Source: Thermomicrobium sp. CFH 73360 (GTDB lineage Bacteria; Chloroflexota; Chloroflexia; Thermomicrobiales; Thermomicrobiaceae). Taken from it: DNA of 62,084 nt. Under the pieces are notes generated by a model. That model was not told where the DNA came from and made no database searches. It worked only from the letters and a program-made list of their open reading frames with translations. The position numbers were made by a program, and so were the translations under genes. The stretch covers positions 1 through 62,084 of the forward strand of contig NZ_JAMSLS010000009.1 in the NCBI RefSeq assembly GCF_023806465.1, given 5' to 3'. Positions 1-62,084 of the stretch are shown here, piece after piece. Positions within the stretch are counted from its first letter, which is position 1; the number at the start of each line of letters is the position of its first letter.

Positions 1-34
1 CGGCGCCGGCGTCGTCACCAAGATCATCAAGTGA
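1..34 (+). CDS. tuf: Elongation factor Tu, C-terminal fragment
   Basis: Only the last ten codons and the TGA are inside the window; the residues [10 protein letters not shown] match the end of bacterial EF-Tu. The gene begins before position 1. tuf directly upstream of rpsJ is the common str-to-S10 junction, and the 13-nt gap to the next start suggests cotranscription. Confidence 0.85.
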
Positions 35-47
35 GGGGTGATCGCTT

Positions 48-365
48 ATGTCTCGTCGGCCGACACAACGAATCCGCATACGCCTAAAGTCGCACGACCA
101 CCGGATTCTCGACCAATCGGCCCGGCAGATTGTCGAGACAGCCGAAAGCACAGGGGCGAAAGTTGCTGGGCCGATCCCGCTGCCGACGCGGATCGAGCGG
201 TTTACGGTCATTCGCTCGCCATTCATCGATAAGGACTCGCAGGAGCACTTTGAGATCCGCACGCACAAGCGGCTGATTGACGTGCTGGAACCGAGTCCGT
301 CTACGATCCGCGCGCTGATGCGGCTGACGTTGCCAGCGGGAGTAGACATCGAAATCAAGCTGTGA
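48..365 (+). CDS. rpsJ: 30S ribosomal protein S10
   Basis: This is a 105-aa uS10, the normal length. It begins with the conserved [14 protein letters not shown] segment and carries the [20 protein letters not shown] loop region. S10 sits in the head of the small subunit and is also the NusE partner in antitermination. The ATG lies about 10 nt after GAGGGGTG. It is the first gene of the S10 cluster, 13 nt after tuf. Confidence 0.98.
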
Positions 366-453
366 ACGCAGGAGACTGCGTTCCTGGTCATGCTCATCGT
401 GTGGCGTGGACACGCAGGAGTGTCTGAGGCCACCAGAGAAGCGAGGAGAGCCG

Positions 454-1098
454 ATGATCGAGGGACTCTTGGGCCGAAAACTCGGCATGACACAGATCTT
501 TGATGAGTCGGGGCGGGCTGTACCCGTCACCGTGCTGGAGGTCGGCCCGTGCGTCGTGACCCAGGTGAAGACGAAAGAGCGAGATGGCTATGAAGCCGTC
601 CAGCTCGGTTTCGGACACCGCAAGCGTCAGAATAAGCCGATGCAAGGGCATCTGCGCGCCTCGGGAGCATCACCCCGCTATCTGAAAGAAGTTCGCGTTG
701 ATGATCCCGGGCAGTTTCAAGTCGGCCAAGTGGTCGACTGTTCCATGTTTCAACCGGGACAACTGGTGGACGTCATTGGTTGGCGAAAGGGGCGAGGCTT
801 CCAGGGCGGGGTGAAGCGGCATGGTTTCGCCGGGGGCCCAAAGACGCACGGACAGTCTGACCGCCATCGGGCCCCTGGCTCGATCGGTCCGACTACCGAT
901 CCTGGACGTGTGCACAAAGGCAAACGCATGGCTGGCCGGATGGGGCCGGTGCGTGTTACTGTACAGAATCTGAAGGTGATGCAGGTCGACCCGCAGCGCA
1001 ACCTCGTGCTCGTCCAGGGCGCCGTGCCCGGTCATCCGAACGGTCTTGTCATTGTTCGCCATGCCGTGAAGCAACGGCGAGCCAAGGCAACGGCGTGA
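454..1098 (+). CDS. rplC: 50S ribosomal protein L3
   Basis: This 214-aa uL3 starts [16 protein letters not shown], the family's normal N terminus. An in-frame ATG exists at 406, but its 16 extra residues look non-homologous, and GAGGAG sits just before 454. The signature [16 protein letters not shown] with GSIG and GRMAG-type motifs is present around residues 125-170. L3 binds near the 3' end of 23S rRNA and nucleates early 50S assembly. An 88-nt leader separates it from rpsJ. Confidence 0.97.
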
Positions 1099-1115
1099 TG
1101 GAGGGAGAGGGAAGA

Positions 1116-1754
1116 ATGTTGGTTCCGGTTTACGATCTTGAAGGGCGAGCGGTCGACCAGATCGAGTTGGCTGACTCGGTCTTCAACATCACGCCGAATA
1201 TTCCGGTGATGCATCAAGCCCTGGTACGGCAGTTGGCCAATGCGCGTGCGGGAACCCACGACACCAAGACGCGCGGCGAAGTGCGGGGTGGTGGGCGTAA
1301 GCCATGGCGACAGAAGGGAACCGGACGCGCACGACAGGGGAGTATCCGAGCGCCGCATTGGAAGGGTGGTGGCGTCGTCTGGGGACCGCATCCGCGTTCG
1401 TATCGCCAGAAGATGCCCAAGAAGATGCGGCGACTTGCGATCCGGTCCTTACTGTCAGTGAAGCAGCGTGAGAATCAGCTGGTCGTGGTGCGCGGATTGA
1501 ATGAGATTGAACCGAAGACGAAGGTGATGAAGGGCGTGTTACAGCGGCTGCCACTGGCCAACGCCCGGTCAACGTTGATCGTAGTCGATCAACGTCGGGA
1601 GAACGTGCGACGGGCAGCCGGGAATCTTGAGGACGTGAAAGTGCTCGTTGCACACAACATGAACATCCGTGATGGATTGAAGTACGAGCGGATGATCTTA
1701 ACTCCCGAAGCGATCAATGTCATCCATCGCTTGTGGGCGCAGGAAGGAGTGTGA
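1116..1754 (+). CDS. rplD: 50S ribosomal protein L4
   Basis: This 212-aa uL4 has the conserved loop rich in Arg/Lys/Gly ([20 protein letters not shown]) that reaches into the exit tunnel. The ATG at 1116 follows GAGGGAGAGGGAAG. GTG/ATG codons at 1095-1100 also lie in frame but would overlap rplC and the ribosome binding site. In other bacteria L4 autoregulates the S10 operon. No such leader structure was identified here. Confidence 0.97.
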
Positions 1755-1758
1755 GAGT

Positions 1759-2067
1759 ATGGAGCTCACGTATCAGGAAATCATCCGGCGCCCGCTGATA
1801 ACTGAAAAGAATACGCGGCTTATGCAGATGAACCAGTACATGTTCGAGGTTCATCCCGAGGCGAACAAGGTTCAGATCAAGGAAGCAATCGAGCGGACAT
1901 TCAACGTGAAGGTGAAGAAGGTGAACACGATGAATGTCCGTGGGAAGGTTCGCCGACGCGTGCGGAAGCGCGGTGGCGCGCCGATCGTCGGGCGAGAGCG
2001 CTCATGGAAGAAGGCGATTGTCACGCTCGAGCCCGGGTACACGATCGATCTTTTCAGCCAGCTGTGA
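1759..2067 (+). CDS. rplW: 50S ribosomal protein L23
   Basis: This is a 102-aa uL23 beginning MELTYQEIIRRPLITEKNTRLM, with the family's RPLITEK motif. L23 lies at the tunnel exit and is the docking site for trigger factor and SRP. The start sits 4 nt after the rplD stop, with the SD sequence (AGGAAGGAG) inside the end of rplD, consistent with coupling. An upstream in-frame start at 1717 would lie within rplD and is rejected. Confidence 0.97.
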   Translation: MELTYQEIIRRPLITEKNTRLMQMNQYMFEVHPEANKVQIKEAIERTFNVKVKKVNTMNVRGKVRRRVRKRGGAPIVGRERSWKKAIVTLEPGYTIDLFSQL

Positions 2068-2090
2068 CACGGCAGAGATGAGGTGCGGCG

Positions 2091-2918
2091 ATGCCGATCA
2101 AGGTATACAAACCAACGACGCCCGGGCGTCGCAATATGTCGGTACTCACCTATGAGGAGATCACGAAGGAAGAGCCCGAGAAGTCGCTCATTGAGCCGCT
2201 CAAGAAACACGCCGGGCGGAACAATCGTGGGGTCATCACGACCCGACATCGTGGGGGTGGGAACAAGCGGTTCTACCGCATTATCGACTTTCGGCGGGAC
2301 AAATGGGGAATCCCCGCGAAGGTGGCAGCGATCGAGTACGACCCCAACCGGACGGCGTTTATTGCACTCCTTCACTACGTGGATGGTGAAAAGCGCTACA
2401 TCTTGGCGCCACTGGGCCTGAAAGTGGGTGATGTGGTGCAGTCGGGGCCGGGCTCGCCGATCCGGGTGGGGAACGCGCTTCCGTTGCGAGAGATTCCGCT
2501 GGGTACTCAAGTCCATAATGTGGAACTGTACCCGGGGCGCGGCGGTCAATTGGTTCGGGCTGCCGGTGCAGTGGCACAGGTGATCGCCAAGGTGGACAAC
2601 TATGTCCACTTGCGGCTCCCATCCGGTGAGATCCGGATGGTGCATGCTGACTGCATGGCGACGATCGGGCAGGTTGGGAACCTGGATCACCAGAACGTAA
2701 GCATCGGCAAGGCGGGGCGTAAGCGGCATATGGGTTGGCGTCCCGCAGTGCGCGGTTCGGCAATGACGCCGCGTGACCACCCGCACGGTGGGGGTGAGGG
2801 GAAGGCTCCACGGGGTATGCCACCGAAGACGCCGTGGGGTAAGCCGGCGCTCGGGAAGCGCACGCGCCGGAACAAGAAGTCCGATCGCTTCATCATCCGG
2901 CGGCGCTACGAGGCCTAG
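2091..2918 (+). CDS. rplB: 50S ribosomal protein L2
   Basis: This is a 275-aa uL2 of standard length. It has the RNA-binding core ([17 protein letters not shown]) and the C-terminal [13 protein letters not shown] segment, whose histidine lies near the peptidyl-transferase centre. The start follows GAGATGAGGTGCGGCG. It is the fifth gene in the S10 cluster. Confidence 0.98.
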
Positions 2919-2936
2919 CCGGTAGGAGGTGCGTGA

Positions 2937-3221
2937 ATGGGACGATCGTCAAAAAAGGGTCCGTACATTGATCCGAAACTGAAGAAGAAGATTGACGAAC
3001 TGAACCGGACGGGGGAACGCCGGGTCATCCGAACATGGGCTCGCGATTGCACCATTTTCCCCGAGATGGTCGGTCATACCATCGCGGTTCACGACGGTCG
3101 GCGGCATGTGCCGATCTACATCACCGAGCAGATGGTCGGCCATCGACTCGGTGAGTTTGCACCGACCCGGACCTATCGCGGGCATGGCAAGGATGCTGAG
3201 CGGACGACCCGGCGACGCTGA
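2937..3221 (+). CDS. rpsS: 30S ribosomal protein S19
   Basis: This is a 94-aa uS19 starting [15 protein letters not shown], with the [21 protein letters not shown] core and the basic RTYRGH tail. It lies in the 30S head and forms a pair with S13, encoded downstream at 12753. The SD sequence (GGTAGGAGGT) is strong and correctly spaced. Confidence 0.98.
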
Positions 3222-3236
3222 CGAAGGGAGCGAGCG

Positions 3237-3593
3237 ATGGAAGTCCGAGCGAAGGTGCGAGAGGTCCGGGTCTCGCCGAAAAAGGCGCGGATGGTCATCG
3301 ATGTGATCCGCGGTAAGCCGCTCCAAGAGGCGCTGGCCATCTTGCAGGTGCTGCCGCAGAAAACTGCACCGATTGCCCTTAAATTGCTTCGATCTGCGGC
3401 GGCAAACGCAGAGCATAACTATGATCTGGATCCGGAGCGGCTCTACGTCAAGCGGATCTACGTCGACGAGGGGCCGCGCTACAAGCGCTGGCAGCCCCAC
3501 GCGCGCGGTCGGGTCGGGCGCAAGTGGCGCCGCACCTCGCACATCACGGTCATTCTTGACGAGTTGCCGGAGAAGGGAGCGCCGCGTGGGTAG
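3237..3593 (+). CDS. rplV: 50S ribosomal protein L22
   Basis: This is a 118-aa uL22. The [19 protein letters not shown]-terminal helix and the C-terminal hairpin ([23 protein letters not shown]) that lines the exit tunnel are both evident. The start follows GAAGGGAGCGAGCG. Its 3' end overlaps the GTG start of rpsC by 8 nt, indicating translational coupling. Confidence 0.98.
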
Positions 3594-4260
3594 GAAAGTT
3601 AATCCGATCGGCTTTCGGTTGGGGATCGTTCACGACTGGGAATCGAAGTGGTTTGCCGAGAAAGATCGGCAGTACCGGGAGCAGTTGCACGAGGATCTCG
3701 ACATTCGTGAACTGATTCACCGGGAGCTGCCGCGAGCTGGAATAGCGCGCATCGAGATCCAACGCGCGGTGAACCGGGTGGATGTTACGATCCACACCGC
3801 AAAGCCTGGCGTGGTGATTGGCAAGCAAGGCGCCAACGTCGAGCGACTGCGCCAGTTCCTGGAGGCGCGCATTGGAAAGAAGGTGCACTTGAATATCCAG
3901 GAGATCCGCAAACCGGAGCTCGACGCCCGCCTTGTCGCTGAAAGTATTGCGGAGCAGATCACGCGGCGCGTCTCTTATCGCCGAGCGATGAAGCATGCGG
4001 CAGCAGCCGCAATGCGAGCGGGGGCGAAGGGAGTCAAGATCCGAGTCAAAGGACGCCTGGGTGGCGCTGAAATGAAGCGCATGGTATGGGAGATGATAGG
4101 GCGCGTACCGCTCAACACAATTCGCGCCAATATCGACTATGCGGTGGTTCATGCGCCCACGATCTACGGGCAAATCGGCGTGAAGGTGTGGATCTACCAC
4201 GGAGATGTCCTGCCCGAGGCGCAGCCGAAGGTCGCGCCTGCGATGGTCTCAGCTGAGTAA
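3586..4260 (+). CDS. rpsC: 30S ribosomal protein S3
   Basis: This is a 224-aa uS3 starting at GTG ([13 protein letters not shown]), preceded by GAGAAGGGAG inside rplV. The KH domain GxxG loop ([13 protein letters not shown]) and the C-terminal region are intact. S3 lines the mRNA entry channel. A longer in-frame extension from 3373 lies wholly within rplV and is not family-like. Confidence 0.97.
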
Positions 4261-4276
4261 GACGAGGGGCACAGAG

Positions 4277-4717
4277 ATGTTGATGCCACGACGGGTGCAA
4301 CATCGCAAGCAGCACCGCTACCGAACGAAAGGGATCGCCTGGCGAGGCAACACGCTCGCCTTTGGCGAATATGGGATCCAGGCTCTCGAGCCGGCCTGGG
4401 TGACCGCGCAGCAGATTGAGGCAGCACGTCGCGCGATTACAAACGCGGTCCGGCGTGGTGGAAAAGTGTGGATCCGGATCTTCCCCGACAAGCCGGTCAC
4501 CAAGAAGCCGGCTGAAACGCGCATGGGAAGCGGCAAGGGGAATCCGGAATATTGGATGGACGTGGTGAAGCCGGGCCGGATTCTCTTCGAACTGGCCGGC
4601 GTACGCGAGGAACTCGCCGTAGAGGCGCTCACTCGTGCCATCCACAAGCTGCCGTGTCGCTGCCGCATTGTGAAGCGCGAGCGTCCAGGCGAGATGGCCG
4701 AGGAGGAAGCGGAATGA
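4277..4717 (+). CDS. rplP: 50S ribosomal protein L16
   Basis: This is a 146-aa uL16 starting [14 protein letters not shown], the expected N terminus. [15 protein letters not shown]-type residues ([18 protein letters not shown]) are visible around residue 77. L16 helps place A-site tRNA in the 50S subunit. The stop overlaps the rpmC start as ATGA (4714-4717). An extension to 4205 would overlap rpsC and is rejected. Confidence 0.97.
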
Positions 4718-4998
4718 AGCCCGCTGAACTGCGAGCGATGACAGATGACCAGTTGCGGCAGAAGCTGGAGGAGCTCCGGAATGAGGTCCGTGATCTCCGC
4801 TTCGCTGCCGCACTGGGGCAGCTCAAGGATACCTCGGCGATCCGGAACGCGCGGAAGGATATCGCACGGATCTTGACGATCCTCACGGAGCGCGAGCGAG
4901 CACGTTTGGCCGAACAGGGACTGCTTCCCCCGCCGAAGCTCACGCGGCGGGAACGGAGGCGCCGGAAGCAGCTCGAGCTACAACAGCGAAAGGGGTGA
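4714..4998 (+). CDS. rpmC: 50S ribosomal protein L29, long form
   Basis: The first ~65 residues are a standard uL29 ([27 protein letters not shown] ... [12 protein letters not shown]). The protein is 94 aa, against the usual 60-70, because of a basic C-terminal tail ([18 protein letters not shown]). L29 sits next to L23 at the tunnel exit. It is coupled to rplP by a 4-nt ATGA overlap. Confidence 0.95.
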
Positions 4999-5004
4999 TG
5001 ACGG

Positions 5005-5367
5005 GTGGAGGAGCGCGGCAGGGAATCACAGGGGCAAGTATCGATCCAGAAGCCGAAACGACGGCTTACGAAGATTGGGCGCGTCGTTTCGGATAAAATG
5101 GATAAGACAGTGGTGGTGGCGGTTGACTATTGGCGGCGCCACCCACTGTACAAGAAGACGATTCGCCGCACGAGCAAGTTTTATGCGCACGACGAGCATA
5201 ACCTTTGCCGGGTCGGGGATCTGGTGCTCATTGAAGAAACCCGGCCGCTGAGCAAAATGAAGCGCTGGATCGTGCGCAAGATTCTCGAGCGCGCGACGCC
5301 AGAGGTACAGGCGGAGCTAATCGAGGAACGCGAAGCACGCGAACGAGAGGGTGAGGTCGAACAATGA
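5005..5367 (+). CDS. rpsQ: 30S ribosomal protein S17, extended
   Basis: The uS17 core ([33 protein letters not shown]) is unmistakable. At 120 aa it exceeds the usual 80-90 aa. An N-terminal extension of about 17 residues precedes the core, and the tail is highly charged ([15 protein letters not shown]). The GTG start sits 6 nt after rpmC. Translation may begin further in, but no better ATG is seen before the core. The stop overlaps rplN as ATGA. Confidence 0.93.
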
Positions 5368-5732
5368 TCCAACCGCTCTCGAAACTGGTTGTAGCGGACA
5401 ATACGGGCGCGAAGGAAATCATGTGTATTCGTGTCCTCGGGGGCTCCAAGCGTCGCTACGGGTCAGTAGGGGATTTGATTGTTGCCTCGGTCAAGAAGGC
5501 CGAGCCGAATGCCTCGGTGAAGAAGGGCGATGTCGTCTATGCGGTCATCGTCCGCACGAACAAGGAGTACCGGCGCAAGGATGGATCGTACATCAAGTTT
5601 GATGATAACGCGGCCGTCCTTGTAACTCCCCAGGGCCAGCCACGAGGCACCCGTATCTTCGGCCCAGTAGCACGGGAACTCCGGGACAAGCAGTACATGC
5701 GCATCGTCTCGCTAGCCCCGGAAGTATTGTGA
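5364..5732 (+). CDS. rplN: 50S ribosomal protein L14
   Basis: This is a 122-aa uL14 of canonical length. It begins [19 protein letters not shown] and carries the [20 protein letters not shown] segment and the [14 protein letters not shown] signature. It forms an intersubunit bridge with 16S rRNA. It is also the RsfS-binding protein; rsfS is at 27471 in this window. It overlaps rpsQ by 4 nt. Confidence 0.98.
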
Positions 5733-5744
5733 GGGGTGCCGGAT

Positions 5745-6089
5745 ATGGCGGAGAAGATTGTCACAGGCGACGAGGTTATCGTCATTCGCGGCAAGGACAA
5801 GGGGGCGCGCGGGCGCGTCCGTCAAAACTTGCCGCGCGAAGATCGCGTGATCGTGGAAGGTGTCAACATAGTAAAACGCCATCAGCGTGCGATTCCGGGC
5901 GTGCGGCAAGCGGGCATCATCGAAATGGAAGCTCCAATTCACGTCTCGAAGGTCATGCTTCTTTGCCCGCATTGTGGGAAACCGACGCGGGTGGGATTCC
6001 GCTTTACAGAGAGCGGTGAAAAGGTTCGGTATTGCAAGAAGTGCCAGCAGACGATCGAGAAGCCGACGGCGCATCGGCGTACGAAGTGA
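5745..6089 (+). CDS. rplX: 50S ribosomal protein L24 with zinc-ribbon tail
   Basis: This is a 114-aa uL24 with an N-terminal KOW motif ([17 protein letters not shown]). The C-terminal half carries two CxxC pairs (CPHC and CKKC, about 27 residues apart), a zinc-ribbon form known in some bacteria but lost in E. coli. ATG 5745 is preferred because GAGGGG precedes it; GTG at 5736 is in frame but lies inside that SD. L24 initiates 50S assembly. Confidence 0.96.
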
Positions 6090-6101
6090 GGCGAGTGAAC
6101 A

Positions 6102-6668
6102 ATGGCGACCGAGGTACATGAACGCGTGGAACCGCGCTTGAAGCGGTTGTATCGCGAAGAAGTCGTACCCAAACTGATGGAAGAGTTTGGGTATCCGCAC
6201 CGTTTTGCGGTGCCGCGACTGGAAAAAATTGTATTGAACATTGGCCTGGGTGAAGCGGTTTCGAATCCCAAGGCCATTGATCACGCGATGAATGATCTTG
6301 CCGCGATTAGTGGTCAAAGGGCGGTCGTGACACGAGCACGGAAGTCGATCGCGGCATTCCGCTTGCGCAAGGGGATGCCGATTGGCGTTATGGTGACGCT
6401 ACGTGGCAATCGCATGTGGGATTTCCTGGACCGTCTGATCTCGATTGCCTTGCCTCGAATCCGTGACTTCCGTGGCGTGTCGACGAAATCGTTCGACGGC
6501 CGTGGAAACTACACGATTGGATTGCGGGAGCAACTCGTGTTCCCTGAGGTTGATTACGATAAGATCGATAAAGTGCGCGGTCTTGAGGTGACGATCGTGA
6601 CGACGGCCCGCACGGACGTCGAGGCCCGGCGGCTTCTTGAGCTGCTGGGTATGCCGTTCCGAGACTAA
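6102..6668 (+). CDS. rplE: 50S ribosomal protein L5
   Basis: This is a 188-aa uL5. [16 protein letters not shown] and the RNA-binding loop ([23 protein letters not shown]) fit the family, as does the C-terminal [22 protein letters not shown]5 binds 5S rRNA together with L18 (7956). It is preceded by GAGGCGAGTGAACA and lies 12 nt after rplX. Confidence 0.98.
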
Positions 6669-6687
6669 CGGGGAGCGAAGAAGAGCA

Positions 6688-6873
6688 ATGGCGCGAAAGG
6701 CGAAGATTGTCGCATCACTCAAGCCGCCGAAATACGCAGTACGGCACCGGAACCGCTGCAAACTGTGTGGTCGGCCGCGTGCCTACATGAGGAAGTTCGG
6801 ACTGTGTCGGATCTGCTTCCGGCAGTTGGCTTCAATAGGGAAGCTGCCGGGAGTGAAGAAGGCGAGCTGGTGA
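6688..6873 (+). CDS. rpsN: 30S ribosomal protein S14, zinc-binding short form
   Basis: This is a 61-aa uS14 of the zinc (C+) type. Four cysteines form CKLC and CRIC pairs (residues ~24-43), and the sequence ends KKASW as in thermophile S14 proteins. The start follows GGGGAGCGAAGAAGAG. An in-frame extension back to 6637 overlaps rplE and is dismissed. It sits between L5 and S8, the classical spc position. Confidence 0.97.
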
Positions 6874-6910
6874 GTGTGGTGCGGCGCTTGGAGAGCGGGG
6901 TGTGAGGGCA

Positions 6911-7309
6911 ATGACGATCACCGATCCGATCGGAGACATGTTGACGCGTATCCGTAATGCCGGGATGGGACGCAAAGCAGAAGCGACCATGCCGGCATCG
7001 AAGATGCTGGTGGAAATCGCGCGCATTCTCAAAGAAGAGGGGTACATCGCTGACTATACTGTCGAACCGGCTGAGCCACGACCAATCCTGCGGATCCGTT
7101 TGAAGTACACCCCTGATAAACGGCATGCGATCCGGGAGATCAAACGCGTCTCGAAGCCCGGTCTGCGGATTTATGTGGGGAAGGACGAGATTCCGCGGGT
7201 GAAAGGGGGCCTTGGCATCGCCATCCTGACAACCTCGCAGGGGGTGATGACCGACGCCGAGGCGCGTCGTCGTGGCATCGGCGGTGAGGTCATCTGTACC
7301 GTGTTCTAG
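6911..7309 (+). CDS. rpsH: 30S ribosomal protein S8
   Basis: This is a 132-aa uS8 that begins MTITDPIGDMLTRIRNA, exactly the family N terminus. A GTG three codons upstream (6902) is an alternative start. The C terminus GIAILTTSQGVMTDAEARRRGIGGEVICTVF is canonical. S8 binds 16S helix 21 and, in E. coli, represses the spc operon. Confidence 0.97.
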   Translation: MTITDPIGDMLTRIRNAGMGRKAEATMPASKMLVEIARILKEEGYIADYTVEPAEPRPILRIRLKYTPDKRHAIREIKRVSKPGLRIYVGKDEIPRVKGGLGIAILTTSQGVMTDAEARRRGIGGEVICTVF

Positions 7310-7325
7310 GTGCTGGAGGCCGTAG

Positions 7326-7877
7326 ATGTCGCGTATCGGCAAGCGCCCAATTCCGATTCCGGCTGGGGTGGACGTCCAGATTGCGGACGGACTCGTCCGT
7401 GTCAGTGGCCCCAAGGGGCAGCTGGAACTGAAAGTTCACCCGAAGATGATCGTCCAACGAGTGGATGGAGTCATTCAGGTCCAGCGCCCTTCTGACGAGC
7501 GTTTCTTCAAGCAGCTGCATGGACTGTACCGAACCCTGATTGCGAATATGGTCCAAGGAGTTACTGAGGGATTTCGGAAGGATCTCGAGATTCATGGGGT
7601 CGGGTACCGTGCAGCGCTGGAAGGTAAGACGCTCGTCCTCAACGTTGGGTATTCACACCCGGTGCGAATTGATCCTCCCCCTGGTATCAGCTTCATCGTT
7701 GAATCGCCGACTCGCATCAGTGTCGTCGGGATTGACAAGCAGCTGGTCGGTGAGGTTGCTGCACAGATTCGGCGTGTTCGCCCACCGGAACCCTACCAGG
7801 GGAAGGGAATTCGGTACGCGGGTGAGGTGATTCGCCGTAAGGCCGGCAAGACGGGTAAGACAAAGGGCAAGAAGTAA
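7326..7877 (+). CDS. rplF: 50S ribosomal protein L6
   Basis: This is a 183-aa uL6 with two similar domains. It starts [15 protein letters not shown] and ends with the signature [24 protein letters not shown]. It lies near the factor-binding site of the 50S subunit. GCTGGAGG precedes the ATG. Confidence 0.98.
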
Positions 7878-7955
7878 CGAACCTCAGAGCAGGCTACCGC
7901 TCGGAAACGTCTGCCGACGAGGATCGAGCGGTCATGGAATCGATGGAGGGAGCGG

Positions 7956-8330
7956 ATGCGGTTCCAGTTCAAGCGGCAACTATCGCCGCGAAAGCGCCGG
8001 CACCTGCGGGTGCGAGCAAAGATCTTCGGCACCCCAGAGCGGCCACGTCTTAATGTGTTCCGAAGCAACAAACACATTTATGCTCAGATCATTGATGATA
8101 CACGCGGTCATACCCTGGTCGCTGCCTCAACGCTAGAGCGAGAGGTGCGGGAACGGTTACCGGAGCCGCACCCGAAGGTGGAGGAGGCACGGGTTGTCGG
8201 CCAGGTTATTGGAGAGCGTGCGCTCTCAAAGGGAATCACGAAGGTTGTCTTCGACCGTGGTGGGTACAAATACCACGGTCGGGTGAAGGCGCTCGCTGAG
8301 GGAGCGCGCGCTGCGGGCTTGCAGTTCTGA
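7956..8330 (+). CDS. rplR: 50S ribosomal protein L18
   Basis: This is a 124-aa uL18 with a basic N terminus and the [20 protein letters not shown] motif. It ends [17 protein letters not shown]. It carries 5S rRNA into the large subunit with L5. The 78-nt gap after rplF is longer than its neighbours' gaps. GGAGGGAGCG lies before the start. Confidence 0.97.
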
Positions 8331-8350
8331 GGACAGGGGCGAGGACGACG

Positions 8351-8905
8351 ATGGTATTGGTCAAAGAAGGACGACGAGTCGATCCGAGCCGCGTGGGTGA
8401 ACTCCGGGAGCGGGTCATCCAGATTGCGCGGGTGGCCAAAGTCGTCCAAGGCGGTCGGCGCTTCCACTTCCGAAGCGTCGTCGTGGTGGGCGATGGTCAA
8501 GGGCATGTGGGCGTAGGCATTGGCAAGGCCACCGAAGTCCCCGACTCGATTCGTAAAGCAGTTGAGAATGCGAAGAAGCACCTCATTGAGGTGCCACTCG
8601 ATCGCACGACGATCCCGCACGAGATCGAGGTGAAATTCAAAGCGACACGTGTCCTCATGAAGCCAGCAGCGCCGGGCACCGGCGTCATTGCGGGTGCGGG
8701 TGTTCGTGCGGTTGTGGAGGCGGCTGGCATCAAGGATCTGATTGCGAAGACGCACGGGAGCAATAATCCGGTGAATGTCACCCAGGCCGCGCTGTTGGCA
8801 CTCAGTCAGCTTGAATCCCCAGAAGACGTTGCTGCGCGGCGTGGCCTTCCGGTCGACCGCCTCTTGCGTGGACGGCGGAAGCGAGTGGAGAGCAATGGCG
8901 AGTAA
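8351..8905 (+). CDS. rpsE: 30S ribosomal protein S5
   Basis: This is a 184-aa uS5. The double-stranded-RNA-binding N-terminal domain ([21 protein letters not shown]) and the [19 protein letters not shown] segment are clear. S5 acts in decoding accuracy at the mRNA entrance. Its end overlaps the rpmD start by 11 nt. Confidence 0.98.
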
Positions 8906-9101
8906 GCGACTCCGTATCACGTACGTCAAGAGTATGATCGGCTACCGGGAGAAGCAGCGTGAGACGCTGCGCTCACTGGGGCTGCGTCGGCTCGGTCAGT
9001 CGGTGGAACATCCCGATACACCGAGCGTTCGCGGAATGATCGCAAAAGTGCAGCATCTCGTCCGTGTTGAAGAGCTAGACGAGCGCCCAGCCACGGAGTG
9101 A
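8895..9101 (+). CDS. rpmD: 50S ribosomal protein L30
   Basis: This is a 68-aa uL30: [30 protein letters not shown] is characteristic, followed by the [16 protein letters not shown] end. The ATG at 8895 lies inside the end of rpsE, with GTGGAGAG as SD, so translation is probably coupled. A longer in-frame reading from 8775 would be embedded in rpsE. Confidence 0.96.
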
Positions 9102-9119
9102 GGCTCGGAGGATACAGCG

Positions 9120-9560
9120 ATGAAGCTTCATGATTTGAAACCGGCCCCAGGTTCCCGAAAGCCGAAGACCCGGGTTGGTCGTGGGATTGCCGCGGGGAAA
9201 GGGAAGACCGCTGGACGGGGAACCAAGGGGCAGAAAGCTCGCGGAAAGGTTCGGCCTGGGTTCGAAGGTGGTCAGAACCCCTTGTATATGCGCGTTGGTC
9301 GCAAACGGGGTTTCAAGCATCCGTTTAAGATCGTCTTCGAGGTCGTCAACGTTGGGCGGCTCAACGATCTTCCGGTAGAAGGTGTCATTACCCCTGATAT
9401 TCTGCGACAGTATCGTCTGGTGCGTGAAAACGGTGCGCCGGTGAAGATTTTGGGTAATGGTGAGGTGACACGGCCATTGCACGTGCAGGCGCACGCATTC
9501 TCGGAGAGTGCTCGTCAGAAGATTTTGGCGGCTGGTGGCACCGTGGAGGTCATAAGCTGA
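9120..9560 (+). CDS. rplO: 50S ribosomal protein L15
   Basis: This is a 146-aa uL15 with the glycine-rich flexible N-terminal arm ([24 protein letters not shown]), then the [18 protein letters not shown] and [20 protein letters not shown] segments. It precedes secY as in nearly all spc operons, and its stop shares one base with the secY start (TGATG). Confidence 0.98.
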
Positions 9561-10858
9561 TGCTCGAGGCAGTCGTCAGCGCGTTCAAACTGCCGGACCT
9601 ACGGAGGAAGCTCCTCTTCACCCTTGGCATTCTGATTATTTTTCGCTTCGTGGCCACGATCCCTGTGCCTGGTGTTGATCAGGAGGCGCTGCAACGACTC
9701 CTCGAGACGAACCAGTTTCTTGGGGTACTGAACCTCTTTTCCGGTAGCACCTTGACCAACTTCTCAATCGTGGCCTTGGGGGTATATCCCTATATTACAG
9801 CGTCGATCGTCATGCAGTTGCTAACCCCGGTTATCCCGAGACTCACGGAGCTTTCGAAGGAAGGGAATCTGGGGCGTGCCAAAATCAATCAGTACACCCA
9901 TTGGTTGACGGTACCGCTAGCGTTCCTGCAGGCTTACGGCCATGCCGTCCTCATGAGTAGTGCGGGGGTCCTCAGAGACTTCGGCCTGTTCAACAGTGGC
10001 ACGTGGTTGCGGAGCCTGGCGCTGTTGCTCACGCTCACGGCCGGGACGATCTTTCTCGTCTGGCTCGGAGAGCTGATCACAGAGAACGGTATTGGTAACG
10101 GTGTCTCGATCATCATCTTGGGTGGTATAGTAGCCCAATTGCCGAGTGCAATCGGCCGGTTGGTCACGGGCGGCACCCTTTCCGAAAACCTTATCGGCAC
10201 TGTGGCCTTTCTTGCGATTGGTGTCCTCATCATCGTTGGAATCGTGCTCATCACGGAAGGACAACGGCGTATTCCGGTGCAACACGCGCGGCGGGTGCGT
10301 CGTGGTCGTGTCTACGGCGGTGGCATGACGTATATACCGCTGAAGGTGAACTCTGCCGGCATGATCCCGTTGATCTTCGCGATCAGCATGTTGCTGTTGC
10401 CAGGGATGATTGCCAACTTCCTCGCGACCTCGCAAATCGGGTGGCTGCGCGATTTCGCGAACGGGCTAGCGCGAGTATTCGACCCCAATAGTCTGCCGTA
10501 TCAAGTCGCATATTTCGTAATGGTCGTAGCGTTTACGTATTTTTATACCATGATCCTCTTCCAGCAGCAAAACATCGCTGAGACGCTTCAGCGGCAGGGA
10601 GCGTTTATCCCTGGAATACGCCCGGGACGAGCGACAGACGAGTATCTCACCAAAGTGTTGATGCGCATCACGTTGATCGGGGCCCTTTTCCTCGGTGTTG
10701 TGGCGGTCATGCCGTATATTGTGGCGAAGATCACTGGTGTGACGGTTCTCTTCCTGAGTTCGACTTCCCTATTGATCGTCGTCGGTGTTGCCATTGACAC
10801 CATGCGGCAGCTCGAGGCGCAGCTATTGATGCGGAACTACGAGGGCTTCATCCGGTAG
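9560..10858 (+). CDS. secY: Protein translocase subunit SecY
   Basis: This is a 432-aa membrane protein with about ten hydrophobic helices forming the Sec channel. Recognisable parts are the plug/TM2 region (FSGSTLTNFSIVALGVYPYITASIVMQLL), the cytosolic loops containing EGQRRIPVQHARRV, and the C-terminal AQLLMRNYEGF. It pairs with SecE/SecG, which are not in the window, and feeds secretion of the lipoproteins encoded downstream. Confidence 0.98.
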   Translation: MLEAVVSAFKLPDLRRKLLFTLGILIIFRFVATIPVPGVDQEALQRLLETNQFLGVLNLFSGSTLTNFSIVALGVYPYITASIVMQLLTPVIPRLTELSKEGNLGRAKINQYTHWLTVPLAFLQAYGHAVLMSSAGVLRDFGLFNSGTWLRSLALLLTLTAGTIFLVWLGELITENGIGNGVSIIILGGIVAQLPSAIGRLVTGGTLSENLIGTVAFLAIGVLIIVGIVLITEGQRRIPVQHARRVRRGRVYGGGMTYIPLKVNSAGMIPLIFAISMLLLPGMIANFLATSQIGWLRDFANGLARVFDPNSLPYQVAYFVMVVAFTYFYTMILFQQQNIAETLQRQGAFIPGIRPGRATDEYLTKVLMRITLIGALFLGVVAVMPYIVAKITGVTVLFLSSTSLLIVVGVAIDTMRQLEAQLLMRNYEGFIR

Positions 10859-10865
10859 GGGGCTG

Positions 10866-11573
10866 TTGGTGGCTGACCGGTGTCACGTGGTGCTGATCGG
10901 TCCGCAAGGATCGGGGAAAGGTACGCAGGCTGCCCGCATCGCTCCGCGGCTGCGTCTTGTGCACGTTGCTACGGGCGACCTTTTCCGCCAGCTGATGACC
11001 CGTGATGACGAACTTGCCCGGGAGGTGCGAAGTTACTACGATCGCGGAGCGCTCGTTCCGGACGAGTTGACGTTGCGCGTCCTTCTGCAGCGGCTCGATG
11101 AGCTGGAGCGTGAGAGTGCGGAGGCGTTCAGAGGAGCGCTCCTTGATGGGTACCCGCGAAATCGCGCCCAGGCTGAAGCGCTCGACCAGGTCCTGCGTGA
11201 ACGGCGAGATAGCATCGCTGCGGTGGTTCACCTTGCCGTTCCGCGTGCCGTGTTGATCGAGCGATTAAGTGGACGTCTGATCTGCCCGCAGTGTGGTGCA
11301 ACCTATCACATCCGTTTTTCTCCACCGAAGACTGCAGGTCAGTGCGATCGCTGTGGTAGTGCGTTGATTCAACGGAGTGACGACACGCCGGAAGCGATTG
11401 CGCGGCGACTCGAGACATATGAGCAGCAAACCGCACCACTGCTGGACTACTATCGGGCCCGTGGCCTCGTCGTGGATATCGATGGCAATCAGCCAATCGA
11501 TGCGGTGACCGAGGCGATTCTTGCTGCACTCGAGCCGCGTGTGGGCGATCCCTCGCGATGTCGATCGTCTTGA
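10866..11573 (+). CDS. adk: Adenylate kinase, zinc-LID type
   Basis: This protein of about 234 aa interconverts ATP+AMP and 2 ADP. The P-loop GPQGSGKGTQA is at residues ~12-22, followed by the AMP-binding region (ATGDLFRQLM) and DGYPRN. The LID domain holds four cysteines (CPQC and CDRC), as in Gram-positive and thermophile enzymes, which stabilises the fold. The start is TTG 10866 or GTG 10869. The C-terminal tail (RVGDPSRCRSS) runs 16 nt into map, so the last residues may be unconserved. Confidence 0.96.
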   Translation: MVADRCHVVLIGPQGSGKGTQAARIAPRLRLVHVATGDLFRQLMTRDDELAREVRSYYDRGALVPDELTLRVLLQRLDELERESAEAFRGALLDGYPRNRAQAEALDQVLRERRDSIAAVVHLAVPRAVLIERLSGRLICPQCGATYHIRFSPPKTAGQCDRCGSALIQRSDDTPEAIARRLETYEQQTAPLLDYYRARGLVVDIDGNQPIDAVTEAILAALEPRVGDPSRCRSS

Positions 11574-12307
11574 AGTCTCCGCGCGAGATTGAGTGCATGA
11601 GGCAAGCCGGACGGATCGTTGCGCTCGTGCTTGCGGAGCTCCGTACGGCTGCTCAAGCCGGTGTCACAACGGCGACATTGGATCGGCTCGCACTGGAAAT
11701 CATCGCACGTGAAGGAGGAGAACCAGCCTTCCGTGGATACCGGGAATACCCAGCGACCATTTGCACGTCGGTGAACGACGAAGTCTTACACGGGATTCCG
11801 GGACGGCGGGTACTACGCGCTGGAGACCTCTTGAAGCTTGATGTGGGGGTGTGCTGGCAAGGGATGTATGCTGACGCGGCCGTGAGTGTGGTTGTTGGCA
11901 GAGGCAGTCAACTCGCTCACCGTCTGGTGGAGGTCGTGGAGGAGGCCTTTTGGGCAGGTTATACGATGGCGAGACCTGGCCGTTACCTTGGAGATATTGG
12001 AGCGGCGATTGAGGAGATCGTGCGGCGTAACGGTTTTTCTGTGATTGAAGAGTATGCGGGACACGGCGTCGGCCGTGCGTTACACGAGGAACCTTCGGTA
12101 CCGAATCACGCGGAGGCAGGCCGAGGGATACTCTTGCGGAGTGGGATGACTCTGGCGATTGAACCGATGATCAGTGCCGGAAGTGGGCAGACACTCGTCA
12201 AGCGGGATGGCTGGACGGTCGTCACGCGTGACGGGAGCCTGGCAGCACACTACGAGCATACGGTATGGATCTCGGAGTCTGGGCCGGTGATCCTCACGCA
12301 ATTGTGA
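11558..12307 (+). CDS. map: Methionine aminopeptidase, type I
   Basis: This is a 249-aa metallopeptidase that removes the initiator Met from nascent chains. The five metal ligands of the pita-bread fold are visible: D in LLKLDVGVCWQGMYADAA (two Asp), H in EYAGHGVGRALHEEP, E in MTLAIEPM, and E in HYEHTVWISE. The start lies inside adk with no intergenic gap. Its stop falls within the palindrome at 12291-12310. Confidence 0.97.
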   Translation: MSIVLKSPREIECMRQAGRIVALVLAELRTAAQAGVTTATLDRLALEIIAREGGEPAFRGYREYPATICTSVNDEVLHGIPGRRVLRAGDLLKLDVGVCWQGMYADAAVSVVVGRGSQLAHRLVEVVEEAFWAGYTMARPGRYLGDIGAAIEEIVRRNGFSVIEEYAGHGVGRALHEEPSVPNHAEAGRGILLRSGMTLAIEPMISAGSGQTLVKRDGWTVVTRDGSLAAHYEHTVWISESGPVILTQL

Positions 12308-12310
12308 GGA
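12291..12310 (+). promoter_or_regulatory. 7-6-7 inverted repeat at the map/infA junction
   Basis: Perfect 7-bp arms TCCTCAC and GTGAGGA are separated by GCAATT and straddle the map stop codon. The element lies just upstream of a good -10 hexamer, so it could be an operator over the -35 region of an internal promoter or a weak hairpin. There is no T-run, which argues against a strong terminator. Confidence 0.4.
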
Positions 12311-12318
12311 AACCGTGG

Positions 12319-12324
12319 TATACT
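12319..12324 (+). promoter_or_regulatory. Candidate -10 element for an internal infA promoter
   Basis: TATACT matches the sigma-A -10 consensus in five of six positions and lies 47 nt upstream of the infA start, in the only sizeable gap (64 nt) of this part of the cluster. No convincing -35 is seen 16-18 nt upstream. That region is occupied by the inverted repeat. Confidence 0.35.
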
Positions 12325-12371
12325 GCATGTTTGTGATGCGTGCGAGCGTTCGCGCGTGAGCGGGGTGTCGT

Positions 12372-12611
12372 GTGCCGAAGAAGGACGTTATTGAAGTCGA
12401 AGGGACGGTCACTGAGGCGTTACCAAACGCGATGTTTCGTGTGCAACTCGACAATGGCTACGAAGTCCTTGCCCACGTCTCAGGACGCCTGCGGATGCAT
12501 TTCATTCGTATCTTGCCTGGTGACCGGGTGCGGGTTGAGCTCTCACCGTACGACCTGACGCGCGGCCGGATCACATACCGGCTGCGCGGGCCGACACGTG
12601 AGGAAGAGTAA
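12372..12611 (+). CDS. infA: Translation initiation factor IF-1
   Basis: This is a 79-aa S1-like OB-fold protein: [34 protein letters not shown] followed by [23 protein letters not shown] matches IF-1 closely. It is slightly longer than the typical 72 aa because of a charged end (GPTREEE). The start is GTG. Placement before rpmJ-rpsM is classical. Confidence 0.97.
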
Positions 12612-12629
12612 GCGAGGGGGTGAGGAGCA

Positions 12630-12743
12630 ATGAAGGTTTCGGCATCGGTGAAGCGGCGCTGCGCTAAGTGCCGGATTATCCGGCGGCATGGTGTTGTCCG
12701 CGTGATCTGCGAGAATCCAAAGCACAAGCAGCGCCAAGGATGA
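12630..12743 (+). CDS. rpmJ: 50S ribosomal protein L36
   Basis: This is a 37-aa protein ([19 protein letters not shown] ... NPKHKQRQG). It is the zinc-binding form, with CAKC, a third Cys in VICENP and the His of PKHKQ. The SD (GGGGGTGAGGAG) sits 8 nt upstream. Its position between infA and rpsM is invariant in alpha operons. Confidence 0.97.
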
Positions 12744-12752
12744 GGGGGTACA

Positions 12753-13136
12753 ATGGCGCGCATTGCTGGAGTTGATCTCCCGCGCGACAAGCGCATTGAG
12801 TATGCGCTGACGTTGATCTACGGAATCGGTTGGACGACGGCGCGGAAGATTCTGGAGCGCACCGGCATTAACCCGTGGACGAAAGTGCGCGACTTGACGG
12901 ACGACGAGGTGCAGCGCCTTCGGGACATTATTGAGAAAGAAATGGTCGTCGAGGGCGACCTCCGACGTCAGGTTGCGATGAACATCAAGCGCCTGATTGA
13001 CATCGGGTGTTACCGCGGTATCCGCCATCGGATGGGCTTGCCGGTGCGTGGTCAGCGGACGCGGACGAACGCGCGGACACGGAAAGGGCCGCGCCCGCGG
13101 ATTGGTGTTAAGAAGAAGACGAAGCAGCAGTCCTAG
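12753..13136 (+). CDS. rpsM: 30S ribosomal protein S13
   Basis: This is a 127-aa uS13 starting [26 protein letters not shown] and ending with the extended basic tail ([23 protein letters not shown]) that contacts P-site tRNA. It lies 9 nt after rpmJ. Confidence 0.98.
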
Positions 13137-13166
13137 TCGGAGACTTCCAGAAAGGGTGAGAGCGCG

Positions 13167-13580
13167 ATGGCAGATCGACGACGCGGAGCAGCCCAGCGCG
13201 GTGCGGCTCGGCCACGACGGCGCGAGCGCAAGAATGTGCCGCGCGGTCGCGCCTATGTCCATGCGACATTTAACAATACGATTGTAACCATGACCGACCC
13301 GAACGGAAACGTGATTTGCTGGGCGAGTGCTGGGTCGAGCGGATTCAAAGGGACTCGGAAGAGCACTCCGTACGCGGCCCAGGTGGCAGCCGAGAATGCT
13401 GCCCGAAAGGCCATGGAGCACGGCATGCGGCAGGTTGACGTTTTTGTGAAGGGTGCGGGTGCCGGGCGCGAGATGGCGATTCGTGCCCTCGCGGCTGCGG
13501 GTCTTCAGGTCATGTCGATCACCGATATCACGCCGGTTCCACACAACGGATGCAGGCCGCCGAAGCGACGACGAACATAG
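13167..13580 (+). CDS. rpsK: 30S ribosomal protein S11
   Basis: This is a 137-aa uS11. A basic N-terminal arm precedes [31 protein letters not shown], and the C-terminal [17 protein letters not shown] is the family signature. It sits on the 30S platform near the mRNA exit. GAAAGGGTGAGAG precedes the ATG. Confidence 0.98.
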
Positions 13581-13599
13581 GAATGATGAAGGAGGGTCA

Positions 13600-14253
13600 A
13601 TGGGACGATACATCGGCCCAGTCTGCCGGCTCTGCCGGCGGGAGGGCGTGAAGCTCTATCTCAAGGGTGAGCGTTGCTTTGGGCCCAAGTGCCCGATTGT
13701 GAAGCGTCACCCCAACAAGAATTACCCGCCGGGGCAGCATGGCCCGGCACAGCGCGCTGCTCGGCGTCCTTCCGAGTTCGCGCTGCAGTTGCGTGAGAAG
13801 CAAAAGCTGAAGCGTATCTATGGGATCCTGGAGCGACAGTTCCGCCGTCACTTCGAGGAGGCGGAACGGCGCCCCGGGCTCACTGGAGATAACCTGCTCC
13901 AGATCCTGGAGTCGCGTTTGGACAACGTCGTTTACCGGTTGGGGTTTGCCGACTCACGTCGCCAAGCTCGCCAGCTGGTACGACACGGACACTTCCTCGT
14001 CAATGGGCGGAAGACGGATATTCCGTCGTACCTCGTACGTCCCGGTGATATCATCGCTGTCCGCCCTGAGAGCCGTCGCCGGGAGTACTTCAAGGTGCTC
14101 GAGGAGACGGCGAAGAATAAGGCGGTGCCAGACTGGCTGAGCCGGGATCTTGAGACCATGAGTGGGCGCGTGCTGCGCTTGCCGACTCGGGATGAGATTG
14201 ATATCCCGTCGGTGAATACGCAGCTCGTCGTTGAGTACTACAGCCGTCGCTGA
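13600..14253 (+). CDS. rpsD: 30S ribosomal protein S4, zinc-binding
   Basis: This is a 217-aa uS4. A Cys cluster near the N terminus (CRLCRREG ... ERCFGPKC) is the zinc knuckle seen in thermophile S4 proteins. The S4 RNA-binding domain is at ~105-165 ([33 protein letters not shown]). The start is set by GAAGGAGG. The in-frame extension back to 13453 overlaps rpsK. Confidence 0.97.
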
Positions 14254-14290
14254 TCGCACACGAAACTCATCACTTGGGGAGGCGAGATTC

Positions 14291-15271
14291 GTGCTCGACT
14301 TTGCACGACCGCGAGTGATCCAGACCCACGCTGCCCCGACATACGGGCGGTTCGTCGTCGAGCCACTCGATCCAGGATACGGCACGACGCTCGGGAACGC
14401 CCTGCGTCGCATCCTGCTGCGTTCCCTGCCAGGAGCAGCTATTACACGTGTCCGCATTGCTGGTGTGTGGCACGAATTCTCGACGATCGAGGGTGTCCGA
14501 GAGGACGTTACCGAGATCGTACTCAATCTCAAAGGGATCCGGCTGCGTGCTATCACGGAGTTCCGTGAGGCACGCGCGATCCTCTTCGCCCAGGGCGAGG
14601 GTGTCGTTCGGGCCGGAGACGTGGACTGGCCCGCCGAGGTCGAGGTGGTCAATCCTGACCATGTCATTGCGACCCTCGACAATGATCAGGCGCGTCTCGA
14701 GATGGACCTCTGGATTGGGCGAGGCCGTGGCTACCTTCCGGCAGAGGCGCAAGAGATTCGGTCGATCGGCGAGATTCCGATCGATGCGATCTTCACGCCA
14801 ATTCTCAAGGTGAACTACGTCGTTGAACACACCCGAGTCGGTGGTGCAACGGACTACGATCGGCTCATCATGGAAATCGTCACTGACGGCACGGTTGACC
14901 CGGCGAAGGCACTCGTCGAGGCGGCTCGAATCCTCGTCCAGCATGCGAAGTGGATCGCAGAGTTTGACAGCGAAGCCACCGAGCAGCCTGTTGAAGAGTG
15001 GACGCCAGCTCAAGTCGACGACACTCGTTTGCTGTCGGAGATTGGCCTTTCGCAGCGTGTTCTAAACGCGCTGCGGGCGCGCGGCATCGAGCGCGTCAGC
15101 CAGGTGCTAGCGATGCGGCCGGATCAACTTCTTGGAATTCGCAACTTCGGCCCTCGTGCGCTCCAGGAGCTCCGCGAGCGGTTGCAGGAAAACGGGTACA
15201 CCGAGGGCCCGCTCTTCACCGGCGCGGTTCCCGAGGTCGGGGTCGGTGCAGGAGAGGGTGAGGAGGACTGA
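14291..15271 (+). CDS. rpoA: DNA-directed RNA polymerase subunit alpha
   Basis: This 326-aa protein has the N-terminal dimerisation domain (FVVEPLDPGYGTTLGNALRRILLRSLPGAAIT) and a C-terminal domain for UP-element and activator contact (IGLSQRVLNALRARGIERVSQVL ... LGIRNFGPRALQELRERL). GTG 14291 is chosen because GGGGAGG lies 8 nt upstream. An upstream TTG at 14231 would overlap rpsD and add non-homologous residues. Confidence 0.97.
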   Translation: MLDFARPRVIQTHAAPTYGRFVVEPLDPGYGTTLGNALRRILLRSLPGAAITRVRIAGVWHEFSTIEGVREDVTEIVLNLKGIRLRAITEFREARAILFAQGEGVVRAGDVDWPAEVEVVNPDHVIATLDNDQARLEMDLWIGRGRGYLPAEAQEIRSIGEIPIDAIFTPILKVNYVVEHTRVGGATDYDRLIMEIVTDGTVDPAKALVEAARILVQHAKWIAEFDSEATEQPVEEWTPAQVDDTRLLSEIGLSQRVLNALRARGIERVSQVLAMRPDQLLGIRNFGPRALQELRERLQENGYTEGPLFTGAVPEVGVGAGEGEED

Positions 15272-15273
15272 GC

Positions 15274-15627
15274 GTGCGACATCGTAAGGCAGGGCGGAAG
15301 TTCGGTCGACGAACCAACCCGCGAAAGAACCTGTTTCGCAATCTTGCCGTGTCGCTCATTCTGCATGAGCGGATGACAACAACGCTGGCGAAAGCTAAGG
15401 CGATCCAGCCGATCGTCGAAAAGCTGGTAACGCTGGCCCGTGAGGATACGGACTACCATCGCCGCCTCGCGTGGGCTCGGTTGGGTGACCAGCGAGCGGT
15501 GGCCAAACTGTTCGAAGTGATCGGGCCGCGGTTCGCCGGACAACCTGGTGGATACACCCGTATCTATCGGGTTGGACAGCGACGCGGCGACGGAGCCCCG
15601 CTGGCGCTGATCGAGTTCGTGGCGTGA
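15274..15627 (+). CDS. rplQ: 50S ribosomal protein L17
   Basis: This is a 117-aa bL17 beginning at GTG (MRHRKAGRKFGRRTNPRKNLFRNLA). It is the compact thermophile-type version without a long C-terminal extension. It starts 2 nt after rpoA and overlaps truA by 4 nt (GTGA). Confidence 0.97.
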   Translation: MRHRKAGRKFGRRTNPRKNLFRNLAVSLILHERMTTTLAKAKAIQPIVEKLVTLAREDTDYHRRLAWARLGDQRAVAKLFEVIGPRFAGQPGGYTRIYRVGQRRGDGAPLALIEFVA

Positions 15628-16505
15628 CGACCGATGACCACGGCATGCAGGCACGACGCTACCGGGTCGACTTTGGTTACGAGGGAACGGCTTTCAGCGG
15701 TTCCCAGCGTCAGCCTGGACTGCGTACCGTGCAAGGCGTTCTGGAGGATGCGCTGGCGCGGTTGGCCGGTGCGCCGGTCCGAGCCACCTTGGCCGGGCGC
15801 ACTGATGCAGGTGTCCATGCCGTGGGTCAGGTCGCAAGTTGTGATCTCGTGTGGAGGCACGACGAGGCGACGCTGGCGCGAGCGCTCCAAGCCTGGCTGC
15901 CTGAAGACGTGGTTGTCTATCGCGCATCGATGGCGCCCGCAGGGTTCCATGCGCGACGCTGGGCAGTCGACCGTGAATATCGTTATCGCATCTGGCTGGG
16001 AAGGCGGCCGCCGCTCTTCCTCCGGCACTTCGTCTGGGTTTATCCAGGTTCACTGGATCTGGTCGCACTCCAGGAAGGCGCACGCTACTTCCTGGGGAGC
16101 TACGACTTCCGCTCGTTCGCTGGACAGGGATTGGGCGGGCCAAAGGCTACCGAACCACGTGTCCGGACCATCACGTTGTCCGAGTGGCACGTTCTGGAGC
16201 CGCCACTCGAGCGGCACGAGGGACAAGCGATGGTCCTCGAATACCGCGTCCGGGCGAATGGCTTTCTTCCCCAAATGGTCCGTACAATGGTGGCAGCACT
16301 CGTCCGTGTGGGCGCTGGCGCTGCGCCACCGGAGTGGATTGCCGAGTTATTGGCTGTTCATGACCGGCGAGCAGCACCGCCGCCCGCTCCTGCCTGCGGA
16401 TTGGTCCTTTGGCGAGTACGATATCCCGATGAAGTGGCATGTGAACCAGAACGGACGGAGCCAACTCGCGCCATTGGCGAAGAGAACCGAGCAGATAAGG
16501 GGTGA
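15624..16505 (+). CDS. truA: tRNA pseudouridine synthase A
   Basis: This is a 293-aa protein that makes pseudouridine at positions 38-40 of tRNA anticodon arms. The catalytic Asp is in GRTDAGVHAVGQVA (residues ~53-66), and GFLPQMVRTMVAALV is the conserved C-terminal motif. About 40 extra residues after the catalytic core look weakly conserved. GTG 15624 overlaps the rplQ stop; ATG 15645 is an alternative start. truA-rplM-rpsI is a common unit. Confidence 0.95.
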   Translation: MTTDDHGMQARRYRVDFGYEGTAFSGSQRQPGLRTVQGVLEDALARLAGAPVRATLAGRTDAGVHAVGQVASCDLVWRHDEATLARALQAWLPEDVVVYRASMAPAGFHARRWAVDREYRYRIWLGRRPPLFLRHFVWVYPGSLDLVALQEGARYFLGSYDFRSFAGQGLGGPKATEPRVRTITLSEWHVLEPPLERHEGQAMVLEYRVRANGFLPQMVRTMVAALVRVGAGAAPPEWIAELLAVHDRRAAPPPAPACGLVLWRVRYPDEVACEPERTEPTRAIGEENRADKG

Positions 16506-16508
16506 GCG

Positions 16509-16976
16509 ATGACGGTCAAGGCCAAGAAGCGGCGCTACCTCCAGCGCACGTATATGGCGAAACCAGGCGAAGTGGAGCGGAAGTGGTGGGTCGTTGACGC
16601 AGAAGGGAAGCGGCTGGGACGCCTGGCAAGCCAGATCGCGGCGATTCTGCGTGGCAAGCACAAGCCGCAGTACACACCTCACGTGGACGTCGGAGATTTC
16701 GTCATCGTTATCAACGCGGAAAAGGTGCGGCTGGAGGGGACGAAGGAACGCGACAAGGTCTACTGGCGACATTCCCAGTATCCGGGAGGCCTCAAGCTGA
16801 TCACTTTTCGCGACTTAATCGCCAAACATCCGGCCCGGCCGATCGAGCTCGCGGTCCGGCGTATGCTCCCGAAAGGGCCAATGGGGCGGCAACTGTTCCG
16901 AAAGCTGAAGGTCTACGCTGGCCCCAATCACCCGCACGCGGCGCAAAAACCGGAGTTCTTGCATATTGAGGCCTAA
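16509..16976 (+). CDS. rplM: 50S ribosomal protein L13
   Basis: This is a 155-aa uL13. [34 protein letters not shown] and [21 protein letters not shown] are signature segments. It is an early 50S assembly protein. It starts 3 nt after truA and is followed by rpsI, as in nearly all bacteria. Confidence 0.98.
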
Positions 16977-16996
16977 GCGGCAGGGATGAGAGGAGT

Positions 16997-17437
16997 GTGA
17001 GCATCGTGGTCGAGACCGCACGTGCCCAACAAGCGACCGGGACCAAGCCGCTGTACTACTACGGCTTGGGGCGCCGCAAAACCGCGGTGGCCAGAGTGCG
17101 ACTGTATCCTGGAACTGGCCAGATCATCATCAACGGACGGCCAGCGGCTCAGTACTTTGGAAATCGCTTGCTCTATCATGTCATGATTACCGAGCCGCTG
17201 CGCTTGACTGGCTTGCAAGATCACTTCGACATTCGTGCACGGGTCGTTGGCGGCGGCCTTTCAGGGCAAGCTGGCGCAGTCCGACACGGTGTCGCCCGAG
17301 CGCTACTCCGCTACAATCCGGATCTTCGACCCGTGCTCAAGCGTGCAGGACTGCTGACGCGCGATCCGCGTGTCAAAGAACGAAAGAAGCCGGGACTCAA
17401 GCGTGCCCGCAAGGCGCCGCAGTATACCAAGCGGTGA
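16997..17437 (+). CDS. rpsI: 30S ribosomal protein S9
   Basis: This is a 146-aa uS9. The [26 protein letters not shown] core and the C-terminal [25 protein letters not shown], whose last Arg contacts P-site tRNA, are diagnostic. The start is GTG after GAGAGGAG. The N terminus is ~18 residues longer than in E. coli. It is the last gene of the superoperon, followed by the palindrome at 17484. Confidence 0.97.
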
Positions 17438-17483
17438 GAATGACTTACCGACTCGAGGACATATTGTTCATCCCGTTACGATG

Positions 17484-17509
17484 ACTGAGGCGCAGCGCTG
17501 CGCCTCAGT
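17484..17509. terminator. Bidirectional terminator palindrome
   Basis: This is a perfect 26-nt palindrome (13-bp arms ACTGAGGCGCAGC) lying 46 nt past rpsI. Its right arm contains the stop codon of the convergent gene at 17505. It is flanked by TCGTTTG on the right and lacks a long T-run. It probably ends transcripts from both sides. Confidence 0.7.
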
Positions 17510-18365
17510 TCGTTTGTGCGGAGTCTCCGGAAGAAGGCCGTGAACGCTGAGGAGCCCGCTCACTGATGCCGTGGCGAGCGAACTCGACAGCGGTAGCCAA
17601 ACGCCGCTGGACCGTGCTCGGCCGCAGCGAAAGGAGCCGGAGTGGACTCAATTCCAGTGTCACAAAGCCACGATAGCCCTTCCGTCGCAAAAGATGTAAC
17701 AAGCTGGTCAAAGGTAAGGTGCCTTGTCCGGGAAGTCGGTGATCACGCAAGAGCGAATTGAGGAGGCCCAATCGCCAGTCTGTGTCGGTGGCGTCGCTCA
17801 GATGGATGTTCACCAGGCGAGGCAGACAAGTCTGGAGGGTGGCAAGAATGTCCCATCCGAGGGAGGCAGCGTGCGCAGTATCGAAGACAACCCCCAAGTG
17901 CCACTCCTCAGCGAATCGCATCAGATACTCAAGCGAGTCGAAGGGGACCGGTCGATCGGTGGGTTGATGCTGACCAAGGTTCTCCAAACCGATCGCAACA
18001 CGGGAACCCAAGATCCGCGTGGCTTTGGCAATCGCAGCAAGCCAAGTACCGATCTGTCCTCGCTGCACGGGTGGATGCACGATGAGAACCCGGCAATCAG
18101 GAAGTGCGGCAGCAAACCGAGCAGACTCAATCACGTCCGAGGCTTCGATGTCCGGTGATGGAGAGCGAAGTCGAAGTGTCGTATGGACTGAGTAAATCGG
18201 TGTGTTTTGGAGGGCAGCGAGATGCACAATCGACAGAGGGTCGCGTTTGGCGAGTCCTGGTGTTAAGAGCAGTTCCGCTCCATCGGCGCCAGCTTGGCGA
18301 ATGAGGCGGAAGCGCTCACCGAGTGGTAACCAAGGAAGAGACCCGGTCGAAACAAGGAGCTGCAT
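17505..18365 (-). CDS. Sugar phosphate isomerase/epimerase-like TIM barrel protein
   Basis: This 286-aa protein has xylose-isomerase/AP-endonuclease-2 family features: repeated beta-strand/charged motifs such as QAGADGAELLL, VAIGLENLGQH, LGVVFDTAHAA, LVNIHLSDA and GFVTLELSP. Asp, Glu and His residues at these positions are the usual metal ligands. The substrate cannot be read from sequence. It may be the third gene of an operon with the P1 peptidase (85-nt gap). The last codons extend into the terminator palindrome. Confidence 0.75.
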   Translation of the reverse strand: MQLLVSTGSLPWLPLGERFRLIRQAGADGAELLLTPGLAKRDPLSIVHLAALQNTPIYSVHTTLRLRSPSPDIEASDVIESARFAAALPDCRVLIVHPPVQRGQIGTWLAAIAKATRILGSRVAIGLENLGQHQPTDRPVPFDSLEYLMRFAEEWHLGVVFDTAHAASLGWDILATLQTCLPRLVNIHLSDATDTDWRLGLLNSLLRDHRLPGQGTLPLTSLLHLLRRKGYRGFVTLELSPLRLLSLRPSTVQRRLATAVEFARHGISERAPQRSRPSSGDSAQTN

Positions 18366-18450
18366 CGCGGGGATACTCCCGAACCGAGGCGGCCGTCTCG
18401 TGGCGGATAGTGTACCACTCGTCTGGAGGCGCGGAGTGGGTCAATGACAC

Positions 18451-19371
18451 TCACCGGTTGTCTTGGATGCTCGCCAGGATTGCGCGTTCAACGGCCACTT
18501 CGGTTGCTGTTGCAATGCGCAGGATTTGGGCGGGGCTCGTCGGTGCTTCCTCACGTGCGAGAACAAAAACGGTGTCCCCGTCGTAGACCGTGTGAGCGGG
18601 GCGAATTGTCCGTGCAATTGCATCATGCGCTGCGATAGCCATGCGGATCAACGCATTTTGATCAAGGGCCAAATCCGTGGCGACGACCACGAGCGTGGTG
18701 TTGGTTTCAGGCTGAGTCCAGAGAGAAGATCCTGTCAGGATAAGTTCCCGAGCGACGAGCCAACTCCCATCATCTGCGCGGATACCAGCCCGGATGAGGC
18801 CAGTCGATGGATCCACGAGCTCTCCTACCGCATTGACGGCAGCCAATGCCCCAACAGAATTGCTGTCGATGTTAACGACCGCAGCGCCGATTCCTGTGGG
18901 CGTGGCCCGTTCTCGTCCGAGCAGCTTCCCGACGGTCGTGCCGGCACCAGCGCCGATGCGACCCGAGCGCCAGCCATGTGGGCCTGCTACCTGGCAGGCG
19001 GTGTAACCTGCCTCAGCATCTGGGACGACAGGATCTGGGGCCGAAAGATCGTAGAGGACAGCGGCGGCAACAATCGGGACGGCCATGACGTCCGTTGGAT
19101 ATCCTCGGCCACGCTCGCGGAGCCAGCGGACGACACCATCCGCAGCTGCCAACCCAAAGGCGCTCCCGCCCGTAAGGAGAACAGCATCCAAGTGCCGTAC
19201 GAGGCAACCCGGAGACAAGAGCTCCGTTTCCCGCGTGCCTGGTGCTCCGCCCCGTACGTCTCGAACCGCCAGTGCAGGACACTCGGCGATGACAACCGTG
19301 CAACCGGTGCGTCCAGAGGGGTGTGTCCAATGGCCAACGAGGAATCCTGGGACAACATGTTCCGTCATCAT
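18451..19371 (-). CDS. P1-family (DmpA/S58) N-terminal-nucleophile aminopeptidase
   Basis: This 306-aa protein resembles L-aminopeptidase/D-esterase DmpA. The glycine-rich start (GFLVGHWTHPSGRTGCTVVI), LTGGSAFGLAAADGVVRWLRERGRGYP, GAGAGTTVGK and NTTLVVVATD motifs are typical. In this family the precursor self-cleaves before a Ser/Thr; the NTT triad near residue 231 is the likely site. The start overlaps the MBL gene stop by 4 nt, so the two are coupled. Natural substrates of the group are generally unknown. Confidence 0.85.
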   Translation of the reverse strand: MMTEHVVPGFLVGHWTHPSGRTGCTVVIAECPALAVRDVRGGAPGTRETELLSPGCLVRHLDAVLLTGGSAFGLAAADGVVRWLRERGRGYPTDVMAVPIVAAAVLYDLSAPDPVVPDAEAGYTACQVAGPHGWRSGRIGAGAGTTVGKLLGRERATPTGIGAAVVNIDSNSVGALAAVNAVGELVDPSTGLIRAGIRADDGSWLVARELILTGSSLWTQPETNTTLVVVATDLALDQNALIRMAIAAHDAIARTIRPAHTVYDGDTVFVLAREEAPTSPAQILRIATATEVAVERAILASIQDNR

Positions 19372-20159
19372 TGGTCTCTCCGTTCGTCTACGTCAATAGT
19401 CAGGCCGGGCCGGGCCAAATCCACGTGGCCACCAAAGTGGCGAGTCGCTCGCACCACCTTGGTGGGTACGTCTGGCGTTGCCCAGTAGTGTGTTAGGAGA
19501 ACCTGTCGCGCACCTGCGAGCGCTGCCAGCCGCCCTGCTTCCTCCGCATCAAGGTGTCCCTCCCGCGCGCCATTTTCTGTATCAGGTGGTAGAGTCGCCT
19601 CCACGATGAGGAGATCGACATCCTGGGCAAACTGGATAAGGGAGTTATCCCACCCTGTATCGGCCAGATAAGCGATTGACGACTGCAGACCTTCGATGCG
19701 GAAAGCCCAACAGGGGACCCAGTGTCGGGTGGGATGAAAGAAGATTCGCCAAAGACGTACCTGAAGTGGGCGCTCCGGGTCGTATTCTTGAATTTCGAAG
19801 GTTTCCGTGAAGAAGTCATCGCTCCTCGGCTCGCTACCGAGCGAAACCACCCGAGCGAGTTCGTCGAGGTACCTGCGCCCGCCAGGTGGCAACCAGACCG
19901 ACAGCCGCCGCCGCTTCAGTCCAGGAGCATACTTCAGACCGTAACGCAGTGGCACGAGATCAAGAACGTGGTCTTGGTGTAGGTGGGTAATAATGACGGC
20001 ATCCAGTGCATCCATTGAGACATGTTGCAGGAGCTCTGGAAGAGTTCCTGGACCACAATCGAGCAACAGCGCGGCATTATCCTCCAACAGTAAGTACCCG
20101 CTACAGCCCTGTCCTGGGTTTGGACATGCGGCGCTCCCGCCGAGCACAACAAGACGCAT
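19368..20159 (-). CDS. MBL-fold metal-dependent hydrolase (RNase Z-like)
   Basis: This is a 263-aa metallo-beta-lactamase fold protein. The metal motif HLHQDH is at residues 59-64, with further candidate ligands in YLADTGWDN, GHLDAEEAG and LLTHYWA. The layout (MRLVVLGG start, no exosite arm) resembles the broad RNase Z/ElaC-like hydrolases more than class B lactamases. It is the first gene of a three-gene leftward unit with the P1 peptidase and TIM-barrel protein. Confidence 0.8.
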   Translation of the reverse strand: MRLVVLGGSAACPNPGQGCSGYLLLEDNAALLLDCGPGTLPELLQHVSMDALDAVIITHLHQDHVLDLVPLRYGLKYAPGLKRRRLSVWLPPGGRRYLDELARVVSLGSEPRSDDFFTETFEIQEYDPERPLQVRLWRIFFHPTRHWVPCWAFRIEGLQSSIAYLADTGWDNSLIQFAQDVDLLIVEATLPPDTENGAREGHLDAEEAGRLAALAGARQVLLTHYWATPDVPTKVVRATRHFGGHVDLARPGLTIDVDERRDQ

Positions 20160-20682
20160 CGTTCGATCCCTCCGGTCGGTTGAGTGACTGCACGCAATGC
20201 AGCTGGAGACGGACAGCTACGCAAAAGCCCACACCACGCATAGCGCAGATGCCTGGCGTGGCGCATCGTTGTGGCGTGGAGCATTGGCAACCGGCGGGCC
20301 ACGATGAACGCACGTACCTTACAGGCCGGCTTGAGCGGGATGGAAGTCGTGTCATCAGGCACGCCGAGAAAGCGCGCGCGAAAGTTGTGCCAAGTCACCA
20401 AAACGGGTGGCCTACCAAGCGTGACTATCAGCCTGCAAGAGGCGGACTTCCGGCTCGTGCCGGCTACGCGAATGAGACGTTGGTAAGTCTTTTTGAACAG
20501 GACAGCAGCCAGCTTGCTGAGATAACGGTAACGTGACAGAAGGTGTCCCAGAAGTTTTTGGAGGAGTGGAAGAAGTTGGTCACTATTGGTCTTTGTAGGT
20601 GCAGACTGCATCGCGGACCACTCCATCGTGACGCTTTCGAATGGCATGATACAAGCGACCGAACATCTCGGGAGGTGTGGAG
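20160..20682. other. Gene-poor stretch upstream of nrdJ
   Basis: About 520 nt lie between the divergent MBL gene and nrdJ. Reading frames exist on both strands but give low-complexity, non-family peptides. I searched by eye for a cobalamin riboswitch core and found none, and saw no clear NrdR box. It may hold divergent promoters and leader sequence. Confidence 0.5.
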
Positions 20683-22452
20683 ATGACCTTGGTGTTGAGC
20701 GAATCAGCTCGCTCGTTGTTGCGTCTGCGCTATCTGCGCCGCAACGAAGAGGGACAAGTGATTGAAACGGAAGAGGAGCTGTTTTGGCGCGTCGCACGAG
20801 CCGTTGCCGCGGCAGAAGATGCTTTTCCGCGTGGGAGGAGAAGCGAGGAGGTCGCTGAAGAGTTCTTTGAATTGATGACGTCGCTGCGTTTCCTCCCCAA
20901 CACACCCGCATTGATCAACGCGGGGACCGAGCTCGGGCAGTTGTTTGCCTGTTTCGTTCTACCAGTGCCGGATTCGCTGGATGGTATCTTCGGGGCGATC
21001 CGTGACGCAGCCAAAATCCAACAAACGGGTGGAGGAACAGGTTTTTCGTTTTCACACCTCCGTCCGCGTGGTGACCTCGTGCGATCGACGCGGAGACCAT
21101 CATCGGGGGCAGTGTCGTTCATTCGGATCTTTGACACCGCGAGTGATGTGATCGCTACAGAGAGCGTCCGCGGCGGTGCGAATATGGCGGTGTTACGTTG
21201 CGATCATCCCGATATCCGGGAGTTCATTAATGCAAAACGCAATCCGGCCGTGTTCTCGCGCTTCAACTTTTCGGTCCTCGTGGCTGATAGCTTCCTCGAG
21301 GCAGCGATCGCGCGTCGAGAGGTCGATCTCATCAATCCACGCACAGGGGAGCCATTCACACGGGCGAATGCTGGCGACCTGTTCGACGAAATGGTCGACG
21401 CGGCATGGGAAGTTGGGGATCCAGGCCTGCTCTTTTATGAACGAATCCAGCGAGACAATGCGGTTCCCGTACTTGGGCCACTCGAGGCGACGAATCCCTG
21501 CGGAGAAGTGCCCTTGCACCCTTGGGAGGCGTGTGTGCTCGGTTCCCTTAACTTGAAGGCGTTTGTGATTGAACAGGATGACCGCATAGTGATCGATGAG
21601 GAGGGTCTTTGGCGAGCAGCGCAGAGTGCGCTGCGATTCTTGGACAACATGGTTGAAGTGTCACGTTATCCGAAGCGGGAGATCGAGACGATCTGCCGAG
21701 CCAATCGGAAGGTCGGCCTCGGAATAATGGGTTTTGCCGATGTCTTACTCGCGATGCGGATACCCTACGGATCGGATGAATCGGTTGCGCTGGCGGATCG
21801 CCTCATGGCACTTGTGCAATCGGCCGCGGTCGAGGCGAGTCGCCAACTTGCCTGGGAACGCGGTCCGTTCCCGAACTTTCCCCTAAGTCGGTATGCTGCA
21901 CGAGGCGAGCCGCTCCGTCGGAATGCGACGGTCACGACCGTGGCACCGACCGGAAGCATCAGCATCATTGCCGGCTGCAGTAGCGGGATTGAACCACTGT
22001 ACGCGCTTGCGTATCGGCACGTTGGGGAGTTCGTCGGTGTGGTCGAACCCCACCCGCTCCTTCTACGTGAACTCGCTCGGCTTGGCAAATACGATCCGGC
22101 GCTGATTCGGGACATTGAGCTGACCGGGCGAATTGGACATCGCACCGATCTCCCTGAAGAACTCCGTCGACTCTTCCGGGTTGCAACAGAGATCACGCCC
22201 GAAGAGCATCTGAGGGTGCAGGCGGCGGTGCAGCGCCATGTGGAAAACGCAGTGAGCAAGACGATCAATCTGCCTCATGAGGCGACGCGCGAGGACGTGC
22301 GGAGAGCGTTTCTCCTGGCACACGAGCTGGATTGTAAAGGGGTGACTGTCTATCGGGAGGGAGCTCCACGCGGGCAGGTTCTTCAAGTCCTCGGACACTG
22401 CTTGAGTTGCATGGGGGAGGATACGGTACCTGAGACGCAACAGCAATACTGA
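20683..22452 (+). CDS. nrdJ: Adenosylcobalamin-dependent ribonucleotide reductase (class II)
   Basis: This is a 589-aa enzyme reducing ribonucleotides to deoxyribonucleotides with a B12 radical. Motifs include LRFLPNTPALINAG, IQQTGGGTGFSFSHLRP, TNPCGEVPLHPWEAC (active-site Cys and Glu), VAPTGSISIIAGCSSGIEP and a C-terminal redox pair CLSC (C573, C576). No N-terminal ATP-cone is evident. ATG 20683 has GGGAGG 7 nt upstream; GTG 20677 is too close to it. It allows oxygen-independent dNTP synthesis. A terminator follows. Confidence 0.95.
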   Translation: MTLVLSESARSLLRLRYLRRNEEGQVIETEEELFWRVARAVAAAEDAFPRGRRSEEVAEEFFELMTSLRFLPNTPALINAGTELGQLFACFVLPVPDSLDGIFGAIRDAAKIQQTGGGTGFSFSHLRPRGDLVRSTRRPSSGAVSFIRIFDTASDVIATESVRGGANMAVLRCDHPDIREFINAKRNPAVFSRFNFSVLVADSFLEAAIARREVDLINPRTGEPFTRANAGDLFDEMVDAAWEVGDPGLLFYERIQRDNAVPVLGPLEATNPCGEVPLHPWEACVLGSLNLKAFVIEQDDRIVIDEEGLWRAAQSALRFLDNMVEVSRYPKREIETICRANRKVGLGIMGFADVLLAMRIPYGSDESVALADRLMALVQSAAVEASRQLAWERGPFPNFPLSRYAARGEPLRRNATVTTVAPTGSISIIAGCSSGIEPLYALAYRHVGEFVGVVEPHPLLLRELARLGKYDPALIRDIELTGRIGHRTDLPEELRRLFRVATEITPEEHLRVQAAVQRHVENAVSKTINLPHEATREDVRRAFLLAHELDCKGVTVYREGAPRGQVLQVLGHCLSCMGEDTVPETQQQY

Positions 22453-22478
22453 TACGGACCGCACGCAAGAGGACGGCG

Positions 22479-22504
22479 CGGGCGCTGGGGATTCCCAGCG
22501 CCCG
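22479..22504. terminator. Bidirectional terminator between nrdJ and hsp20
   Basis: An 11-bp perfect stem (CGGGCGCTGGG / CCCAGCGCCCG) with a GATT loop lies between the convergent ends of nrdJ and the Hsp20 gene. There is no long T-run on either side. Confidence 0.7.
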
Positions 22505-22515
22505 GTCGCATTCGC

Positions 22516-22947
22516 TCAGCTACGAACCTGAACAGGAATTCGTCTGCGCTCTGCCGCTTCTGCTTTCGGAATACGAATCTCGAGCACACCGTGTTCGTAG
22601 GTTGCCTGCGCTTCATCTTCCCGAACGGGAGAGGGAAGCGTGATTGCCCGGTATGCGCTACCGACACGCCGTTCGCGGATGTGCCAAGTTCCCTTTGACT
22701 CTTCGCGTTCCTCTCGCGTTTCGGCACGAATGGTGAGAACACCTTGACGCAATTCGACCGAGATATCCTCGGGGCGGATGCCGGGTAGTGAAGCTCGGAC
22801 GATGATCGCGTCATCAGTCTCTTGCACGTCAAGCGGAATGCCAAGCTCCTCACCACCACGCCAGCGGGCGAGTTCACCAAAGAGACGATCGAACCGCTCG
22901 CGCACAGCTTCAAGTTCGCGCCAGGGATTCCAAGCGGTAATGCTCAT
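22516..22947 (-). CDS. Hsp20/alpha-crystallin small heat shock protein
   Basis: This is a 143-aa holdase chaperone. The N terminus MSITAWNPWRELEAVRERFDRLF, the alpha-crystallin domain (LPGIRPEDISVELRQGVLTIRAE ... YEHGVLEIRIPK) and the C-terminal IPV motif (RRIPVQVRS) are all present. The start at 22947 has GGAGGGAGGG upstream. An in-frame extension to 23160 lacks homology. It is divergent from hpf. No CIRCE element was seen. Confidence 0.93.
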   Translation of the reverse strand: MSITAWNPWRELEAVRERFDRLFGELARWRGGEELGIPLDVQETDDAIIVRASLPGIRPEDISVELRQGVLTIRAETREEREESKGTWHIRERRVGSAYRAITLPSPVREDEAQATYEHGVLEIRIPKAEAAERRRIPVQVRS

Positions 22948-23109
22948 AACGGCACACCCTCCCTCCGGTTGCCTCATCCGAGTATCCAGCAGTGATAAGC
23001 ATACCGCGGGTGAGACACGAAGGGGAGATCGGCATTTGGCCTGATCCATAGTATCCTCAAAGACACTAGCCGGTTTGTGTCCGGTGGGGGAATGCGGGAG
23101 GAAAGACGC

Positions 23110-23526
23110 ATGCGGATTCGGTATCACGATCTCGGAGTCAGCCAAGACAAGGTGAACCACGTTGTCGAGCGCGAGATTCGAATTTTAGAAAAGAAGTTGG
23201 CGGATCTCGAAGATGATCTGAAGTTGCTGGATATCACACTGGAGCATCAGCAACGGAGCAATACGTATGTTGCCCGTCTTCACTTAAGGATCCCTGGGCC
23301 GGACATTGCCACAAAGGGGGAGGGGCAAAATCCGGCGCATGCGCTTCGTGACGCGTTTGCAGATCTTTATGATGCACTGGAGCGCCAGTTAGCGAAGATT
23401 CGCAACGAGCCGTTCATCCGACGGGCTCGCCTCCACCCCGGGCTAGCTCGGCCGCAGGGAGTTCCGCCAGAAGAAGAAGGTGAGACCGGCGAGGCGAGGG
23501 AGGCGACAACCGGGGGCGAGCAATGA
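23110..23526 (+). CDS. hpf: Ribosome hibernation/stabilisation factor, HPF/RaiA type (short)
   Basis: This 138-aa protein has the S30AE/YfiA fold pattern: N-terminal strand, helix, KKLADLEDDLKLLDITLEHQQRSNTYVARLHLRIPG, and DAFADLYDALERQLAKIRN. The long-form C-terminal dimerisation domain is missing; instead there is an acidic tail. Such factors bind the 30S decoding site in stationary phase. ATG 23110 has GGGAGG 8 nt upstream; ATG 23092 is less well placed. It overlaps the sigma factor gene by 4 nt. Confidence 0.82.
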   Translation: MRIRYHDLGVSQDKVNHVVEREIRILEKKLADLEDDLKLLDITLEHQQRSNTYVARLHLRIPGPDIATKGEGQNPAHALRDAFADLYDALERQLAKIRNEPFIRRARLHPGLARPQGVPPEEEGETGEAREATTGGEQ

Positions 23527-24221
23527 ATGCACGAGAATCGATGAATGTCGAACGTGAGAGGCTCCTCACAAGGCTCCGGCAACATTTGGAGCAGCATCCA
23601 GACGAGGTGACGAGCGAGGGGCGTACGCGTCGCGAGTGGCTCGCGCAGCAACTTGTCGAGCATTACCGCCCGTTGCGGCGGTTTGTGCGTCGCGAGCTTG
23701 GACGATTTGTCGCCTTCGGCGTGGTGCCCTCTGGTGTCCTCACCGACCAGGATGTGACAGACATGGTTCTGGTCAGAGCCCTGCAACATTGGCGGGAGGC
23801 TCCGGTACGAGGCCTGTTTCGCTGGCTGCGACGTACTGCACGGCGCGTCGTCCGCCAGCTCGTCGAAGAAGAGCGGCGGCGGATCGAACATGAACGATCG
23901 CTCGAGGAACCAGTTGCCTATCAAGGGGATGAGTGGCCGGATCAAGTGGTCCGGTTAATTGACATCCTCGCCGATCCAACAGCGCAGCTTCCTGAGGATG
24001 TGATCCTGGCAGAAGAGGCACAGCGGATTCTGGATGAGGCGCTGGATCGCCTGCCGGAAACGTGGCGCGAGGTCTTCCTCCTCAAGGTCGACGGATGGCC
24101 GGACGATCAGATCGCACAGGCAGAGGGGGTCTCGCCCGAGCAGGTTGGACGTATTGTCGAAGCGAGCCGGGCATTTCTCGCCGAACTCCTTCGTGAACGG
24201 CGACAGGAGTTGGAAGCGTAG
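23523..24221 (+). CDS. RNA polymerase sigma-70 family (ECF-like) factor
   Basis: This is a 232-aa protein. A region-2-like segment (~33-110: EHYRPLRRFVRRELG ... LFRWLRRTARRVVRQLVEEERRR) and a region 4 helix-turn-helix (~175-225: LPETWREVFLLKVDGWPDDQIAQAEGVSPEQVGRIVEASRAFL) match ECF architecture. No anti-sigma gene is adjacent; the coupled partner is hpf (ATGA overlap at 23523-23526). Which promoters it reads is unknown. Confidence 0.82.
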   Translation: MNARESMNVERERLLTRLRQHLEQHPDEVTSEGRTRREWLAQQLVEHYRPLRRFVRRELGRFVAFGVVPSGVLTDQDVTDMVLVRALQHWREAPVRGLFRWLRRTARRVVRQLVEEERRRIEHERSLEEPVAYQGDEWPDQVVRLIDILADPTAQLPEDVILAEEAQRILDEALDRLPETWREVFLLKVDGWPDDQIAQAEGVSPEQVGRIVEASRAFLAELLRERRQELEA

Positions 24222-24248
24222 GAGGGTGATTGGCCGATCGGGGGCGAG

Positions 24249-25613
24249 ATGGATGCGAGTCCATTTGAAATCGCGCTCTCGACCGACCTGTACGAGCTCA
24301 CGATGGCGTCAAGTTACCATGCGCTCGGTCGGCACGGTCGAGCCGTTTTTAGCCTGTATGTGCGGAAACTCCCCGAACAGCGGTTTTTTCTCGTTGTCGC
24401 CGGGGTAAACGAGCTCTTGGAGCGCTTACTGGATTTCTGCTTCGACGACGAGGCGCGTGCCTCTCTTCGCACGTTACCGGTGCTGCGCCCTGAGTTTGTT
24501 GATTCGTTGGCGTCGTTTCGCTTTCAGGGAGATGTTTGGGCGGTTCGCGAAGGCACCGTGATTTTCCCCGAGGAGCCGATTCTCGAGGTCGAAGCGCCCA
24601 TTGACCAGGCGCAGATCATCGAGACGCTCGTCCTGAATGCGATCCACTATCCGACACTCGTGGCAACCAAGGCAGCTCGCTGTGTTCTGGCAGCGCCGGG
24701 AAAGACGCTCGTCGATTTCGGCTTACGGCGTACTCCCAGCCTGGACGCGGGACTGGCAGCAGCGCGCGCTGCGTATTTGGTGGGTTTTGCCGCGACCAGC
24801 AATGTTCTTGCGGGGGTACGATACGGCATCCCGGTGTCCGGAACTGTCGCGCACTCTTATATCGAGTCTTTCCCCTCGGAACTTGAAGCGTTTCGTGCTT
24901 TCGCGCGGACCTACCCTGGTGATCCGATTCTGTTAATTGACACCTATGACACACTCCGGGGTGCGGAGCATGCAGTCATTGTTGCTCGCGAACTCGCACA
25001 GGAGGGGCGACGGGTTCGTGCTGTTCGCTTGGACAGTGGTGATCTCGGAAGTTTGAGCCGGGCAGTACGTCAAATTCTCGACCAAGCAGGATTTCCTGAC
25101 ATTCAGATTTTCGCCAGCGGCGGGCTGGACGAGTACGAACTCGCAGAACTGGAGGCAGCGGGGGCTCCGATCGACGGCTATGGTGTTGGGTCGCGGCTGG
25201 GCACTTCCGCTGATGCGCCGCTAGCCGACATGGCGTACAAACTCGTCGAGTATGAGGGCCAGCCAGTGCTCAAGCTCAGTACAGGGAAACGGACACTGGT
25301 TGGGGCGAAGCAAGTTTGGCGCCGTGTGGGACCGGACGGGCGGTATAGCGAAGACATGATTGCATTACGAGACGAACCACCGCCTGGACCGGACTGGATC
25401 CCCTTGCTTCGACCGGTCATGCGTGGCGGAACAATTGTCGAATTGCCAAGTTTGGCCGATCTGCGGGAACACCATCGGGAAGAGATGGCACGGTTGCCAG
25501 ACTGGTTGCGGTCGCTATCGCCGACCGGCGGCTATCCAGTACGACTGAGCGAGCGGCTGCAAAGACGACAGCGTGAAGCGGAGCATTTGGTGAGGCAGCG
25601 TGAGGGGCTCTAG
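24249..25613 (+). CDS. pncB: Nicotinate phosphoribosyltransferase
   Basis: This is a 454-aa enzyme of NAD salvage (nicotinate + PRPP to nicotinate mononucleotide, ATP-stimulated). It opens with LSTDLYELTMASSY. It has GLRRTPSLDAGLAAARAAYLVGFAATSN-type residues for substrate binding, the phosphorylated His at H202 (SGTVAHSYIESF), and VRLDSGDLGSLSR. It is preceded by GGAGGGTGATTGG with a 27-nt gap to the sigma gene, so it probably belongs to the hpf-sigma transcript. Confidence 0.94.
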   Translation: MDASPFEIALSTDLYELTMASSYHALGRHGRAVFSLYVRKLPEQRFFLVVAGVNELLERLLDFCFDDEARASLRTLPVLRPEFVDSLASFRFQGDVWAVREGTVIFPEEPILEVEAPIDQAQIIETLVLNAIHYPTLVATKAARCVLAAPGKTLVDFGLRRTPSLDAGLAAARAAYLVGFAATSNVLAGVRYGIPVSGTVAHSYIESFPSELEAFRAFARTYPGDPILLIDTYDTLRGAEHAVIVARELAQEGRRVRAVRLDSGDLGSLSRAVRQILDQAGFPDIQIFASGGLDEYELAELEAAGAPIDGYGVGSRLGTSADAPLADMAYKLVEYEGQPVLKLSTGKRTLVGAKQVWRRVGPDGRYSEDMIALRDEPPPGPDWIPLLRPVMRGGTIVELPSLADLREHHREEMARLPDWLRSLSPTGGYPVRLSERLQRRQREAEHLVRQREGL

Positions 25614-25615
25614 CG

Positions 25616-26893
25616 ATGCTCCACCGCGTCCGCTTGGCTCCGGTACAGTTGGATGCATACCGTGAGGTGGCTCCCGAGAGTCAGGTCGAGGAGTTGGCCG
25701 AGCTTGGACGCCAACTGCAGGGATTGCGTGTGGCGCACATTAACGCCACTCCGTATGGAGGTGGAGTCTCTGAACTTCTCCGCTCGAGCGTCGCGCTCGA
25801 GTGTGGACTCGGGTTAGCAGTGGACTGGCTGGTCATTTCCGGTGACAGTCGATTTTTTGAAGTGACGAAGGCGCTCCACAACGGCCTACAGGGCGCATCC
25901 TTTGTCTCCACGGCGGACGTCGAGGAGATCTACCTCCTGAACAATCGAGCGAATGCTGCTACCATCCCCTCAGACTACGATATCATTGTTGTTCACGATC
26001 CGCAGCCGGCTGCGATACGGGCTTTTGCGCCGCGACTGGGAGCGCGGTGGGTGTGGCGTTGTCACATCGATACCTCTGAGCCAGATCCGGCTGCTGAAGC
26101 GTTTCTTCTTCCGTGGTTAGAGGGTTATGACGTTCTGGTCTTCACATTAACGGACTTCGTGCTGCCTGCCTTGCGTGGAGGGACGGTGGAAATTTTCCCG
26201 CCAGGGATCGATCCGCTAAGTCCAAAGAACCTTCCGCTGTCGGCGTCTCTCTGTCGGCGCATCGTCAGCTGGTATGGTGTGGACAACCAACGGCCGCTGA
26301 TGGTCCAAGTCTCACGCTTCGATCCGTGGAAAGATCCGCTCGGTGTCATTCGGGTGTTTCGTCGCGCACGGGAGCAGGTTCCGGGTCTTCAACTCGCTCT
26401 CATCGGGGCGATGGCGCTTGACGATCCGGAAGGATGGCGCATTTACGAGCAAGTTCGCAGTGAGGCTGAGCAAGACAGCGACATCTTGGTCGGAACGAAC
26501 CTCACAGGAATCAGCTTTGTCGAGGTCAATGCGTTTCAGCATTGTGCATGGGTGGTGGTGCAGAAATCGCGTCGCGAAGGCTTTGGGTTGGTTGTCAGCG
26601 AAGCGCTCTGGAAGGAGACGCCGGTCGTCGCTGGGCGGAGTGGTGGTATCACGTTGCAGATGGCTGATGGGGAGGGAGGATACCTCGTCGATCCTGATGA
26701 CGAGGAGACGTTTACCGAGCGGGTCATTGAGTTGTTGCGGAATCGGGAGCTTGCACGGCGGATTGGGCTGCTAGGGCGACAAAGGGTTCGCGAACGTTTC
26801 TTGGTCACCCGCTATGTCGCTGATGAGTTACAGTTGTTTGCCCGGTTGATCTCAACTGGTGAGGGAATCGATACGGGGGGAACGGCATCGTGA
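25616..26893 (+). CDS. treT: Trehalose synthase TreT-like GT4 glycosyltransferase
   Basis: This is a 425-aa GT-B enzyme. The N-terminal half (RVAHINATPYGGGVSELLRSSVAL ... DIIVVHDPQPAAIR ... RCHIDTSEP) and the C-terminal donor site (QVSRFDPWKDPLGVIRVF ... VVQKSRREGFGLVVSEALWKETPVVAGRSGGI) match the trehalose glycosyltransferring synthase family, which makes trehalose from NDP-glucose and glucose. It starts 2 nt after pncB and overlaps the next gene by 4 nt. Trehalose is a thermo- and osmoprotectant; the exact donor is not inferable. Confidence 0.85.
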   Translation: MLHRVRLAPVQLDAYREVAPESQVEELAELGRQLQGLRVAHINATPYGGGVSELLRSSVALECGLGLAVDWLVISGDSRFFEVTKALHNGLQGASFVSTADVEEIYLLNNRANAATIPSDYDIIVVHDPQPAAIRAFAPRLGARWVWRCHIDTSEPDPAAEAFLLPWLEGYDVLVFTLTDFVLPALRGGTVEIFPPGIDPLSPKNLPLSASLCRRIVSWYGVDNQRPLMVQVSRFDPWKDPLGVIRVFRRAREQVPGLQLALIGAMALDDPEGWRIYEQVRSEAEQDSDILVGTNLTGISFVEVNAFQHCAWVVVQKSRREGFGLVVSEALWKETPVVAGRSGGITLQMADGEGGYLVDPDDEETFTERVIELLRNRELARRIGLLGRQRVRERFLVTRYVADELQLFARLISTGEGIDTGGTAS

Positions 26894-27291
26894 GTATGAC
26901 GAGCGATCGCGAGTGGTTGGAGACGATACGGAAGAGGCTGGAGCAGCGCCGAGAGGAGCTCGTGCGGCAACATCAACAGGGGCTGCGGTTCCTGGCAGCC
27001 GAGGGTCAAAGCCAAGCGGACGAGGGCACCGTAGCCAGTCACCCGGCCGATGCTGCGAGCGATGTGACGATGGCGGAGTACCAGCAGACGGTGCTCAGAA
27101 CGCTCGAGGAGGAACTCCACGAAGTCCTGCTCGCGCTCGACCGCATCGCAGAAGGCCGATACGGAATCTGCGTTGACTGTGGACGTCCGATCGAGCGCGA
27201 GCGGCTTGAGGCAGTACCGTGGGCAGCGCGTTGTATTGCTGATCAGGAGCGGTTTGAAAAAGAGCTCGAGCGGCAGTACCGTTCGAGCTGA
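26890..27291 (+). CDS. DksA/TraR-family zinc-finger protein with altered ligand
   Basis: This is a 133-aa coiled-coil plus C-terminal zinc-finger protein. The finger reads CVDCGRPIERERLEAVPWAARCIADQ; C94, C97 and C115 are kept but the fourth ligand position (118) is Asp instead of Cys. Family members bind the RNA polymerase secondary channel and act in the stringent response; that role here is inferred. GTG 26890 overlaps treT; ATG 26896 is an alternative start. Confidence 0.85.
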   Translation: MSMTSDREWLETIRKRLEQRREELVRQHQQGLRFLAAEGQSQADEGTVASHPADAASDVTMAEYQQTVLRTLEEELHEVLLALDRIAEGRYGICVDCGRPIERERLEAVPWAARCIADQERFEKELERQYRSS

Positions 27292-27300
27292 GCAAATAAC

Positions 27301-27456
27301 TCATTGCATGAACAAGGCCGGATCAGGTGGACGTGGGTGTGAGCGTGTTCGTCGCCACGGGCGACTGAACACGATGCCAAATGTCAGACCACTGGCCGTC
27401 CCAAGAGCAAAGCTCAGCAAGAGCAGGATCCATTCCCGCCCAGGCAACTGCCGCAT
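27301..27456 (-). CDS. Small single-span membrane protein (51 aa)
   Basis: ATG at 27456 follows GAGGAGAGG. The product has a short basic start (MRQLPGRE), one hydrophobic helix (WILLLLSFALGTASGLTFGIVF, residues ~9-30) and a basic Pro-rich tail ending FMQ. It starts 14 nt after rsfS on the same strand, so it is probably cotranscribed. I do not recognise a family and no function is proposed. It runs convergent to the DksA-like gene. Confidence 0.55.
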   Translation of the reverse strand: MRQLPGREWILLLLSFALGTASGLTFGIVFSRPWRRTRSHPRPPDPALFMQ

Positions 27457-27470
27457 GGCCTCTCCTCACG

Positions 27471-27842
27471 TCATTGGATCACCAGTACGCGCTGCGCTGC
27501 TGCCCAGTGCTCTTCGAGGCGATAATACGCGCGCTGCTCAGGCGTGAACAAGTGGATAACCACTGCTCCGTAGTCCAAAATGACCCACCCGGATTCGGGT
27601 TCACCCTCGACACCCCGAAGGGTGATTCCCATTTCGTCGAGGGCGTCACTGATGTGTGTGGCTAGGGCTCGCAGTTGACGGGAGTTATCGGCTGTACAGA
27701 GCACGAAAAGGTCGAAGAAGGGGGTGACTGATGTCAGATCAAGAACTTGGATATCTGTTGCGAGTGCGTCTGCTGCTGTTTCTGCAGCCACGCGGGCAAT
27801 CTGCTGGGGCGTCAGACGAATTTCCTCGTGTACCCGTGTCAT
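27471..27842 (-). CDS. rsfS: Ribosomal silencing factor RsfS
   Basis: This is a 123-aa protein with the family core ADALATDIQVLDLTSVTPFFDLFVLCTADNSRQLRALA and GWVILDYGAVVIHLFTPEQRAYYRLEEHW. RsfS binds L14 and blocks subunit joining when nutrients are short. The ATG at 27842 is preceded by AGGTGACG; an upstream ATG (27872) would run into the tRNA-side hairpin. Together with hpf and the DksA-like protein it adds to a dormancy theme. Confidence 0.93.
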   Translation of the reverse strand: MTRVHEEIRLTPQQIARVAAETAADALATDIQVLDLTSVTPFFDLFVLCTADNSRQLRALATHISDALDEMGITLRGVEGEPESGWVILDYGAVVIHLFTPEQRAYYRLEEHWAAAQRVLVIQ

Positions 27843-27864
27843 CGTCACCTCACTTGAGTTGTGT

Positions 27865-27879
27865 CGGGGCAAAGCCCCG
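27865..27879 (-). terminator. Hairpin just 3' of the CAT tRNA
   Basis: CGGGGC-AAA-GCCCCG forms a tight 6-bp stem immediately after the encoded CCA. It could end the tRNA transcript or guide 3' processing. There is no T-run, and rsfS lies just downstream in the same direction. Confidence 0.4.
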
Positions 27880-27954
27880 TGGTGGGCCTGGTAGGATTCG
27901 AACCTACGACCCTGAGGTTATGAGCCTCGTGCTCTGCCGCTGAGCTACAGGCCC
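27880..27954 (-). tRNA. tRNA with CAT anticodon (elongator Met or Ile2)
   Basis: The cloverleaf folds with acceptor GGGCCTG/CAGGCCC, anticodon stem GAGGCTCATAACCTC, T-arm GTAGGTTCGAATCCTAC, A73 and an encoded CCA. The paired 1-72 position rules out initiator Met. CTCATAA loops occur in both elongator tRNA-Met and the lysidine-modified tRNA-Ile2, and the GGGCC acceptor leaves this open. Confidence 0.9.
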
Positions 27955-28035
27955 TCATCGCTTTCCAATTTTACTGCCCGTCATAGGCGGACGCCACCCT
28001 CGCCATAGTACCATTGCGCGGCGACTGAGGGTGGT

Positions 28036-29526
28036 GTGGGAGTGGAATGGGATACGGCTTCGAGGCATGAACATCGCGAGATGCGTCGACGCCGCTTGGT
28101 CATCCCTGCTCTTTCGCTTCTTCTCTTGATCGGCCCCTCCGGAGCTGGGAAGTCGACGTTCGCGCGGACGCATTTCCGACCAACAGAGGTCCTGTCCTCG
28201 GATACGTTTCGTGCGATGATCGCGGATGATGAGGCAGATCAAACAGCGACTCGTGAGGCGTTCGAGATTCTGCATCGAGTTGCGGAGGCGCGTCTCCGGC
28301 GGGGACGTCTCACGGTGATCGATGCGACAAACACGCGTCGAGAAGCGCGTCTCCCTCTCCTCGAACTTGCCCGGCGCTATCACGTTCCCTGCGTCGCAAT
28401 CATCTTCGATTACCCGCTCGAAGTTTATCTGGCGAATGACCTCCAGCGCGTTGGACGACAAGTCGGACGCGCAGTGATCGAACGCCAGCTGGCGCAGCTC
28501 GCGGCGAATCGAAGCGCGCTCCTAGAAGAACCCTTCCAACGCCGTTACTGGATACGGAAACCAGAAGAGGCGATCCACGCGCTGGTCGTGCGGCGTCCTT
28601 TGGCTTGTGACCGCCGGTGGTGGCATGGGCCGTTTGATATCATCGGCGACGTTCACGGCTGCTTTGACGAACTCGTCGAACTCGTGGAGCGTCTTGGGTA
28701 CCGTGTCGCCGAGCGGCGTTCTCCGAGTGGCGAGCTTGAGTATGCGATTGCCCATCCGGAAGGAAGGCGGCTGCTCTTTATCGGAGACCTGGTCGATCGT
28801 GGCCCCAAGATAGTCCCGGTGCTGCGACTCGCGATGGCTGCGTGTGCGCGTGGACGGGCTGCGATTGTCCTCGGAAACCACGACCGAAAGCTTCTGAGGT
28901 ATCTGACCGGGCACCCTGTCCGCATTGCGCATGGATTGGAAGCAACGGTTGAGCAACTCGAGGCGGAATCGGAGGATTTCAAAGCACGAGTACGGCGATT
29001 TTTGCAGCGTCTTCCGCATCACTTGGTTCTCGACGAGGGGCGTCTTGTGGTGGCCCATGCTGGGCTGCCTCAGGAGTATCACGGGCGAGATTCCCCCGTG
29101 GTGCGTCGTATTGCGCTTTTCGGTGTGACCACGGGTGAAGTCGATGAGCGTGGTTTGCCGATCCGCGTGAACTGGGCACTTGCCTACCGTGGACGTGCGA
29201 TTGTCGTCTATGGGCATACGCCGGTTACGGAAGCAGTTTGGATCAATCGGACCATCAACATCGATACGGGGTGTGTCTTTGGCAATCGACTCACGGCGCT
29301 TCGTTACCCAGAACTCGAGCTTGTATCGGTCGCTGCACGTCATGCGTATGCGGTTCCACCGCGTCGATTGCTCACTCCAGAAGACCTCACGCAGTCGCTT
29401 CTTCTGCCTCGCGAGGAAGTGGAGAGGATAATGGCATCGGAGACGCCGATGAACGAGTGGCCGACGAGCACAGTTACGAGTGCGCCGGAAAGTGGTAGAC
29501 CAAGCGCGACTTCGTTGGGTGCTTGA
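28036..29526 (+). CDS. Polynucleotide kinase-phosphatase (Pnkp-like, no ligase domain)
   Basis: The N-terminal kinase has P-loop GPSGAGKST (residues 33-41). A calcineurin-like phosphatase follows, with FDIIGDVHG (~200-208), GDLVDRG (~250-256), GNHD (280-283), VVAHAGLP and VYGHTP. Clostridium-type Pnkp is ~870 aa with a third, ligase domain; here the protein stops at 496 aa after the phosphatase. It probably trims and phosphorylates broken RNA ends. The start may be ATG 28081, which fits family length better; GTG 28036 has the better SD. Confidence 0.85.
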   Translation: MGVEWDTASRHEHREMRRRRLVIPALSLLLLIGPSGAGKSTFARTHFRPTEVLSSDTFRAMIADDEADQTATREAFEILHRVAEARLRRGRLTVIDATNTRREARLPLLELARRYHVPCVAIIFDYPLEVYLANDLQRVGRQVGRAVIERQLAQLAANRSALLEEPFQRRYWIRKPEEAIHALVVRRPLACDRRWWHGPFDIIGDVHGCFDELVELVERLGYRVAERRSPSGELEYAIAHPEGRRLLFIGDLVDRGPKIVPVLRLAMAACARGRAAIVLGNHDRKLLRYLTGHPVRIAHGLEATVEQLEAESEDFKARVRRFLQRLPHHLVLDEGRLVVAHAGLPQEYHGRDSPVVRRIALFGVTTGEVDERGLPIRVNWALAYRGRAIVVYGHTPVTEAVWINRTINIDTGCVFGNRLTALRYPELELVSVAARHAYAVPPRRLLTPEDLTQSLLLPREEVERIMASETPMNEWPTSTVTSAPESGRPSATSLGA

Positions 29527-29687
29527 GTTCCTCGAGCGGATCACGAGTGGATGTCCTAGGGAAACTTTCCTTTGGCATTCGATCGAAACGTGAGGAGTCA
29601 CAAGCAATGAGAGAACCGAGCCACGAACGGCTGGAGACGTTCGTTGAGTCTCACAGGCTGCGCTTTAGAGAAGGTGGGTAAGGGGCT

Positions 29688-29715
29688 TGACATCGGCGTG
29701 GGCGCTCGCTATACT
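29688..29715 (+). promoter_or_regulatory. Promoter of the Gly tRNA gene
   Basis: A consensus -35 TTGACA (29688-29693) and -10 TATACT (29710-29715) are separated by 16 nt and lie about 40 nt upstream of the tRNA. It is the best sigma-A promoter seen in the window. Confidence 0.8.
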
Positions 29716-29755
29716 CAGGAGTGCAAGTGGCGGTGAGGAGCCGCCGAGAGCTGAT

Positions 29756-29828
29756 GCGGAAGTGGCTCAGCTGGTAGAGCACCTCCTTGCCAAGGAGGAG
29801 GTCGCGGGTTCGAATCCCGTCTTCCGCT
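29756..29828 (+). tRNA. tRNA-Gly (GCC)
   Basis: The acceptor GCGGAAG/CTTCCGC, anticodon stem-loop CTCCTTGCCAAGGAG, T-arm GCGGGTTCGAATCCCGT and U73 fold cleanly; U73 is normal for bacterial tRNA-Gly. CCA is not encoded. It is a monocistronic gene with its own promoter and terminator. Confidence 0.95.
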
Positions 29829-29835
29829 CCGGAAA

Positions 29836-29865
29836 CCCCGGAGAATCTCCGGGGCTTACTTTTTA
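29836..29865 (+). terminator. Intrinsic terminator of the Gly tRNA gene
   Basis: An 8-bp stem CCCCGGAG/CTCCGGGG with an AAT loop is followed by CTTACTTTTT, a typical rho-independent signal. Confidence 0.85.
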
Positions 29866-30731
29866 TGATTTTGGCAGGCGCGTTCCCTCCGTTCAGAGAC
29901 TCTTGCAGCCTCAGATTGGCGAGTTTTGCGGGTTGGCATCTCTTGCATTCTTCGCTTTTGACACTTGGTAACCAAGTTTGTGCCGCCGGCGGTTATACCG
30001 GGCTGCGGCAAAGCAGCACCCCAAAGCGGTATCCCCTCTGCGCGCCGAACGAAGCGACCTGCGAGCGATGTGTTGGGCATCCGAAAGATATTGCAGCGGA
30101 GACTTTGCCTGCTTCTTGGAGCGGCATAAAGTTCGTATCAATACTGCGGAGCAAATTGTTGGTCTTCAACCTTGGCTTGTCAGGAAACCGAGCGAGGTGA
30201 AAAGGATTAGCGGGCTCGTTGCTGAGACGGCTTCCCAAGGGGTGTCTGATTGGCCACAACTCGTCAGCTCGTGTGCTTGCACCAGCGCGTGCGCAAAGTG
30301 TTGAGCCAGAGAATGGATCCTCATTGTCAGGCAGGTTGGGCCTGCAATGGAGGGAGCCTATCACGTGGCTTCCTCAGAACGTCTGGCGGATTCTTTTGGC
30401 TGGTTCGGTTTCTGGTCAACGGACGAAGGACTTCACACCGACGACTGTACCCCCTACTCGTTGGGGGCAAGAAGTTTCTGGTCAATGTACTAGGGGCTTC
30501 ACATCCAGGGTAAGGGCCACCAGCTGGGTCACAAAAGGCTGTTGCACGTTTCCGAAACGAGTGTCGCGGCACTCCTCGATCAATCGCGGCACTGAGCTGA
30601 GTGGGGCATGGTCTCGCCCGGAAGCAGCAAGCGGAGCTGAACACGGCTCCGACCGGCCAGGTGCCCGTGGAGTGCGGTTTTCCAGTAGACTAGGGTGACC
30701 CCACTTTGACCCCAGGTTCATTCCGCCTGTT
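29866..30731. other. Gene-free region between two tRNA genes
   Basis: About 870 nt without a convincing coding frame on either strand; the frames present give unrelated, shifting peptides. It contains the imperfect repeat pair at 30408-30503 and a motif TGACCCCACTTTGACCCC near 30696 that looks like a repeat or transposon edge. It may be a decayed insertion next to tRNA genes. Confidence 0.5.
30408..30503. repeat. Two imperfect 30-nt direct repeats, 66-nt period
   Basis: Copies at 30408-30437 and 30474-30503 share GTTTCTGGTCAA at the 5' end and CTTCACA at the 3' end and differ at 5 of 30 positions. The 36-nt spacer holds CCCCC/GGGGG arms. The geometry is CRISPR-like, but only two copies exist and no cas genes are nearby. 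Confidence 0.5.
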
Positions 30732-30818
30732 TGGTGCGGGGAGCGGGACTCGAACCCGCACGGGAGGTCATCCCTGCCGTTTTTAAGACGGCTGCGTCTG
30801 CCGTTCCGCCATCCCCGC
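30732..30818 (-). tRNA. tRNA-Leu (TAA)
   Basis: This is a class II tRNA with a long variable arm (AGGGATGACCTCCCGT), acceptor GCGGGGA/TCCCCGC, anticodon loop CTTAAAA (anticodon TAA), T-arm GCGGGTTCGAGTCCCGC, A73 and an encoded CCA. Confidence 0.94.
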
Positions 30819-31468
30819 CCGTGCCCACCAATAATAGTATGCGCTGTGCGACGCACTTTTGCCGAGTCTACCTTACCGTATTTCCTTGGTCCTCACTCAG
30901 GTCTCTGGCAAGACCCTCGCCTGTTCGGGCCTCAGTGGTGACTATCCGGCTTCGGCGGTACCTGATCCGCTACCAACTCTGATTCCGCCATCTTTCGCAA
31001 GTGACGTTCTCGGGGAGCCGAACGGTCTTGTGGAGCACGAGTGGGCAGAAGCTGCTGTTAGTTCGGAACGTTAGGACACTCGACACGGTGAGCGCAGGCT
31101 ACCAGAGCAGTGAGCAAAACCCTCACCATTCCGTACCAATACGCTGCGCGTGCGTCTCCAGACAAGCTCTTCGACTGGTCCTTTCTGCGTTAAGGATGCC
31201 GAAGGGTCTTTCTGTAGAAGGAGCACTGGACAGAGCATCTGATTCGCTGCTCGGGGATGGCCGGCACCCGGTGGTGGTCCCCGTACGTTCGTCCTCGGCC
31301 CAGGAAGCGGCGTCCTTCAGTCTTCGGCCACGTCGTTTCCGAAACCGAATCAGCGAGGCTGACTGATTGAGAACCGGCTCGTGGTGATGCCGTGGGGCAG
31401 CCGAAAACTACAAATGGGCTTTGTGGTTGATGCCCGTTGCTCGGCGATTTTAAGTTATTTTCACTTCC
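30819..31468. other. Gene-free region downstream of the propeller lipoprotein gene
   Basis: About 650 nt with no recognisable coding frame, RNA or repeat. It separates the Leu tRNA gene from the leftward murE operon end at 31469. No clear terminator for that operon was found by eye. Confidence 0.45.
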
Positions 31469-32512
31469 TTACGAGTGCCAAGAGAGACCAGAGACCGCGT
31501 CGATGTTTTCTGCGGCAAACAACTTCTTTGGTTCTCCTGCATGCGGTTGCCCATCTGACCCGAGCGTGAACTCAATAGTGTACACCGCGAAACCGTCTCG
31601 TTCGAGCTGGAGAAAGGCGATCATCCGGCCGTCGGGTGACCAAGTGGGGCTTGCGACGACGCCCGAATTCGTGAGCTGCACCGGTTGGCCCCCTGATGCT
31701 GGAATCACAAAAAGGTCATTGGCACTGCCACTGCGCCCGACGTAAGCGATCCAGCTCCCGTCCGGGGACCATGTCGGGGCGTACTGGCCGTCGCCACCTT
31801 GTACAAGCGGTGTCAGTTCGCCCGTACGAAGATTGACAACCCAGATGTCGGTCCTCCGACTCAGCCCATCCTCGCGAGTTACCCGATGAACGAAGGCAAT
31901 GCGAGTCCCGTCCGGAGAGAAGGTGGGTTGGTCCACGTTGTCGCCGAGGCGTGTCGAAGGTTCGAGCCGCTGAGGAGTCCCTCCTTGACTAGGGATGAGC
32001 CAAAGGAAGTTTTTGAGTGAGTTCAGGTCCGAAACATAGACGATTGTGGCGCCGTCGGGTGACCACGCGGGACTGAGTGCCCACACGGCATTTTGTACGT
32101 ATTCGTAGGATCCAGGTGTGAAGCCAGGCTGGTTGCGGGTGAGTTGCCGCATATTCTGGGCGTCGCTTCGTACCACGTAGAGATCCGAGAAGGCATCACC
32201 CATTCGGACGAACGCGATGCGGGTGCCATCTGGTGACCAGCGTGGCCAGGCTGCGTTCCCAAGTTCGAGCACGCGGCGTATCTTGCCATTTTCCCAGATG
32301 TAGATGTCACCATTCTGCACGAACAAAATCCTACCGCTTGGGGTCGCAGCGAACCCCACTCGCTCTTCTGTGGATGGAGAAGTACACGACGGAGCGATCG
32401 TCAGCACCACGGAGAGTATCAGCGCGAGCAGCGATAGCCGAGATCCTCCAACGCGCTCTGGGCCTCGGCAAGTTCGTCCCACGGTCGGCGTTCGGAGCCG
32501 TAAATGATGCAC
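31469..32512 (-). CDS. TolB/PD40-type beta-propeller lipoprotein
   Basis: This is a 347-aa protein. After a basic start, a hydrophobic segment (LSLLALILSVVLTIAPSC, ~26-43) ends in a lipoprotein-like Cys. Repeated WSPDGTRIAFV, WSPDGATIVYV, FSPDGTRIAFV, WSPDGSWIAYV and WSPDGRMIAFL blades make a six-bladed-type propeller. It is probably an exported, membrane-anchored binding or scaffold protein. Its only ATG lies 94 nt inside murE; a later non-ATG start is possible. Confidence 0.8.
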   Translation of the reverse strand: MHHLRLRTPTVGRTCRGPERVGGSRLSLLALILSVVLTIAPSCTSPSTEERVGFAATPSGRILFVQNGDIYIWENGKIRRVLELGNAAWPRWSPDGTRIAFVRMGDAFSDLYVVRSDAQNMRQLTRNQPGFTPGSYEYVQNAVWALSPAWSPDGATIVYVSDLNSLKNFLWLIPSQGGTPQRLEPSTRLGDNVDQPTFSPDGTRIAFVHRVTREDGLSRRTDIWVVNLRTGELTPLVQGGDGQYAPTWSPDGSWIAYVGRSGSANDLFVIPASGGQPVQLTNSGVVASPTWSPDGRMIAFLQLERDGFAVYTIEFTLGSDGQPHAGEPKKLFAAENIDAVSGLSWHS

Positions 32513-33936
32513 TGCTCATGCCCCTTCCCCAAGAGCAAGACAATATCGCCCGGCTGCGCACGTCGAAGTGCCTCCCGAATCGCCATCCGGCGATCTTCGA
32601 TGCGCAGATAGTTTTGGCCTTCGCGTGCACCGGCCGAACGCATCCCTTCAGCGATTTCATCGATGATGAACCTTGGATCCTCGAAACGCGGGTCCTCAGA
32701 CGTCAGGATCGCAAAGTCGGCTAGTTGAGCAGCTATCGTGCCCTGAAGCCGGCGCTTGACACGGTCTCGTTCACCAGCACTTCCGAAAACCACGATAACG
32801 CGTCCTCTCGCGATCTGTCGCGCGAGCGGCAAAACGCGCTGGAAAGACTCCGGCGTATGAGCGTAGTCAACAATCACACTGAACGGCTGCCCACAATCGA
32901 CCTTTGTGAAGCGCCCCGGTACGCTGGGAAGCTGTTCGAGTCCGCGAATGATCACGTCGAGCGGGAGACCCAGTAGGAGCCCGACTCCTGCTGCGGCGAG
33001 CGCATTCTCGACGTTCCAAGAGCCAATAAGTTGGAGCGTAACATCGGCGATCTGTTCGCCGACATGGAAACGAAAAGTGGTTCCCTTCGTGGAGACACGG
33101 ATCGCATCAGCAGTCAGCTGCGCCTGTCTTCTGGTGGAATACCAGAGAATTGGCGTGTCTCCGGCGAAATAAGCCAGCGAGCGCGCTCCCTCATCGTCGG
33201 CGTTCAACACGATGCCTGTGGGATATGGGCGGGCGCCCCGATCGCGAACGAACTCGAGCAGTTTTCCTTTTGCTCGTCGGTAGTTCTCGATTGTGCCGTG
33301 AAAGTCCAAATGCTCCTGGGTGACGTTGGTTACAACTGCAATATCGAACGGACAGTGGTCCAGTCGATGAAGGACAAGGCCATGACTTGTCGCCTCGAGA
33401 ACTGCCCACTCCACATTGACAGCACGCATGTCGGCCAAAAGGCGTTGCACGTCGAGTGACTCCGGGGTCGTTTGGCGAAGGTCATGCTGATACCATGCGT
33501 CACCGATGCGGATTGCGACAGTCCCGATGAGTCCAGTGCGGTAGCCTGCTACTCGCATGATACTGTCAATGAGAAAGGAAGTGGTGGTTTTCCCATCAGT
33601 TCCGGTGACACCGACAAGCCCAAGACTCTGAGCTGGAAATTGGTAGAAACGGGCAGCGAGAGTCGCCAAGGCTACTCGGGTATCGGCTACACGAGCTATT
33701 GCTGGTAGCTGCACAGTTAGTTGATTTGGCCATTCTTCCACGAGTGCTGCGACCGCACCACGAGTGCGAGCGTCGGCCAGATACAAATGCCCGTCAGTGT
33801 GTTCACCACGCAGCGCAACGAAAAGGCTCCCTGGACTGGCGCACCGTGAGTCGTATGAGATGGCATTGATGTCGACAGTGGGATCACCTCGGATTTCCAC
33901 GGGAAGATCGTGAAGCAATTCCTGGAGTTTCGGCAT
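32419..33936 (-). CDS. murE: UDP-MurNAc-tripeptide synthetase (MurE)
   Basis: This is a 505-aa Mur ligase that adds the third residue of the peptidoglycan stem. The ATP site VGVTGTDGKTTTSF is at ~108-121, with a carbamylated-Lys region (ENYRRAKGKLLEF) and VDYAHTPESF. The specificity motif reads TSEDPR (412-417) instead of the meso-DAP type DNPR, and FGSAGERDRVKR replaces GCGGDRD. The amino acid added is therefore uncertain. The gene follows the FemAB-like gene by 4 nt. Confidence 0.9.
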   Translation of the reverse strand: MPKLQELLHDLPVEIRGDPTVDINAISYDSRCASPGSLFVALRGEHTDGHLYLADARTRGAVAALVEEWPNQLTVQLPAIARVADTRVALATLAARFYQFPAQSLGLVGVTGTDGKTTTSFLIDSIMRVAGYRTGLIGTVAIRIGDAWYQHDLRQTTPESLDVQRLLADMRAVNVEWAVLEATSHGLVLHRLDHCPFDIAVVTNVTQEHLDFHGTIENYRRAKGKLLEFVRDRGARPYPTGIVLNADDEGARSLAYFAGDTPILWYSTRRQAQLTADAIRVSTKGTTFRFHVGEQIADVTLQLIGSWNVENALAAAGVGLLLGLPLDVIIRGLEQLPSVPGRFTKVDCGQPFSVIVDYAHTPESFQRVLPLARQIARGRVIVVFGSAGERDRVKRRLQGTIAAQLADFAILTSEDPRFEDPRFIIDEIAEGMRSAGAREGQNYLRIEDRRMAIREALRRAQPGDIVLLLGKGHEQCIIYGSERRPWDELAEAQSALEDLGYRCSR

Positions 33937-33940
33937 ATGA

Positions 33941-34966
33941 TCAGCCTCCTAACGGCCGCAGGCGACGCCACAGCCAAACGAGGAGAGGCTGCCGAACGAG
34001 CTCCCACGTGCCGGGGTAAGTATACGGATGCCCTCCGAACCCAAGCTTAAAGCGGTAAACACCCCAGAGTCCGAAGCGGACGTTAAGGTGGTTTTCGTCC
34101 GTATCAGGGGGAAGTTCGTTTGACTCAGGAATGCCCCAGAGGTCGTACCACCGGCAGCCTCTTGCGCGAGCCCATTGCATTGCGGCCCACTGAACCGCAT
34201 AGGCTGGCATATGTCGTTGCAGTTCGGTTCTGGAGGCGCCATACAAGTACACGGCCTCCTCCCCAAAGCGAACAACCAATGCCGCCGCAGCCGGCTGCCC
34301 CTCGAATTCTGCGAAGAGCAGTGCAGCGTCTTCGTTGAATACACGGAGAAGATCGCTGAAGTAGTCGATGCGGTGAATACCGAAGCCGTCTCTCTCGGCT
34401 GTCTCACGGAGGAGTTCGTAAAACGTTGGGAGTTCTGCGAGCGAGGCTTGACGAGTGGTCACACCCCGCCGAAACGCAAGGCGCACGTTGTAGCGTGTTT
34501 TCGGCTTCATCTGGTTGAGAAGCTGATCGTCGTCACCGAGGGGAAGACGCAGCGTACGCCGGGGCTGGATGACAAAGGGACTTGGACGCCAACCGAGATG
34601 TTCCGGTAGAAGCGTAAGACCACGCTCATCTTCTGGTTCGGCAAGGATGCTGATCGCACGGGTCGCGTGAGCGAGCCGGTCGACAGCCTCCCGAAAAGCG
34701 ACAGCCAATTCAGGCGACACAGCGTCTGCCAATGGGCCACGGGGGATGTAAAGGACAGATAACCCGTAGACACGTCGCACGAGAATCTGGGCGAGGCCAG
34801 TAGCACCGCCGATGCGGACGATAATCCGATAAGGTTTCCAGCCGTGTCGCCTCTTGAACTCGCCCCACCGCCAGCTCTGGAGGAGGCGGCCCCCAAAGTG
34901 TAAGACAAGAGCATCCCATGCTTCTGAGTCTTCAATCGTCTGTGCAGGGGCGAGGTGCGTCACCAT
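33941..34966 (-). CDS. FemAB-like peptidoglycan bridge aminoacyltransferase
   Basis: This is a 341-aa protein with two GNAT-like halves. LLQSWRWGEFKRRHGWKPYRI, MKPKTRYNVRLAFRRGV, and YLYGASRTELQRHMPAYAVQWAAMQWARARGCRWYDLWGIPE followed by VYRFKLGFGG are the family hallmarks. Such enzymes transfer amino acids from tRNA to the stem peptide of lipid II. Adjacency to murE supports a cell-wall role. It overlaps the HEAT gene by 7 nt. Confidence 0.87.
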   Translation of the reverse strand: MVTHLAPAQTIEDSEAWDALVLHFGGRLLQSWRWGEFKRRHGWKPYRIIVRIGGATGLAQILVRRVYGLSVLYIPRGPLADAVSPELAVAFREAVDRLAHATRAISILAEPEDERGLTLLPEHLGWRPSPFVIQPRRTLRLPLGDDDQLLNQMKPKTRYNVRLAFRRGVTTRQASLAELPTFYELLRETAERDGFGIHRIDYFSDLLRVFNEDAALLFAEFEGQPAAAALVVRFGEEAVYLYGASRTELQRHMPAYAVQWAAMQWARARGCRWYDLWGIPESNELPPDTDENHLNVRFGLWGVYRFKLGFGGHPYTYPGTWELVRQPLLVWLWRRLRPLGG

Positions 34967-35880
34967 GGAGTCGGCCGGAGAGGATCAGCGGCGAAAACCG
35001 CTTCGGCGAGTGCCTCTTCTGCAGCTTCCCGCACCACGGGATCGGCTGAGCGGGCGAGCCGACGGAGAACATTCGTGGCCACTGTGCCGCCGATCCGTCC
35101 CAAAGCGAGGATCGCAGCCCCTTGAACATCGCGATCGGGATCGCTCGTGAGACCAATTAAATCGTCGACAGCTTCCTCTGCGCCTAACTCGCCGCAAGCG
35201 GTCGCCGCCTCGTAGCGGCGTTCAGGATCCTCGCTGTGGAGTTCATCCAGCAGGAGGGGAAGCCAGCGGCGGTCGACTGAGCGTCCCATCGCATACAACG
35301 CACTGGTACGCAAGAGCGGGTCTCCTGACCAGTACGCCTCCTCGATTGCTGCGATGACTGTCGCATCCGCATAGACAGCGGCAGACTCGAGTGCTCGACG
35401 TCGAACGTCGATTGGCTCTCGTGGGTCCAGCAGTGCAATGAGTGCGCTGCGCAGTTCCTCGCTCTCCTGGCGGGGAAGTCGGCCAAAGACGTCAAGTTCA
35501 GCGAACCGCCCAAGAACTTGAGCGAGTGCCGCGCGGACTGGAATCTCCGTCTCAACCGCTAGTCGCGCCAGCAGTCGTCTCAAGATGGCGGGATCTTCTT
35601 CCTCCCAAAGCCCATCCACAGCGCTTCGTCGTACTTCAGCATCAGGGTCGTCGAGCGCGACAAGGAAGACCTGACGGAAATTCAATGAAAGGTTCAACTC
35701 GCTCAGTTCGACCATCTCGCGTATGATCCGCCGGCGATTTGCAACCGGAACCGTTGGCCACAGCTGGCGCAGGGTGCGAGCTGTGGCACGAGGGAGATCG
35801 GATAGTTGCGCGATATCGCTTGCTCGGATCTGTCCGCTCAAGCGGGTGAGAAGTTTCTGAAGATCGGACGTCCCTACCAT
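34960..35880 (-). CDS. HEAT-repeat protein
   Basis: This is a 306-aa all-helical protein. After an N-terminal ~70 residues come six or so ~30-aa repeats of the form DPDAEVRRSAVDGLWE, EIPVRAALAQVLGRFA, DPLLRTSALYAMGRS, DPERRYEAATACGELG and DRDVQGAAILALGRIG. HEAT arrays are scaffolds; the partner is unknown. It sits between the 539-aa protein and the FemAB-like gene, which suggests a shared envelope or assembly task. Confidence 0.82.
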   Translation of the reverse strand: MVGTSDLQKLLTRLSGQIRASDIAQLSDLPRATARTLRQLWPTVPVANRRRIIREMVELSELNLSLNFRQVFLVALDDPDAEVRRSAVDGLWEEEDPAILRRLLARLAVETEIPVRAALAQVLGRFAELDVFGRLPRQESEELRSALIALLDPREPIDVRRRALESAAVYADATVIAAIEEAYWSGDPLLRTSALYAMGRSVDRRWLPLLLDELHSEDPERRYEAATACGELGAEEAVDDLIGLTSDPDRDVQGAAILALGRIGGTVATNVLRRLARSADPVVREAAEEALAEAVFAADPLRPTPW

Positions 35881-35897
35881 GTCACCTCGTGTGTCTG

Positions 35898-37517
35898 TCA
35901 GCGATGTGGTGTGAAGTAGTACAGGTCTGCGACGTCGGGATCCGCTTCAAATTGCGGAAACTCTCCCAAGGTCAGGAGTTGCCGGATCTTATCCGCACTC
36001 AACGGGCGCTCGACATTGACCCCCGCAACGAGATCATCGAGCGTTGCCATGTAACGCGGCGACTCTGCCGTACCGACGTTCTCTCCAACCCGCTCGAAGG
36101 TGATCTCTAGGACACGCTCGTATGAGCGGCGGGTTCGTTCGTCGAGTGGTTCCTGGCCGGCAAAGCGCGGGAACCGTTGCTCGGTGAGCAACATGCTGTC
36201 CTGGACCGCGCAGAAATACGTTGTGGGCTTGAAGATGTACTTGCGCTGCTTCTCGTCCAGTGCCAGGAGGCGGCGCTCCTGCCGAGAGATCGGCAGATAG
36301 TCGATGATAAAGTGCCCGGGTTGTTCTGAGCGCTCGATGGTGATCAGTGCGCCCGCGACAAGGTTGGCGGCGAAGAAGTGCTCGAACCCGAAGAGAAAAC
36401 CCCCGCGATTCGCCGTCGGGTAGCGGAGTTCCACGTAGAACGTCTCGTGTGTCTGTGGCGCCTCAAAGCGGAGGAGGGCTCGGGTCTGACTCGGGTACAC
36501 GCGTGGTGGCAAGACTGAGGCAAGCAAGGCATTGTAGGGCAAGACGCCGTGGTAATGCTCATAGAAGGTCAGAACGTGATCGACGACAGCTTCGCTGCCC
36601 GGAGTGATCCCCTGAAGTTCTTCCAGCAGGAACCGGTAATCCTGTCCAATGTCGGCTGGGCGGCGCTTCGGAGCAAGAACCGGGTTCACCTCGCGCACGG
36701 TCCACGCATGACCGCCCGGAACGCCGACGAATTCGAAATCGTCTTCGCTCGCCAGCCGTGCATCCAGGGCGAGCTGTTGCAAAGCGAAGTCGGGGGCAGT
36801 CGGGCGGACTCCCAAGACGACTTCGAGGAGCTCGGCATCAGTCAGTGGCTCACCGCGTTCGACGATGTACTCGCGAATGCGTCGGACATCTCCTCGGGAC
36901 AGGCGCGGCACAAGCTCGGCTGGAGCCCAGAGATCACCGAATCCAACGACTTCCGGTGTGCTGCCGAGTGTCGCGCGGATCGCAGCAGCGAGCTCCTCGT
37001 CGGAAAGCATTGAGATATCTTCAACGACCTGGAGGCGCGGCTGCTCGACGACCTCGACTTCCTCGACCGGCGGGTGTTCTTGCTCACTTACTGCTGGTAC
37101 CGGCTCGGCGACTGGTGGCCGACGCACCGGGGCCACGGCCTCCGGCGGTGGCTCCATGAAGCGCCGGGGAAGTTGATGCGCTGTGTCGATCAGTGCCTCG
37201 GGGGGCAAGGGGGGCTTTCCGGCACGTGTGGTTGCAACGAATACTTTCCCTTCTTCGATCTCCAGGGCGAAGACATGCGCGTTTGCGGCGATCGCCTTCT
37301 GGAGCCGCTCCTCCCACTCGGCAGACGACACAGCCGGATCAACAGTCGAGAAATGCTCGGCGAGAACCGCCAAAGGAACCCGAATCGGCGCATTCAAGGG
37401 ATAAAAGCGTGCTGTCGCACGGAGCAAGGCAAACACACGCTGTGCGAGGCGCTGTTCCTCCTCGCTGCCCAGAAACTCGATCTCCGGCAGAGTTGACAGC
37501 TGAGTCGTCTCAGCCAC
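35898..37517 (-). CDS. Uncharacterised 539-aa protein with winged-helix-like segment
   Basis: No family is recognised. Residues 1-95 are helical. Residues ~100-165 are a Pro/Glu/Val-rich linker. Residues ~170-280 (LSDEELAAAIRATLG ... YIVERGEPLTDAELLEVVLGV ... DDFEFVGVPGGHAWTV) resemble a HARE-type winged helix. Residues 285-539 are a mixed domain with IDYLPISRQERRLLALDEKQRKYIFKPTT. There is no signal peptide. GTG start, with AAAGGGAG upstream. It leads the HEAT-FemAB-MurE group. Confidence 0.7.
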   Translation of the reverse strand: MAETTQLSTLPEIEFLGSEEEQRLAQRVFALLRATARFYPLNAPIRVPLAVLAEHFSTVDPAVSSAEWEERLQKAIAANAHVFALEIEEGKVFVATTRAGKPPLPPEALIDTAHQLPRRFMEPPPEAVAPVRRPPVAEPVPAVSEQEHPPVEEVEVVEQPRLQVVEDISMLSDEELAAAIRATLGSTPEVVGFGDLWAPAELVPRLSRGDVRRIREYIVERGEPLTDAELLEVVLGVRPTAPDFALQQLALDARLASEDDFEFVGVPGGHAWTVREVNPVLAPKRRPADIGQDYRFLLEELQGITPGSEAVVDHVLTFYEHYHGVLPYNALLASVLPPRVYPSQTRALLRFEAPQTHETFYVELRYPTANRGGFLFGFEHFFAANLVAGALITIERSEQPGHFIIDYLPISRQERRLLALDEKQRKYIFKPTTYFCAVQDSMLLTEQRFPRFAGQEPLDERTRRSYERVLEITFERVGENVGTAESPRYMATLDDLVAGVNVERPLSADKIRQLLTLGEFPQFEADPDVADLYYFTPHR

Positions 37518-37552
37518 GTCGTAGGCTCCCTTTGTTCACATGTCGCGGCTCG

Positions 37553-37678
37553 TCATGCAGTTTGGAGACGCTCGCGAAGCAGTCGCACGAGTTCCTCCGT
37601 GGACGCCGGACGACCGAGCTCGCGGAGGATCTGCACGAGCGTCTTCTGGACTTCTGGGCTCAGGGTCGGTGTGGACAT
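37553..37678 (-). CDS. Small conserved-looking helical protein (41-51 aa)
   Basis: The product (MSTPTLSPEVQKTLVQILREL ... STEELVRLLRERLQTA) is two amphipathic helices, like half of a winged helix. ATG 37678 follows AAGGGGG. An in-frame TTG at 37708 has a better SD (GAGGAGG) and would give 51 aa. It lies 35 nt upstream of the 539-aa gene on the same strand. The function is unknown. Confidence 0.55.
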   Translation of the reverse strand: MSTPTLSPEVQKTLVQILRELGRPASTEELVRLLRERLQTA

Positions 37679-37890
37679 GCCACCCCCTTCAGTCGCGCCA
37701 CCAAACAAGGATACCTCCTCGCCGTCTACCTCGCAACAGGGGGCAGCGTGCACTGGGAGCGTGTCGACCGTCGTGTCGGCGAAGTAGTGTTTGAAAGACT
37801 GATTTACTCATTGCACCGCGGAGAATGGCGACAGGACCATGAGCTTTGGGAGACTCTCTGCTCATCTCATTTTCCCTGGGGATCCAAGTG

Positions 37891-38883
37891 TCACGTGCGA
37901 GCGAGGGCGAGCGCCACAGCGCCGATCACCGGCGCGTCCGCGCCAAGTTCGGCGAACGCGACTCGCACGCGCCGCAGCGAGGCCGGGTACGCAAACTGCC
38001 GCACCCGCGCCTGGAGTGGCTCCAGGAGTTCGTGACCAGCTTCGGCGACTGGTCCACCGATGATGACCGCTTCGGGATTGAGCGTAGCAATCAGGGAGGC
38101 AATGGCCAAGCCGAGCATCTGGACTGTGTCATCGAGCACCCGCCGAATGGTCGGGCTCAACCGGGCGAACTCAAATAAGCGACGGGTTGTCAACTGACTT
38201 GCCAGCAGCTGCTGTCCGGGATCGTCCGGGGCCAAAAGCAAAGCTTCCAGGACGCGAGCGATGATCGCAGGTTCAGAAGCATAGGCCTCGAGATGCCCTG
38301 GCTTCCCACACGAACAAATTGGTCCTCCAGCCGTCACGACAATATGACCAATTTCACCCGCAGTATTGCTCGCGCCATAGACGAGGCGCCCATCAACAAT
38401 GATGCCGCCGCCCACGCCTGTCCCAAGATGAAGATAGATCACTGTCTGACAACCGCGGGCTGCTCCGAAGACCGCTTCACCGAAGGCCGCAGCGCGAGCA
38501 TCGTTTTCCAGAACAGTTGGAATACCAAGGCGCTCCTCAATTAATGCTGCCAAGGGGTACTGCTCGAAACCGGGTGAACGGGGTGACAGAATGGTCAGGC
38601 CACGCACCGGATCGACCGGTCCACCAAACGCAATGCCGGCTGCCTTGACATCGAGGTGGGCCAACCCAGCGCGCGTCGAGGCCAGGTGGGCGAGCTGGGT
38701 CAAGCGGCGCAGTACGCCTGATGCATCCAAGTTCTCAAGTGGTTCCGATGCTTCACCAAGAATGCGCCCTGTTCCATCTGCAACCACTGCACGCAGCAAA
38801 CCGCCTGCAATCGCGAGTCCGAGGACTCGGTCGCTTGCCGCTGGCGGGCGGGCTCGGAACCGCCGGACAGTCAACTCCGTCAT
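37891..38883 (-). CDS. ROK-family sugar kinase/regulator
   Basis: This is a 330-aa protein. ATP/sugar motifs are LGLAIAGGLLRAVVAD, IAFGGPVDP, VLENDARAAAFGEAVFGAARG and YLHLGTGVGGGIIVDGRLVYG. A ROK zinc-type motif (GPICSCGKPGHLEAYAS) is present. There is no N-terminal helix-turn-helix, so a kinase (glucokinase-like) is more likely than a repressor. The start at 38883 (MTELTVRRFRARP) is favoured; the next start upstream gives unlikely residues. It is divergent from the EamA transporter. Confidence 0.86.
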   Translation of the reverse strand: MTELTVRRFRARPPAASDRVLGLAIAGGLLRAVVADGTGRILGEASEPLENLDASGVLRRLTQLAHLASTRAGLAHLDVKAAGIAFGGPVDPVRGLTILSPRSPGFEQYPLAALIEERLGIPTVLENDARAAAFGEAVFGAARGCQTVIYLHLGTGVGGGIIVDGRLVYGASNTAGEIGHIVVTAGGPICSCGKPGHLEAYASEPAIIARVLEALLLAPDDPGQQLLASQLTTRRLFEFARLSPTIRRVLDDTVQMLGLAIASLIATLNPEAVIIGGPVAEAGHELLEPLQARVRQFAYPASLRRVRVAFAELGADAPVIGAVALALART

Positions 38884-38972
38884 CGTTCGAGATCCGGTCA
38901 ACTCGACGACGCGACACTTTAGGCGTTGTATCCTACCACCCACGATCGAGAGCGGGGAAGGACTCCAGGAAG

Positions 38973-39878
38973 GTGGAGACGCGACAGTCGGTCGAGCTAG
39001 AGCAGCCCAAAGTGGACTATGTCATCGGGCTGGGTTTTGCTCTCTTCGGTGTCTTGGCAGTTTCGACCAGCGCCGTCTTAATCCGATTGGCTGAAGGTGT
39101 CAGCGCGTTCGAGATCGCGTTTTGGCGACTTGTGGTGGCCACGAGCGTGCTGCTCCCCTTTATCCGACCCAGTCGAGCCTTAGACGCCATGCGTAGTGTG
39201 GGGTGGATGCGACTCGCACTCTATGGCGGAACGCTCGCGGTGCACTTCGTTGCATACAACGCTGCCTTGCGCTTTGCGCCGGTCGCGCACGTTCTTCCGT
39301 TGCTCTACACCTCTACCATTATGCTTGCTGCTCTTTCCGCGCTTGCACTTCGCGAGCCGTTACGCCGAGCCCAGTTGATAGGGATTGTTCTTGTTCTTGC
39401 CGGTGTTGTCGTCCTCGCCGGTTTCGAGCCCAAGTTCAATGCGCGTATCGCTCTTGGGGACGGCCTGGCATTGGTCTCGGCGGCAGCATATGCCGCTTAT
39501 TCACTGGTGGGAAGGCGGGAGCGGACACGTCTGCCGCTCTTTGTCTATGCAGTCGCAGTGTATGGATTTGCGGCATTATGGGTTCTACCGTTTGCGCTTG
39601 TAGCGGCCGTGCAGAGCGGCGCTGGACTAGCACGCTACGATTGGAACGTCATCTTGGCGTTACTTGGTCTTGGGCTTATACCCAATACGCTCGGCCATAC
39701 CTTGTATAACGCGAGTGTGCGCCGTCTGAATGCTGCCGTTGCGAACGTAATTTATACACAGGAGATGACCGGAGCCATCATTTTGGCCTGGCTGATCCTG
39801 GGCGAGATTCCCAGCACCAACGCGGTTGTTGGTGCCGCGATCATGTTGCTCGGAATACTGCTCGTTTTGCTGCGTTAG
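38973..39878 (+). CDS. EamA/DMT-family transporter
   Basis: This is a 301-aa membrane protein with about ten hydrophobic helices arranged as two EamA repeats. The first starts VIGLGFALFGVLAVSTSAVLIRLAEG, the second LGDGLALVSAAAYAAYSLVGRR; the latter ends in the family's IFGEIPS-like ILGEIPSTNAVVGAAIMLLGI. The substrate is unknown. The start is GTG 38973 after CAGGAAG. It ends 4 nt into the convergent moeA. Confidence 0.86.
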   Translation: METRQSVELEQPKVDYVIGLGFALFGVLAVSTSAVLIRLAEGVSAFEIAFWRLVVATSVLLPFIRPSRALDAMRSVGWMRLALYGGTLAVHFVAYNAALRFAPVAHVLPLLYTSTIMLAALSALALREPLRRAQLIGIVLVLAGVVVLAGFEPKFNARIALGDGLALVSAAAYAAYSLVGRRERTRLPLFVYAVAVYGFAALWVLPFALVAAVQSGAGLARYDWNVILALLGLGLIPNTLGHTLYNASVRRLNAAVANVIYTQEMTGAIILAWLILGEIPSTNAVVGAAIMLLGILLVLLR

Positions 39879-41206
39879 TGTAGTGCAGCAAGCAGAGCGG
39901 CCGCGGTGGCCATGTCGTAGAGTTCGACTTCCACTTCGCTGCCCGCTGGAGCCTCCGACCACTCCTCTGGGATGACTGCGAGACTGTTGCCGCGCGCAAG
40001 TCCGGTTAGTACACCAGATCCTTGGTTCGGTACCGGAGTAACGAACAACCGCCCGTTTTGTGCCTCGACTTGAGCACGAACGAAGTGCCGTCGCTGCCCG
40101 CGGTTGTCGACTCGTTGTGTCAATGTCGCCCGCACACGTAGCGGTTCGAGTTCGCTCCGTCCAAGGAGACGGAGCAAGGCCGGACGTGCGAATTGGAGGA
40201 AGGCAACCACGCTCGCGACCGGGTTTCCAGGTAGCGCGATAACTGGGGTCTCGTCAATGAAGCCAAAGGCCATCGGTTTACCAGGTTTGATACGTACCTG
40301 CCAGATCTCGAATCGACCACGACGACGAAGGAACTCTTTCACCCGATCGTAGTCACCCTGTGAGACACCGCCAGAGGTCAAAATCAGATCCGCATCACGA
40401 GCAAGGTGGAAGTGCCGTTCGAGATCGGAGTCTTGGTCGGAGGCGATACCGATGAGATGAGGGATTCCACCGGTCTGGGACACGAGCGCTGCGAGGACAA
40501 TGCTATTGGTATTCCGGATCTGCCCTGGCTCAAGCGGCCGATCGGGCGGGACGATTTCATCACCAGTCGCGAGAATCGCGACATGTGGCCGAGGATGAAC
40601 GAGAACCCAGGTATGACCCAGCGCGGCCAGGATTCCAAGATGCGCTGGCCCGAGTACCGTTCCCGCCTGCAAGACAAGGCTTCCTGATGGGATGTCTTCT
40701 CCGGCGGGACGCACATTTTCTCCGGGAAGAACCGCACGCCGTATTGTGACGGTCTCGCGTCGACCCCTAAGGTTCTCCGTGTCGGCTTCGTCTGTCTCCT
40801 CAAAGCGAACCACAGCGTCGGCCCCGGGTGGAAGGACGGCACCCGTCATAATGCGAACCGCTGTACCAGGTTGTACAGCGAGGTTCCCAGCATTCGGTGA
40901 ATGGGGACGCGGCCTGGCACCACCGGCGGGAGCCTCACCGATCACACGTAAGGTCAGCGGACGATCAGGGCTTGCTCCGACTGTATCAGCAGCGCGGACC
41001 GCATATCCGTCCATTGCTGAATTAGTAAATGGCGGTACCGGTTCGTGGGCCCAAACCGACTCTGCAAGCACCAGTCCGAGTGCCTCCAGCAATGGCAAAC
41101 GCCGTGGAGGCAGAGCAACAAAGTGGTCGAGTATCCTCTGCCGTGCCTCGTCAACACTGATGAACTGCTGGCGTGGACCGGAGGAGTGGGTTGCGGTGCT
41201 CGCCAT
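39875..41206 (-). CDS. moeA: Molybdopterin molybdotransferase MoeA
   Basis: This is a 443-aa enzyme inserting molybdate into adenylylated molybdopterin. Typical motifs: LVLAESVWAHEPVPPFTNSAMDGYAVRA, VRIMTGAVLPPGADAVVRFEET, GENVRPAGEDI, ILATGDEIV, LTSGGVSQGDYDRV and ALPGNPVASVVAF. Molybdoenzymes or other Mo-cofactor genes are not in the window. It lies 27 nt downstream of mdh on the same strand. Confidence 0.95.
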   Translation of the reverse strand: MASTATHSSGPRQQFISVDEARQRILDHFVALPPRRLPLLEALGLVLAESVWAHEPVPPFTNSAMDGYAVRAADTVGASPDRPLTLRVIGEAPAGGARPRPHSPNAGNLAVQPGTAVRIMTGAVLPPGADAVVRFEETDEADTENLRGRRETVTIRRAVLPGENVRPAGEDIPSGSLVLQAGTVLGPAHLGILAALGHTWVLVHPRPHVAILATGDEIVPPDRPLEPGQIRNTNSIVLAALVSQTGGIPHLIGIASDQDSDLERHFHLARDADLILTSGGVSQGDYDRVKEFLRRRGRFEIWQVRIKPGKPMAFGFIDETPVIALPGNPVASVVAFLQFARPALLRLLGRSELEPLRVRATLTQRVDNRGQRRHFVRAQVEAQNGRLFVTPVPNQGSGVLTGLARGNSLAVIPEEWSEAPAGSEVEVELYDMATAAALLAALH

Positions 41207-41233
41207 GATGCTCCTCCTTAAACGCCCTTGCTC

Positions 41234-42217
<984 letters not shown>

Positions 42218-42289
42218 CTAACACACAGCTAACACGATTCGTGGGATACAATCGCGCGAGACCGGCGCGTTGCTGGGAGAGGATAGCCG

Positions 42290-43936
42290 GTGGTCGAACG
42301 AATCGCACTGATTGGACTAAGTGGCTCCGGGAAGAGTGCTATCGCTCCGCTGCTTGCGGACCGGCTCGGTTGGAGACCGGTTGATACAGACCAGATGGTC
42401 GAGGAGCGGTTTGGGCTTCCGATCACGGAGATTTTCGCACGATTCGGCGAGTCGGTGTTTCGTGCCGCGGAGCGTGAGGCGCTGCTCCAGGCGACGGCGC
42501 AGCGCCACGTTGTCATCGCGACTGGTGGGGGGATTGTGCTCGACGAGCGGAACTGGGTTCCGCTCCGTTCGGGCACAGCCGTCGTGCATCTCACCGCGCG
42601 TATCGAAACGCTTGCCGCAAGGCTCCGCTCACAATGGGCGTTGGATGCCGCGTCCGCTCGGCCGCTATTGGCCGGTGATCTGGAAGCGCGGTTGCACACG
42701 CTCTGGGAGCAGCGTCGCGCGCTGTACCAGCGGGCTGATATCGTCGTGGAAACCGACAGGCGGACCCCCGAGGAACTCGTAGAAGTGATCGCCGCAGCGG
42801 TTCATTCACGTGCGGAGCGCGGACTAATCCCGTTTCTCGCCCTGGCGAGCGCAACAGGCCGCTCGGATCTCTACGTCCAGTCGGGGCTGCTCGCTGCGCT
42901 CGGTGAGCTTGCACGGCATCGCTGGCCAGATGCGCGGCGGGCGTTCGTGATTACAGATGATCATGTCGCGCGGCACTGGGGTGAGCCTACCCGACGTGCC
43001 CTTGAGGCTGGTGGCTTTGACGTCAGTGTGCTTCGCATCCCTCCGGGAGAAACGTCGAAGATTTTAACCACGGTTGAGTGGTTACTTGATCAGCTATTAG
43101 GGCATGGTATCGAACGCACTGATATTGTCGTCGCTCTTGGAGGGGGAGTGGTTGGGGATCTTGCCGGATTCGTGGCGTCGATCGTGCTCCGCGGAGTTGG
43201 ACTGGTACAGGTCCCAACAAGTCTCCTCGCGATGGTTGATGCGAGCGTGGGAGGGAAGACCGGAGTTGACCACCAGCTCGGGAAGAACTTGATCGGGACC
43301 TTTTATCAACCGCACCTCGTGGTCGCGGATCCGACTGTACTCGAAACACTCCCAGAGGCGGAGCGCCGTTCTGGCTGGGCGGAGGTTGTGAAGCACGCGA
43401 TGATTGAGTACTCGGCGACATGCCAAAGCGTTGTTCCTCCGTTGGTGGAGTTACTCCAGCAGCGACGCTTTGAGGACTGGTGGCATTCGACGGATCTGGA
43501 TGAGGTGATTCGGCGGAACATTGTGATTAAGGCGAGCGTTGTGGCTCAGGACGAACGGGAGAGCGGATTACGGCGAATCCTCAATTATGGGCATACGCTG
43601 GGACACGCCATTGAAGCGGCCAGCGCATATCAGCTACGCCACGGTGAAGCTGTAGCGCTCGGTCTGCGGGCGGCAGCACGTATTGCGCAGCAAATGGGGC
43701 TCTGCAGCGAGGAACTGGTCGCACTCCAGGACGAACTCTTAGACGCGGCGGGCTTGCCGCGTACCGCGACACTTCCAGTGGAGGAAGTACTCGCGCGTCT
43801 CCGGTATGACAAGAAGGTTGCTGGCGGGATGCCGACCTGGATTCTTCCGGTCGAACCAGGTCGTGTGGTCGTGCGACGCGATGTTCCCAGTCAGTTGGTC
43901 CGGGAGGTGGCTGCCGCGCTCCTCACTACGGGCTAG
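42290..43936 (+). CDS. aroKB: Bifunctional shikimate kinase / 3-dehydroquinate synthase
   Basis: Residues ~1-170 are shikimate kinase: P-loop GLSGSGKSA (9-17), DTDQMVEERFG, and GGGIVL. Residues ~185-548 are dehydroquinate synthase: ALGGGVVGDLAGFVASIVLRGVGLVQVPTSLLAMVDASVGGKTGVD, GWAEVVKHAMI and LNYGHTLGHAIE. The fusion covers steps two and five of aromatic amino acid synthesis. Start GTG after GGGAGAGGAT. Confidence 0.96.
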   Translation: MVERIALIGLSGSGKSAIAPLLADRLGWRPVDTDQMVEERFGLPITEIFARFGESVFRAAEREALLQATAQRHVVIATGGGIVLDERNWVPLRSGTAVVHLTARIETLAARLRSQWALDAASARPLLAGDLEARLHTLWEQRRALYQRADIVVETDRRTPEELVEVIAAAVHSRAERGLIPFLALASATGRSDLYVQSGLLAALGELARHRWPDARRAFVITDDHVARHWGEPTRRALEAGGFDVSVLRIPPGETSKILTTVEWLLDQLLGHGIERTDIVVALGGGVVGDLAGFVASIVLRGVGLVQVPTSLLAMVDASVGGKTGVDHQLGKNLIGTFYQPHLVVADPTVLETLPEAERRSGWAEVVKHAMIEYSATCQSVVPPLVELLQQRRFEDWWHSTDLDEVIRRNIVIKASVVAQDERESGLRRILNYGHTLGHAIEAASAYQLRHGEAVALGLRAAARIAQQMGLCSEELVALQDELLDAAGLPRTATLPVEEVLARLRYDKKVAGGMPTWILPVEPGRVVVRRDVPSQLVREVAAALLTTG

Positions 43937-43966
43937 GGTCACGGCTGGTCATGCGAGGAGGACCGG

Positions 43967-46332
<2,366 letters not shown>

Positions 46333-46390
46333 GAGGCCGCGCGTGGAGGCGGGCAACGGCCCGTTCGATGAGCAGAAGGGGTTGGGAACA

Positions 46391-47620
46391 GTGACGCTGA
46401 GCATCATGCGTGCCCCACAAGCGTTTTTCACGTCAGAATCCGTGACCGAGGGGCATCCCGATAAACTGTGTGATCAGGTCTCCGATGCGGTGCTCGATGC
46501 TGTTTTGGAACAGGACCCATCAGGACGTGTTGCTTGCGAAGCGGCGACGACGACGGGCTTGATGATCATCATTGGAGAGATCACAACGACGGCACGCGTC
46601 GATTATGCGGAAATTGCGCGCCAAGTGGTCGCCGAGGCAGGGTACACGACATCGGAGTTTGGGATTGATGGTCAGACCATGGGTGTCATCCTCTCGGTGA
46701 AAGAGCAGGCTCCGGAGATTGCACAAGGGGTCTCCGAGTCGTTAGAAGTGCGTGAGGGGATCGCGGTAGACGAGTTCGATCGTATCGGTGCGGGCGACCA
46801 AGGGATGGTTGTCGGGTTCGCTTGCACTGAGACGCCAGAGTTGATGCCTCTGCCGATCGCATTGGCACATGGCCTCGTCCGGCGGCTTGCCTTCCTGCGA
46901 AAGGCGAAGCTCCTGCCGTACTTGCGGCCTGATGGAAAGAGCCAAGTCACCGTCGAGTATCGGTATGGACAGCCGGCACGTGTGGCAACGGTCGTTTTGT
47001 CGGCGCAGCATGATCCCGATGTGTCGCAAAAGCAACTGCGGCGCGACCTGATCGAGGCGGTTATCCACGAGGTGATCCCCGGGGAGTTGCTTGATCGCGA
47101 GACCGAAATTCTGATCAATCCGAGTGGCTCATTCGTGCTTGGTGGTCCGCGGGCCGATGCCGGTATGACCGGCCGGAAGATTATGGTTGATACGTACGGT
47201 GGAATGGCACGGCACGGTGGTGGAGCCTTTTCCGGAAAGGACCCGACCAAGGTCGATCGCTCAGGCGCGTACGCGGCACGCTATGTTGCGAAGAACGTGG
47301 TTGCGGCGGGTCTCGCGGATCGATTTGAAATCCAGATTTCGTACGCGATTGGTCGCGCGCGTCCGGTCGCGATCCATGTCGAGACGTTTGGAACTGGCCG
47401 AATCGACGAAGAACGACTTGTGGAATTGATCCGGAAGCATTTCGATTTGCGCCCTGCAGCCATCATCCATGGACTGGGACTGCAACGGCCGCTCTACCGA
47501 CAGGTTGCGGCTTACGGACACTTCGGCCGCCCAGACCTGGATCTGCCCTGGGAGCGGACAGATAAGGCAGAGCTTCTCAGGGCGGAAGCAGGAGTTGTCG
47601 AAAGGCTCCCCGAACGGTAA
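46391..47620 (+). CDS. metK: S-adenosylmethionine synthase
   Basis: This is a 409-aa enzyme making SAM from Met and [63 protein letters not shown] and [27 protein letters not shown] are diagnostic. GTG 46391 is favoured (GAAGGGG about 10 nt upstream); ATG 46406 would also give a normal start. No SAM riboswitch is seen; the gene seems to be read from the mtnA transcript. Confidence 0.96.
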
Positions 47621-47637
47621 AGGAGCGCGGCCGCACG

Positions 47638-48600
47638 ATGCACAGGGCCTTGATCACCGGTGCGTCCGGCTTCGCTGGAAGTCACTTGGCAGCACATTTG
47701 GCATCCTCGGGATGCTGGGAGGTGATCGGGCTCTCGGCTCGTCCGAGCGCGCCGTCGCCGTATTTCGTCCAGCATCTGGTTTGTGACCTCCTCAATGGCG
47801 AACTGGTCCGGCGGACAATCACCTACTGGCGACCGGAGGTGATTTTCCATCTTGCGGCTGTCAGTTACGTTCCGCGATCGTTCCAAGATCCGGTCGGAAC
47901 GATTGCAAACAATATGATTGGTCAAGTGCACTTGCTCGAGGCAGCACGGACACTCGATCCGCCTCCGATCGTCATCGTGGTGAGTTCCTCTGATGCCTAC
48001 GGTCTGGTTCACGAGGACGAGCTGCCGGTGACAGAGGCGCAGCCGTTTCGGCCGCTGAGCCCGTACGGCGTGAGTAAGGCCGGTCAGGATCTCCTTGGGC
48101 TGCAGTACTACTTGGCCTATGGCTTGCCGGTGGTACGGGTTCGGCCATTCACCCATATTGGCCCCGGACAAAGCGAGCGTTTCTCGATATCTGGCTTTGC
48201 GCGACAGATTGCCGAGGCTGAACTCGGTCTCGCCCCCCCTGTTCTGCTCGTCGGCGACTTGAACGTGGAGCGTGACCTGCTTGACGTGCGTGATGTCGTC
48301 CGTGCGTATGAGCTTGTGGCTGACCAGCGCTTCGTTGGACAGGTGTTCAATATTGCCAGCGGATACTCCTGGAAGTTGGCTGAGGTGGTAGAGCGTTTAC
48401 TCGCGATGGCGCGACTTGCGCTCCGTGTTGAACAAGACCCGGGGAGACTGCGGCCGGTGGAAGTACGGGCGTTACGCGGTGATGCGCGTGCATTGCGAGC
48501 AGCGACTGGCTGGCGCCCGGAAATTCCGCTTGAGCAGACGCTCGCTGACACGCTCGACTATTGGCGTCGGACGCTGCGGCGAGGTCGCTCGACAGAGTAA
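47638..48600 (+). CDS. Extended SDR, GDP-6-deoxy-mannose reductase/dehydratase-like
   Basis: This is a 320-aa NAD(P)-dependent nucleotide-sugar enzyme: GASGFAGSHLAAHL (8-21), IFHLAAVSYVPRSFQDP, VVSSSDAYG, and catalytic YGVSK (Y143, K147). It resembles GDP-4-keto-6-deoxy-D-mannose reductase (Rmd) more than the larger dehydratase. It starts 17 nt after metK. The 3' end overlaps the convergent formyltransferase-like gene by 43 nt. Confidence 0.82.
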   Translation: MHRALITGASGFAGSHLAAHLASSGCWEVIGLSARPSAPSPYFVQHLVCDLLNGELVRRTITYWRPEVIFHLAAVSYVPRSFQDPVGTIANNMIGQVHLLEAARTLDPPPIVIVVSSSDAYGLVHEDELPVTEAQPFRPLSPYGVSKAGQDLLGLQYYLAYGLPVVRVRPFTHIGPGQSERFSISGFARQIAEAELGLAPPVLLVGDLNVERDLLDVRDVVRAYELVADQRFVGQVFNIASGYSWKLAEVVERLLAMARLALRVEQDPGRLRPVEVRALRGDARALRAATGWRPEIPLEQTLADTLDYWRRTLRRGRSTE

Positions 48601-49484
48601 AGCGGTCGTGCTTGGACGGTGAGGTATCCGTCGGCGAACTCGAGTGAGACGATTGTGGAGGATCCCTTGTGTGGAACGAGCGGGTGGGAACTCCACGCGA
48701 GAAAACGCTCAACAAGCCAGTTCTGGCCGTCACGATCTACGATCGTGACGTTGTAACCGAGCGGGAGGACGCCAGCCAAGAAGTGTGCAGCGCGCCAGCA
48801 GGACCAGGTCCAATCGATGGTTGACTGTGCTGGTCCTGGGAGTGGTGCCCACCCGGAAGAGACGGACTCGGCCGGTGCCGTGTACACGGTACGCTCCCCG
48901 CGGAGAACCCAAAGGAGCAATCCGACCCCATACCAAGCAAGCCATGCCTCGAGCCGATCACCGGGGAAGGCAAGCGGAAGAGTACAAGAAACCTGCGCCA
49001 GAAGCGGGCCGGAATCCAGTTGCTCAGTGACCTCATGCAGGGCCACGCCGGTCTTGAGGCAGCCATCACGATACTGCCAAAAGAGCGGTGCTGGTCCGCG
49101 GTAAGCTGGTAGGGGAGAGGGGTGGATATTCAGCATTCCGCCAGGATACGAGGCTACCACCTCCTTTGGCAGCTTCCAGGGAAAACATGACACGAGTCCG
49201 AGTTCACCGGACAGTTGCGTGGTATGCGTCAACTCGTGGAGCTTTGAACGTCGGTTGAGAGTGATGATAGGAATGTTTCTGCGGCGAGCGATGGTGAATG
49301 GATCGGTGTGCCAGATTGCAAAGGGCACAGCCGACGGTATTGGGTGCTGCAGTGGATTGCCAGCGACGATGAGACCTTGTACGGGAATTTCGGCCTGGAG
49401 CAAAGCGTGCAGCGTAACCGCAGTTTGACGACTTAAGGAGCCCCAGAGCACAACGCGGGGTATTTGAGATCCTTTTGACATCAT
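48558..49484 (-). CDS. Formyltransferase-family protein (Fmt-like)
   Basis: This is a 308-aa protein with the folate-dependent formyltransferase core: LNIHPSPLPAYRGPAPLFWQYRDG and TGVALHEVTEQLDSGP. The catalytic triad N119, H121, D157 is intact. The N-terminal HIPSLLP-type and SD-type loops differ from true methionyl-tRNA formyltransferase, and the C-terminal ~100 aa are unlike its OB domain. It could act on a sugar amine or another substrate. It faces a nucleotide-sugar gene. Confidence 0.75.
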   Translation of the reverse strand: MMSKGSQIPRVVLWGSLSRQTAVTLHALLQAEIPVQGLIVAGNPLQHPIPSAVPFAIWHTDPFTIARRRNIPIITLNRRSKLHELTHTTQLSGELGLVSCFPWKLPKEVVASYPGGMLNIHPSPLPAYRGPAPLFWQYRDGCLKTGVALHEVTEQLDSGPLLAQVSCTLPLAFPGDRLEAWLAWYGVGLLLWVLRGERTVYTAPAESVSSGWAPLPGPAQSTIDWTWSCWRAAHFLAGVLPLGYNVTIVDRDGQNWLVERFLAWSSHPLVPHKGSSTIVSLEFADGYLTVQARPLYSVERPRRSVRRQ

Positions 49485-49546
49485 CGGTTCCCGTTCGATA
49501 CCCTTGCCGCAGTGTCAAACGCGACGACGAATGAGGACGGCTCACC

Positions 49547-49855
49547 ATGGCGCGTATGGTTTACTGCGTGAAGTTGAAGCGGGAATTGCCTGGTCTTGAG
49601 CGACCGCCTTTCCCCGGTCCGCTGGGAGAGCGCATTTACCGGGAGGTCTCCCAAGAGGCCTGGGAGCTGTGGCGTGAGTATCAGACGATCGTGATCAATC
49701 ATTACGGTTTGAATCCAGCTGACCCGGAGGATCGTACCATTCTCCGTGAGCATATGGAAACGTTCTTCTTCGGAGAAGAAGAGGAGTTGCCGGAGGGCTG
49801 GGTGCCACCAGGCGTTGGACAACCGGTGAAAGGTGCTCCAGCGCGCAAGAAGTGA
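49547..49855 (+). CDS. YggX-like Fe(II)-trafficking/Fe-S protection protein
   Basis: This is a 102-aa protein matching YggX along most of its length: VYCVKLKRELPGLERPPFPGPLGERIYREVSQEAWELWREYQTIVINHYGLNP, with the Cys at residue 7 and the EGWVPPG end. In enterobacteria YggX protects Fe-S enzymes and limits iron-driven oxidation. Its SD is weak (GACGGCTCACC). It is a single gene between two leftward genes. Confidence 0.85.
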   Translation: MARMVYCVKLKRELPGLERPPFPGPLGERIYREVSQEAWELWREYQTIVINHYGLNPADPEDRTILREHMETFFFGEEEELPEGWVPPGVGQPVKGAPARKK

Positions 49856-49863
49856 GCGAATCC

Positions 49864-51126
49864 TCATACGCGTCGGGCAGTGATGAGAGGGAGCTCGGGG
49901 GCGAGGCGAATCCGGAGCTGCGCGTGAGCACGTCGTAGTGCAGTCTCGACGTTGTCAGGACTGTCTCCCTGTGCGAAAATAAACCCCAAATAGCTCGCTC
50001 CTTCCGGCAATGGAATAATCCGATGGTTGCGCTTCACGGTGATCTCGATACCGGTAATACCGGGTACGCGCTGCGCTTCGGCAATACCATCAACGCCTTT
50101 CAAGATGCCCCGACCTGGTATCGGAATCATCATGACACCGACCGCACCTCTCTGGTGATCTCGGGAGGGAATCGGATCGCCGACCGCATGGGCGAGAATG
50201 AGTTCTTCGAGCGTCGTCCCGGTTCCAAACTCGAGGATGCGCGAACACAGACCGCCGATTGACCGTCCGGCAACTTCGATAACCCAAGGCCCCTGATCAT
50301 TCACGCGAAGCTCAGCATGGATCGGTCCGGTCTGGAGTCCGAGCGCTTGCGCTGCCTGCCATGTAGCCGAGACGATCCCTGTTTGTGTTTCGGGTGACAA
50401 CCGTGACGGCGTCACGTAGATCGTCTCCTCGAAGTAGGGACCGTCGAGCGGATCAGGTTTGTCAAACAGGGCGAGGACCTCTAGTTTGCCATTGGTCAAT
50501 AGCCCTTCTAACGCGACCTCGAAACCAGGCACGAATGGCTCGACGAGAATGGACGCCTGCTGCAGGTTCATCCCGTCGCTCTCTAAGATGGCACGGACAC
50601 GTTCGAACGCGTCCGTGAACTCGTTTTGATTATTTGCTCGAATCACGCCGCGACTGCCGGAGAGCCGAGTAGGCTTGATGACACACGGATAGGAGACGTA
50701 GGCTGCAATTTCTGCCGGGTTTACCAGGGCGGGGAACGCTTGAGCCTTTGGCGCTGGAACACCGGCCGCTGCGAACCGCTGACGCATGATCCATTTGTCG
50801 CGGGCGGCGAGCGCTGCACCGGGGTCATTGCTTGGAAGGCCAAGCTGCTCAGACACCAGCGCAGCGAGGAGTGTCCCGGAGTCGTCGACGGGTACGACAG
50901 CACGAACCGGATGTGTTTGAGCAAGGCGCGCGAGTTCTTCCGCGGCGCATTCTGGAGCGCTGAAGTCAACGGCGTAGCGGAGTTCCCACATCTGCCGGAG
51001 GGGCTCAGGCGTGTCTTCAATGAGCAGAACCTCAATACCCAATCGCGCGGCGGCAGTGAGGAATGCGGCCGTACGGTAGCTTGTCGGTGTAGTCAGAAGC
51101 ATGATGCGACGGGGATGTGCACTCAT
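49864..51126 (-). CDS. ATP-grasp carboxylate-amine ligase family protein
   Basis: This is a 420-aa protein. An N-terminal Rossmann-like domain (RRIMLLTTPTSYRTAAFLTAAARLG) is followed by the ATP-grasp fold: SYPCVIKPTRLSGSRGVIRANN, ILVEPFVPGFEVALEGLLTNGK, and GPIHAELRVNDQGPWVIEVAGRSIGGLCSR. It is closest in style to BacD-type L-amino acid ligases. The substrate is unknown. The start at 51126 has GAGGTGA 9 nt upstream; the in-frame ATG at 51216 adds 30 unlikely residues. Confidence 0.82.
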   Translation of the reverse strand: MSAHPRRIMLLTTPTSYRTAAFLTAAARLGIEVLLIEDTPEPLRQMWELRYAVDFSAPECAAEELARLAQTHPVRAVVPVDDSGTLLAALVSEQLGLPSNDPGAALAARDKWIMRQRFAAAGVPAPKAQAFPALVNPAEIAAYVSYPCVIKPTRLSGSRGVIRANNQNEFTDAFERVRAILESDGMNLQQASILVEPFVPGFEVALEGLLTNGKLEVLALFDKPDPLDGPYFEETIYVTPSRLSPETQTGIVSATWQAAQALGLQTGPIHAELRVNDQGPWVIEVAGRSIGGLCSRILEFGTGTTLEELILAHAVGDPIPSRDHQRGAVGVMMIPIPGRGILKGVDGIAEAQRVPGITGIEITVKRNHRIIPLPEGASYLGFIFAQGDSPDNVETALRRAHAQLRIRLAPELPLITARRV

Positions 51127-51597
51127 TTTGCTCGTCACCTCGCGCCCTCGTGTGTGAGCATGCCACAACAAGTGTAATTGTTTTCCATCAGCAGACGTTC
51201 CCGTGGGGCACGTCACGACCGTGAGTGTGGCGACGTGTCAAGAAGTCTGTAGGCGGTGACCGACTTTTCGTCGCTGCTGGTGCGATCAGCGCTTATTTCC
51301 TTGCGCGACCTGAGTGTCGTATCAAGCCACACATGGGAGATCTCGTTGGGGTCTCTGGATTCCCATGGCCTCTTTGCAGCACGTAAGGAGCGCGATCTCA
51401 GAAAGGGTTTAGATTGATGCTGATAACTCGAAGCCTTGTTGTCGAAGGGGCGCCGAGTTGTGCGGCAATCAATCGCGCAGTCCTCTGAAGAGTGAAGTGG
51501 TGGGAGCATCAGAACAGGATAGGATGACCTGGAAGTGCCGAAGGCGAAGTGTCTTGCTCCCCCAGGGCGAGGTACTCTCGACTACAACTGTCGCACA
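51127..51597. other. Intergenic region between ATP-grasp and uxuA genes
   Basis: About 470 nt. Both flanking genes run leftward, so this holds the ATP-grasp promoter and the end of the uxuA transcript. No coding frame, tRNA, strong hairpin or repeat was recognised. Confidence 0.45.
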
Positions 51598-52647
51598 CTA
51601 CGAGACTGAAGCGGCGGCGGTCTTCAGCACAGCCTCGCGCAGTCCTTTCATGTATCCTATGGCAAAGAGACGCCCGAGCATCATGTACCCTGGCTCGGTG
51701 TTCGGCTCGCCCTCCATCGTTGGTGCGTGGTCTGGCCGCATCACGCCTTGGAAATGAATCTCGTAATAGGCTTTCATCGCTTCATACATGTCGGTTTGTC
51801 CGTCATCGTGGAAGGTCTCAACGAACTGTGTCGGGCCACCGCGCACGTCACGGAAGTGGACGAAGTGAACCTTGTTTTGTCGGCCGAAATGTCTAATCCA
51901 GTGTGGGACGTCGACACCCATGGTTGAGATTGTGCCCTGGCAAAAGGTCAACCCATGTGCAGGGCTCGGGTAGAGGTCGAGCGCTCGCTGCAGTGCCTCT
52001 GGTGTGATCAGGATTCGTGCGATCCCGCGCAAGGATGGAACAGGGGGATCATCGGGGTGGAGGGCGAGCTGGACGCCAGCCTCCTCAGCGACTGGAACGA
52101 CCGCTTTTAAGAAGTATTCGAGGTTCTGCCAGAGCCGTTCTGCCGGAATTTCGCCGTAGACTGTCGGGCCTGCTCGTTCCATAAGTTCGTGGTCATAGCT
52201 CGTGACGAGTGCTCCACCGCGTGTCGGCGTGGTCGTCGAGGTGCGTGCCCAGTTGATCACGGCCATCCAGTTCCAGCACCAGACCGGAATTCCGAGTTTG
52301 CCCATATTGCGAATGAGCGTGATGACCCATTCGATCTCCTCATCGCGACCGTCCAGACCGAGCCGGGCACGGTGCATCGGTGGGGAGGCCTCGATGACCG
52401 AGACGGTGATCCCCGCCTCACGGAAGCGTTGCACCATGAGTAGGAGAGGCATGAAATCCCAGGGACGATATTCCGGCGGTGGCACGTCGTGCGGCACAAC
52501 GGGCTGAGGTACCCCTGGTGGGTTCGATGCCTGATGTCCTCCCGCAACGTGGAATGGCAAAGTCGTGACCGCATGTGTGACACCCAACTGCAATGCCAGT
52601 TTCCAGCGCTCATTGGGCCAAGGAGGAAGGATCAGGGCGAGTTCCAT
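51598..52647 (-). CDS. uxuA: Mannonate dehydratase
   Basis: This is a 349-aa TIM-barrel enzyme dehydrating D-mannonate to 2-keto-3-deoxygluconate. Motifs: VIEASPPMHRARLGLDGRDEEIEWVITLIRNMGKLGI, NWMAVINWARTSTT, LALHPDDPPVPSLRGIARIL, GLTFCQGTISTMGVDVPHWIRHFGRQNKVHFVHFRDV, and GVMRPDHAPTM. ATG 52647 has GGGGGA just upstream; ATG 52659 includes that SD. It is divergent from an SDR that may feed it. Confidence 0.93.
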   Translation of the reverse strand: MELALILPPWPNERWKLALQLGVTHAVTTLPFHVAGGHQASNPPGVPQPVVPHDVPPPEYRPWDFMPLLLMVQRFREAGITVSVIEASPPMHRARLGLDGRDEEIEWVITLIRNMGKLGIPVWCWNWMAVINWARTSTTTPTRGGALVTSYDHELMERAGPTVYGEIPAERLWQNLEYFLKAVVPVAEEAGVQLALHPDDPPVPSLRGIARILITPEALQRALDLYPSPAHGLTFCQGTISTMGVDVPHWIRHFGRQNKVHFVHFRDVRGGPTQFVETFHDDGQTDMYEAMKAYYEIHFQGVMRPDHAPTMEGEPNTEPGYMMLGRLFAIGYMKGLREAVLKTAAASVS

Positions 52648-52988
52648 AGTATCCCCCATTCATTTCGCAATCGCCGAGACCATTGTCGCCCAGAAGACGC
52701 GTATGCGGAAGATACCCCCTCTGTTGCGTCCGACGAATTGTTGGGGTGGATGGCTCCGACCGCGCGTGACTGTGACTGGGGGTGCATCGGGTGTCCTGTT
52801 GTGGGGGTTACGAGCGTCCTTCTCAATGGCCCTCTGGCTACCCGTTGCGAGATCTCTCAAGTTGTTGGCCTGTTTAAACGATCTCAGCACCGACGGTACA
52901 GATGGCATAGAGAGGGACTACTCGTTGTGCTGCGATCACGCGATACTGCGTCCTCGGAGAGGGATCGTGACGAAGGGAGGATGAAGGG
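52648..52988. other. Divergent promoter region of uxuA and the SDR gene
   Basis: About 340 nt between two genes transcribed away from each other. It should hold both promoters and perhaps a sugar-acid regulator site, but no confident -35/-10 pair or palindrome was found by eye. Confidence 0.4.
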
Positions 52989-53774
52989 GTGGGACGGTTA
53001 GATGGAAAGCGTGCCCTTGTCACCGGGGCTGGGATGGGGATCGGCCGTGGCATCGCACTGGCACTCGCTGCGGAGGGAGCTGCGGTAGCGCTGCACTATG
53101 CTCACAGCCGTGAAGGAGCAGAGGCGGCAGTTGAGGAGATCCGTCGGAATGGTGGCCAGGCGGTGGCGCTCGGTGGAGATCTCCGCTCAGTGGCAGAGTG
53201 TCGGCGCGTTGTTGACGAGGCAGCCGCAGCGCTTGGTGGTCTTGATATTTTAGTTAACAATTCGGGGGTGACGCGCGCGCGATCATTTCTGGATTTCCCG
53301 GAGGAGGTCTATGAGGAGCTCTTTGACCTGAATATGCGTGCGACTTTTTTCTGTGCTCAGCAGGCTGTGCGTCATATGCTGGAACGCGGTAGTGGGGCAA
53401 TCCTGAACATCACCTCGATTCACGGTGCTGCAGGATTTCCGCGGCATGCGGCATACGCGGCGACGAAGGGGGCGATCATTGCCTTCACCCGGTCGCTTGC
53501 CATCGAACTGGCGCCGCTCAGAATTCGGGTCAATGCGATTGGGCCTGGGCTGATTGAAGTGCCACGATACTTCCAGATTCCCGGGTATGCGACGGAACGA
53601 GGGAACCAGATGGTACCATGGGGACGGGTTGGTCGGCCAGAGGACGTTGGAAAAGCGGCGGTTTTTCTCGTTTCGGATGACGCGGACTTCATCACTGGCC
53701 AGGTGTTGTTTGTGGATGGCGGTACACAGGCGCGGATGGGGCTGTGGTGGGAGCAAGGCGAGACACCGCAGTGA
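52989..53774 (+). CDS. Short-chain dehydrogenase/reductase (possibly mannonate oxidoreductase)
   Basis: This is a 261-aa classical SDR: TGAGMGIGRG (12-20), NNSG (90-93), catalytic S143, Y156, K160 (NITSIHGAAGFPRHAAYAATKG) and the C-terminal DADFITGQVLFVDGGTQARMG. Divergent pairing with uxuA suggests reduction of fructuronate to mannonate or a related sugar-acid step; this is inference. The start is GTG after GGAGGATGAAGG. Confidence 0.85.
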   Translation: MGRLDGKRALVTGAGMGIGRGIALALAAEGAAVALHYAHSREGAEAAVEEIRRNGGQAVALGGDLRSVAECRRVVDEAAAALGGLDILVNNSGVTRARSFLDFPEEVYEELFDLNMRATFFCAQQAVRHMLERGSGAILNITSIHGAAGFPRHAAYAATKGAIIAFTRSLAIELAPLRIRVNAIGPGLIEVPRYFQIPGYATERGNQMVPWGRVGRPEDVGKAAVFLVSDDADFITGQVLFVDGGTQARMGLWWEQGETPQ

Positions 53775-53822
53775 AGGACCTGCACACGTGGGAATGAGCT
53801 CACCAGCTTCTGAAGGCCACGC

Positions 53823-53857
53823 AAAAAGAGGAAAAGCGCGGCCTTCAGACCGCGCTT
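53823..53857 (-). terminator. Terminator of the Asp tRNA gene
   Basis: An 8-bp stem AAGCGCGG/CCGCGCTT (53834-53857) is followed on the minus strand by TTCCTCTTTTT. It may also stop read-through from the convergent SDR gene. Confidence 0.8.
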
Positions 53858-53867
53858 GAAAACTCAG

Positions 53868-53941
53868 CGGAAGCGACGGGATTCGAACCCGCGATCTCGG
53901 CCTTGACAGGGCCGCGTGTTAGGCCTCTACACCACGCCTCC
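53868..53941 (-). tRNA. tRNA-Asp (GTC)
   Basis: The acceptor GGAGGCG/CGCTTCC (one G-U pair), anticodon arm CGGCCCTGTCAAGGCCG, T-arm GCGGGTTCGAATCCCGT and G73, an aspartate identity base, support the call. CCA is not encoded. Confidence 0.94.
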
Positions 53942-54232
53942 GCGTTGTCACGGCGAAAGTATGGCATAGCGAGGCCAACGTTGTCAAGGGTGGCTTGCAC
54001 AACACGAATGGGCGAGGATCGCTTGCGGCACTGCGGTCCATGAGCCAAGAGTGACCCACGTCGCGGTGGGTTGAGCTGTTCGGCCACGTGGATGCTGCAT
54101 CTTCGAGCACCGGGCGCAAAGTCTCACAGCCTCAGCATGCTCAGTAGGGCAGGATTGACCGGTCAGTGATCATTGAGTCTGGTGTAGCCGTTTGGTCACC
54201 TGATGTGAGCTGTGAGTCTAGCGATCTCCGGC

Positions 54233-55951
54233 TCAGGAGCGAAGTGCGCGAGTAGACTCCTGCACCCGACGGAGGATCATCGTGGCCTCCGCTTCTGTGG
54301 CGAGTCGGGGACGGTGATAGTCCTCAATGATGACCGGAAGCAGTTCGTAACGCATGAGATCAGAGTTGCGGAACCAGAGGTGGAGAATCAGACCTTGCTT
54401 CGTCTCGGGTGACCACTCTTGGTCGAAAACAAAATTGCCGAGCGAGTAAAAGATTGGGCGACCACGATACCATTCGACCCCCTGGACCCAGTGGGGGTGT
54501 GATCCGACGACCAACGTGGCGCCGGCGTCGATGGCTAGGCGGGCAATTTCCCGCTGGAACGCGGTCGGGACGAGCGTGTACTCCACGCCCCAATGGAAGA
54601 ATGGAATCACGATCGTCGCCTGATTTGCAGCGGCACTGATAGCGTGCTGGATGAGCTCGGGATCAAGTGGCGCAGTCCCCGGTGACTCATCGGTCGCGCC
54701 ATACCAGTCAGCAGAGACACCATCAAAGCCCAGCAGTGCAACGGTCGATGTCCGAGCACCGAGGATGGCAGGTTCAAGTGCGCTTTGGATGTCGACCCCT
54801 GCGCCGAACGAGGCGATTCCGGCCGCGGCAAGGGCCTCTTTGGTGTCCTGTAGTGCCAGCCAGCCGAAATCCATGCTGTGGTTATTTGCGAGGCTGACCG
54901 CGTCAATCCCAGCGAGCTGCAGCCCGGCAAGTGCATCCGGATAGGAGAGGAAACGAAGCGTGTAAGGATCTTCCGGGGGAGGGTACCGTCGGGTGAGCGC
55001 GCATTCGAGGTTCGCGATCGTGAGATCGGCCCACGACAGTTCAGTCGCGATGTGGCGGAAGGGGGCCTGCCAGTCGCGGCGTGCGATCATGACGCGGTGG
55101 ACTGTTCGGCCGAGAATGATGTCGCCAGCGACGGTAATGGTGGTAAAGGTCGGGTGAGGGAGCGGTTCGGGTGGCAGGCTGTCGATGGGCAAGAGGTGGG
55201 TAGGGCCGTCGAGGACGAGCCACTCGACAAGTTCGGGGACCTGGGATGCAATGCCGGGAGAGCGGAAGAGATCTCTCCCGTCGACCGATAAGACACGAAG
55301 GGATGCTGTAGTGGCATCGGGTTCGATCAGAGCGAAGAGGCCGAGGCTGGTCAACCGAGTGAGTGCAGCGACATCCGGGACGCGCCTGTCCGCTGCCGTG
55401 AGCTGATAGCCATACTGCTCGACCGAGACGCGGAGGACCGGGAGATTCTCTGGATGACCGAGTTCATGCCAGTTGCGAATCGTACCGTTGATGAGTGCGC
55501 GGAGTGCATCGTGCGGTAGGCTGCGCACGAGATTCTCGTGCGTGGTGACGGGGACGAACATTCGCCCACCGATCACATATGCCGCCGGGGTGCCAACGGT
55601 GGCGTGGAGGTGGAAAAGGGCATCGCGCGAGGTGGTCAAGCGAAGCGACCAATGACGGGGAAGCGTCGCTTGGAGTCGGGCAAGCCAATGTTGGGCTTGT
55701 CGCGCCAGCGTCGGTGGCAGGTCAGGGACATGGATCGTCACTGTGGGACTGGCAAGTGCTCGGAGGGGCCGGTCGGCTCGCGGGTGCAATGGTGGGTGGG
55801 TCGGCGTCGGTGACGGTGTGACCTGCTCTGAAGAACGTCGTGGAGCGGGTTGGCAGGCAAGCAAGGACGAGGCGAGCGCGAGAAAGCCACGTCGGGGGAG
55901 ACGTCTGCGGTGGTCAGCCAACCAGTGGAGAGCATCCGAACTCCGCTGCAT
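54233..55951 (-). CDS. CapA-family lipoprotein with extra binding-protein-like domain
   Basis: This is a 572-aa protein. A twin-Arg region and lipobox (LPRRGFLALASSLLAC, Cys ~33) precede a Pro/Thr linker. Residues ~70-270 look like a phosphate-type periplasmic binding fold (ALINGTIRNWHELGHPENLPVLRVS). Residues ~280-560 are the CapA/PGA_cap metallophosphatase-like domain: VAGDIILGRTVHR, IANLECALT, VSLANNHSMDFG, PFFHWGVEYT, VVGSHPHWVQGVEWYRGRPIFYSLGNFVFDQ. The family is linked to polyglutamate capsule export; the fused N-domain is unusual. Confidence 0.85.
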   Translation of the reverse strand: MQRSSDALHWLADHRRRLPRRGFLALASSLLACQPAPRRSSEQVTPSPTPTHPPLHPRADRPLRALASPTVTIHVPDLPPTLARQAQHWLARLQATLPRHWSLRLTTSRDALFHLHATVGTPAAYVIGGRMFVPVTTHENLVRSLPHDALRALINGTIRNWHELGHPENLPVLRVSVEQYGYQLTAADRRVPDVAALTRLTSLGLFALIEPDATTASLRVLSVDGRDLFRSPGIASQVPELVEWLVLDGPTHLLPIDSLPPEPLPHPTFTTITVAGDIILGRTVHRVMIARRDWQAPFRHIATELSWADLTIANLECALTRRYPPPEDPYTLRFLSYPDALAGLQLAGIDAVSLANNHSMDFGWLALQDTKEALAAAGIASFGAGVDIQSALEPAILGARTSTVALLGFDGVSADWYGATDESPGTAPLDPELIQHAISAAANQATIVIPFFHWGVEYTLVPTAFQREIARLAIDAGATLVVGSHPHWVQGVEWYRGRPIFYSLGNFVFDQEWSPETKQGLILHLWFRNSDLMRYELLPVIIEDYHRPRLATEAEATMILRRVQESTRALRS

Positions 55952-56347
55952 AGGCTCCCCTGTTAAGCCGGAAGTTCGTTTAGTATTGCGGAGCTTACCA
56001 AGGGTGCCATGTTAGAGCAACCCTATGTGCCCCGGCCTCTCCTGCGACATGGAGCAAGTACCTCTGCAGCGGATAATGCAGTCTCGCCACTGCCTTATTG
56101 ATCAGCTCGACCACTTCGTTGCTACCCCACTCCGCTCAGTCAATGATATCCCAACAGTCCATAAGGTTGCTCGTGGCGCGGCAAAAGAGCCGTGAAAAGG
56201 AGCAATTGGGAGACAGGCGTGTGGCCATTGCGGGAACGTGCGACGAGGGCGGTATTTCCAGAAGTGTCGGTTGGGTCACCGAGTTGGAAGGGGATGCGGC
56301 TGAAGCCGCATCCCCATGCGGAGACACTGAGAAATTGTCCGCTTCGT
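55952..56347. other. Intergenic region between the CapA and dioxygenase genes
   Basis: About 400 nt. It contains the terminator hairpin at 56290-56315 for the aromatic operon and, nearer 55952, presumably the CapA promoter. No gene was recognised. Confidence 0.45.
56290..56315 (-). terminator. Hairpin terminator of the aromatic operon
   Basis: A perfect 11-bp stem GGGGATGCGGC/GCCGCATCCCC with a 4-nt loop lies 33 nt past the dioxygenase stop. The T-run on the minus strand is very short (TT). Confidence 0.65.
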
Positions 56348-57328
56348 TCAGCGTGCGACTTCGACAGGTGGAGTACCGTACGTATGGAAGGTGGCAACAG
56401 TTGGCAAGCCCCATGCTTGCCCACGCTTGCGTTCGGCTTCGGTCCAGACAATCGGCTTCCAATCAGGCGCCAAGACCAGGCGTGCTCCTGGGCAACCGAT
56501 CTCGATACGATGGCCGCCTGGCTCCATAACGTAGAGGAAGACAGTCTGCTGAACGGCATGCTTGTGTGGGCCGTACTCGATACGGTACCCGAATTCAATG
56601 GCAATATCCGCAGCACGGAGGACTTCCTCACGAGTGTCCACCGCGTAGCAGACATGGTGGAAGCGTCCCCGTGCACCCGTCTGGTCCTCGGTAATAGCGA
56701 TCTCATAGCCCTTATTGTTAGCGGTGACCCAGGCACCCTTTTCTGAGCCATCATCGAAGATAATGCATTCGGTGAGTCTAAGCCCGAGGTTCTCTTGCAG
56801 GAACTTGCGAGTTGCCCGGACGTCGGCCGCAAAGATATTGATATGGTCGAGTCGGCGGATATTGCAACCACGTGCCGGGAACCGGGAAGCTTGATTCTTC
56901 AGTGCCGGCTTCGTCTCCGGTGTCGGCTGGTACCATTCAACCTCCCACAAGAGTTCGCCGATGTGTCCGTCGGGTGTCCGGAAGCGATAGGCCGGGCCGT
57001 GGCCGGCGTCGCCATCAATCCAACCTAAACCGAGCCCTGTACGCTCAAGCATTGCCACGCGTCGTTGCAGTGCCTCCGGCGAGCTCACGCGGTAGGCGAA
57101 GTGCTCCATTGCCGGCACCGGGCCAGCAGTAAGTTTGAGCGTGTGGTGCGCGTAATCGTCCCACGCGCGGAGATACACGGCATTTCCACGTCGTTCACTC
57201 ACCGTCATCCCGAGATAGTCCACGAAGAAACGCTCGCTCTCCTGGAGGGTCGGAGTAAGCAGTTCGAGATGAGCGAGATGAGCCATATCGCAGCTTGGTT
57301 CACCGATGTAAAGTGTCACGTCGTGCAT
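56348..57328 (-). CDS. VOC-fold extradiol ring-cleavage dioxygenase (catechol 2,3-dioxygenase type)
   Basis: This is a 326-aa protein with two VOC repeats. Iron ligands fit H162 (RLDHINIF), H224/H225 (RFHHVCYAVDTREEVLRAADI) and E276 (GGHRIEIGC). These enzymes open dihydroxylated rings next to the diol with O2. Start at 57328 after GGGGAGGTAAGGAA. It is the last gene of a leftward run with aldolase, GalB-like hydratase and metallohydrolase genes, pointing to aromatic acid catabolism. Confidence 0.88.
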   Translation of the reverse strand: MHDVTLYIGEPSCDMAHLAHLELLTPTLQESERFFVDYLGMTVSERRGNAVYLRAWDDYAHHTLKLTAGPVPAMEHFAYRVSSPEALQRRVAMLERTGLGLGWIDGDAGHGPAYRFRTPDGHIGELLWEVEWYQPTPETKPALKNQASRFPARGCNIRRLDHINIFAADVRATRKFLQENLGLRLTECIIFDDGSEKGAWVTANNKGYEIAITEDQTGARGRFHHVCYAVDTREEVLRAADIAIEFGYRIEYGPHKHAVQQTVFLYVMEPGGHRIEIGCPGARLVLAPDWKPIVWTEAERKRGQAWGLPTVATFHTYGTPPVEVAR

Positions 57329-57365
57329 TTCCTTACCTCCCCTGCTCTCGGACGTTACGCTTACC

Positions 57366-58034
57366 TCACTGCTTTCGTTCTACGACGACACGCAACCCAT
57401 GAAGGTCGTACGTCAGCTCCCCAGCTTGCAGCCGATCACGGAGACGTGCCTCTCGCTCGGCACGAGCGCGCGCACTCTCGAGGACGGATGAGACGCGTTC
57501 ACGTGCTACGACAACTGCGCCGTCGTCGTCCAGCACGATGATATCGCCAGGCTTGATCTGTGCTCCGCCGACGACCACTGGTACGTCGATATCACCGATC
57601 GTCTCTTTTGTTGCACCGCGGACTCGGATGAAGCGTGTCCACACAGGAAGGCCCATCGCGCGAAGTTCGTCAACATCGCGCACTGCAGCATCGACAAGGA
57701 GTGCTGCTGCACCACGGACTTTCGCTTGGATCGCCAAAAGTTCCCCAACAAGTGCGACCGGTTCGGGTTCCGGCATCGTGATGACCAATACGGCGCCCGG
57801 GAAGACGCGTTCCATGACGGCATGAACCATAAGGTTGTCTCCCTGACCACAGAGCACGGTCAACGCCGGGCCGGCGACACGTTGCCCGGGAGTAATCGGA
57901 ATGAGTGGGAGATCAATCAGTCCCTGACGACCGGAAGCCTCATAGACGGTGGCGACGCCGAGCTCACTGAAGGCCTGGCACGCCTCGGTGAGCACTGGAT
58001 CTTCGATGGCACGCTCTTCTGCTCGAGTCATCAA
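57366..58034 (-). CDS. RraA/HMG-CHA aldolase family protein
   Basis: This is a 222-aa RraA-like fold. GVATVYEASGRQGLIDLPLIPITPGQRVAGPALTVLCGQGDNLMVHAVME and the GAAALLVDAAVRDVDEL motif (metal-binding Asp region) match 4-carboxy-4-hydroxy-2-oxoadipate aldolases (LigK/ProA/GalC). That reaction gives pyruvate and oxaloacetate, the end of the protocatechuate/gallate meta route. It lies 20 nt after the GalB-like gene. The RraA regulator of RNase E is the alternative but unlikely here. Confidence 0.82.
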   Translation of the reverse strand: MMTRAEERAIEDPVLTEACQAFSELGVATVYEASGRQGLIDLPLIPITPGQRVAGPALTVLCGQGDNLMVHAVMERVFPGAVLVITMPEPEPVALVGELLAIQAKVRGAAALLVDAAVRDVDELRAMGLPVWTRFIRVRGATKETIGDIDVPVVVGGAQIKPGDIIVLDDDGAVVVARERVSSVLESARARAEREARLRDRLQAGELTYDLHGLRVVVERKQ

Positions 58035-58054
58035 CGTCCTCCGATTCCAGGCGC

Positions 58055-58786
58055 TCAGCCGTGACCGAGGAGTTCACGGGCGACGAGCGGTGTGACGCGT
58101 TGGAATGCCTCGGCATAACGAATGTCCTTGATGCCCGAAATGCGGCGTGCATGGTTGGCTCGTCGTTCCGCAAGTTCGGCATAGTAGCGCTGAAGGTACT
58201 GCTGCGAGGCCATGACCTGCATTGCGGCTAGTTTCTTTTCGTAGACCGGTGTGATGTCCACAAAGATATTGGGAACGAAGCCGCACAACTCGGGCTGGTG
58301 CGGCTCGAAGTAGTACAGCGGTGGGGGCTCCACCGTCGCAAAAGCGCTGGCGACGCCGGCACCAGAGGAGAGAAGGCGAGCACGTTGGACGGCCTCGTGT
58401 GCGACCGGATGATCAGGATTAAAGGGATCCACTGGGGTATGGGTAATGATCGCCTCAGGGCGGAAATCTCGAATCAGTTGGGCTAGCCGTTCCGTCGCCT
58501 CGCGGTCCACCTCGAGCGGATAGTCTCCAAGATCAAAGCAAAGGAAGCGTGCACCGAGCGCGTGGGCTGCTTGTTCGGCCTGTTCGTGGCGGATGGCTTT
58601 CACGCGTTCGATCGTCTGGCCCGGTTCCTTCCAGAGTTCACCGGACTCGCCGCGTTCTCCGTAGGACAGCGCGAGCACAGTGGCTTCACCGCCATTGGCC
58701 GTGACAAGGGCGATGACTCCAGCTGCTCGCCAAACGAAGTCGGCAGCATGTGCCCCGACGACGAGTAGGCGTTGAACCCCAGTCAT
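58055..58786 (-). CDS. 4-oxalomesaconate hydratase, GalB-like (PIG-L/LmbE family)
   Basis: This is a 243-aa LmbE-fold protein. The N-terminal GAHAADFVWRAAGVIAL replaces the usual AHPDDE metal motif of deacetylases and resembles GalB, a hydratase of the gallate pathway. HTPVDPFNPDHPVAHEAVQRAR supplies further metal ligands. The start overlaps the upstream metallohydrolase gene by 4 nt. Between that gene and the aldolase, hydration of 4-oxalomesaconate fits the context. A sugar deacetylase is the main alternative. Confidence 0.83.
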   Translation of the reverse strand: MTGVQRLLVVGAHAADFVWRAAGVIALVTANGGEATVLALSYGERGESGELWKEPGQTIERVKAIRHEQAEQAAHALGARFLCFDLGDYPLEVDREATERLAQLIRDFRPEAIITHTPVDPFNPDHPVAHEAVQRARLLSSGAGVASAFATVEPPPLYYFEPHQPELCGFVPNIFVDITPVYEKKLAAMQVMASQQYLQRYYAELAERRANHARRISGIKDIRYAEAFQRVTPLVARELLGHG

Positions 58787-59712
58787 TGCTCCCTCCCAGT
58801 GGCGAGTCGGACGGTATTCCGCACGGCCATCGTATGGATCTCCTCTTCGCTGAAACCTGCTTCGAGCAGACGGTCAACAAAGAGTGCCAATCCGTCTTCG
58901 ACGGGCGGATTGTCTGGTTGGCCGAGGTCAGTGCTCAAGACGACGCGTTCTGGGCCGACGGCGCGAATGTGAGCGAACGCCGTTTCCCAAAGGACTTTGC
59001 CGCTGTAGAGCGGGGTGAAGCAGTGCTCCAGATAGGCGCCCATCTCTGCAAGCCTGACCTGATCCTCTGCCGTGAGGGCTTGGGAGGGGAAATCGGGATG
59101 GGTGACGATGATGTGGCGCACACCCTCCTCACGGGCCGCTTGAACGACGGCAAAGATCTCGTCACGACCCAGGTGTCCTGTGGCTAGGACCAGACCATGC
59201 CGCGCGATCAGACGGAGGACGGCACGGAGCTCTGGGACGACGTCGCCGTCGGGTCCAACGACGTCAACGGGTGGCACGTCAAAGCCAGTCTCGCGCATCT
59301 CTCGCTGGAGACGTGCCCAATATGGTAGTTTCGCACCAGCCAGCGCCTGTTGGAGATGTCGTCGTTCATTCGCAGCGTCTACAGTGGGGAGCCAGACAAG
59401 CCGTGCTCCTTCTCGGGCCGCGATCTCGACAGCGAGGGGGTTGAGACCACCGACTGCCCGGTTGAGGGTGAGAGACCCCAGAACTTGGACACCCGGGACA
59501 GCCGCGCGCACGACAGCAGCGCGCTCGGCGGTCGGGACGTAGTGAGACTTGATGACATATCCAGCAAGGCCGACGTCAAGGAAGCGACGTGCCAGTGCAA
59601 TGTCGTCGATACGCCGCGGCATGACGTCGGGTCCAGAGTGGACGTGGAGATCGTACGCCCCACGAACGAGTTCCCGCGCCCGTGGCGATGGAACCGGGTG
59701 AACGCTTGTCAT
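58783..59712 (-). CDS. Amidohydrolase-like metal-dependent hydrolase (DUF6282-like)
   Basis: This is a 309-aa TIM-barrel-like protein. The metal motif is YDLHVHSGPDVMPRR (~19-34), and later candidates are KSHY, LATGHLGRDEI, IIVTHPDFPSQ and VVLSTDLGQPDNP. It resembles uncharacterised amidohydrolase-superfamily members. Coupled by a 4-nt overlap to the GalB-like gene, it may act as a lactonase or decarboxylase in the same pathway; the reaction cannot be read from sequence. Confidence 0.75.
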   Translation of the reverse strand: MTSVHPVPSPRARELVRGAYDLHVHSGPDVMPRRIDDIALARRFLDVGLAGYVIKSHYVPTAERAAVVRAAVPGVQVLGSLTLNRAVGGLNPLAVEIAAREGARLVWLPTVDAANERRHLQQALAGAKLPYWARLQREMRETGFDVPPVDVVGPDGDVVPELRAVLRLIARHGLVLATGHLGRDEIFAVVQAAREEGVRHIIVTHPDFPSQALTAEDQVRLAEMGAYLEHCFTPLYSGKVLWETAFAHIRAVGPERVVLSTDLGQPDNPPVEDGLALFVDRLLEAGFSEEEIHTMAVRNTVRLATGREQ

Positions 59713-59808
59713 CGCCTGTACCTTCCGTCCTCTCGTTCATCACCGCTCGGACCGGTCGGTCGTGGCGGAGGGTGAGGCACTGACGCAAGACCGGAATCAA
59801 CAAGGAGG

Positions 59809-59814
59809 ATTATA
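59809..59814 (-). promoter_or_regulatory. Candidate -10 element for the aromatic operon
   Basis: TATAAT on the minus strand, ~97 nt upstream of the metallohydrolase start and just after the terminator of the upstream substrate-binding gene. No good -35 is present at 16-18 nt, so an activator may be needed. Confidence 0.35.
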
Positions 59815-59850
59815 GCATGCTCAGAAGGAAGAATTTACGTCTGAAGACAC

Positions 59851-59896
59851 AAAAGGGGCAGGCCAGCCAGAGAGGCGAAGATTCTGGCTGGCCTGC
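59851..59896 (-). terminator. Terminator of the ABC substrate-binding gene
   Basis: A 13-bp perfect stem GCAGGCCAGCCAG/CTGGCTGGCCTGC with a 13-nt loop, followed on the minus strand by CCCTTTTG. It lies 15 nt past the stop codon. Confidence 0.8.
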
Positions 59897-59910
59897 GACG
59901 AGCGTTCGCC

Positions 59911-61077
59911 TCAGAGTTGCTTGGCTGCGTTCTGGACGAAGCTGAAGTCGGCCAGCTGATCAACGGGAATTGTCTGCTGGATCTTGCCGCGTTGCTTCCA
60001 GAGCTGCTGTGCTTCCTCCAGTTTGGTGAGATCGAAGGTGCCGTCTTCAGAGACACCAGGCCAGGTCATCTGCTCGTAGAGCTTGTCATCCTTGAGCGGT
60101 GTCCGATTCTTGAGAATCTGCACGACCTCAGCGCGTGCCGCCGGATCCTTTAGCGCTTGGAGGTAGTAACGTGCTCCCTTGAGATATCCGACGAGAAATG
60201 CCTCCAGCAGTGCGCGATCCTTGAGCATTGGGGGGCCGACAACGATCACCGAGATGGGGAAGTTATCGCCGACAATGTCGACGATCTGATCACCGGCCAC
60301 AATTGGGACAGCCGCACCGAGTTGCTTCGTCGCGATCGTCGCATAGGGTTCGACGAGTTCAGCGGCCTCCACCGCGCCGTTCTGCAGGGCTGTCGGCATG
60401 TCGGGGAGGCGGATCAGTTGCATTTTGATGTCATCGAGAGAAAGCCCGCCCGATTCCAACACCTTCTTGAGTTCGAGCAAGTCGATGCCGGCGTCGCTTG
60501 GCATCGCCAGGGTGCGGCCGCGCAAGTCTGCCACCGAGCGGACGCCTTGATCGTACAGCTGCTTCGTCACAGCATAGGCGTGAAACACATTCCCGCGCCG
60601 CAGTGCGCCTTCACCGGCGACAATGGTCACCTCGACCCCCTGTGTGCGGGCGTTGACCAGTGCCGCCTGAATGGCACCGCTAAAGAGATCGAGCTGGCCG
60701 ACGGCTACCAACGGAATAACTTCGCCGGGCGTGCCTTGTGTGGTAACCAGCTCCACATCCAGTCCAGCTTCCTTGAAAAAGCCCTTTTCAACTGCGATGA
60801 AATTCCCGGCTTCTTCGGTGGCCAAGGCAACGCGCATCTTGAGCTTGCGAGCCTGGACGACTGTTGGCGCGGGTGTTGGGGTAGCGGTAGGCGCAGCAGT
60901 CGGGGTGACGGCGGGAGCCGTGGTCGGCGTTGTTCCCATGGTTGCAGCAGTCGGTGGAGCGGGTGCAGCAGTTGGTGTCGGCTGCTGGCCAGCGCCACAG
61001 GCAGCAAGAAGACTACTCGATACCGCTCCGGCGACAGCTACAAGCAGAGTCCGGCGAGTGAACTTCCGCATATTCAT
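59911..61077 (-). CDS. ABC transporter substrate-binding lipoprotein (NMT1/SsuA-like)
   Basis: This is a 388-aa protein. A Tat-like signal (FTRRTLLVAVAGAVSSSLLAAC) puts a lipid-anchored Cys at ~27. A Thr/Pro/Ala linker (~30-75) follows, then an NMT1-type domain: RVALATEEAGNFIAVEKGFFKEAGLDVELV, GQLDLFSGAIQAALVNA, DLRGRTLAMPSDAGIDLLELKKVLE. Permease and ATPase genes are not in the window. Context suggests an aromatic acid ligand, but taurine/nitrate/thiamine-precursor types share the fold. AGGAGGG precedes the ATG. Confidence 0.88.
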   Translation of the reverse strand: MNMRKFTRRTLLVAVAGAVSSSLLAACGAGQQPTPTAAPAPPTAATMGTTPTTAPAVTPTAAPTATPTPAPTVVQARKLKMRVALATEEAGNFIAVEKGFFKEAGLDVELVTTQGTPGEVIPLVAVGQLDLFSGAIQAALVNARTQGVEVTIVAGEGALRRGNVFHAYAVTKQLYDQGVRSVADLRGRTLAMPSDAGIDLLELKKVLESGGLSLDDIKMQLIRLPDMPTALQNGAVEAAELVEPYATIATKQLGAAVPIVAGDQIVDIVGDNFPISVIVVGPPMLKDRALLEAFLVGYLKGARYYLQALKDPAARAEVVQILKNRTPLKDDKLYEQMTWPGVSEDGTFDLTKLEEAQQLWKQRGKIQQTIPVDQLADFSFVQNAAKQL

Positions 61078-61136
61078 GTAACAACCCTCCTCACGTTGAC
61101 GGAGAGACTCCCCAACTGCTCACTTACACCGCCGAT

Positions 61137-61156
61137 CACACGACGATAATCGTGTG
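61137..61156 (-). promoter_or_regulatory. Candidate operator upstream of the substrate-binding gene
   Basis: A perfect 7-6-7 palindrome, CACACGA-CGATAA-TCGTGTG, lies 60 nt upstream of the substrate-binding protein start. The 20-nt size suits a dimeric regulator (GntR, IclR or TetR-like). No regulator gene is in the window. Confidence 0.5.
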
Positions 61157-61756
61157 AAATGTGCCGCAAGAGCGCGCTGTTTCGGACGAATGTAGCCGTA
61201 CTGGCGTCACACAGCGCTCCGAAGCTCGTGGGAGTACCGCTTACAGCTCAATATGCGTATCGGCTACGAGCGAGAGTACAAGCGTGTACCGTAGGTCGCT
61301 GGATATGCCGAAAATACACCATGACTGATTGATGGCTGCCGTATCTCTATTGATAGTCTTTCCCACAGGTACTTCATTCCCACCCAGTAACAGTGTGTTC
61401 AGATTATCCGAACGCGGAGCATCTGCCATGATTCACCTCTATGCTAATCACACGGCTGTAGCGAGTCAAGATCTTCCTTTCATGGGTTATGGGCCCGGCT
61501 GTGGCATGGAACATTCGCGTTGTTGGTCATTTTCTTGCAGATGGCAGGGGGAAAGGGGAGACATCTGGACTTGTTACGAAGCCGAACTAGCTGCGTGGAA
61601 GAGGTGAGTCTCAAGCCAGGAGTGCTTGGGAAGGAACAGAAACCTAGCATGCCGCCTCATGTAGGGAAAAACCCGTCTTAGAGCGAAATGGGCCGGAAGC
61701 AGGGACCGTGGTTGTGCCCAACTACACAGATCAACTGCATAGTGTGGGCAGAGCAG

Positions 61757-61791
61757 AAAAGGATCCCGGGCGGCGCAGCCGCCCGGGATCC
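61757..61791 (-). terminator. Strong terminator of the O-demethylase gene
   Basis: A 14-bp perfect stem GGATCCCGGGCGGC/GCCGCCCGGGATCC with a 3-nt loop, followed by TTTTCTGC on the minus strand, lies 18 nt after the coding stop. Confidence 0.88.
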
Positions 61792-61809
61792 TAGGAATGG
61801 TGTTGGATC

Positions 61810-62084
61810 TCAGCTGGAGCGACGCGCCCGAGCCACTTGCTCCCGGTAGCGGCGAGCCGGCTCGGCGTACGGCGCCGGTCCAACTGTCACCCAGACCTCG
61901 GTCTGCACACGCCCCTCCACCGCCGGCTTGCCCGATCCGCCATTCGGCTCGCCCCACACAATCCGCAGCCGTGTCCCTTCCTTGGCGTACTCTTCCTTGA
62001 TCGTTGCAAGCGAGAGAACCCGCTCCTCGTTGGAGCTGAAGCCGGTCCACATCGAGAAGCCGACGACCTCACCGGCATCGTTGA
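61810..62084 (-). CDS. LigM-type aromatic O-demethylase, C-terminal fragment
   Basis: The frame enters from beyond the window edge and encodes NDAGEVVGFSMWTGFSSNEE, then SLATIKEEYAKEGTRLRIVWGEPNGGSGKP, VQTEVWVTVGPAPYAEPARRYREQ. This matches the end of GcvT-fold, tetrahydrofolate-dependent demethylases such as LigM (vanillate/3-O-methylgallate) and DesA (syringate). The N-terminal part is missing, so substrate preference cannot be judged. Plain aminomethyltransferase GcvT is the alternative. Confidence 0.75.
   Translation of the reverse strand, partial: NDAGEVVGFSMWTGFSSNEERVLSLATIKEEYAKEGTRLRIVWGEPNGGSGKPAVEGRVQTEVWVTVGPAPYAEPARRYREQVARARRSS

Follow-up and report, generated by a model that had tools for sequence, protein, structure and literature searches.

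A putative gallate-type ring-cleavage operon with a tyrosine-type VOC-fold dioxygenase in Thermomicrobium sp. CFH 73360

The contig of Thermomicrobium sp. CFH 73360 that was analysed here at its full length of 62,084 nucleotides (the window) ends in a gene set that probably encodes the lower route for methoxylated aromatic acids. The ring opened would most likely be that of gallate, by a VOC-fold dioxygenase with tyrosine in place of the usual catalytic histidine (Tyr type), followed by a GalB-type hydratase and a CHA aldolase. This reading builds on gene content, operon layout, family assignments, conserved residues and comparative linkage, all of which were observed. A wider proposal could well hold, and is put forward tentatively: that a widespread VOC subfamily consists of gallate-type ring cleavers with Tyr for His, and that DUF6282 represents a third, non-homologous way to carry out the step that precedes GalB.

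Results

Layout of the operon and the upstream demethylase

The six genes named in the first-pass annotation were all found in their places on the minus strand, in the order LigM/DesA C-terminus, NMT1 binding protein, metallohydrolase (DUF6282), GalB-type hydratase, CHA aldolase and VOC dioxygenase. With two putative control elements, they are:

61810..62082, minus strand: putative LigM/DesA-type tetrahydrofolate-dependent O-demethylase, C-terminal 90 aa, cut by the contig end
61760..61792, minus strand: hairpin resembling a terminator, downstream of the demethylase (15 pairs, 12 GC)
61441..61469, minus strand: possible, weak promoter of the five-gene operon (promoter sites were no more numerous than chance)
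59911..61077, minus strand: NMT1/THI5-type (SsuA-like) ABC substrate-binding lipoprotein (PF09084, E = 1.9e-20; TIGR01728 below cut-off)
58783..59712, minus strand: DUF6282, predicted metal-dependent amidohydrolase-superfamily enzyme, candidate substitute for 2-pyrone-4,6-dicarboxylate (PDC) hydrolase or OMA tautomerase (PF19799, E = 2.4e-69)
58055..58786, minus strand: GalB-type 4-oxalomesaconate (KCH) hydratase, PIG-L superfamily
57366..58034, minus strand: CHA aldolase, LigK/GalC type (PDB 3noj, 175 bits)
56348..57328, minus strand: VOC-fold ring-cleaving dioxygenase, Tyr208 replacing the catalytic His

The DUF6282 and GalB genes overlap by 4 bp, the gaps after this pair, toward the aldolase and the dioxygenase, are 20 and 37 bp, and the order from DUF6282 to the dioxygenase is kept in two further genera. 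The demethylase is set apart from the other five genes by a 732-bp gap and by the hairpin at 61792-61760. Of the 3 terminator-like sites found (4.5 expected), this one is by far the longest.

Since the contig stops at 62084, the 90-aa demethylase frame aligned to the C-terminal region alone of two syringate/vanillate O-demethylase models, NF047633 (E = 1.7e-23) and NF047885 (E = 7e-22). It is 85% identical to a full 466-aa copy in the sister genome G001, where the upstream unit is complete (metF-fhs-ligM). The N-terminal part was searched for in the CFH 73360 assembly and not found; contig C12 begins inside a second demethylase copy, and contig C33 stops just before one, its metF-fhs genes ending 127 bp short of the contig end. 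The full demethylase and the folate genes (metF, fhs) that had been expected beyond position 62,084 are supplied by sister genomes. The demethylase lies 32 bp upstream of DUF6282 in genome G009 and immediately before the dioxygenase in G007, and in G013 it is followed by ABC-transporter genes and the DUF6282, GalB, aldolase and dioxygenase genes.

The full-length G001 enzyme passes the cut-off of the LigM model NF047885 (588.6 against 580 bits) and scores high on the DesA model NF047633 (639.9 bits), though under its cut-off of 800. The DesA score would suit a quite unlikely alternative in which syringate is demethylated only once and 3-O-methylgallate is cleaved directly to CHMOD or PDC, with DUF6282 as the CHMOD/PDC hydrolase; this route has precedent, being established in SYK-6, DSM 12444 and NGC7 (PMC12314914), and the operon does include a hydrolase. 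However, an enzyme of the LigM type would take 3-O-methylgallate on to gallate, and tannase, which liberates gallate, is encoded alongside a relative of the dioxygenase.

The hydratase and the aldolase

Both enzymes proved nearest to those of the Pseudomonas putida gallate pathway, in keeping with their first-pass names of GalB-like and CHA-aldolase-like. The best PDB match of the hydratase was the 4-oxalomesaconate hydratase 5cgz with 211 bits, against 35 bits for the runner-up, a deacetylase, and a role as sugar deacetylase was rejected on these scores. It carries the GalB-type metal-site motif AHxADF (AHAADFVWRA; AHSADFVWRA in GalB) and not the AHPDD that three further PIG-L proteins in CFH 73360 have. 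The aldolase scored 214.5 bits with the CHA aldolase model NF006731 (cut-off 179) and 196.2 with the stricter TIGR02798, below its cut-off of 304.5; RraA, with 69.5 bits on its model (cut-off 136), was rejected as an identity. The first-pass annotation had counted closeness to sugar deacetylases or to RraA as contrary evidence, and neither was borne out.

The tyrosine-type dioxygenase

The ring cleaver consists of two VOC domains of the extradiol dioxygenase type, in which the 2-His-1-carboxylate iron ligands of homoprotocatechuate 2,3-dioxygenase, HPCD (H155, H214, E267), are conserved as H162, H225 and E276. The second-sphere catalytic histidine (His200 of HPCD) is missing and replaced by Tyr208, with Tyr at this site across the whole clade. 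The first-pass annotation had overlooked this change.

In a quick tree of sampled sequences, the Tyr clade forms one side of one branch (56 rows, SH-aLRT 97), corresponding to one change, and catechol-pathway relatives, including the CFH 73360 paralogs, retain His. Members of the Tyr clade come from Chloroflexota, Deinococcota, Bacillota, Acidobacteriota and Pseudomonadota, five phyla at least. The collection scan used two sequence patterns from the family, which leave the Tyr site outside, and close relatives are therefore favoured in the sampling. Since the clade extends this far, and to an Agrobacterium plasmid, the idea of a variant special to a thermophilic Chloroflexota-like organism had to be given up. 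A crystal structure of the Tyr type, PDB 9wgj, is 51% identical to the window enzyme and shares its Tyr and C-terminal motif; the best tblastn match of 9wgj to plasmids was 56%. The entry bears the title 'catechol 1,2-dioxygenase', so a different activity of the Tyr type is possible; a search of the open-access literature found no paper on it.

An identity as ordinary catechol 2,3-dioxygenase, with an incidental position next to GalB and the aldolase, is very improbable. The enzyme comes just under the cut-off of the catechol 2,3-dioxygenase model TIGR03211 (310.4 against 320.2 bits) and a Thermus oshimai relative exceeds it (332.2), but this relative is itself of the Tyr type, and the cut-off therefore does not separate Tyr and His types. 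The Tyr in place of the catalytic His is invariant. Among the loci examined, the catechol-pathway genes for DmpG and acylating acetaldehyde dehydrogenase (AcDH) neighbour His-type enzymes only, including two of the CFH 73360 paralogs at C1:404-414 kb, and there are none near the window dioxygenase. Catechol-pathway hydrolase or decarboxylase genes, which the first-pass annotation had named as contrary evidence, are likewise not adjacent to it. GalB and CHA aldolase genes, in the same loci, occur together with Tyr-type enzymes only, a linkage repeated in Chloroflexota, Deinococcota and Pseudomonadota. Ordinary catechol meta-cleavage was rejected for its wrong neighbours and the Tyr for His.

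No LigAB/GalA/DesB-type enzyme was recognised in the genome. Its only PF02900 (LigB-fold) protein, at C1:701539, was rejected as the true ring cleaver because it matches no class III ring-cleavage model.

DUF6282 and the step before GalB

The predicted structure of DUF6282 is an amidohydrolase-superfamily TIM barrel with Z about 20 to PTE-type amidohydrolases, the model's matches including the LigI entries 4d8l, 4di8 and 2ffi, and residues H23, H25, K55, H57, H180, H205 and D262 are invariant in 14 sequences. The open-access literature yielded nothing on this family. Among 38 distinct Tyr-type loci with GalB, drawn from related, non-independent lineages, DUF6282 is present in 10, a cog3618-like amidohydrolase in 13 and GalD in 9, never two together, while 6 have none. 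Two more DUF6282 loci and one GalD locus from other Chloroflexota fit this mutual exclusion, which suggests that the three share one slot before GalB, either OMA tautomerase or PDC hydrolase. PrpF/GalD proteins (PF04303, including LigU) were found in 0 of 21 genomes of the order, CFH 73360 included. The metallohydrolase had been proposed to replace LigI or LigJ; the LigJ part falls away because GalB does that step, and the slot before GalB is indicated instead.

Gallate or protocatechuate

The gene neighbours of Tyr-type enzymes also bear on the substrate. On the Agrobacterium tumefaciens pAt plasmid, the cluster reads GalB-dioxygenase-LigK-GalD-tannase, with GalD confirmed by NF033377, and the same four enzymes are found again in R. 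etli, A. vitis and Roseibium. In Thermus and Meiothermus, protocatechuate is indicated instead of gallate, since the clusters include 4-hydroxybenzoate 3-monooxygenase (PobA). Many Tyr-type loci, chiefly of Bradyrhizobium, lack a GalB gene at distances up to 10 kb. Many related clusters contain a DUF1932 dehydrogenase, for which a pure gallate route offers no explanation; this counts against such a route.

A protocatechuate-type route, with the dioxygenase acting on protocatechuate and DUF6282 on PDC, is unlikely but by no means negligible in Thermomicrobium. T. oshimai and Meiothermus combine the same dioxygenase type, DUF6282, GalB and aldolase with PobA and the DUF1932 dehydrogenase; the predicted fold of DUF6282 resembles the PDC hydrolase LigI, and cog3618-like amidohydrolases stand in its place in Bradyrhizobium. 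The Thermomicrobium operon, however, is without a dehydrogenase, DUF1932 was looked for in the genus and was absent, and the clusters with GalD and tannase contain a dioxygenase of this type but no amidohydrolase. Gallate is favoured because of the missing dehydrogenase, because GalD and tannase accompany this dioxygenase type on the Agrobacterium plasmid, and because a tannase-family gene adjoins another LigM-type gene of the CFH 73360 genome.

Discussion

In the proposed gallate route, the LigM/DesA-type enzyme would transfer the O-methyl group to tetrahydrofolate for recovery by MetF and formate-tetrahydrofolate ligase, whose genes lie beside the demethylase in sister genomes and at the C33 end here. 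This would leave a trihydroxy- or dihydroxybenzoate, in all likelihood gallate (or else 3-O-methylgallate or protocatechuate), for the Tyr-type dioxygenase to open to 4-oxalomesaconate (OMA) or its immediate precursor. DUF6282 may then supply the step before GalB, as PDC hydrolysis or OMA isomerisation, after which GalB would hydrate the OMA-stage product and the CHA aldolase would split it into pyruvate and oxaloacetate. We infer the substrate, the cleaved bond and the DUF6282 reaction from the gene context. As a matter of chemical reasoning, C4-C5 cleavage of gallate gives one product under either count, extradiol or intradiol, and on this ground the enzyme could do without the usual His.

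Of the first-pass interpretation, the joining of demethylase, GalB and CHA aldolase in one OMA route with a VOC ring cleaver is borne out as far as family assignments, linkage and the unrecognised LigB-fold protein can indicate, and the metallohydrolase as LigJ substitute and the organism-specific variant were dropped.

If the proposed route is true, a second, unrelated fold carries out the gallate/OMA ring opening so far described for LigAB-type enzymes, many genes labelled catechol 2,3-dioxygenase are misnamed, and DUF6282 gains a first function. The Tyr-for-His change would also make a question of extradiol-cleavage mechanism directly testable in natural enzymes. No description of VOC-type gallate dioxygenases was found in the open-access literature. 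According to a 2020 study, an aerobic, thermotolerant route for degrading syringyl lignin had yet to be elucidated (PMC8027834), and Thermomicrobium, a thermophile, is a candidate for one.

From the same phylum, SAR202 Chloroflexi were described with many ring-cleaving dioxygenases, HMG aldolase and 4-oxalomesaconate hydratase, and 'novel pathway variants' were suspected (PMC6123686); the available part of that account gives no operon, assigns no VOC enzyme to the gallate step and makes no His-to-Tyr observation. The type I (VOC) enzymes catechol 2,3-dioxygenase and HPCD are like the window dioxygenase in fold, iron ligands and the equivalents of N157, W192, H248 and Y257, but the latter has Tyr208 for His200, a C-terminal ER(K/R)(K/R)GQAWG motif and neighbours of the OMA pathway instead of DmpG/AcDH.

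The syringate/vanillate route of Sphingobium SYK-6 comprises DesA, LigM, DesB/LigAB/DesZ, LigI, LigU, LigJ and LigK. The Thermomicrobium locus is alike in putative LigM/DesA demethylation with C1 recovery genes, in the LigK-type aldolase and in the OMA route, but its hydratase is GalB and not LigJ. Its operon contains neither LigI nor LigU, and a genome-wide search gave no gene of the PrpF family (LigU/GalD). The ring cleavers of SYK-6, three in number, all belong to type II (PMC3962378). The P. putida gal pathway (GalA, GalD, GalB, GalC) shares the GalB and GalC steps and the OMA and CHA intermediates. Its GalA is again a type II (LigAB-fold) enzyme, whereas the Thermomicrobium ring cleaver is VOC-fold, and GalD is absent here, DUF6282 is present and a tetrahydrofolate-dependent demethylase would feed into the route.

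Organisation of the locus

All six minus-strand genes of the methoxylated-aromatic island proposed in the first-pass annotation were present in the last 5.7 kb of the window, and the LigM/DesA-type demethylase was expected to be completed, with folate genes, beyond the contig end. The genome is 3.06 Mb and 99.7% complete, and the locus has its closest named relatives in Thermomicrobium MAGs. The NMT1 binding-protein gene is separated by 198 bp from a tightly packed block of DUF6282, GalB (4-oxalomesaconate (OMA) hydratase), aldolase and dioxygenase genes (gaps of -4, 20 and 37 bp). The demethylase gene ends 732 bp ahead of the remaining genes, with a strong terminator-like hairpin after it, so in this species it is probably transcribed separately.

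Other features of the window
51598-53774, UxuA (mannonate dehydratase; minus strand) and, divergent from it on the plus strand, a glucose-1-dehydrogenase-like SDR, probably for sugar-acid catabolism
53867-53941, tRNA-Asp, ~2.4 kb beyond the downstream end of the operon
54233-55951, PGA_cap-family protein (572 aa) adjoining the operon, which the lasso-peptide epimerase model MslH matches in part (E=1e-22)

The expectation about the contig end was borne out in the sister genome (G001), where a full demethylase (466 aa) has formate-THF ligase and a MetF-like reductase upstream; it passed the LigM model (588.6, cut-off 580) and did not pass the DesA model (639.9, cut-off 800). In the window's own genome, the metF-fhs pair is the last feature of contig C33 (fhs at 218694-220358 of 220485), which fits contigs, the window contig (C38) among them, that break off within a demethylase gene present in more than one copy. 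Contig C12 starts with the C-terminus of a second demethylase copy. The demethylase also stands ahead of the same four genes in two other genera, 32 bp from DUF6282 in G009 and with ABC-transporter genes between in G013. A third genus (G007) has it immediately before the dioxygenase. At least five additional LigM/DesA-type genes or fragments were found in the genome, one apparently frameshifted and one cut by a contig end.

Further LigM/DesA-type genes or fragments in the window's genome
C23:57425-58810 (LigM-type, adjoining a tannase/feruloyl esterase-family gene and a thiamine-pyrophosphate enzyme)
C34:90847-92253
C35:69126-70532
C34:14311-15712
C12:3-227

The ring-cleavage dioxygenase

The dioxygenase is a VOC-fold enzyme with 51% identity to PDB 9wgj. 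That entry, a solved structure of the Tyr-type VOC clade described below, is titled 'catechol 1,2-dioxygenase', an odd intradiol name for an extradiol fold. When aligned to Brevibacterium fuscum homoprotocatechuate 2,3-dioxygenase (HPCD), the Fe ligands H162, H225 and E276 and the equivalents of N157, W192, H248 and Y257 were retained, and Tyr208 aligned with His200. His200 is the catalytic His of HPCD. It is a conserved residue of the second sphere, and the reaction is slower when it is mutated (PMC5291488).

The Tyr was invariant across 16 diverse clade members, and the 56 Tyr rows of a 65-row tree, from Chloroflexota/Thermomicrobiota, Deinococcota, Bacillota, Acidobacteriota and Pseudomonadota, made up one side of a branch with an SH-aLRT of 97 and a single change. 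His was kept in catechol-pathway relatives adjoining DmpG and acetaldehyde dehydrogenase, including two paralogs of the same genome (C1:404-414 kb), and in a third paralog (C12:106 kb). Four Chloroflexota dioxygenases (L226, L228, L230, L233), at whose loci GalB was not found, have His at the catalytic site and part of the GQAW motif, and are possible intermediates. The NCBIfam catechol 2,3-dioxygenase model fails to discriminate Tyr-type from His-type enzymes.

The hydratase and aldolase were assigned as first annotated. P. putida GalB (5cgz) was the best PDB match of the hydratase, with 211 bits versus 35 for a deacetylase; its motif AHAADFVWRA matches GalB, and three other PIG-L proteins of the genome carry AHPDD. 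The aldolase passed the CHA aldolase model (NF006731), with 3noj as best PDB match. As GalB of this type was not found in a 99% complete genome of the same genus (G004; best match 31% identity), the cluster is accessory.

A second cluster in the sister genome (contig C11; L053, L181) contains an aldehyde dehydrogenase, an HPCD-like His-type dioxygenase, a LigM-type protein, a branched-chain-type ABC transporter, a 3-hydroxyisobutyrate-dehydrogenase-like protein, an HpcH-type aldolase, a second GalB (62%) ~8.6 kb from the dioxygenase, and another LigM-type protein; CHA aldolase of this type was not found in it. It looks like a separate demethylation route, and because of it the exclusive association with Tyr-type enzymes holds for GalB and CHA aldolase together, not for GalB-like proteins alone.

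Gene neighbourhoods and DUF6282

The Agrobacterium pAt cluster carries GalB, a Tyr-type dioxygenase, LigK, OMA tautomerase (GalD) and tannase, and the same four pathway enzymes recur on A. vitis, Roseibium and R. etli plasmids. Bradyrhizobium clusters combine a cog3618-like amidohydrolase, GalB, aldolase, an NMT1-like protein and the dioxygenase, while Thermus oshimai and Meiothermus clusters contain the dioxygenase, DUF6282, GalB, aldolase and a DUF1932 dehydrogenase, with PobA nearby. The DUF1932 dehydrogenase recurs beside Tyr-type dioxygenases in Rhizobiales and Thermaceae (L149, L151, L157, L068, L137, L142, L147, L087).

Among 38 distinct Tyr-type loci with GalB (three duplicate contigs removed), which are not phylogenetically independent, DUF6282 was found at 10, the cog3618-like amidohydrolase at 13, GalD at 9 and none at 6, never two together. 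Because of this non-independence, the mutual exclusion is suggestive. DUF6282 also occurs in a further Chloroflexota class (L227, L229) and GalD in G188 (L225); PrpF-family GalD was found in 0 of 21 genomes searched in the window organism's order. A tautomerase role for DUF6282 could be read from its exclusion with GalD, the one basis for it.

DUF6282 was predicted (pLDDT 84.6) to fold as a TIM barrel of the amidohydrolase type, with a Z of about 20 against phosphotriesterase-type enzymes. Its Foldseek matches include LigI and cog3618 entries, and by this predicted fold it is a hydrolase. H23, H25, K55, H57, H180, H205 and D262, invariant in 14 sequences, plausibly form a metal site.

Proposed route and comparison with known systems

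The VOC enzyme would perform gallate-type ring cleavage at this locus. On chemical grounds, gallate should yield the same product whether its cleavage counts as extradiol or intradiol. Gallate is favoured as the substrate because tannase and GalD accompany relatives of the dioxygenase, a tannase-family gene adjoins another LigM-type gene of the genome (C23) and the operon is without a dehydrogenase; protocatechuate is a possible substrate, most of all in Thermus. Gallate ring cleavage yields OMA, which is tautomerised by GalD/LigU, hydrated by GalB/LigJ and cleaved by LigK/GalC, and 2-pyrone-4,6-dicarboxylate from other routes reaches OMA via LigI hydrolysis (PMC12314914).

The known SYK-6 ring cleavers are type II (PMC3962378) and those of NGC7 resemble LigAB (PMC12314914). 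In the open-access library searched, neither a VOC-type gallate dioxygenase nor a paper that names DUF6282 was found. Novel variants in Chloroflexi were suspected from SAR202 work, in which no assignment of a VOC enzyme to the gallate step was found (PMC6123686). We rate the window locus as one in which the pathway logic is known and the enzyme for the key step is different.
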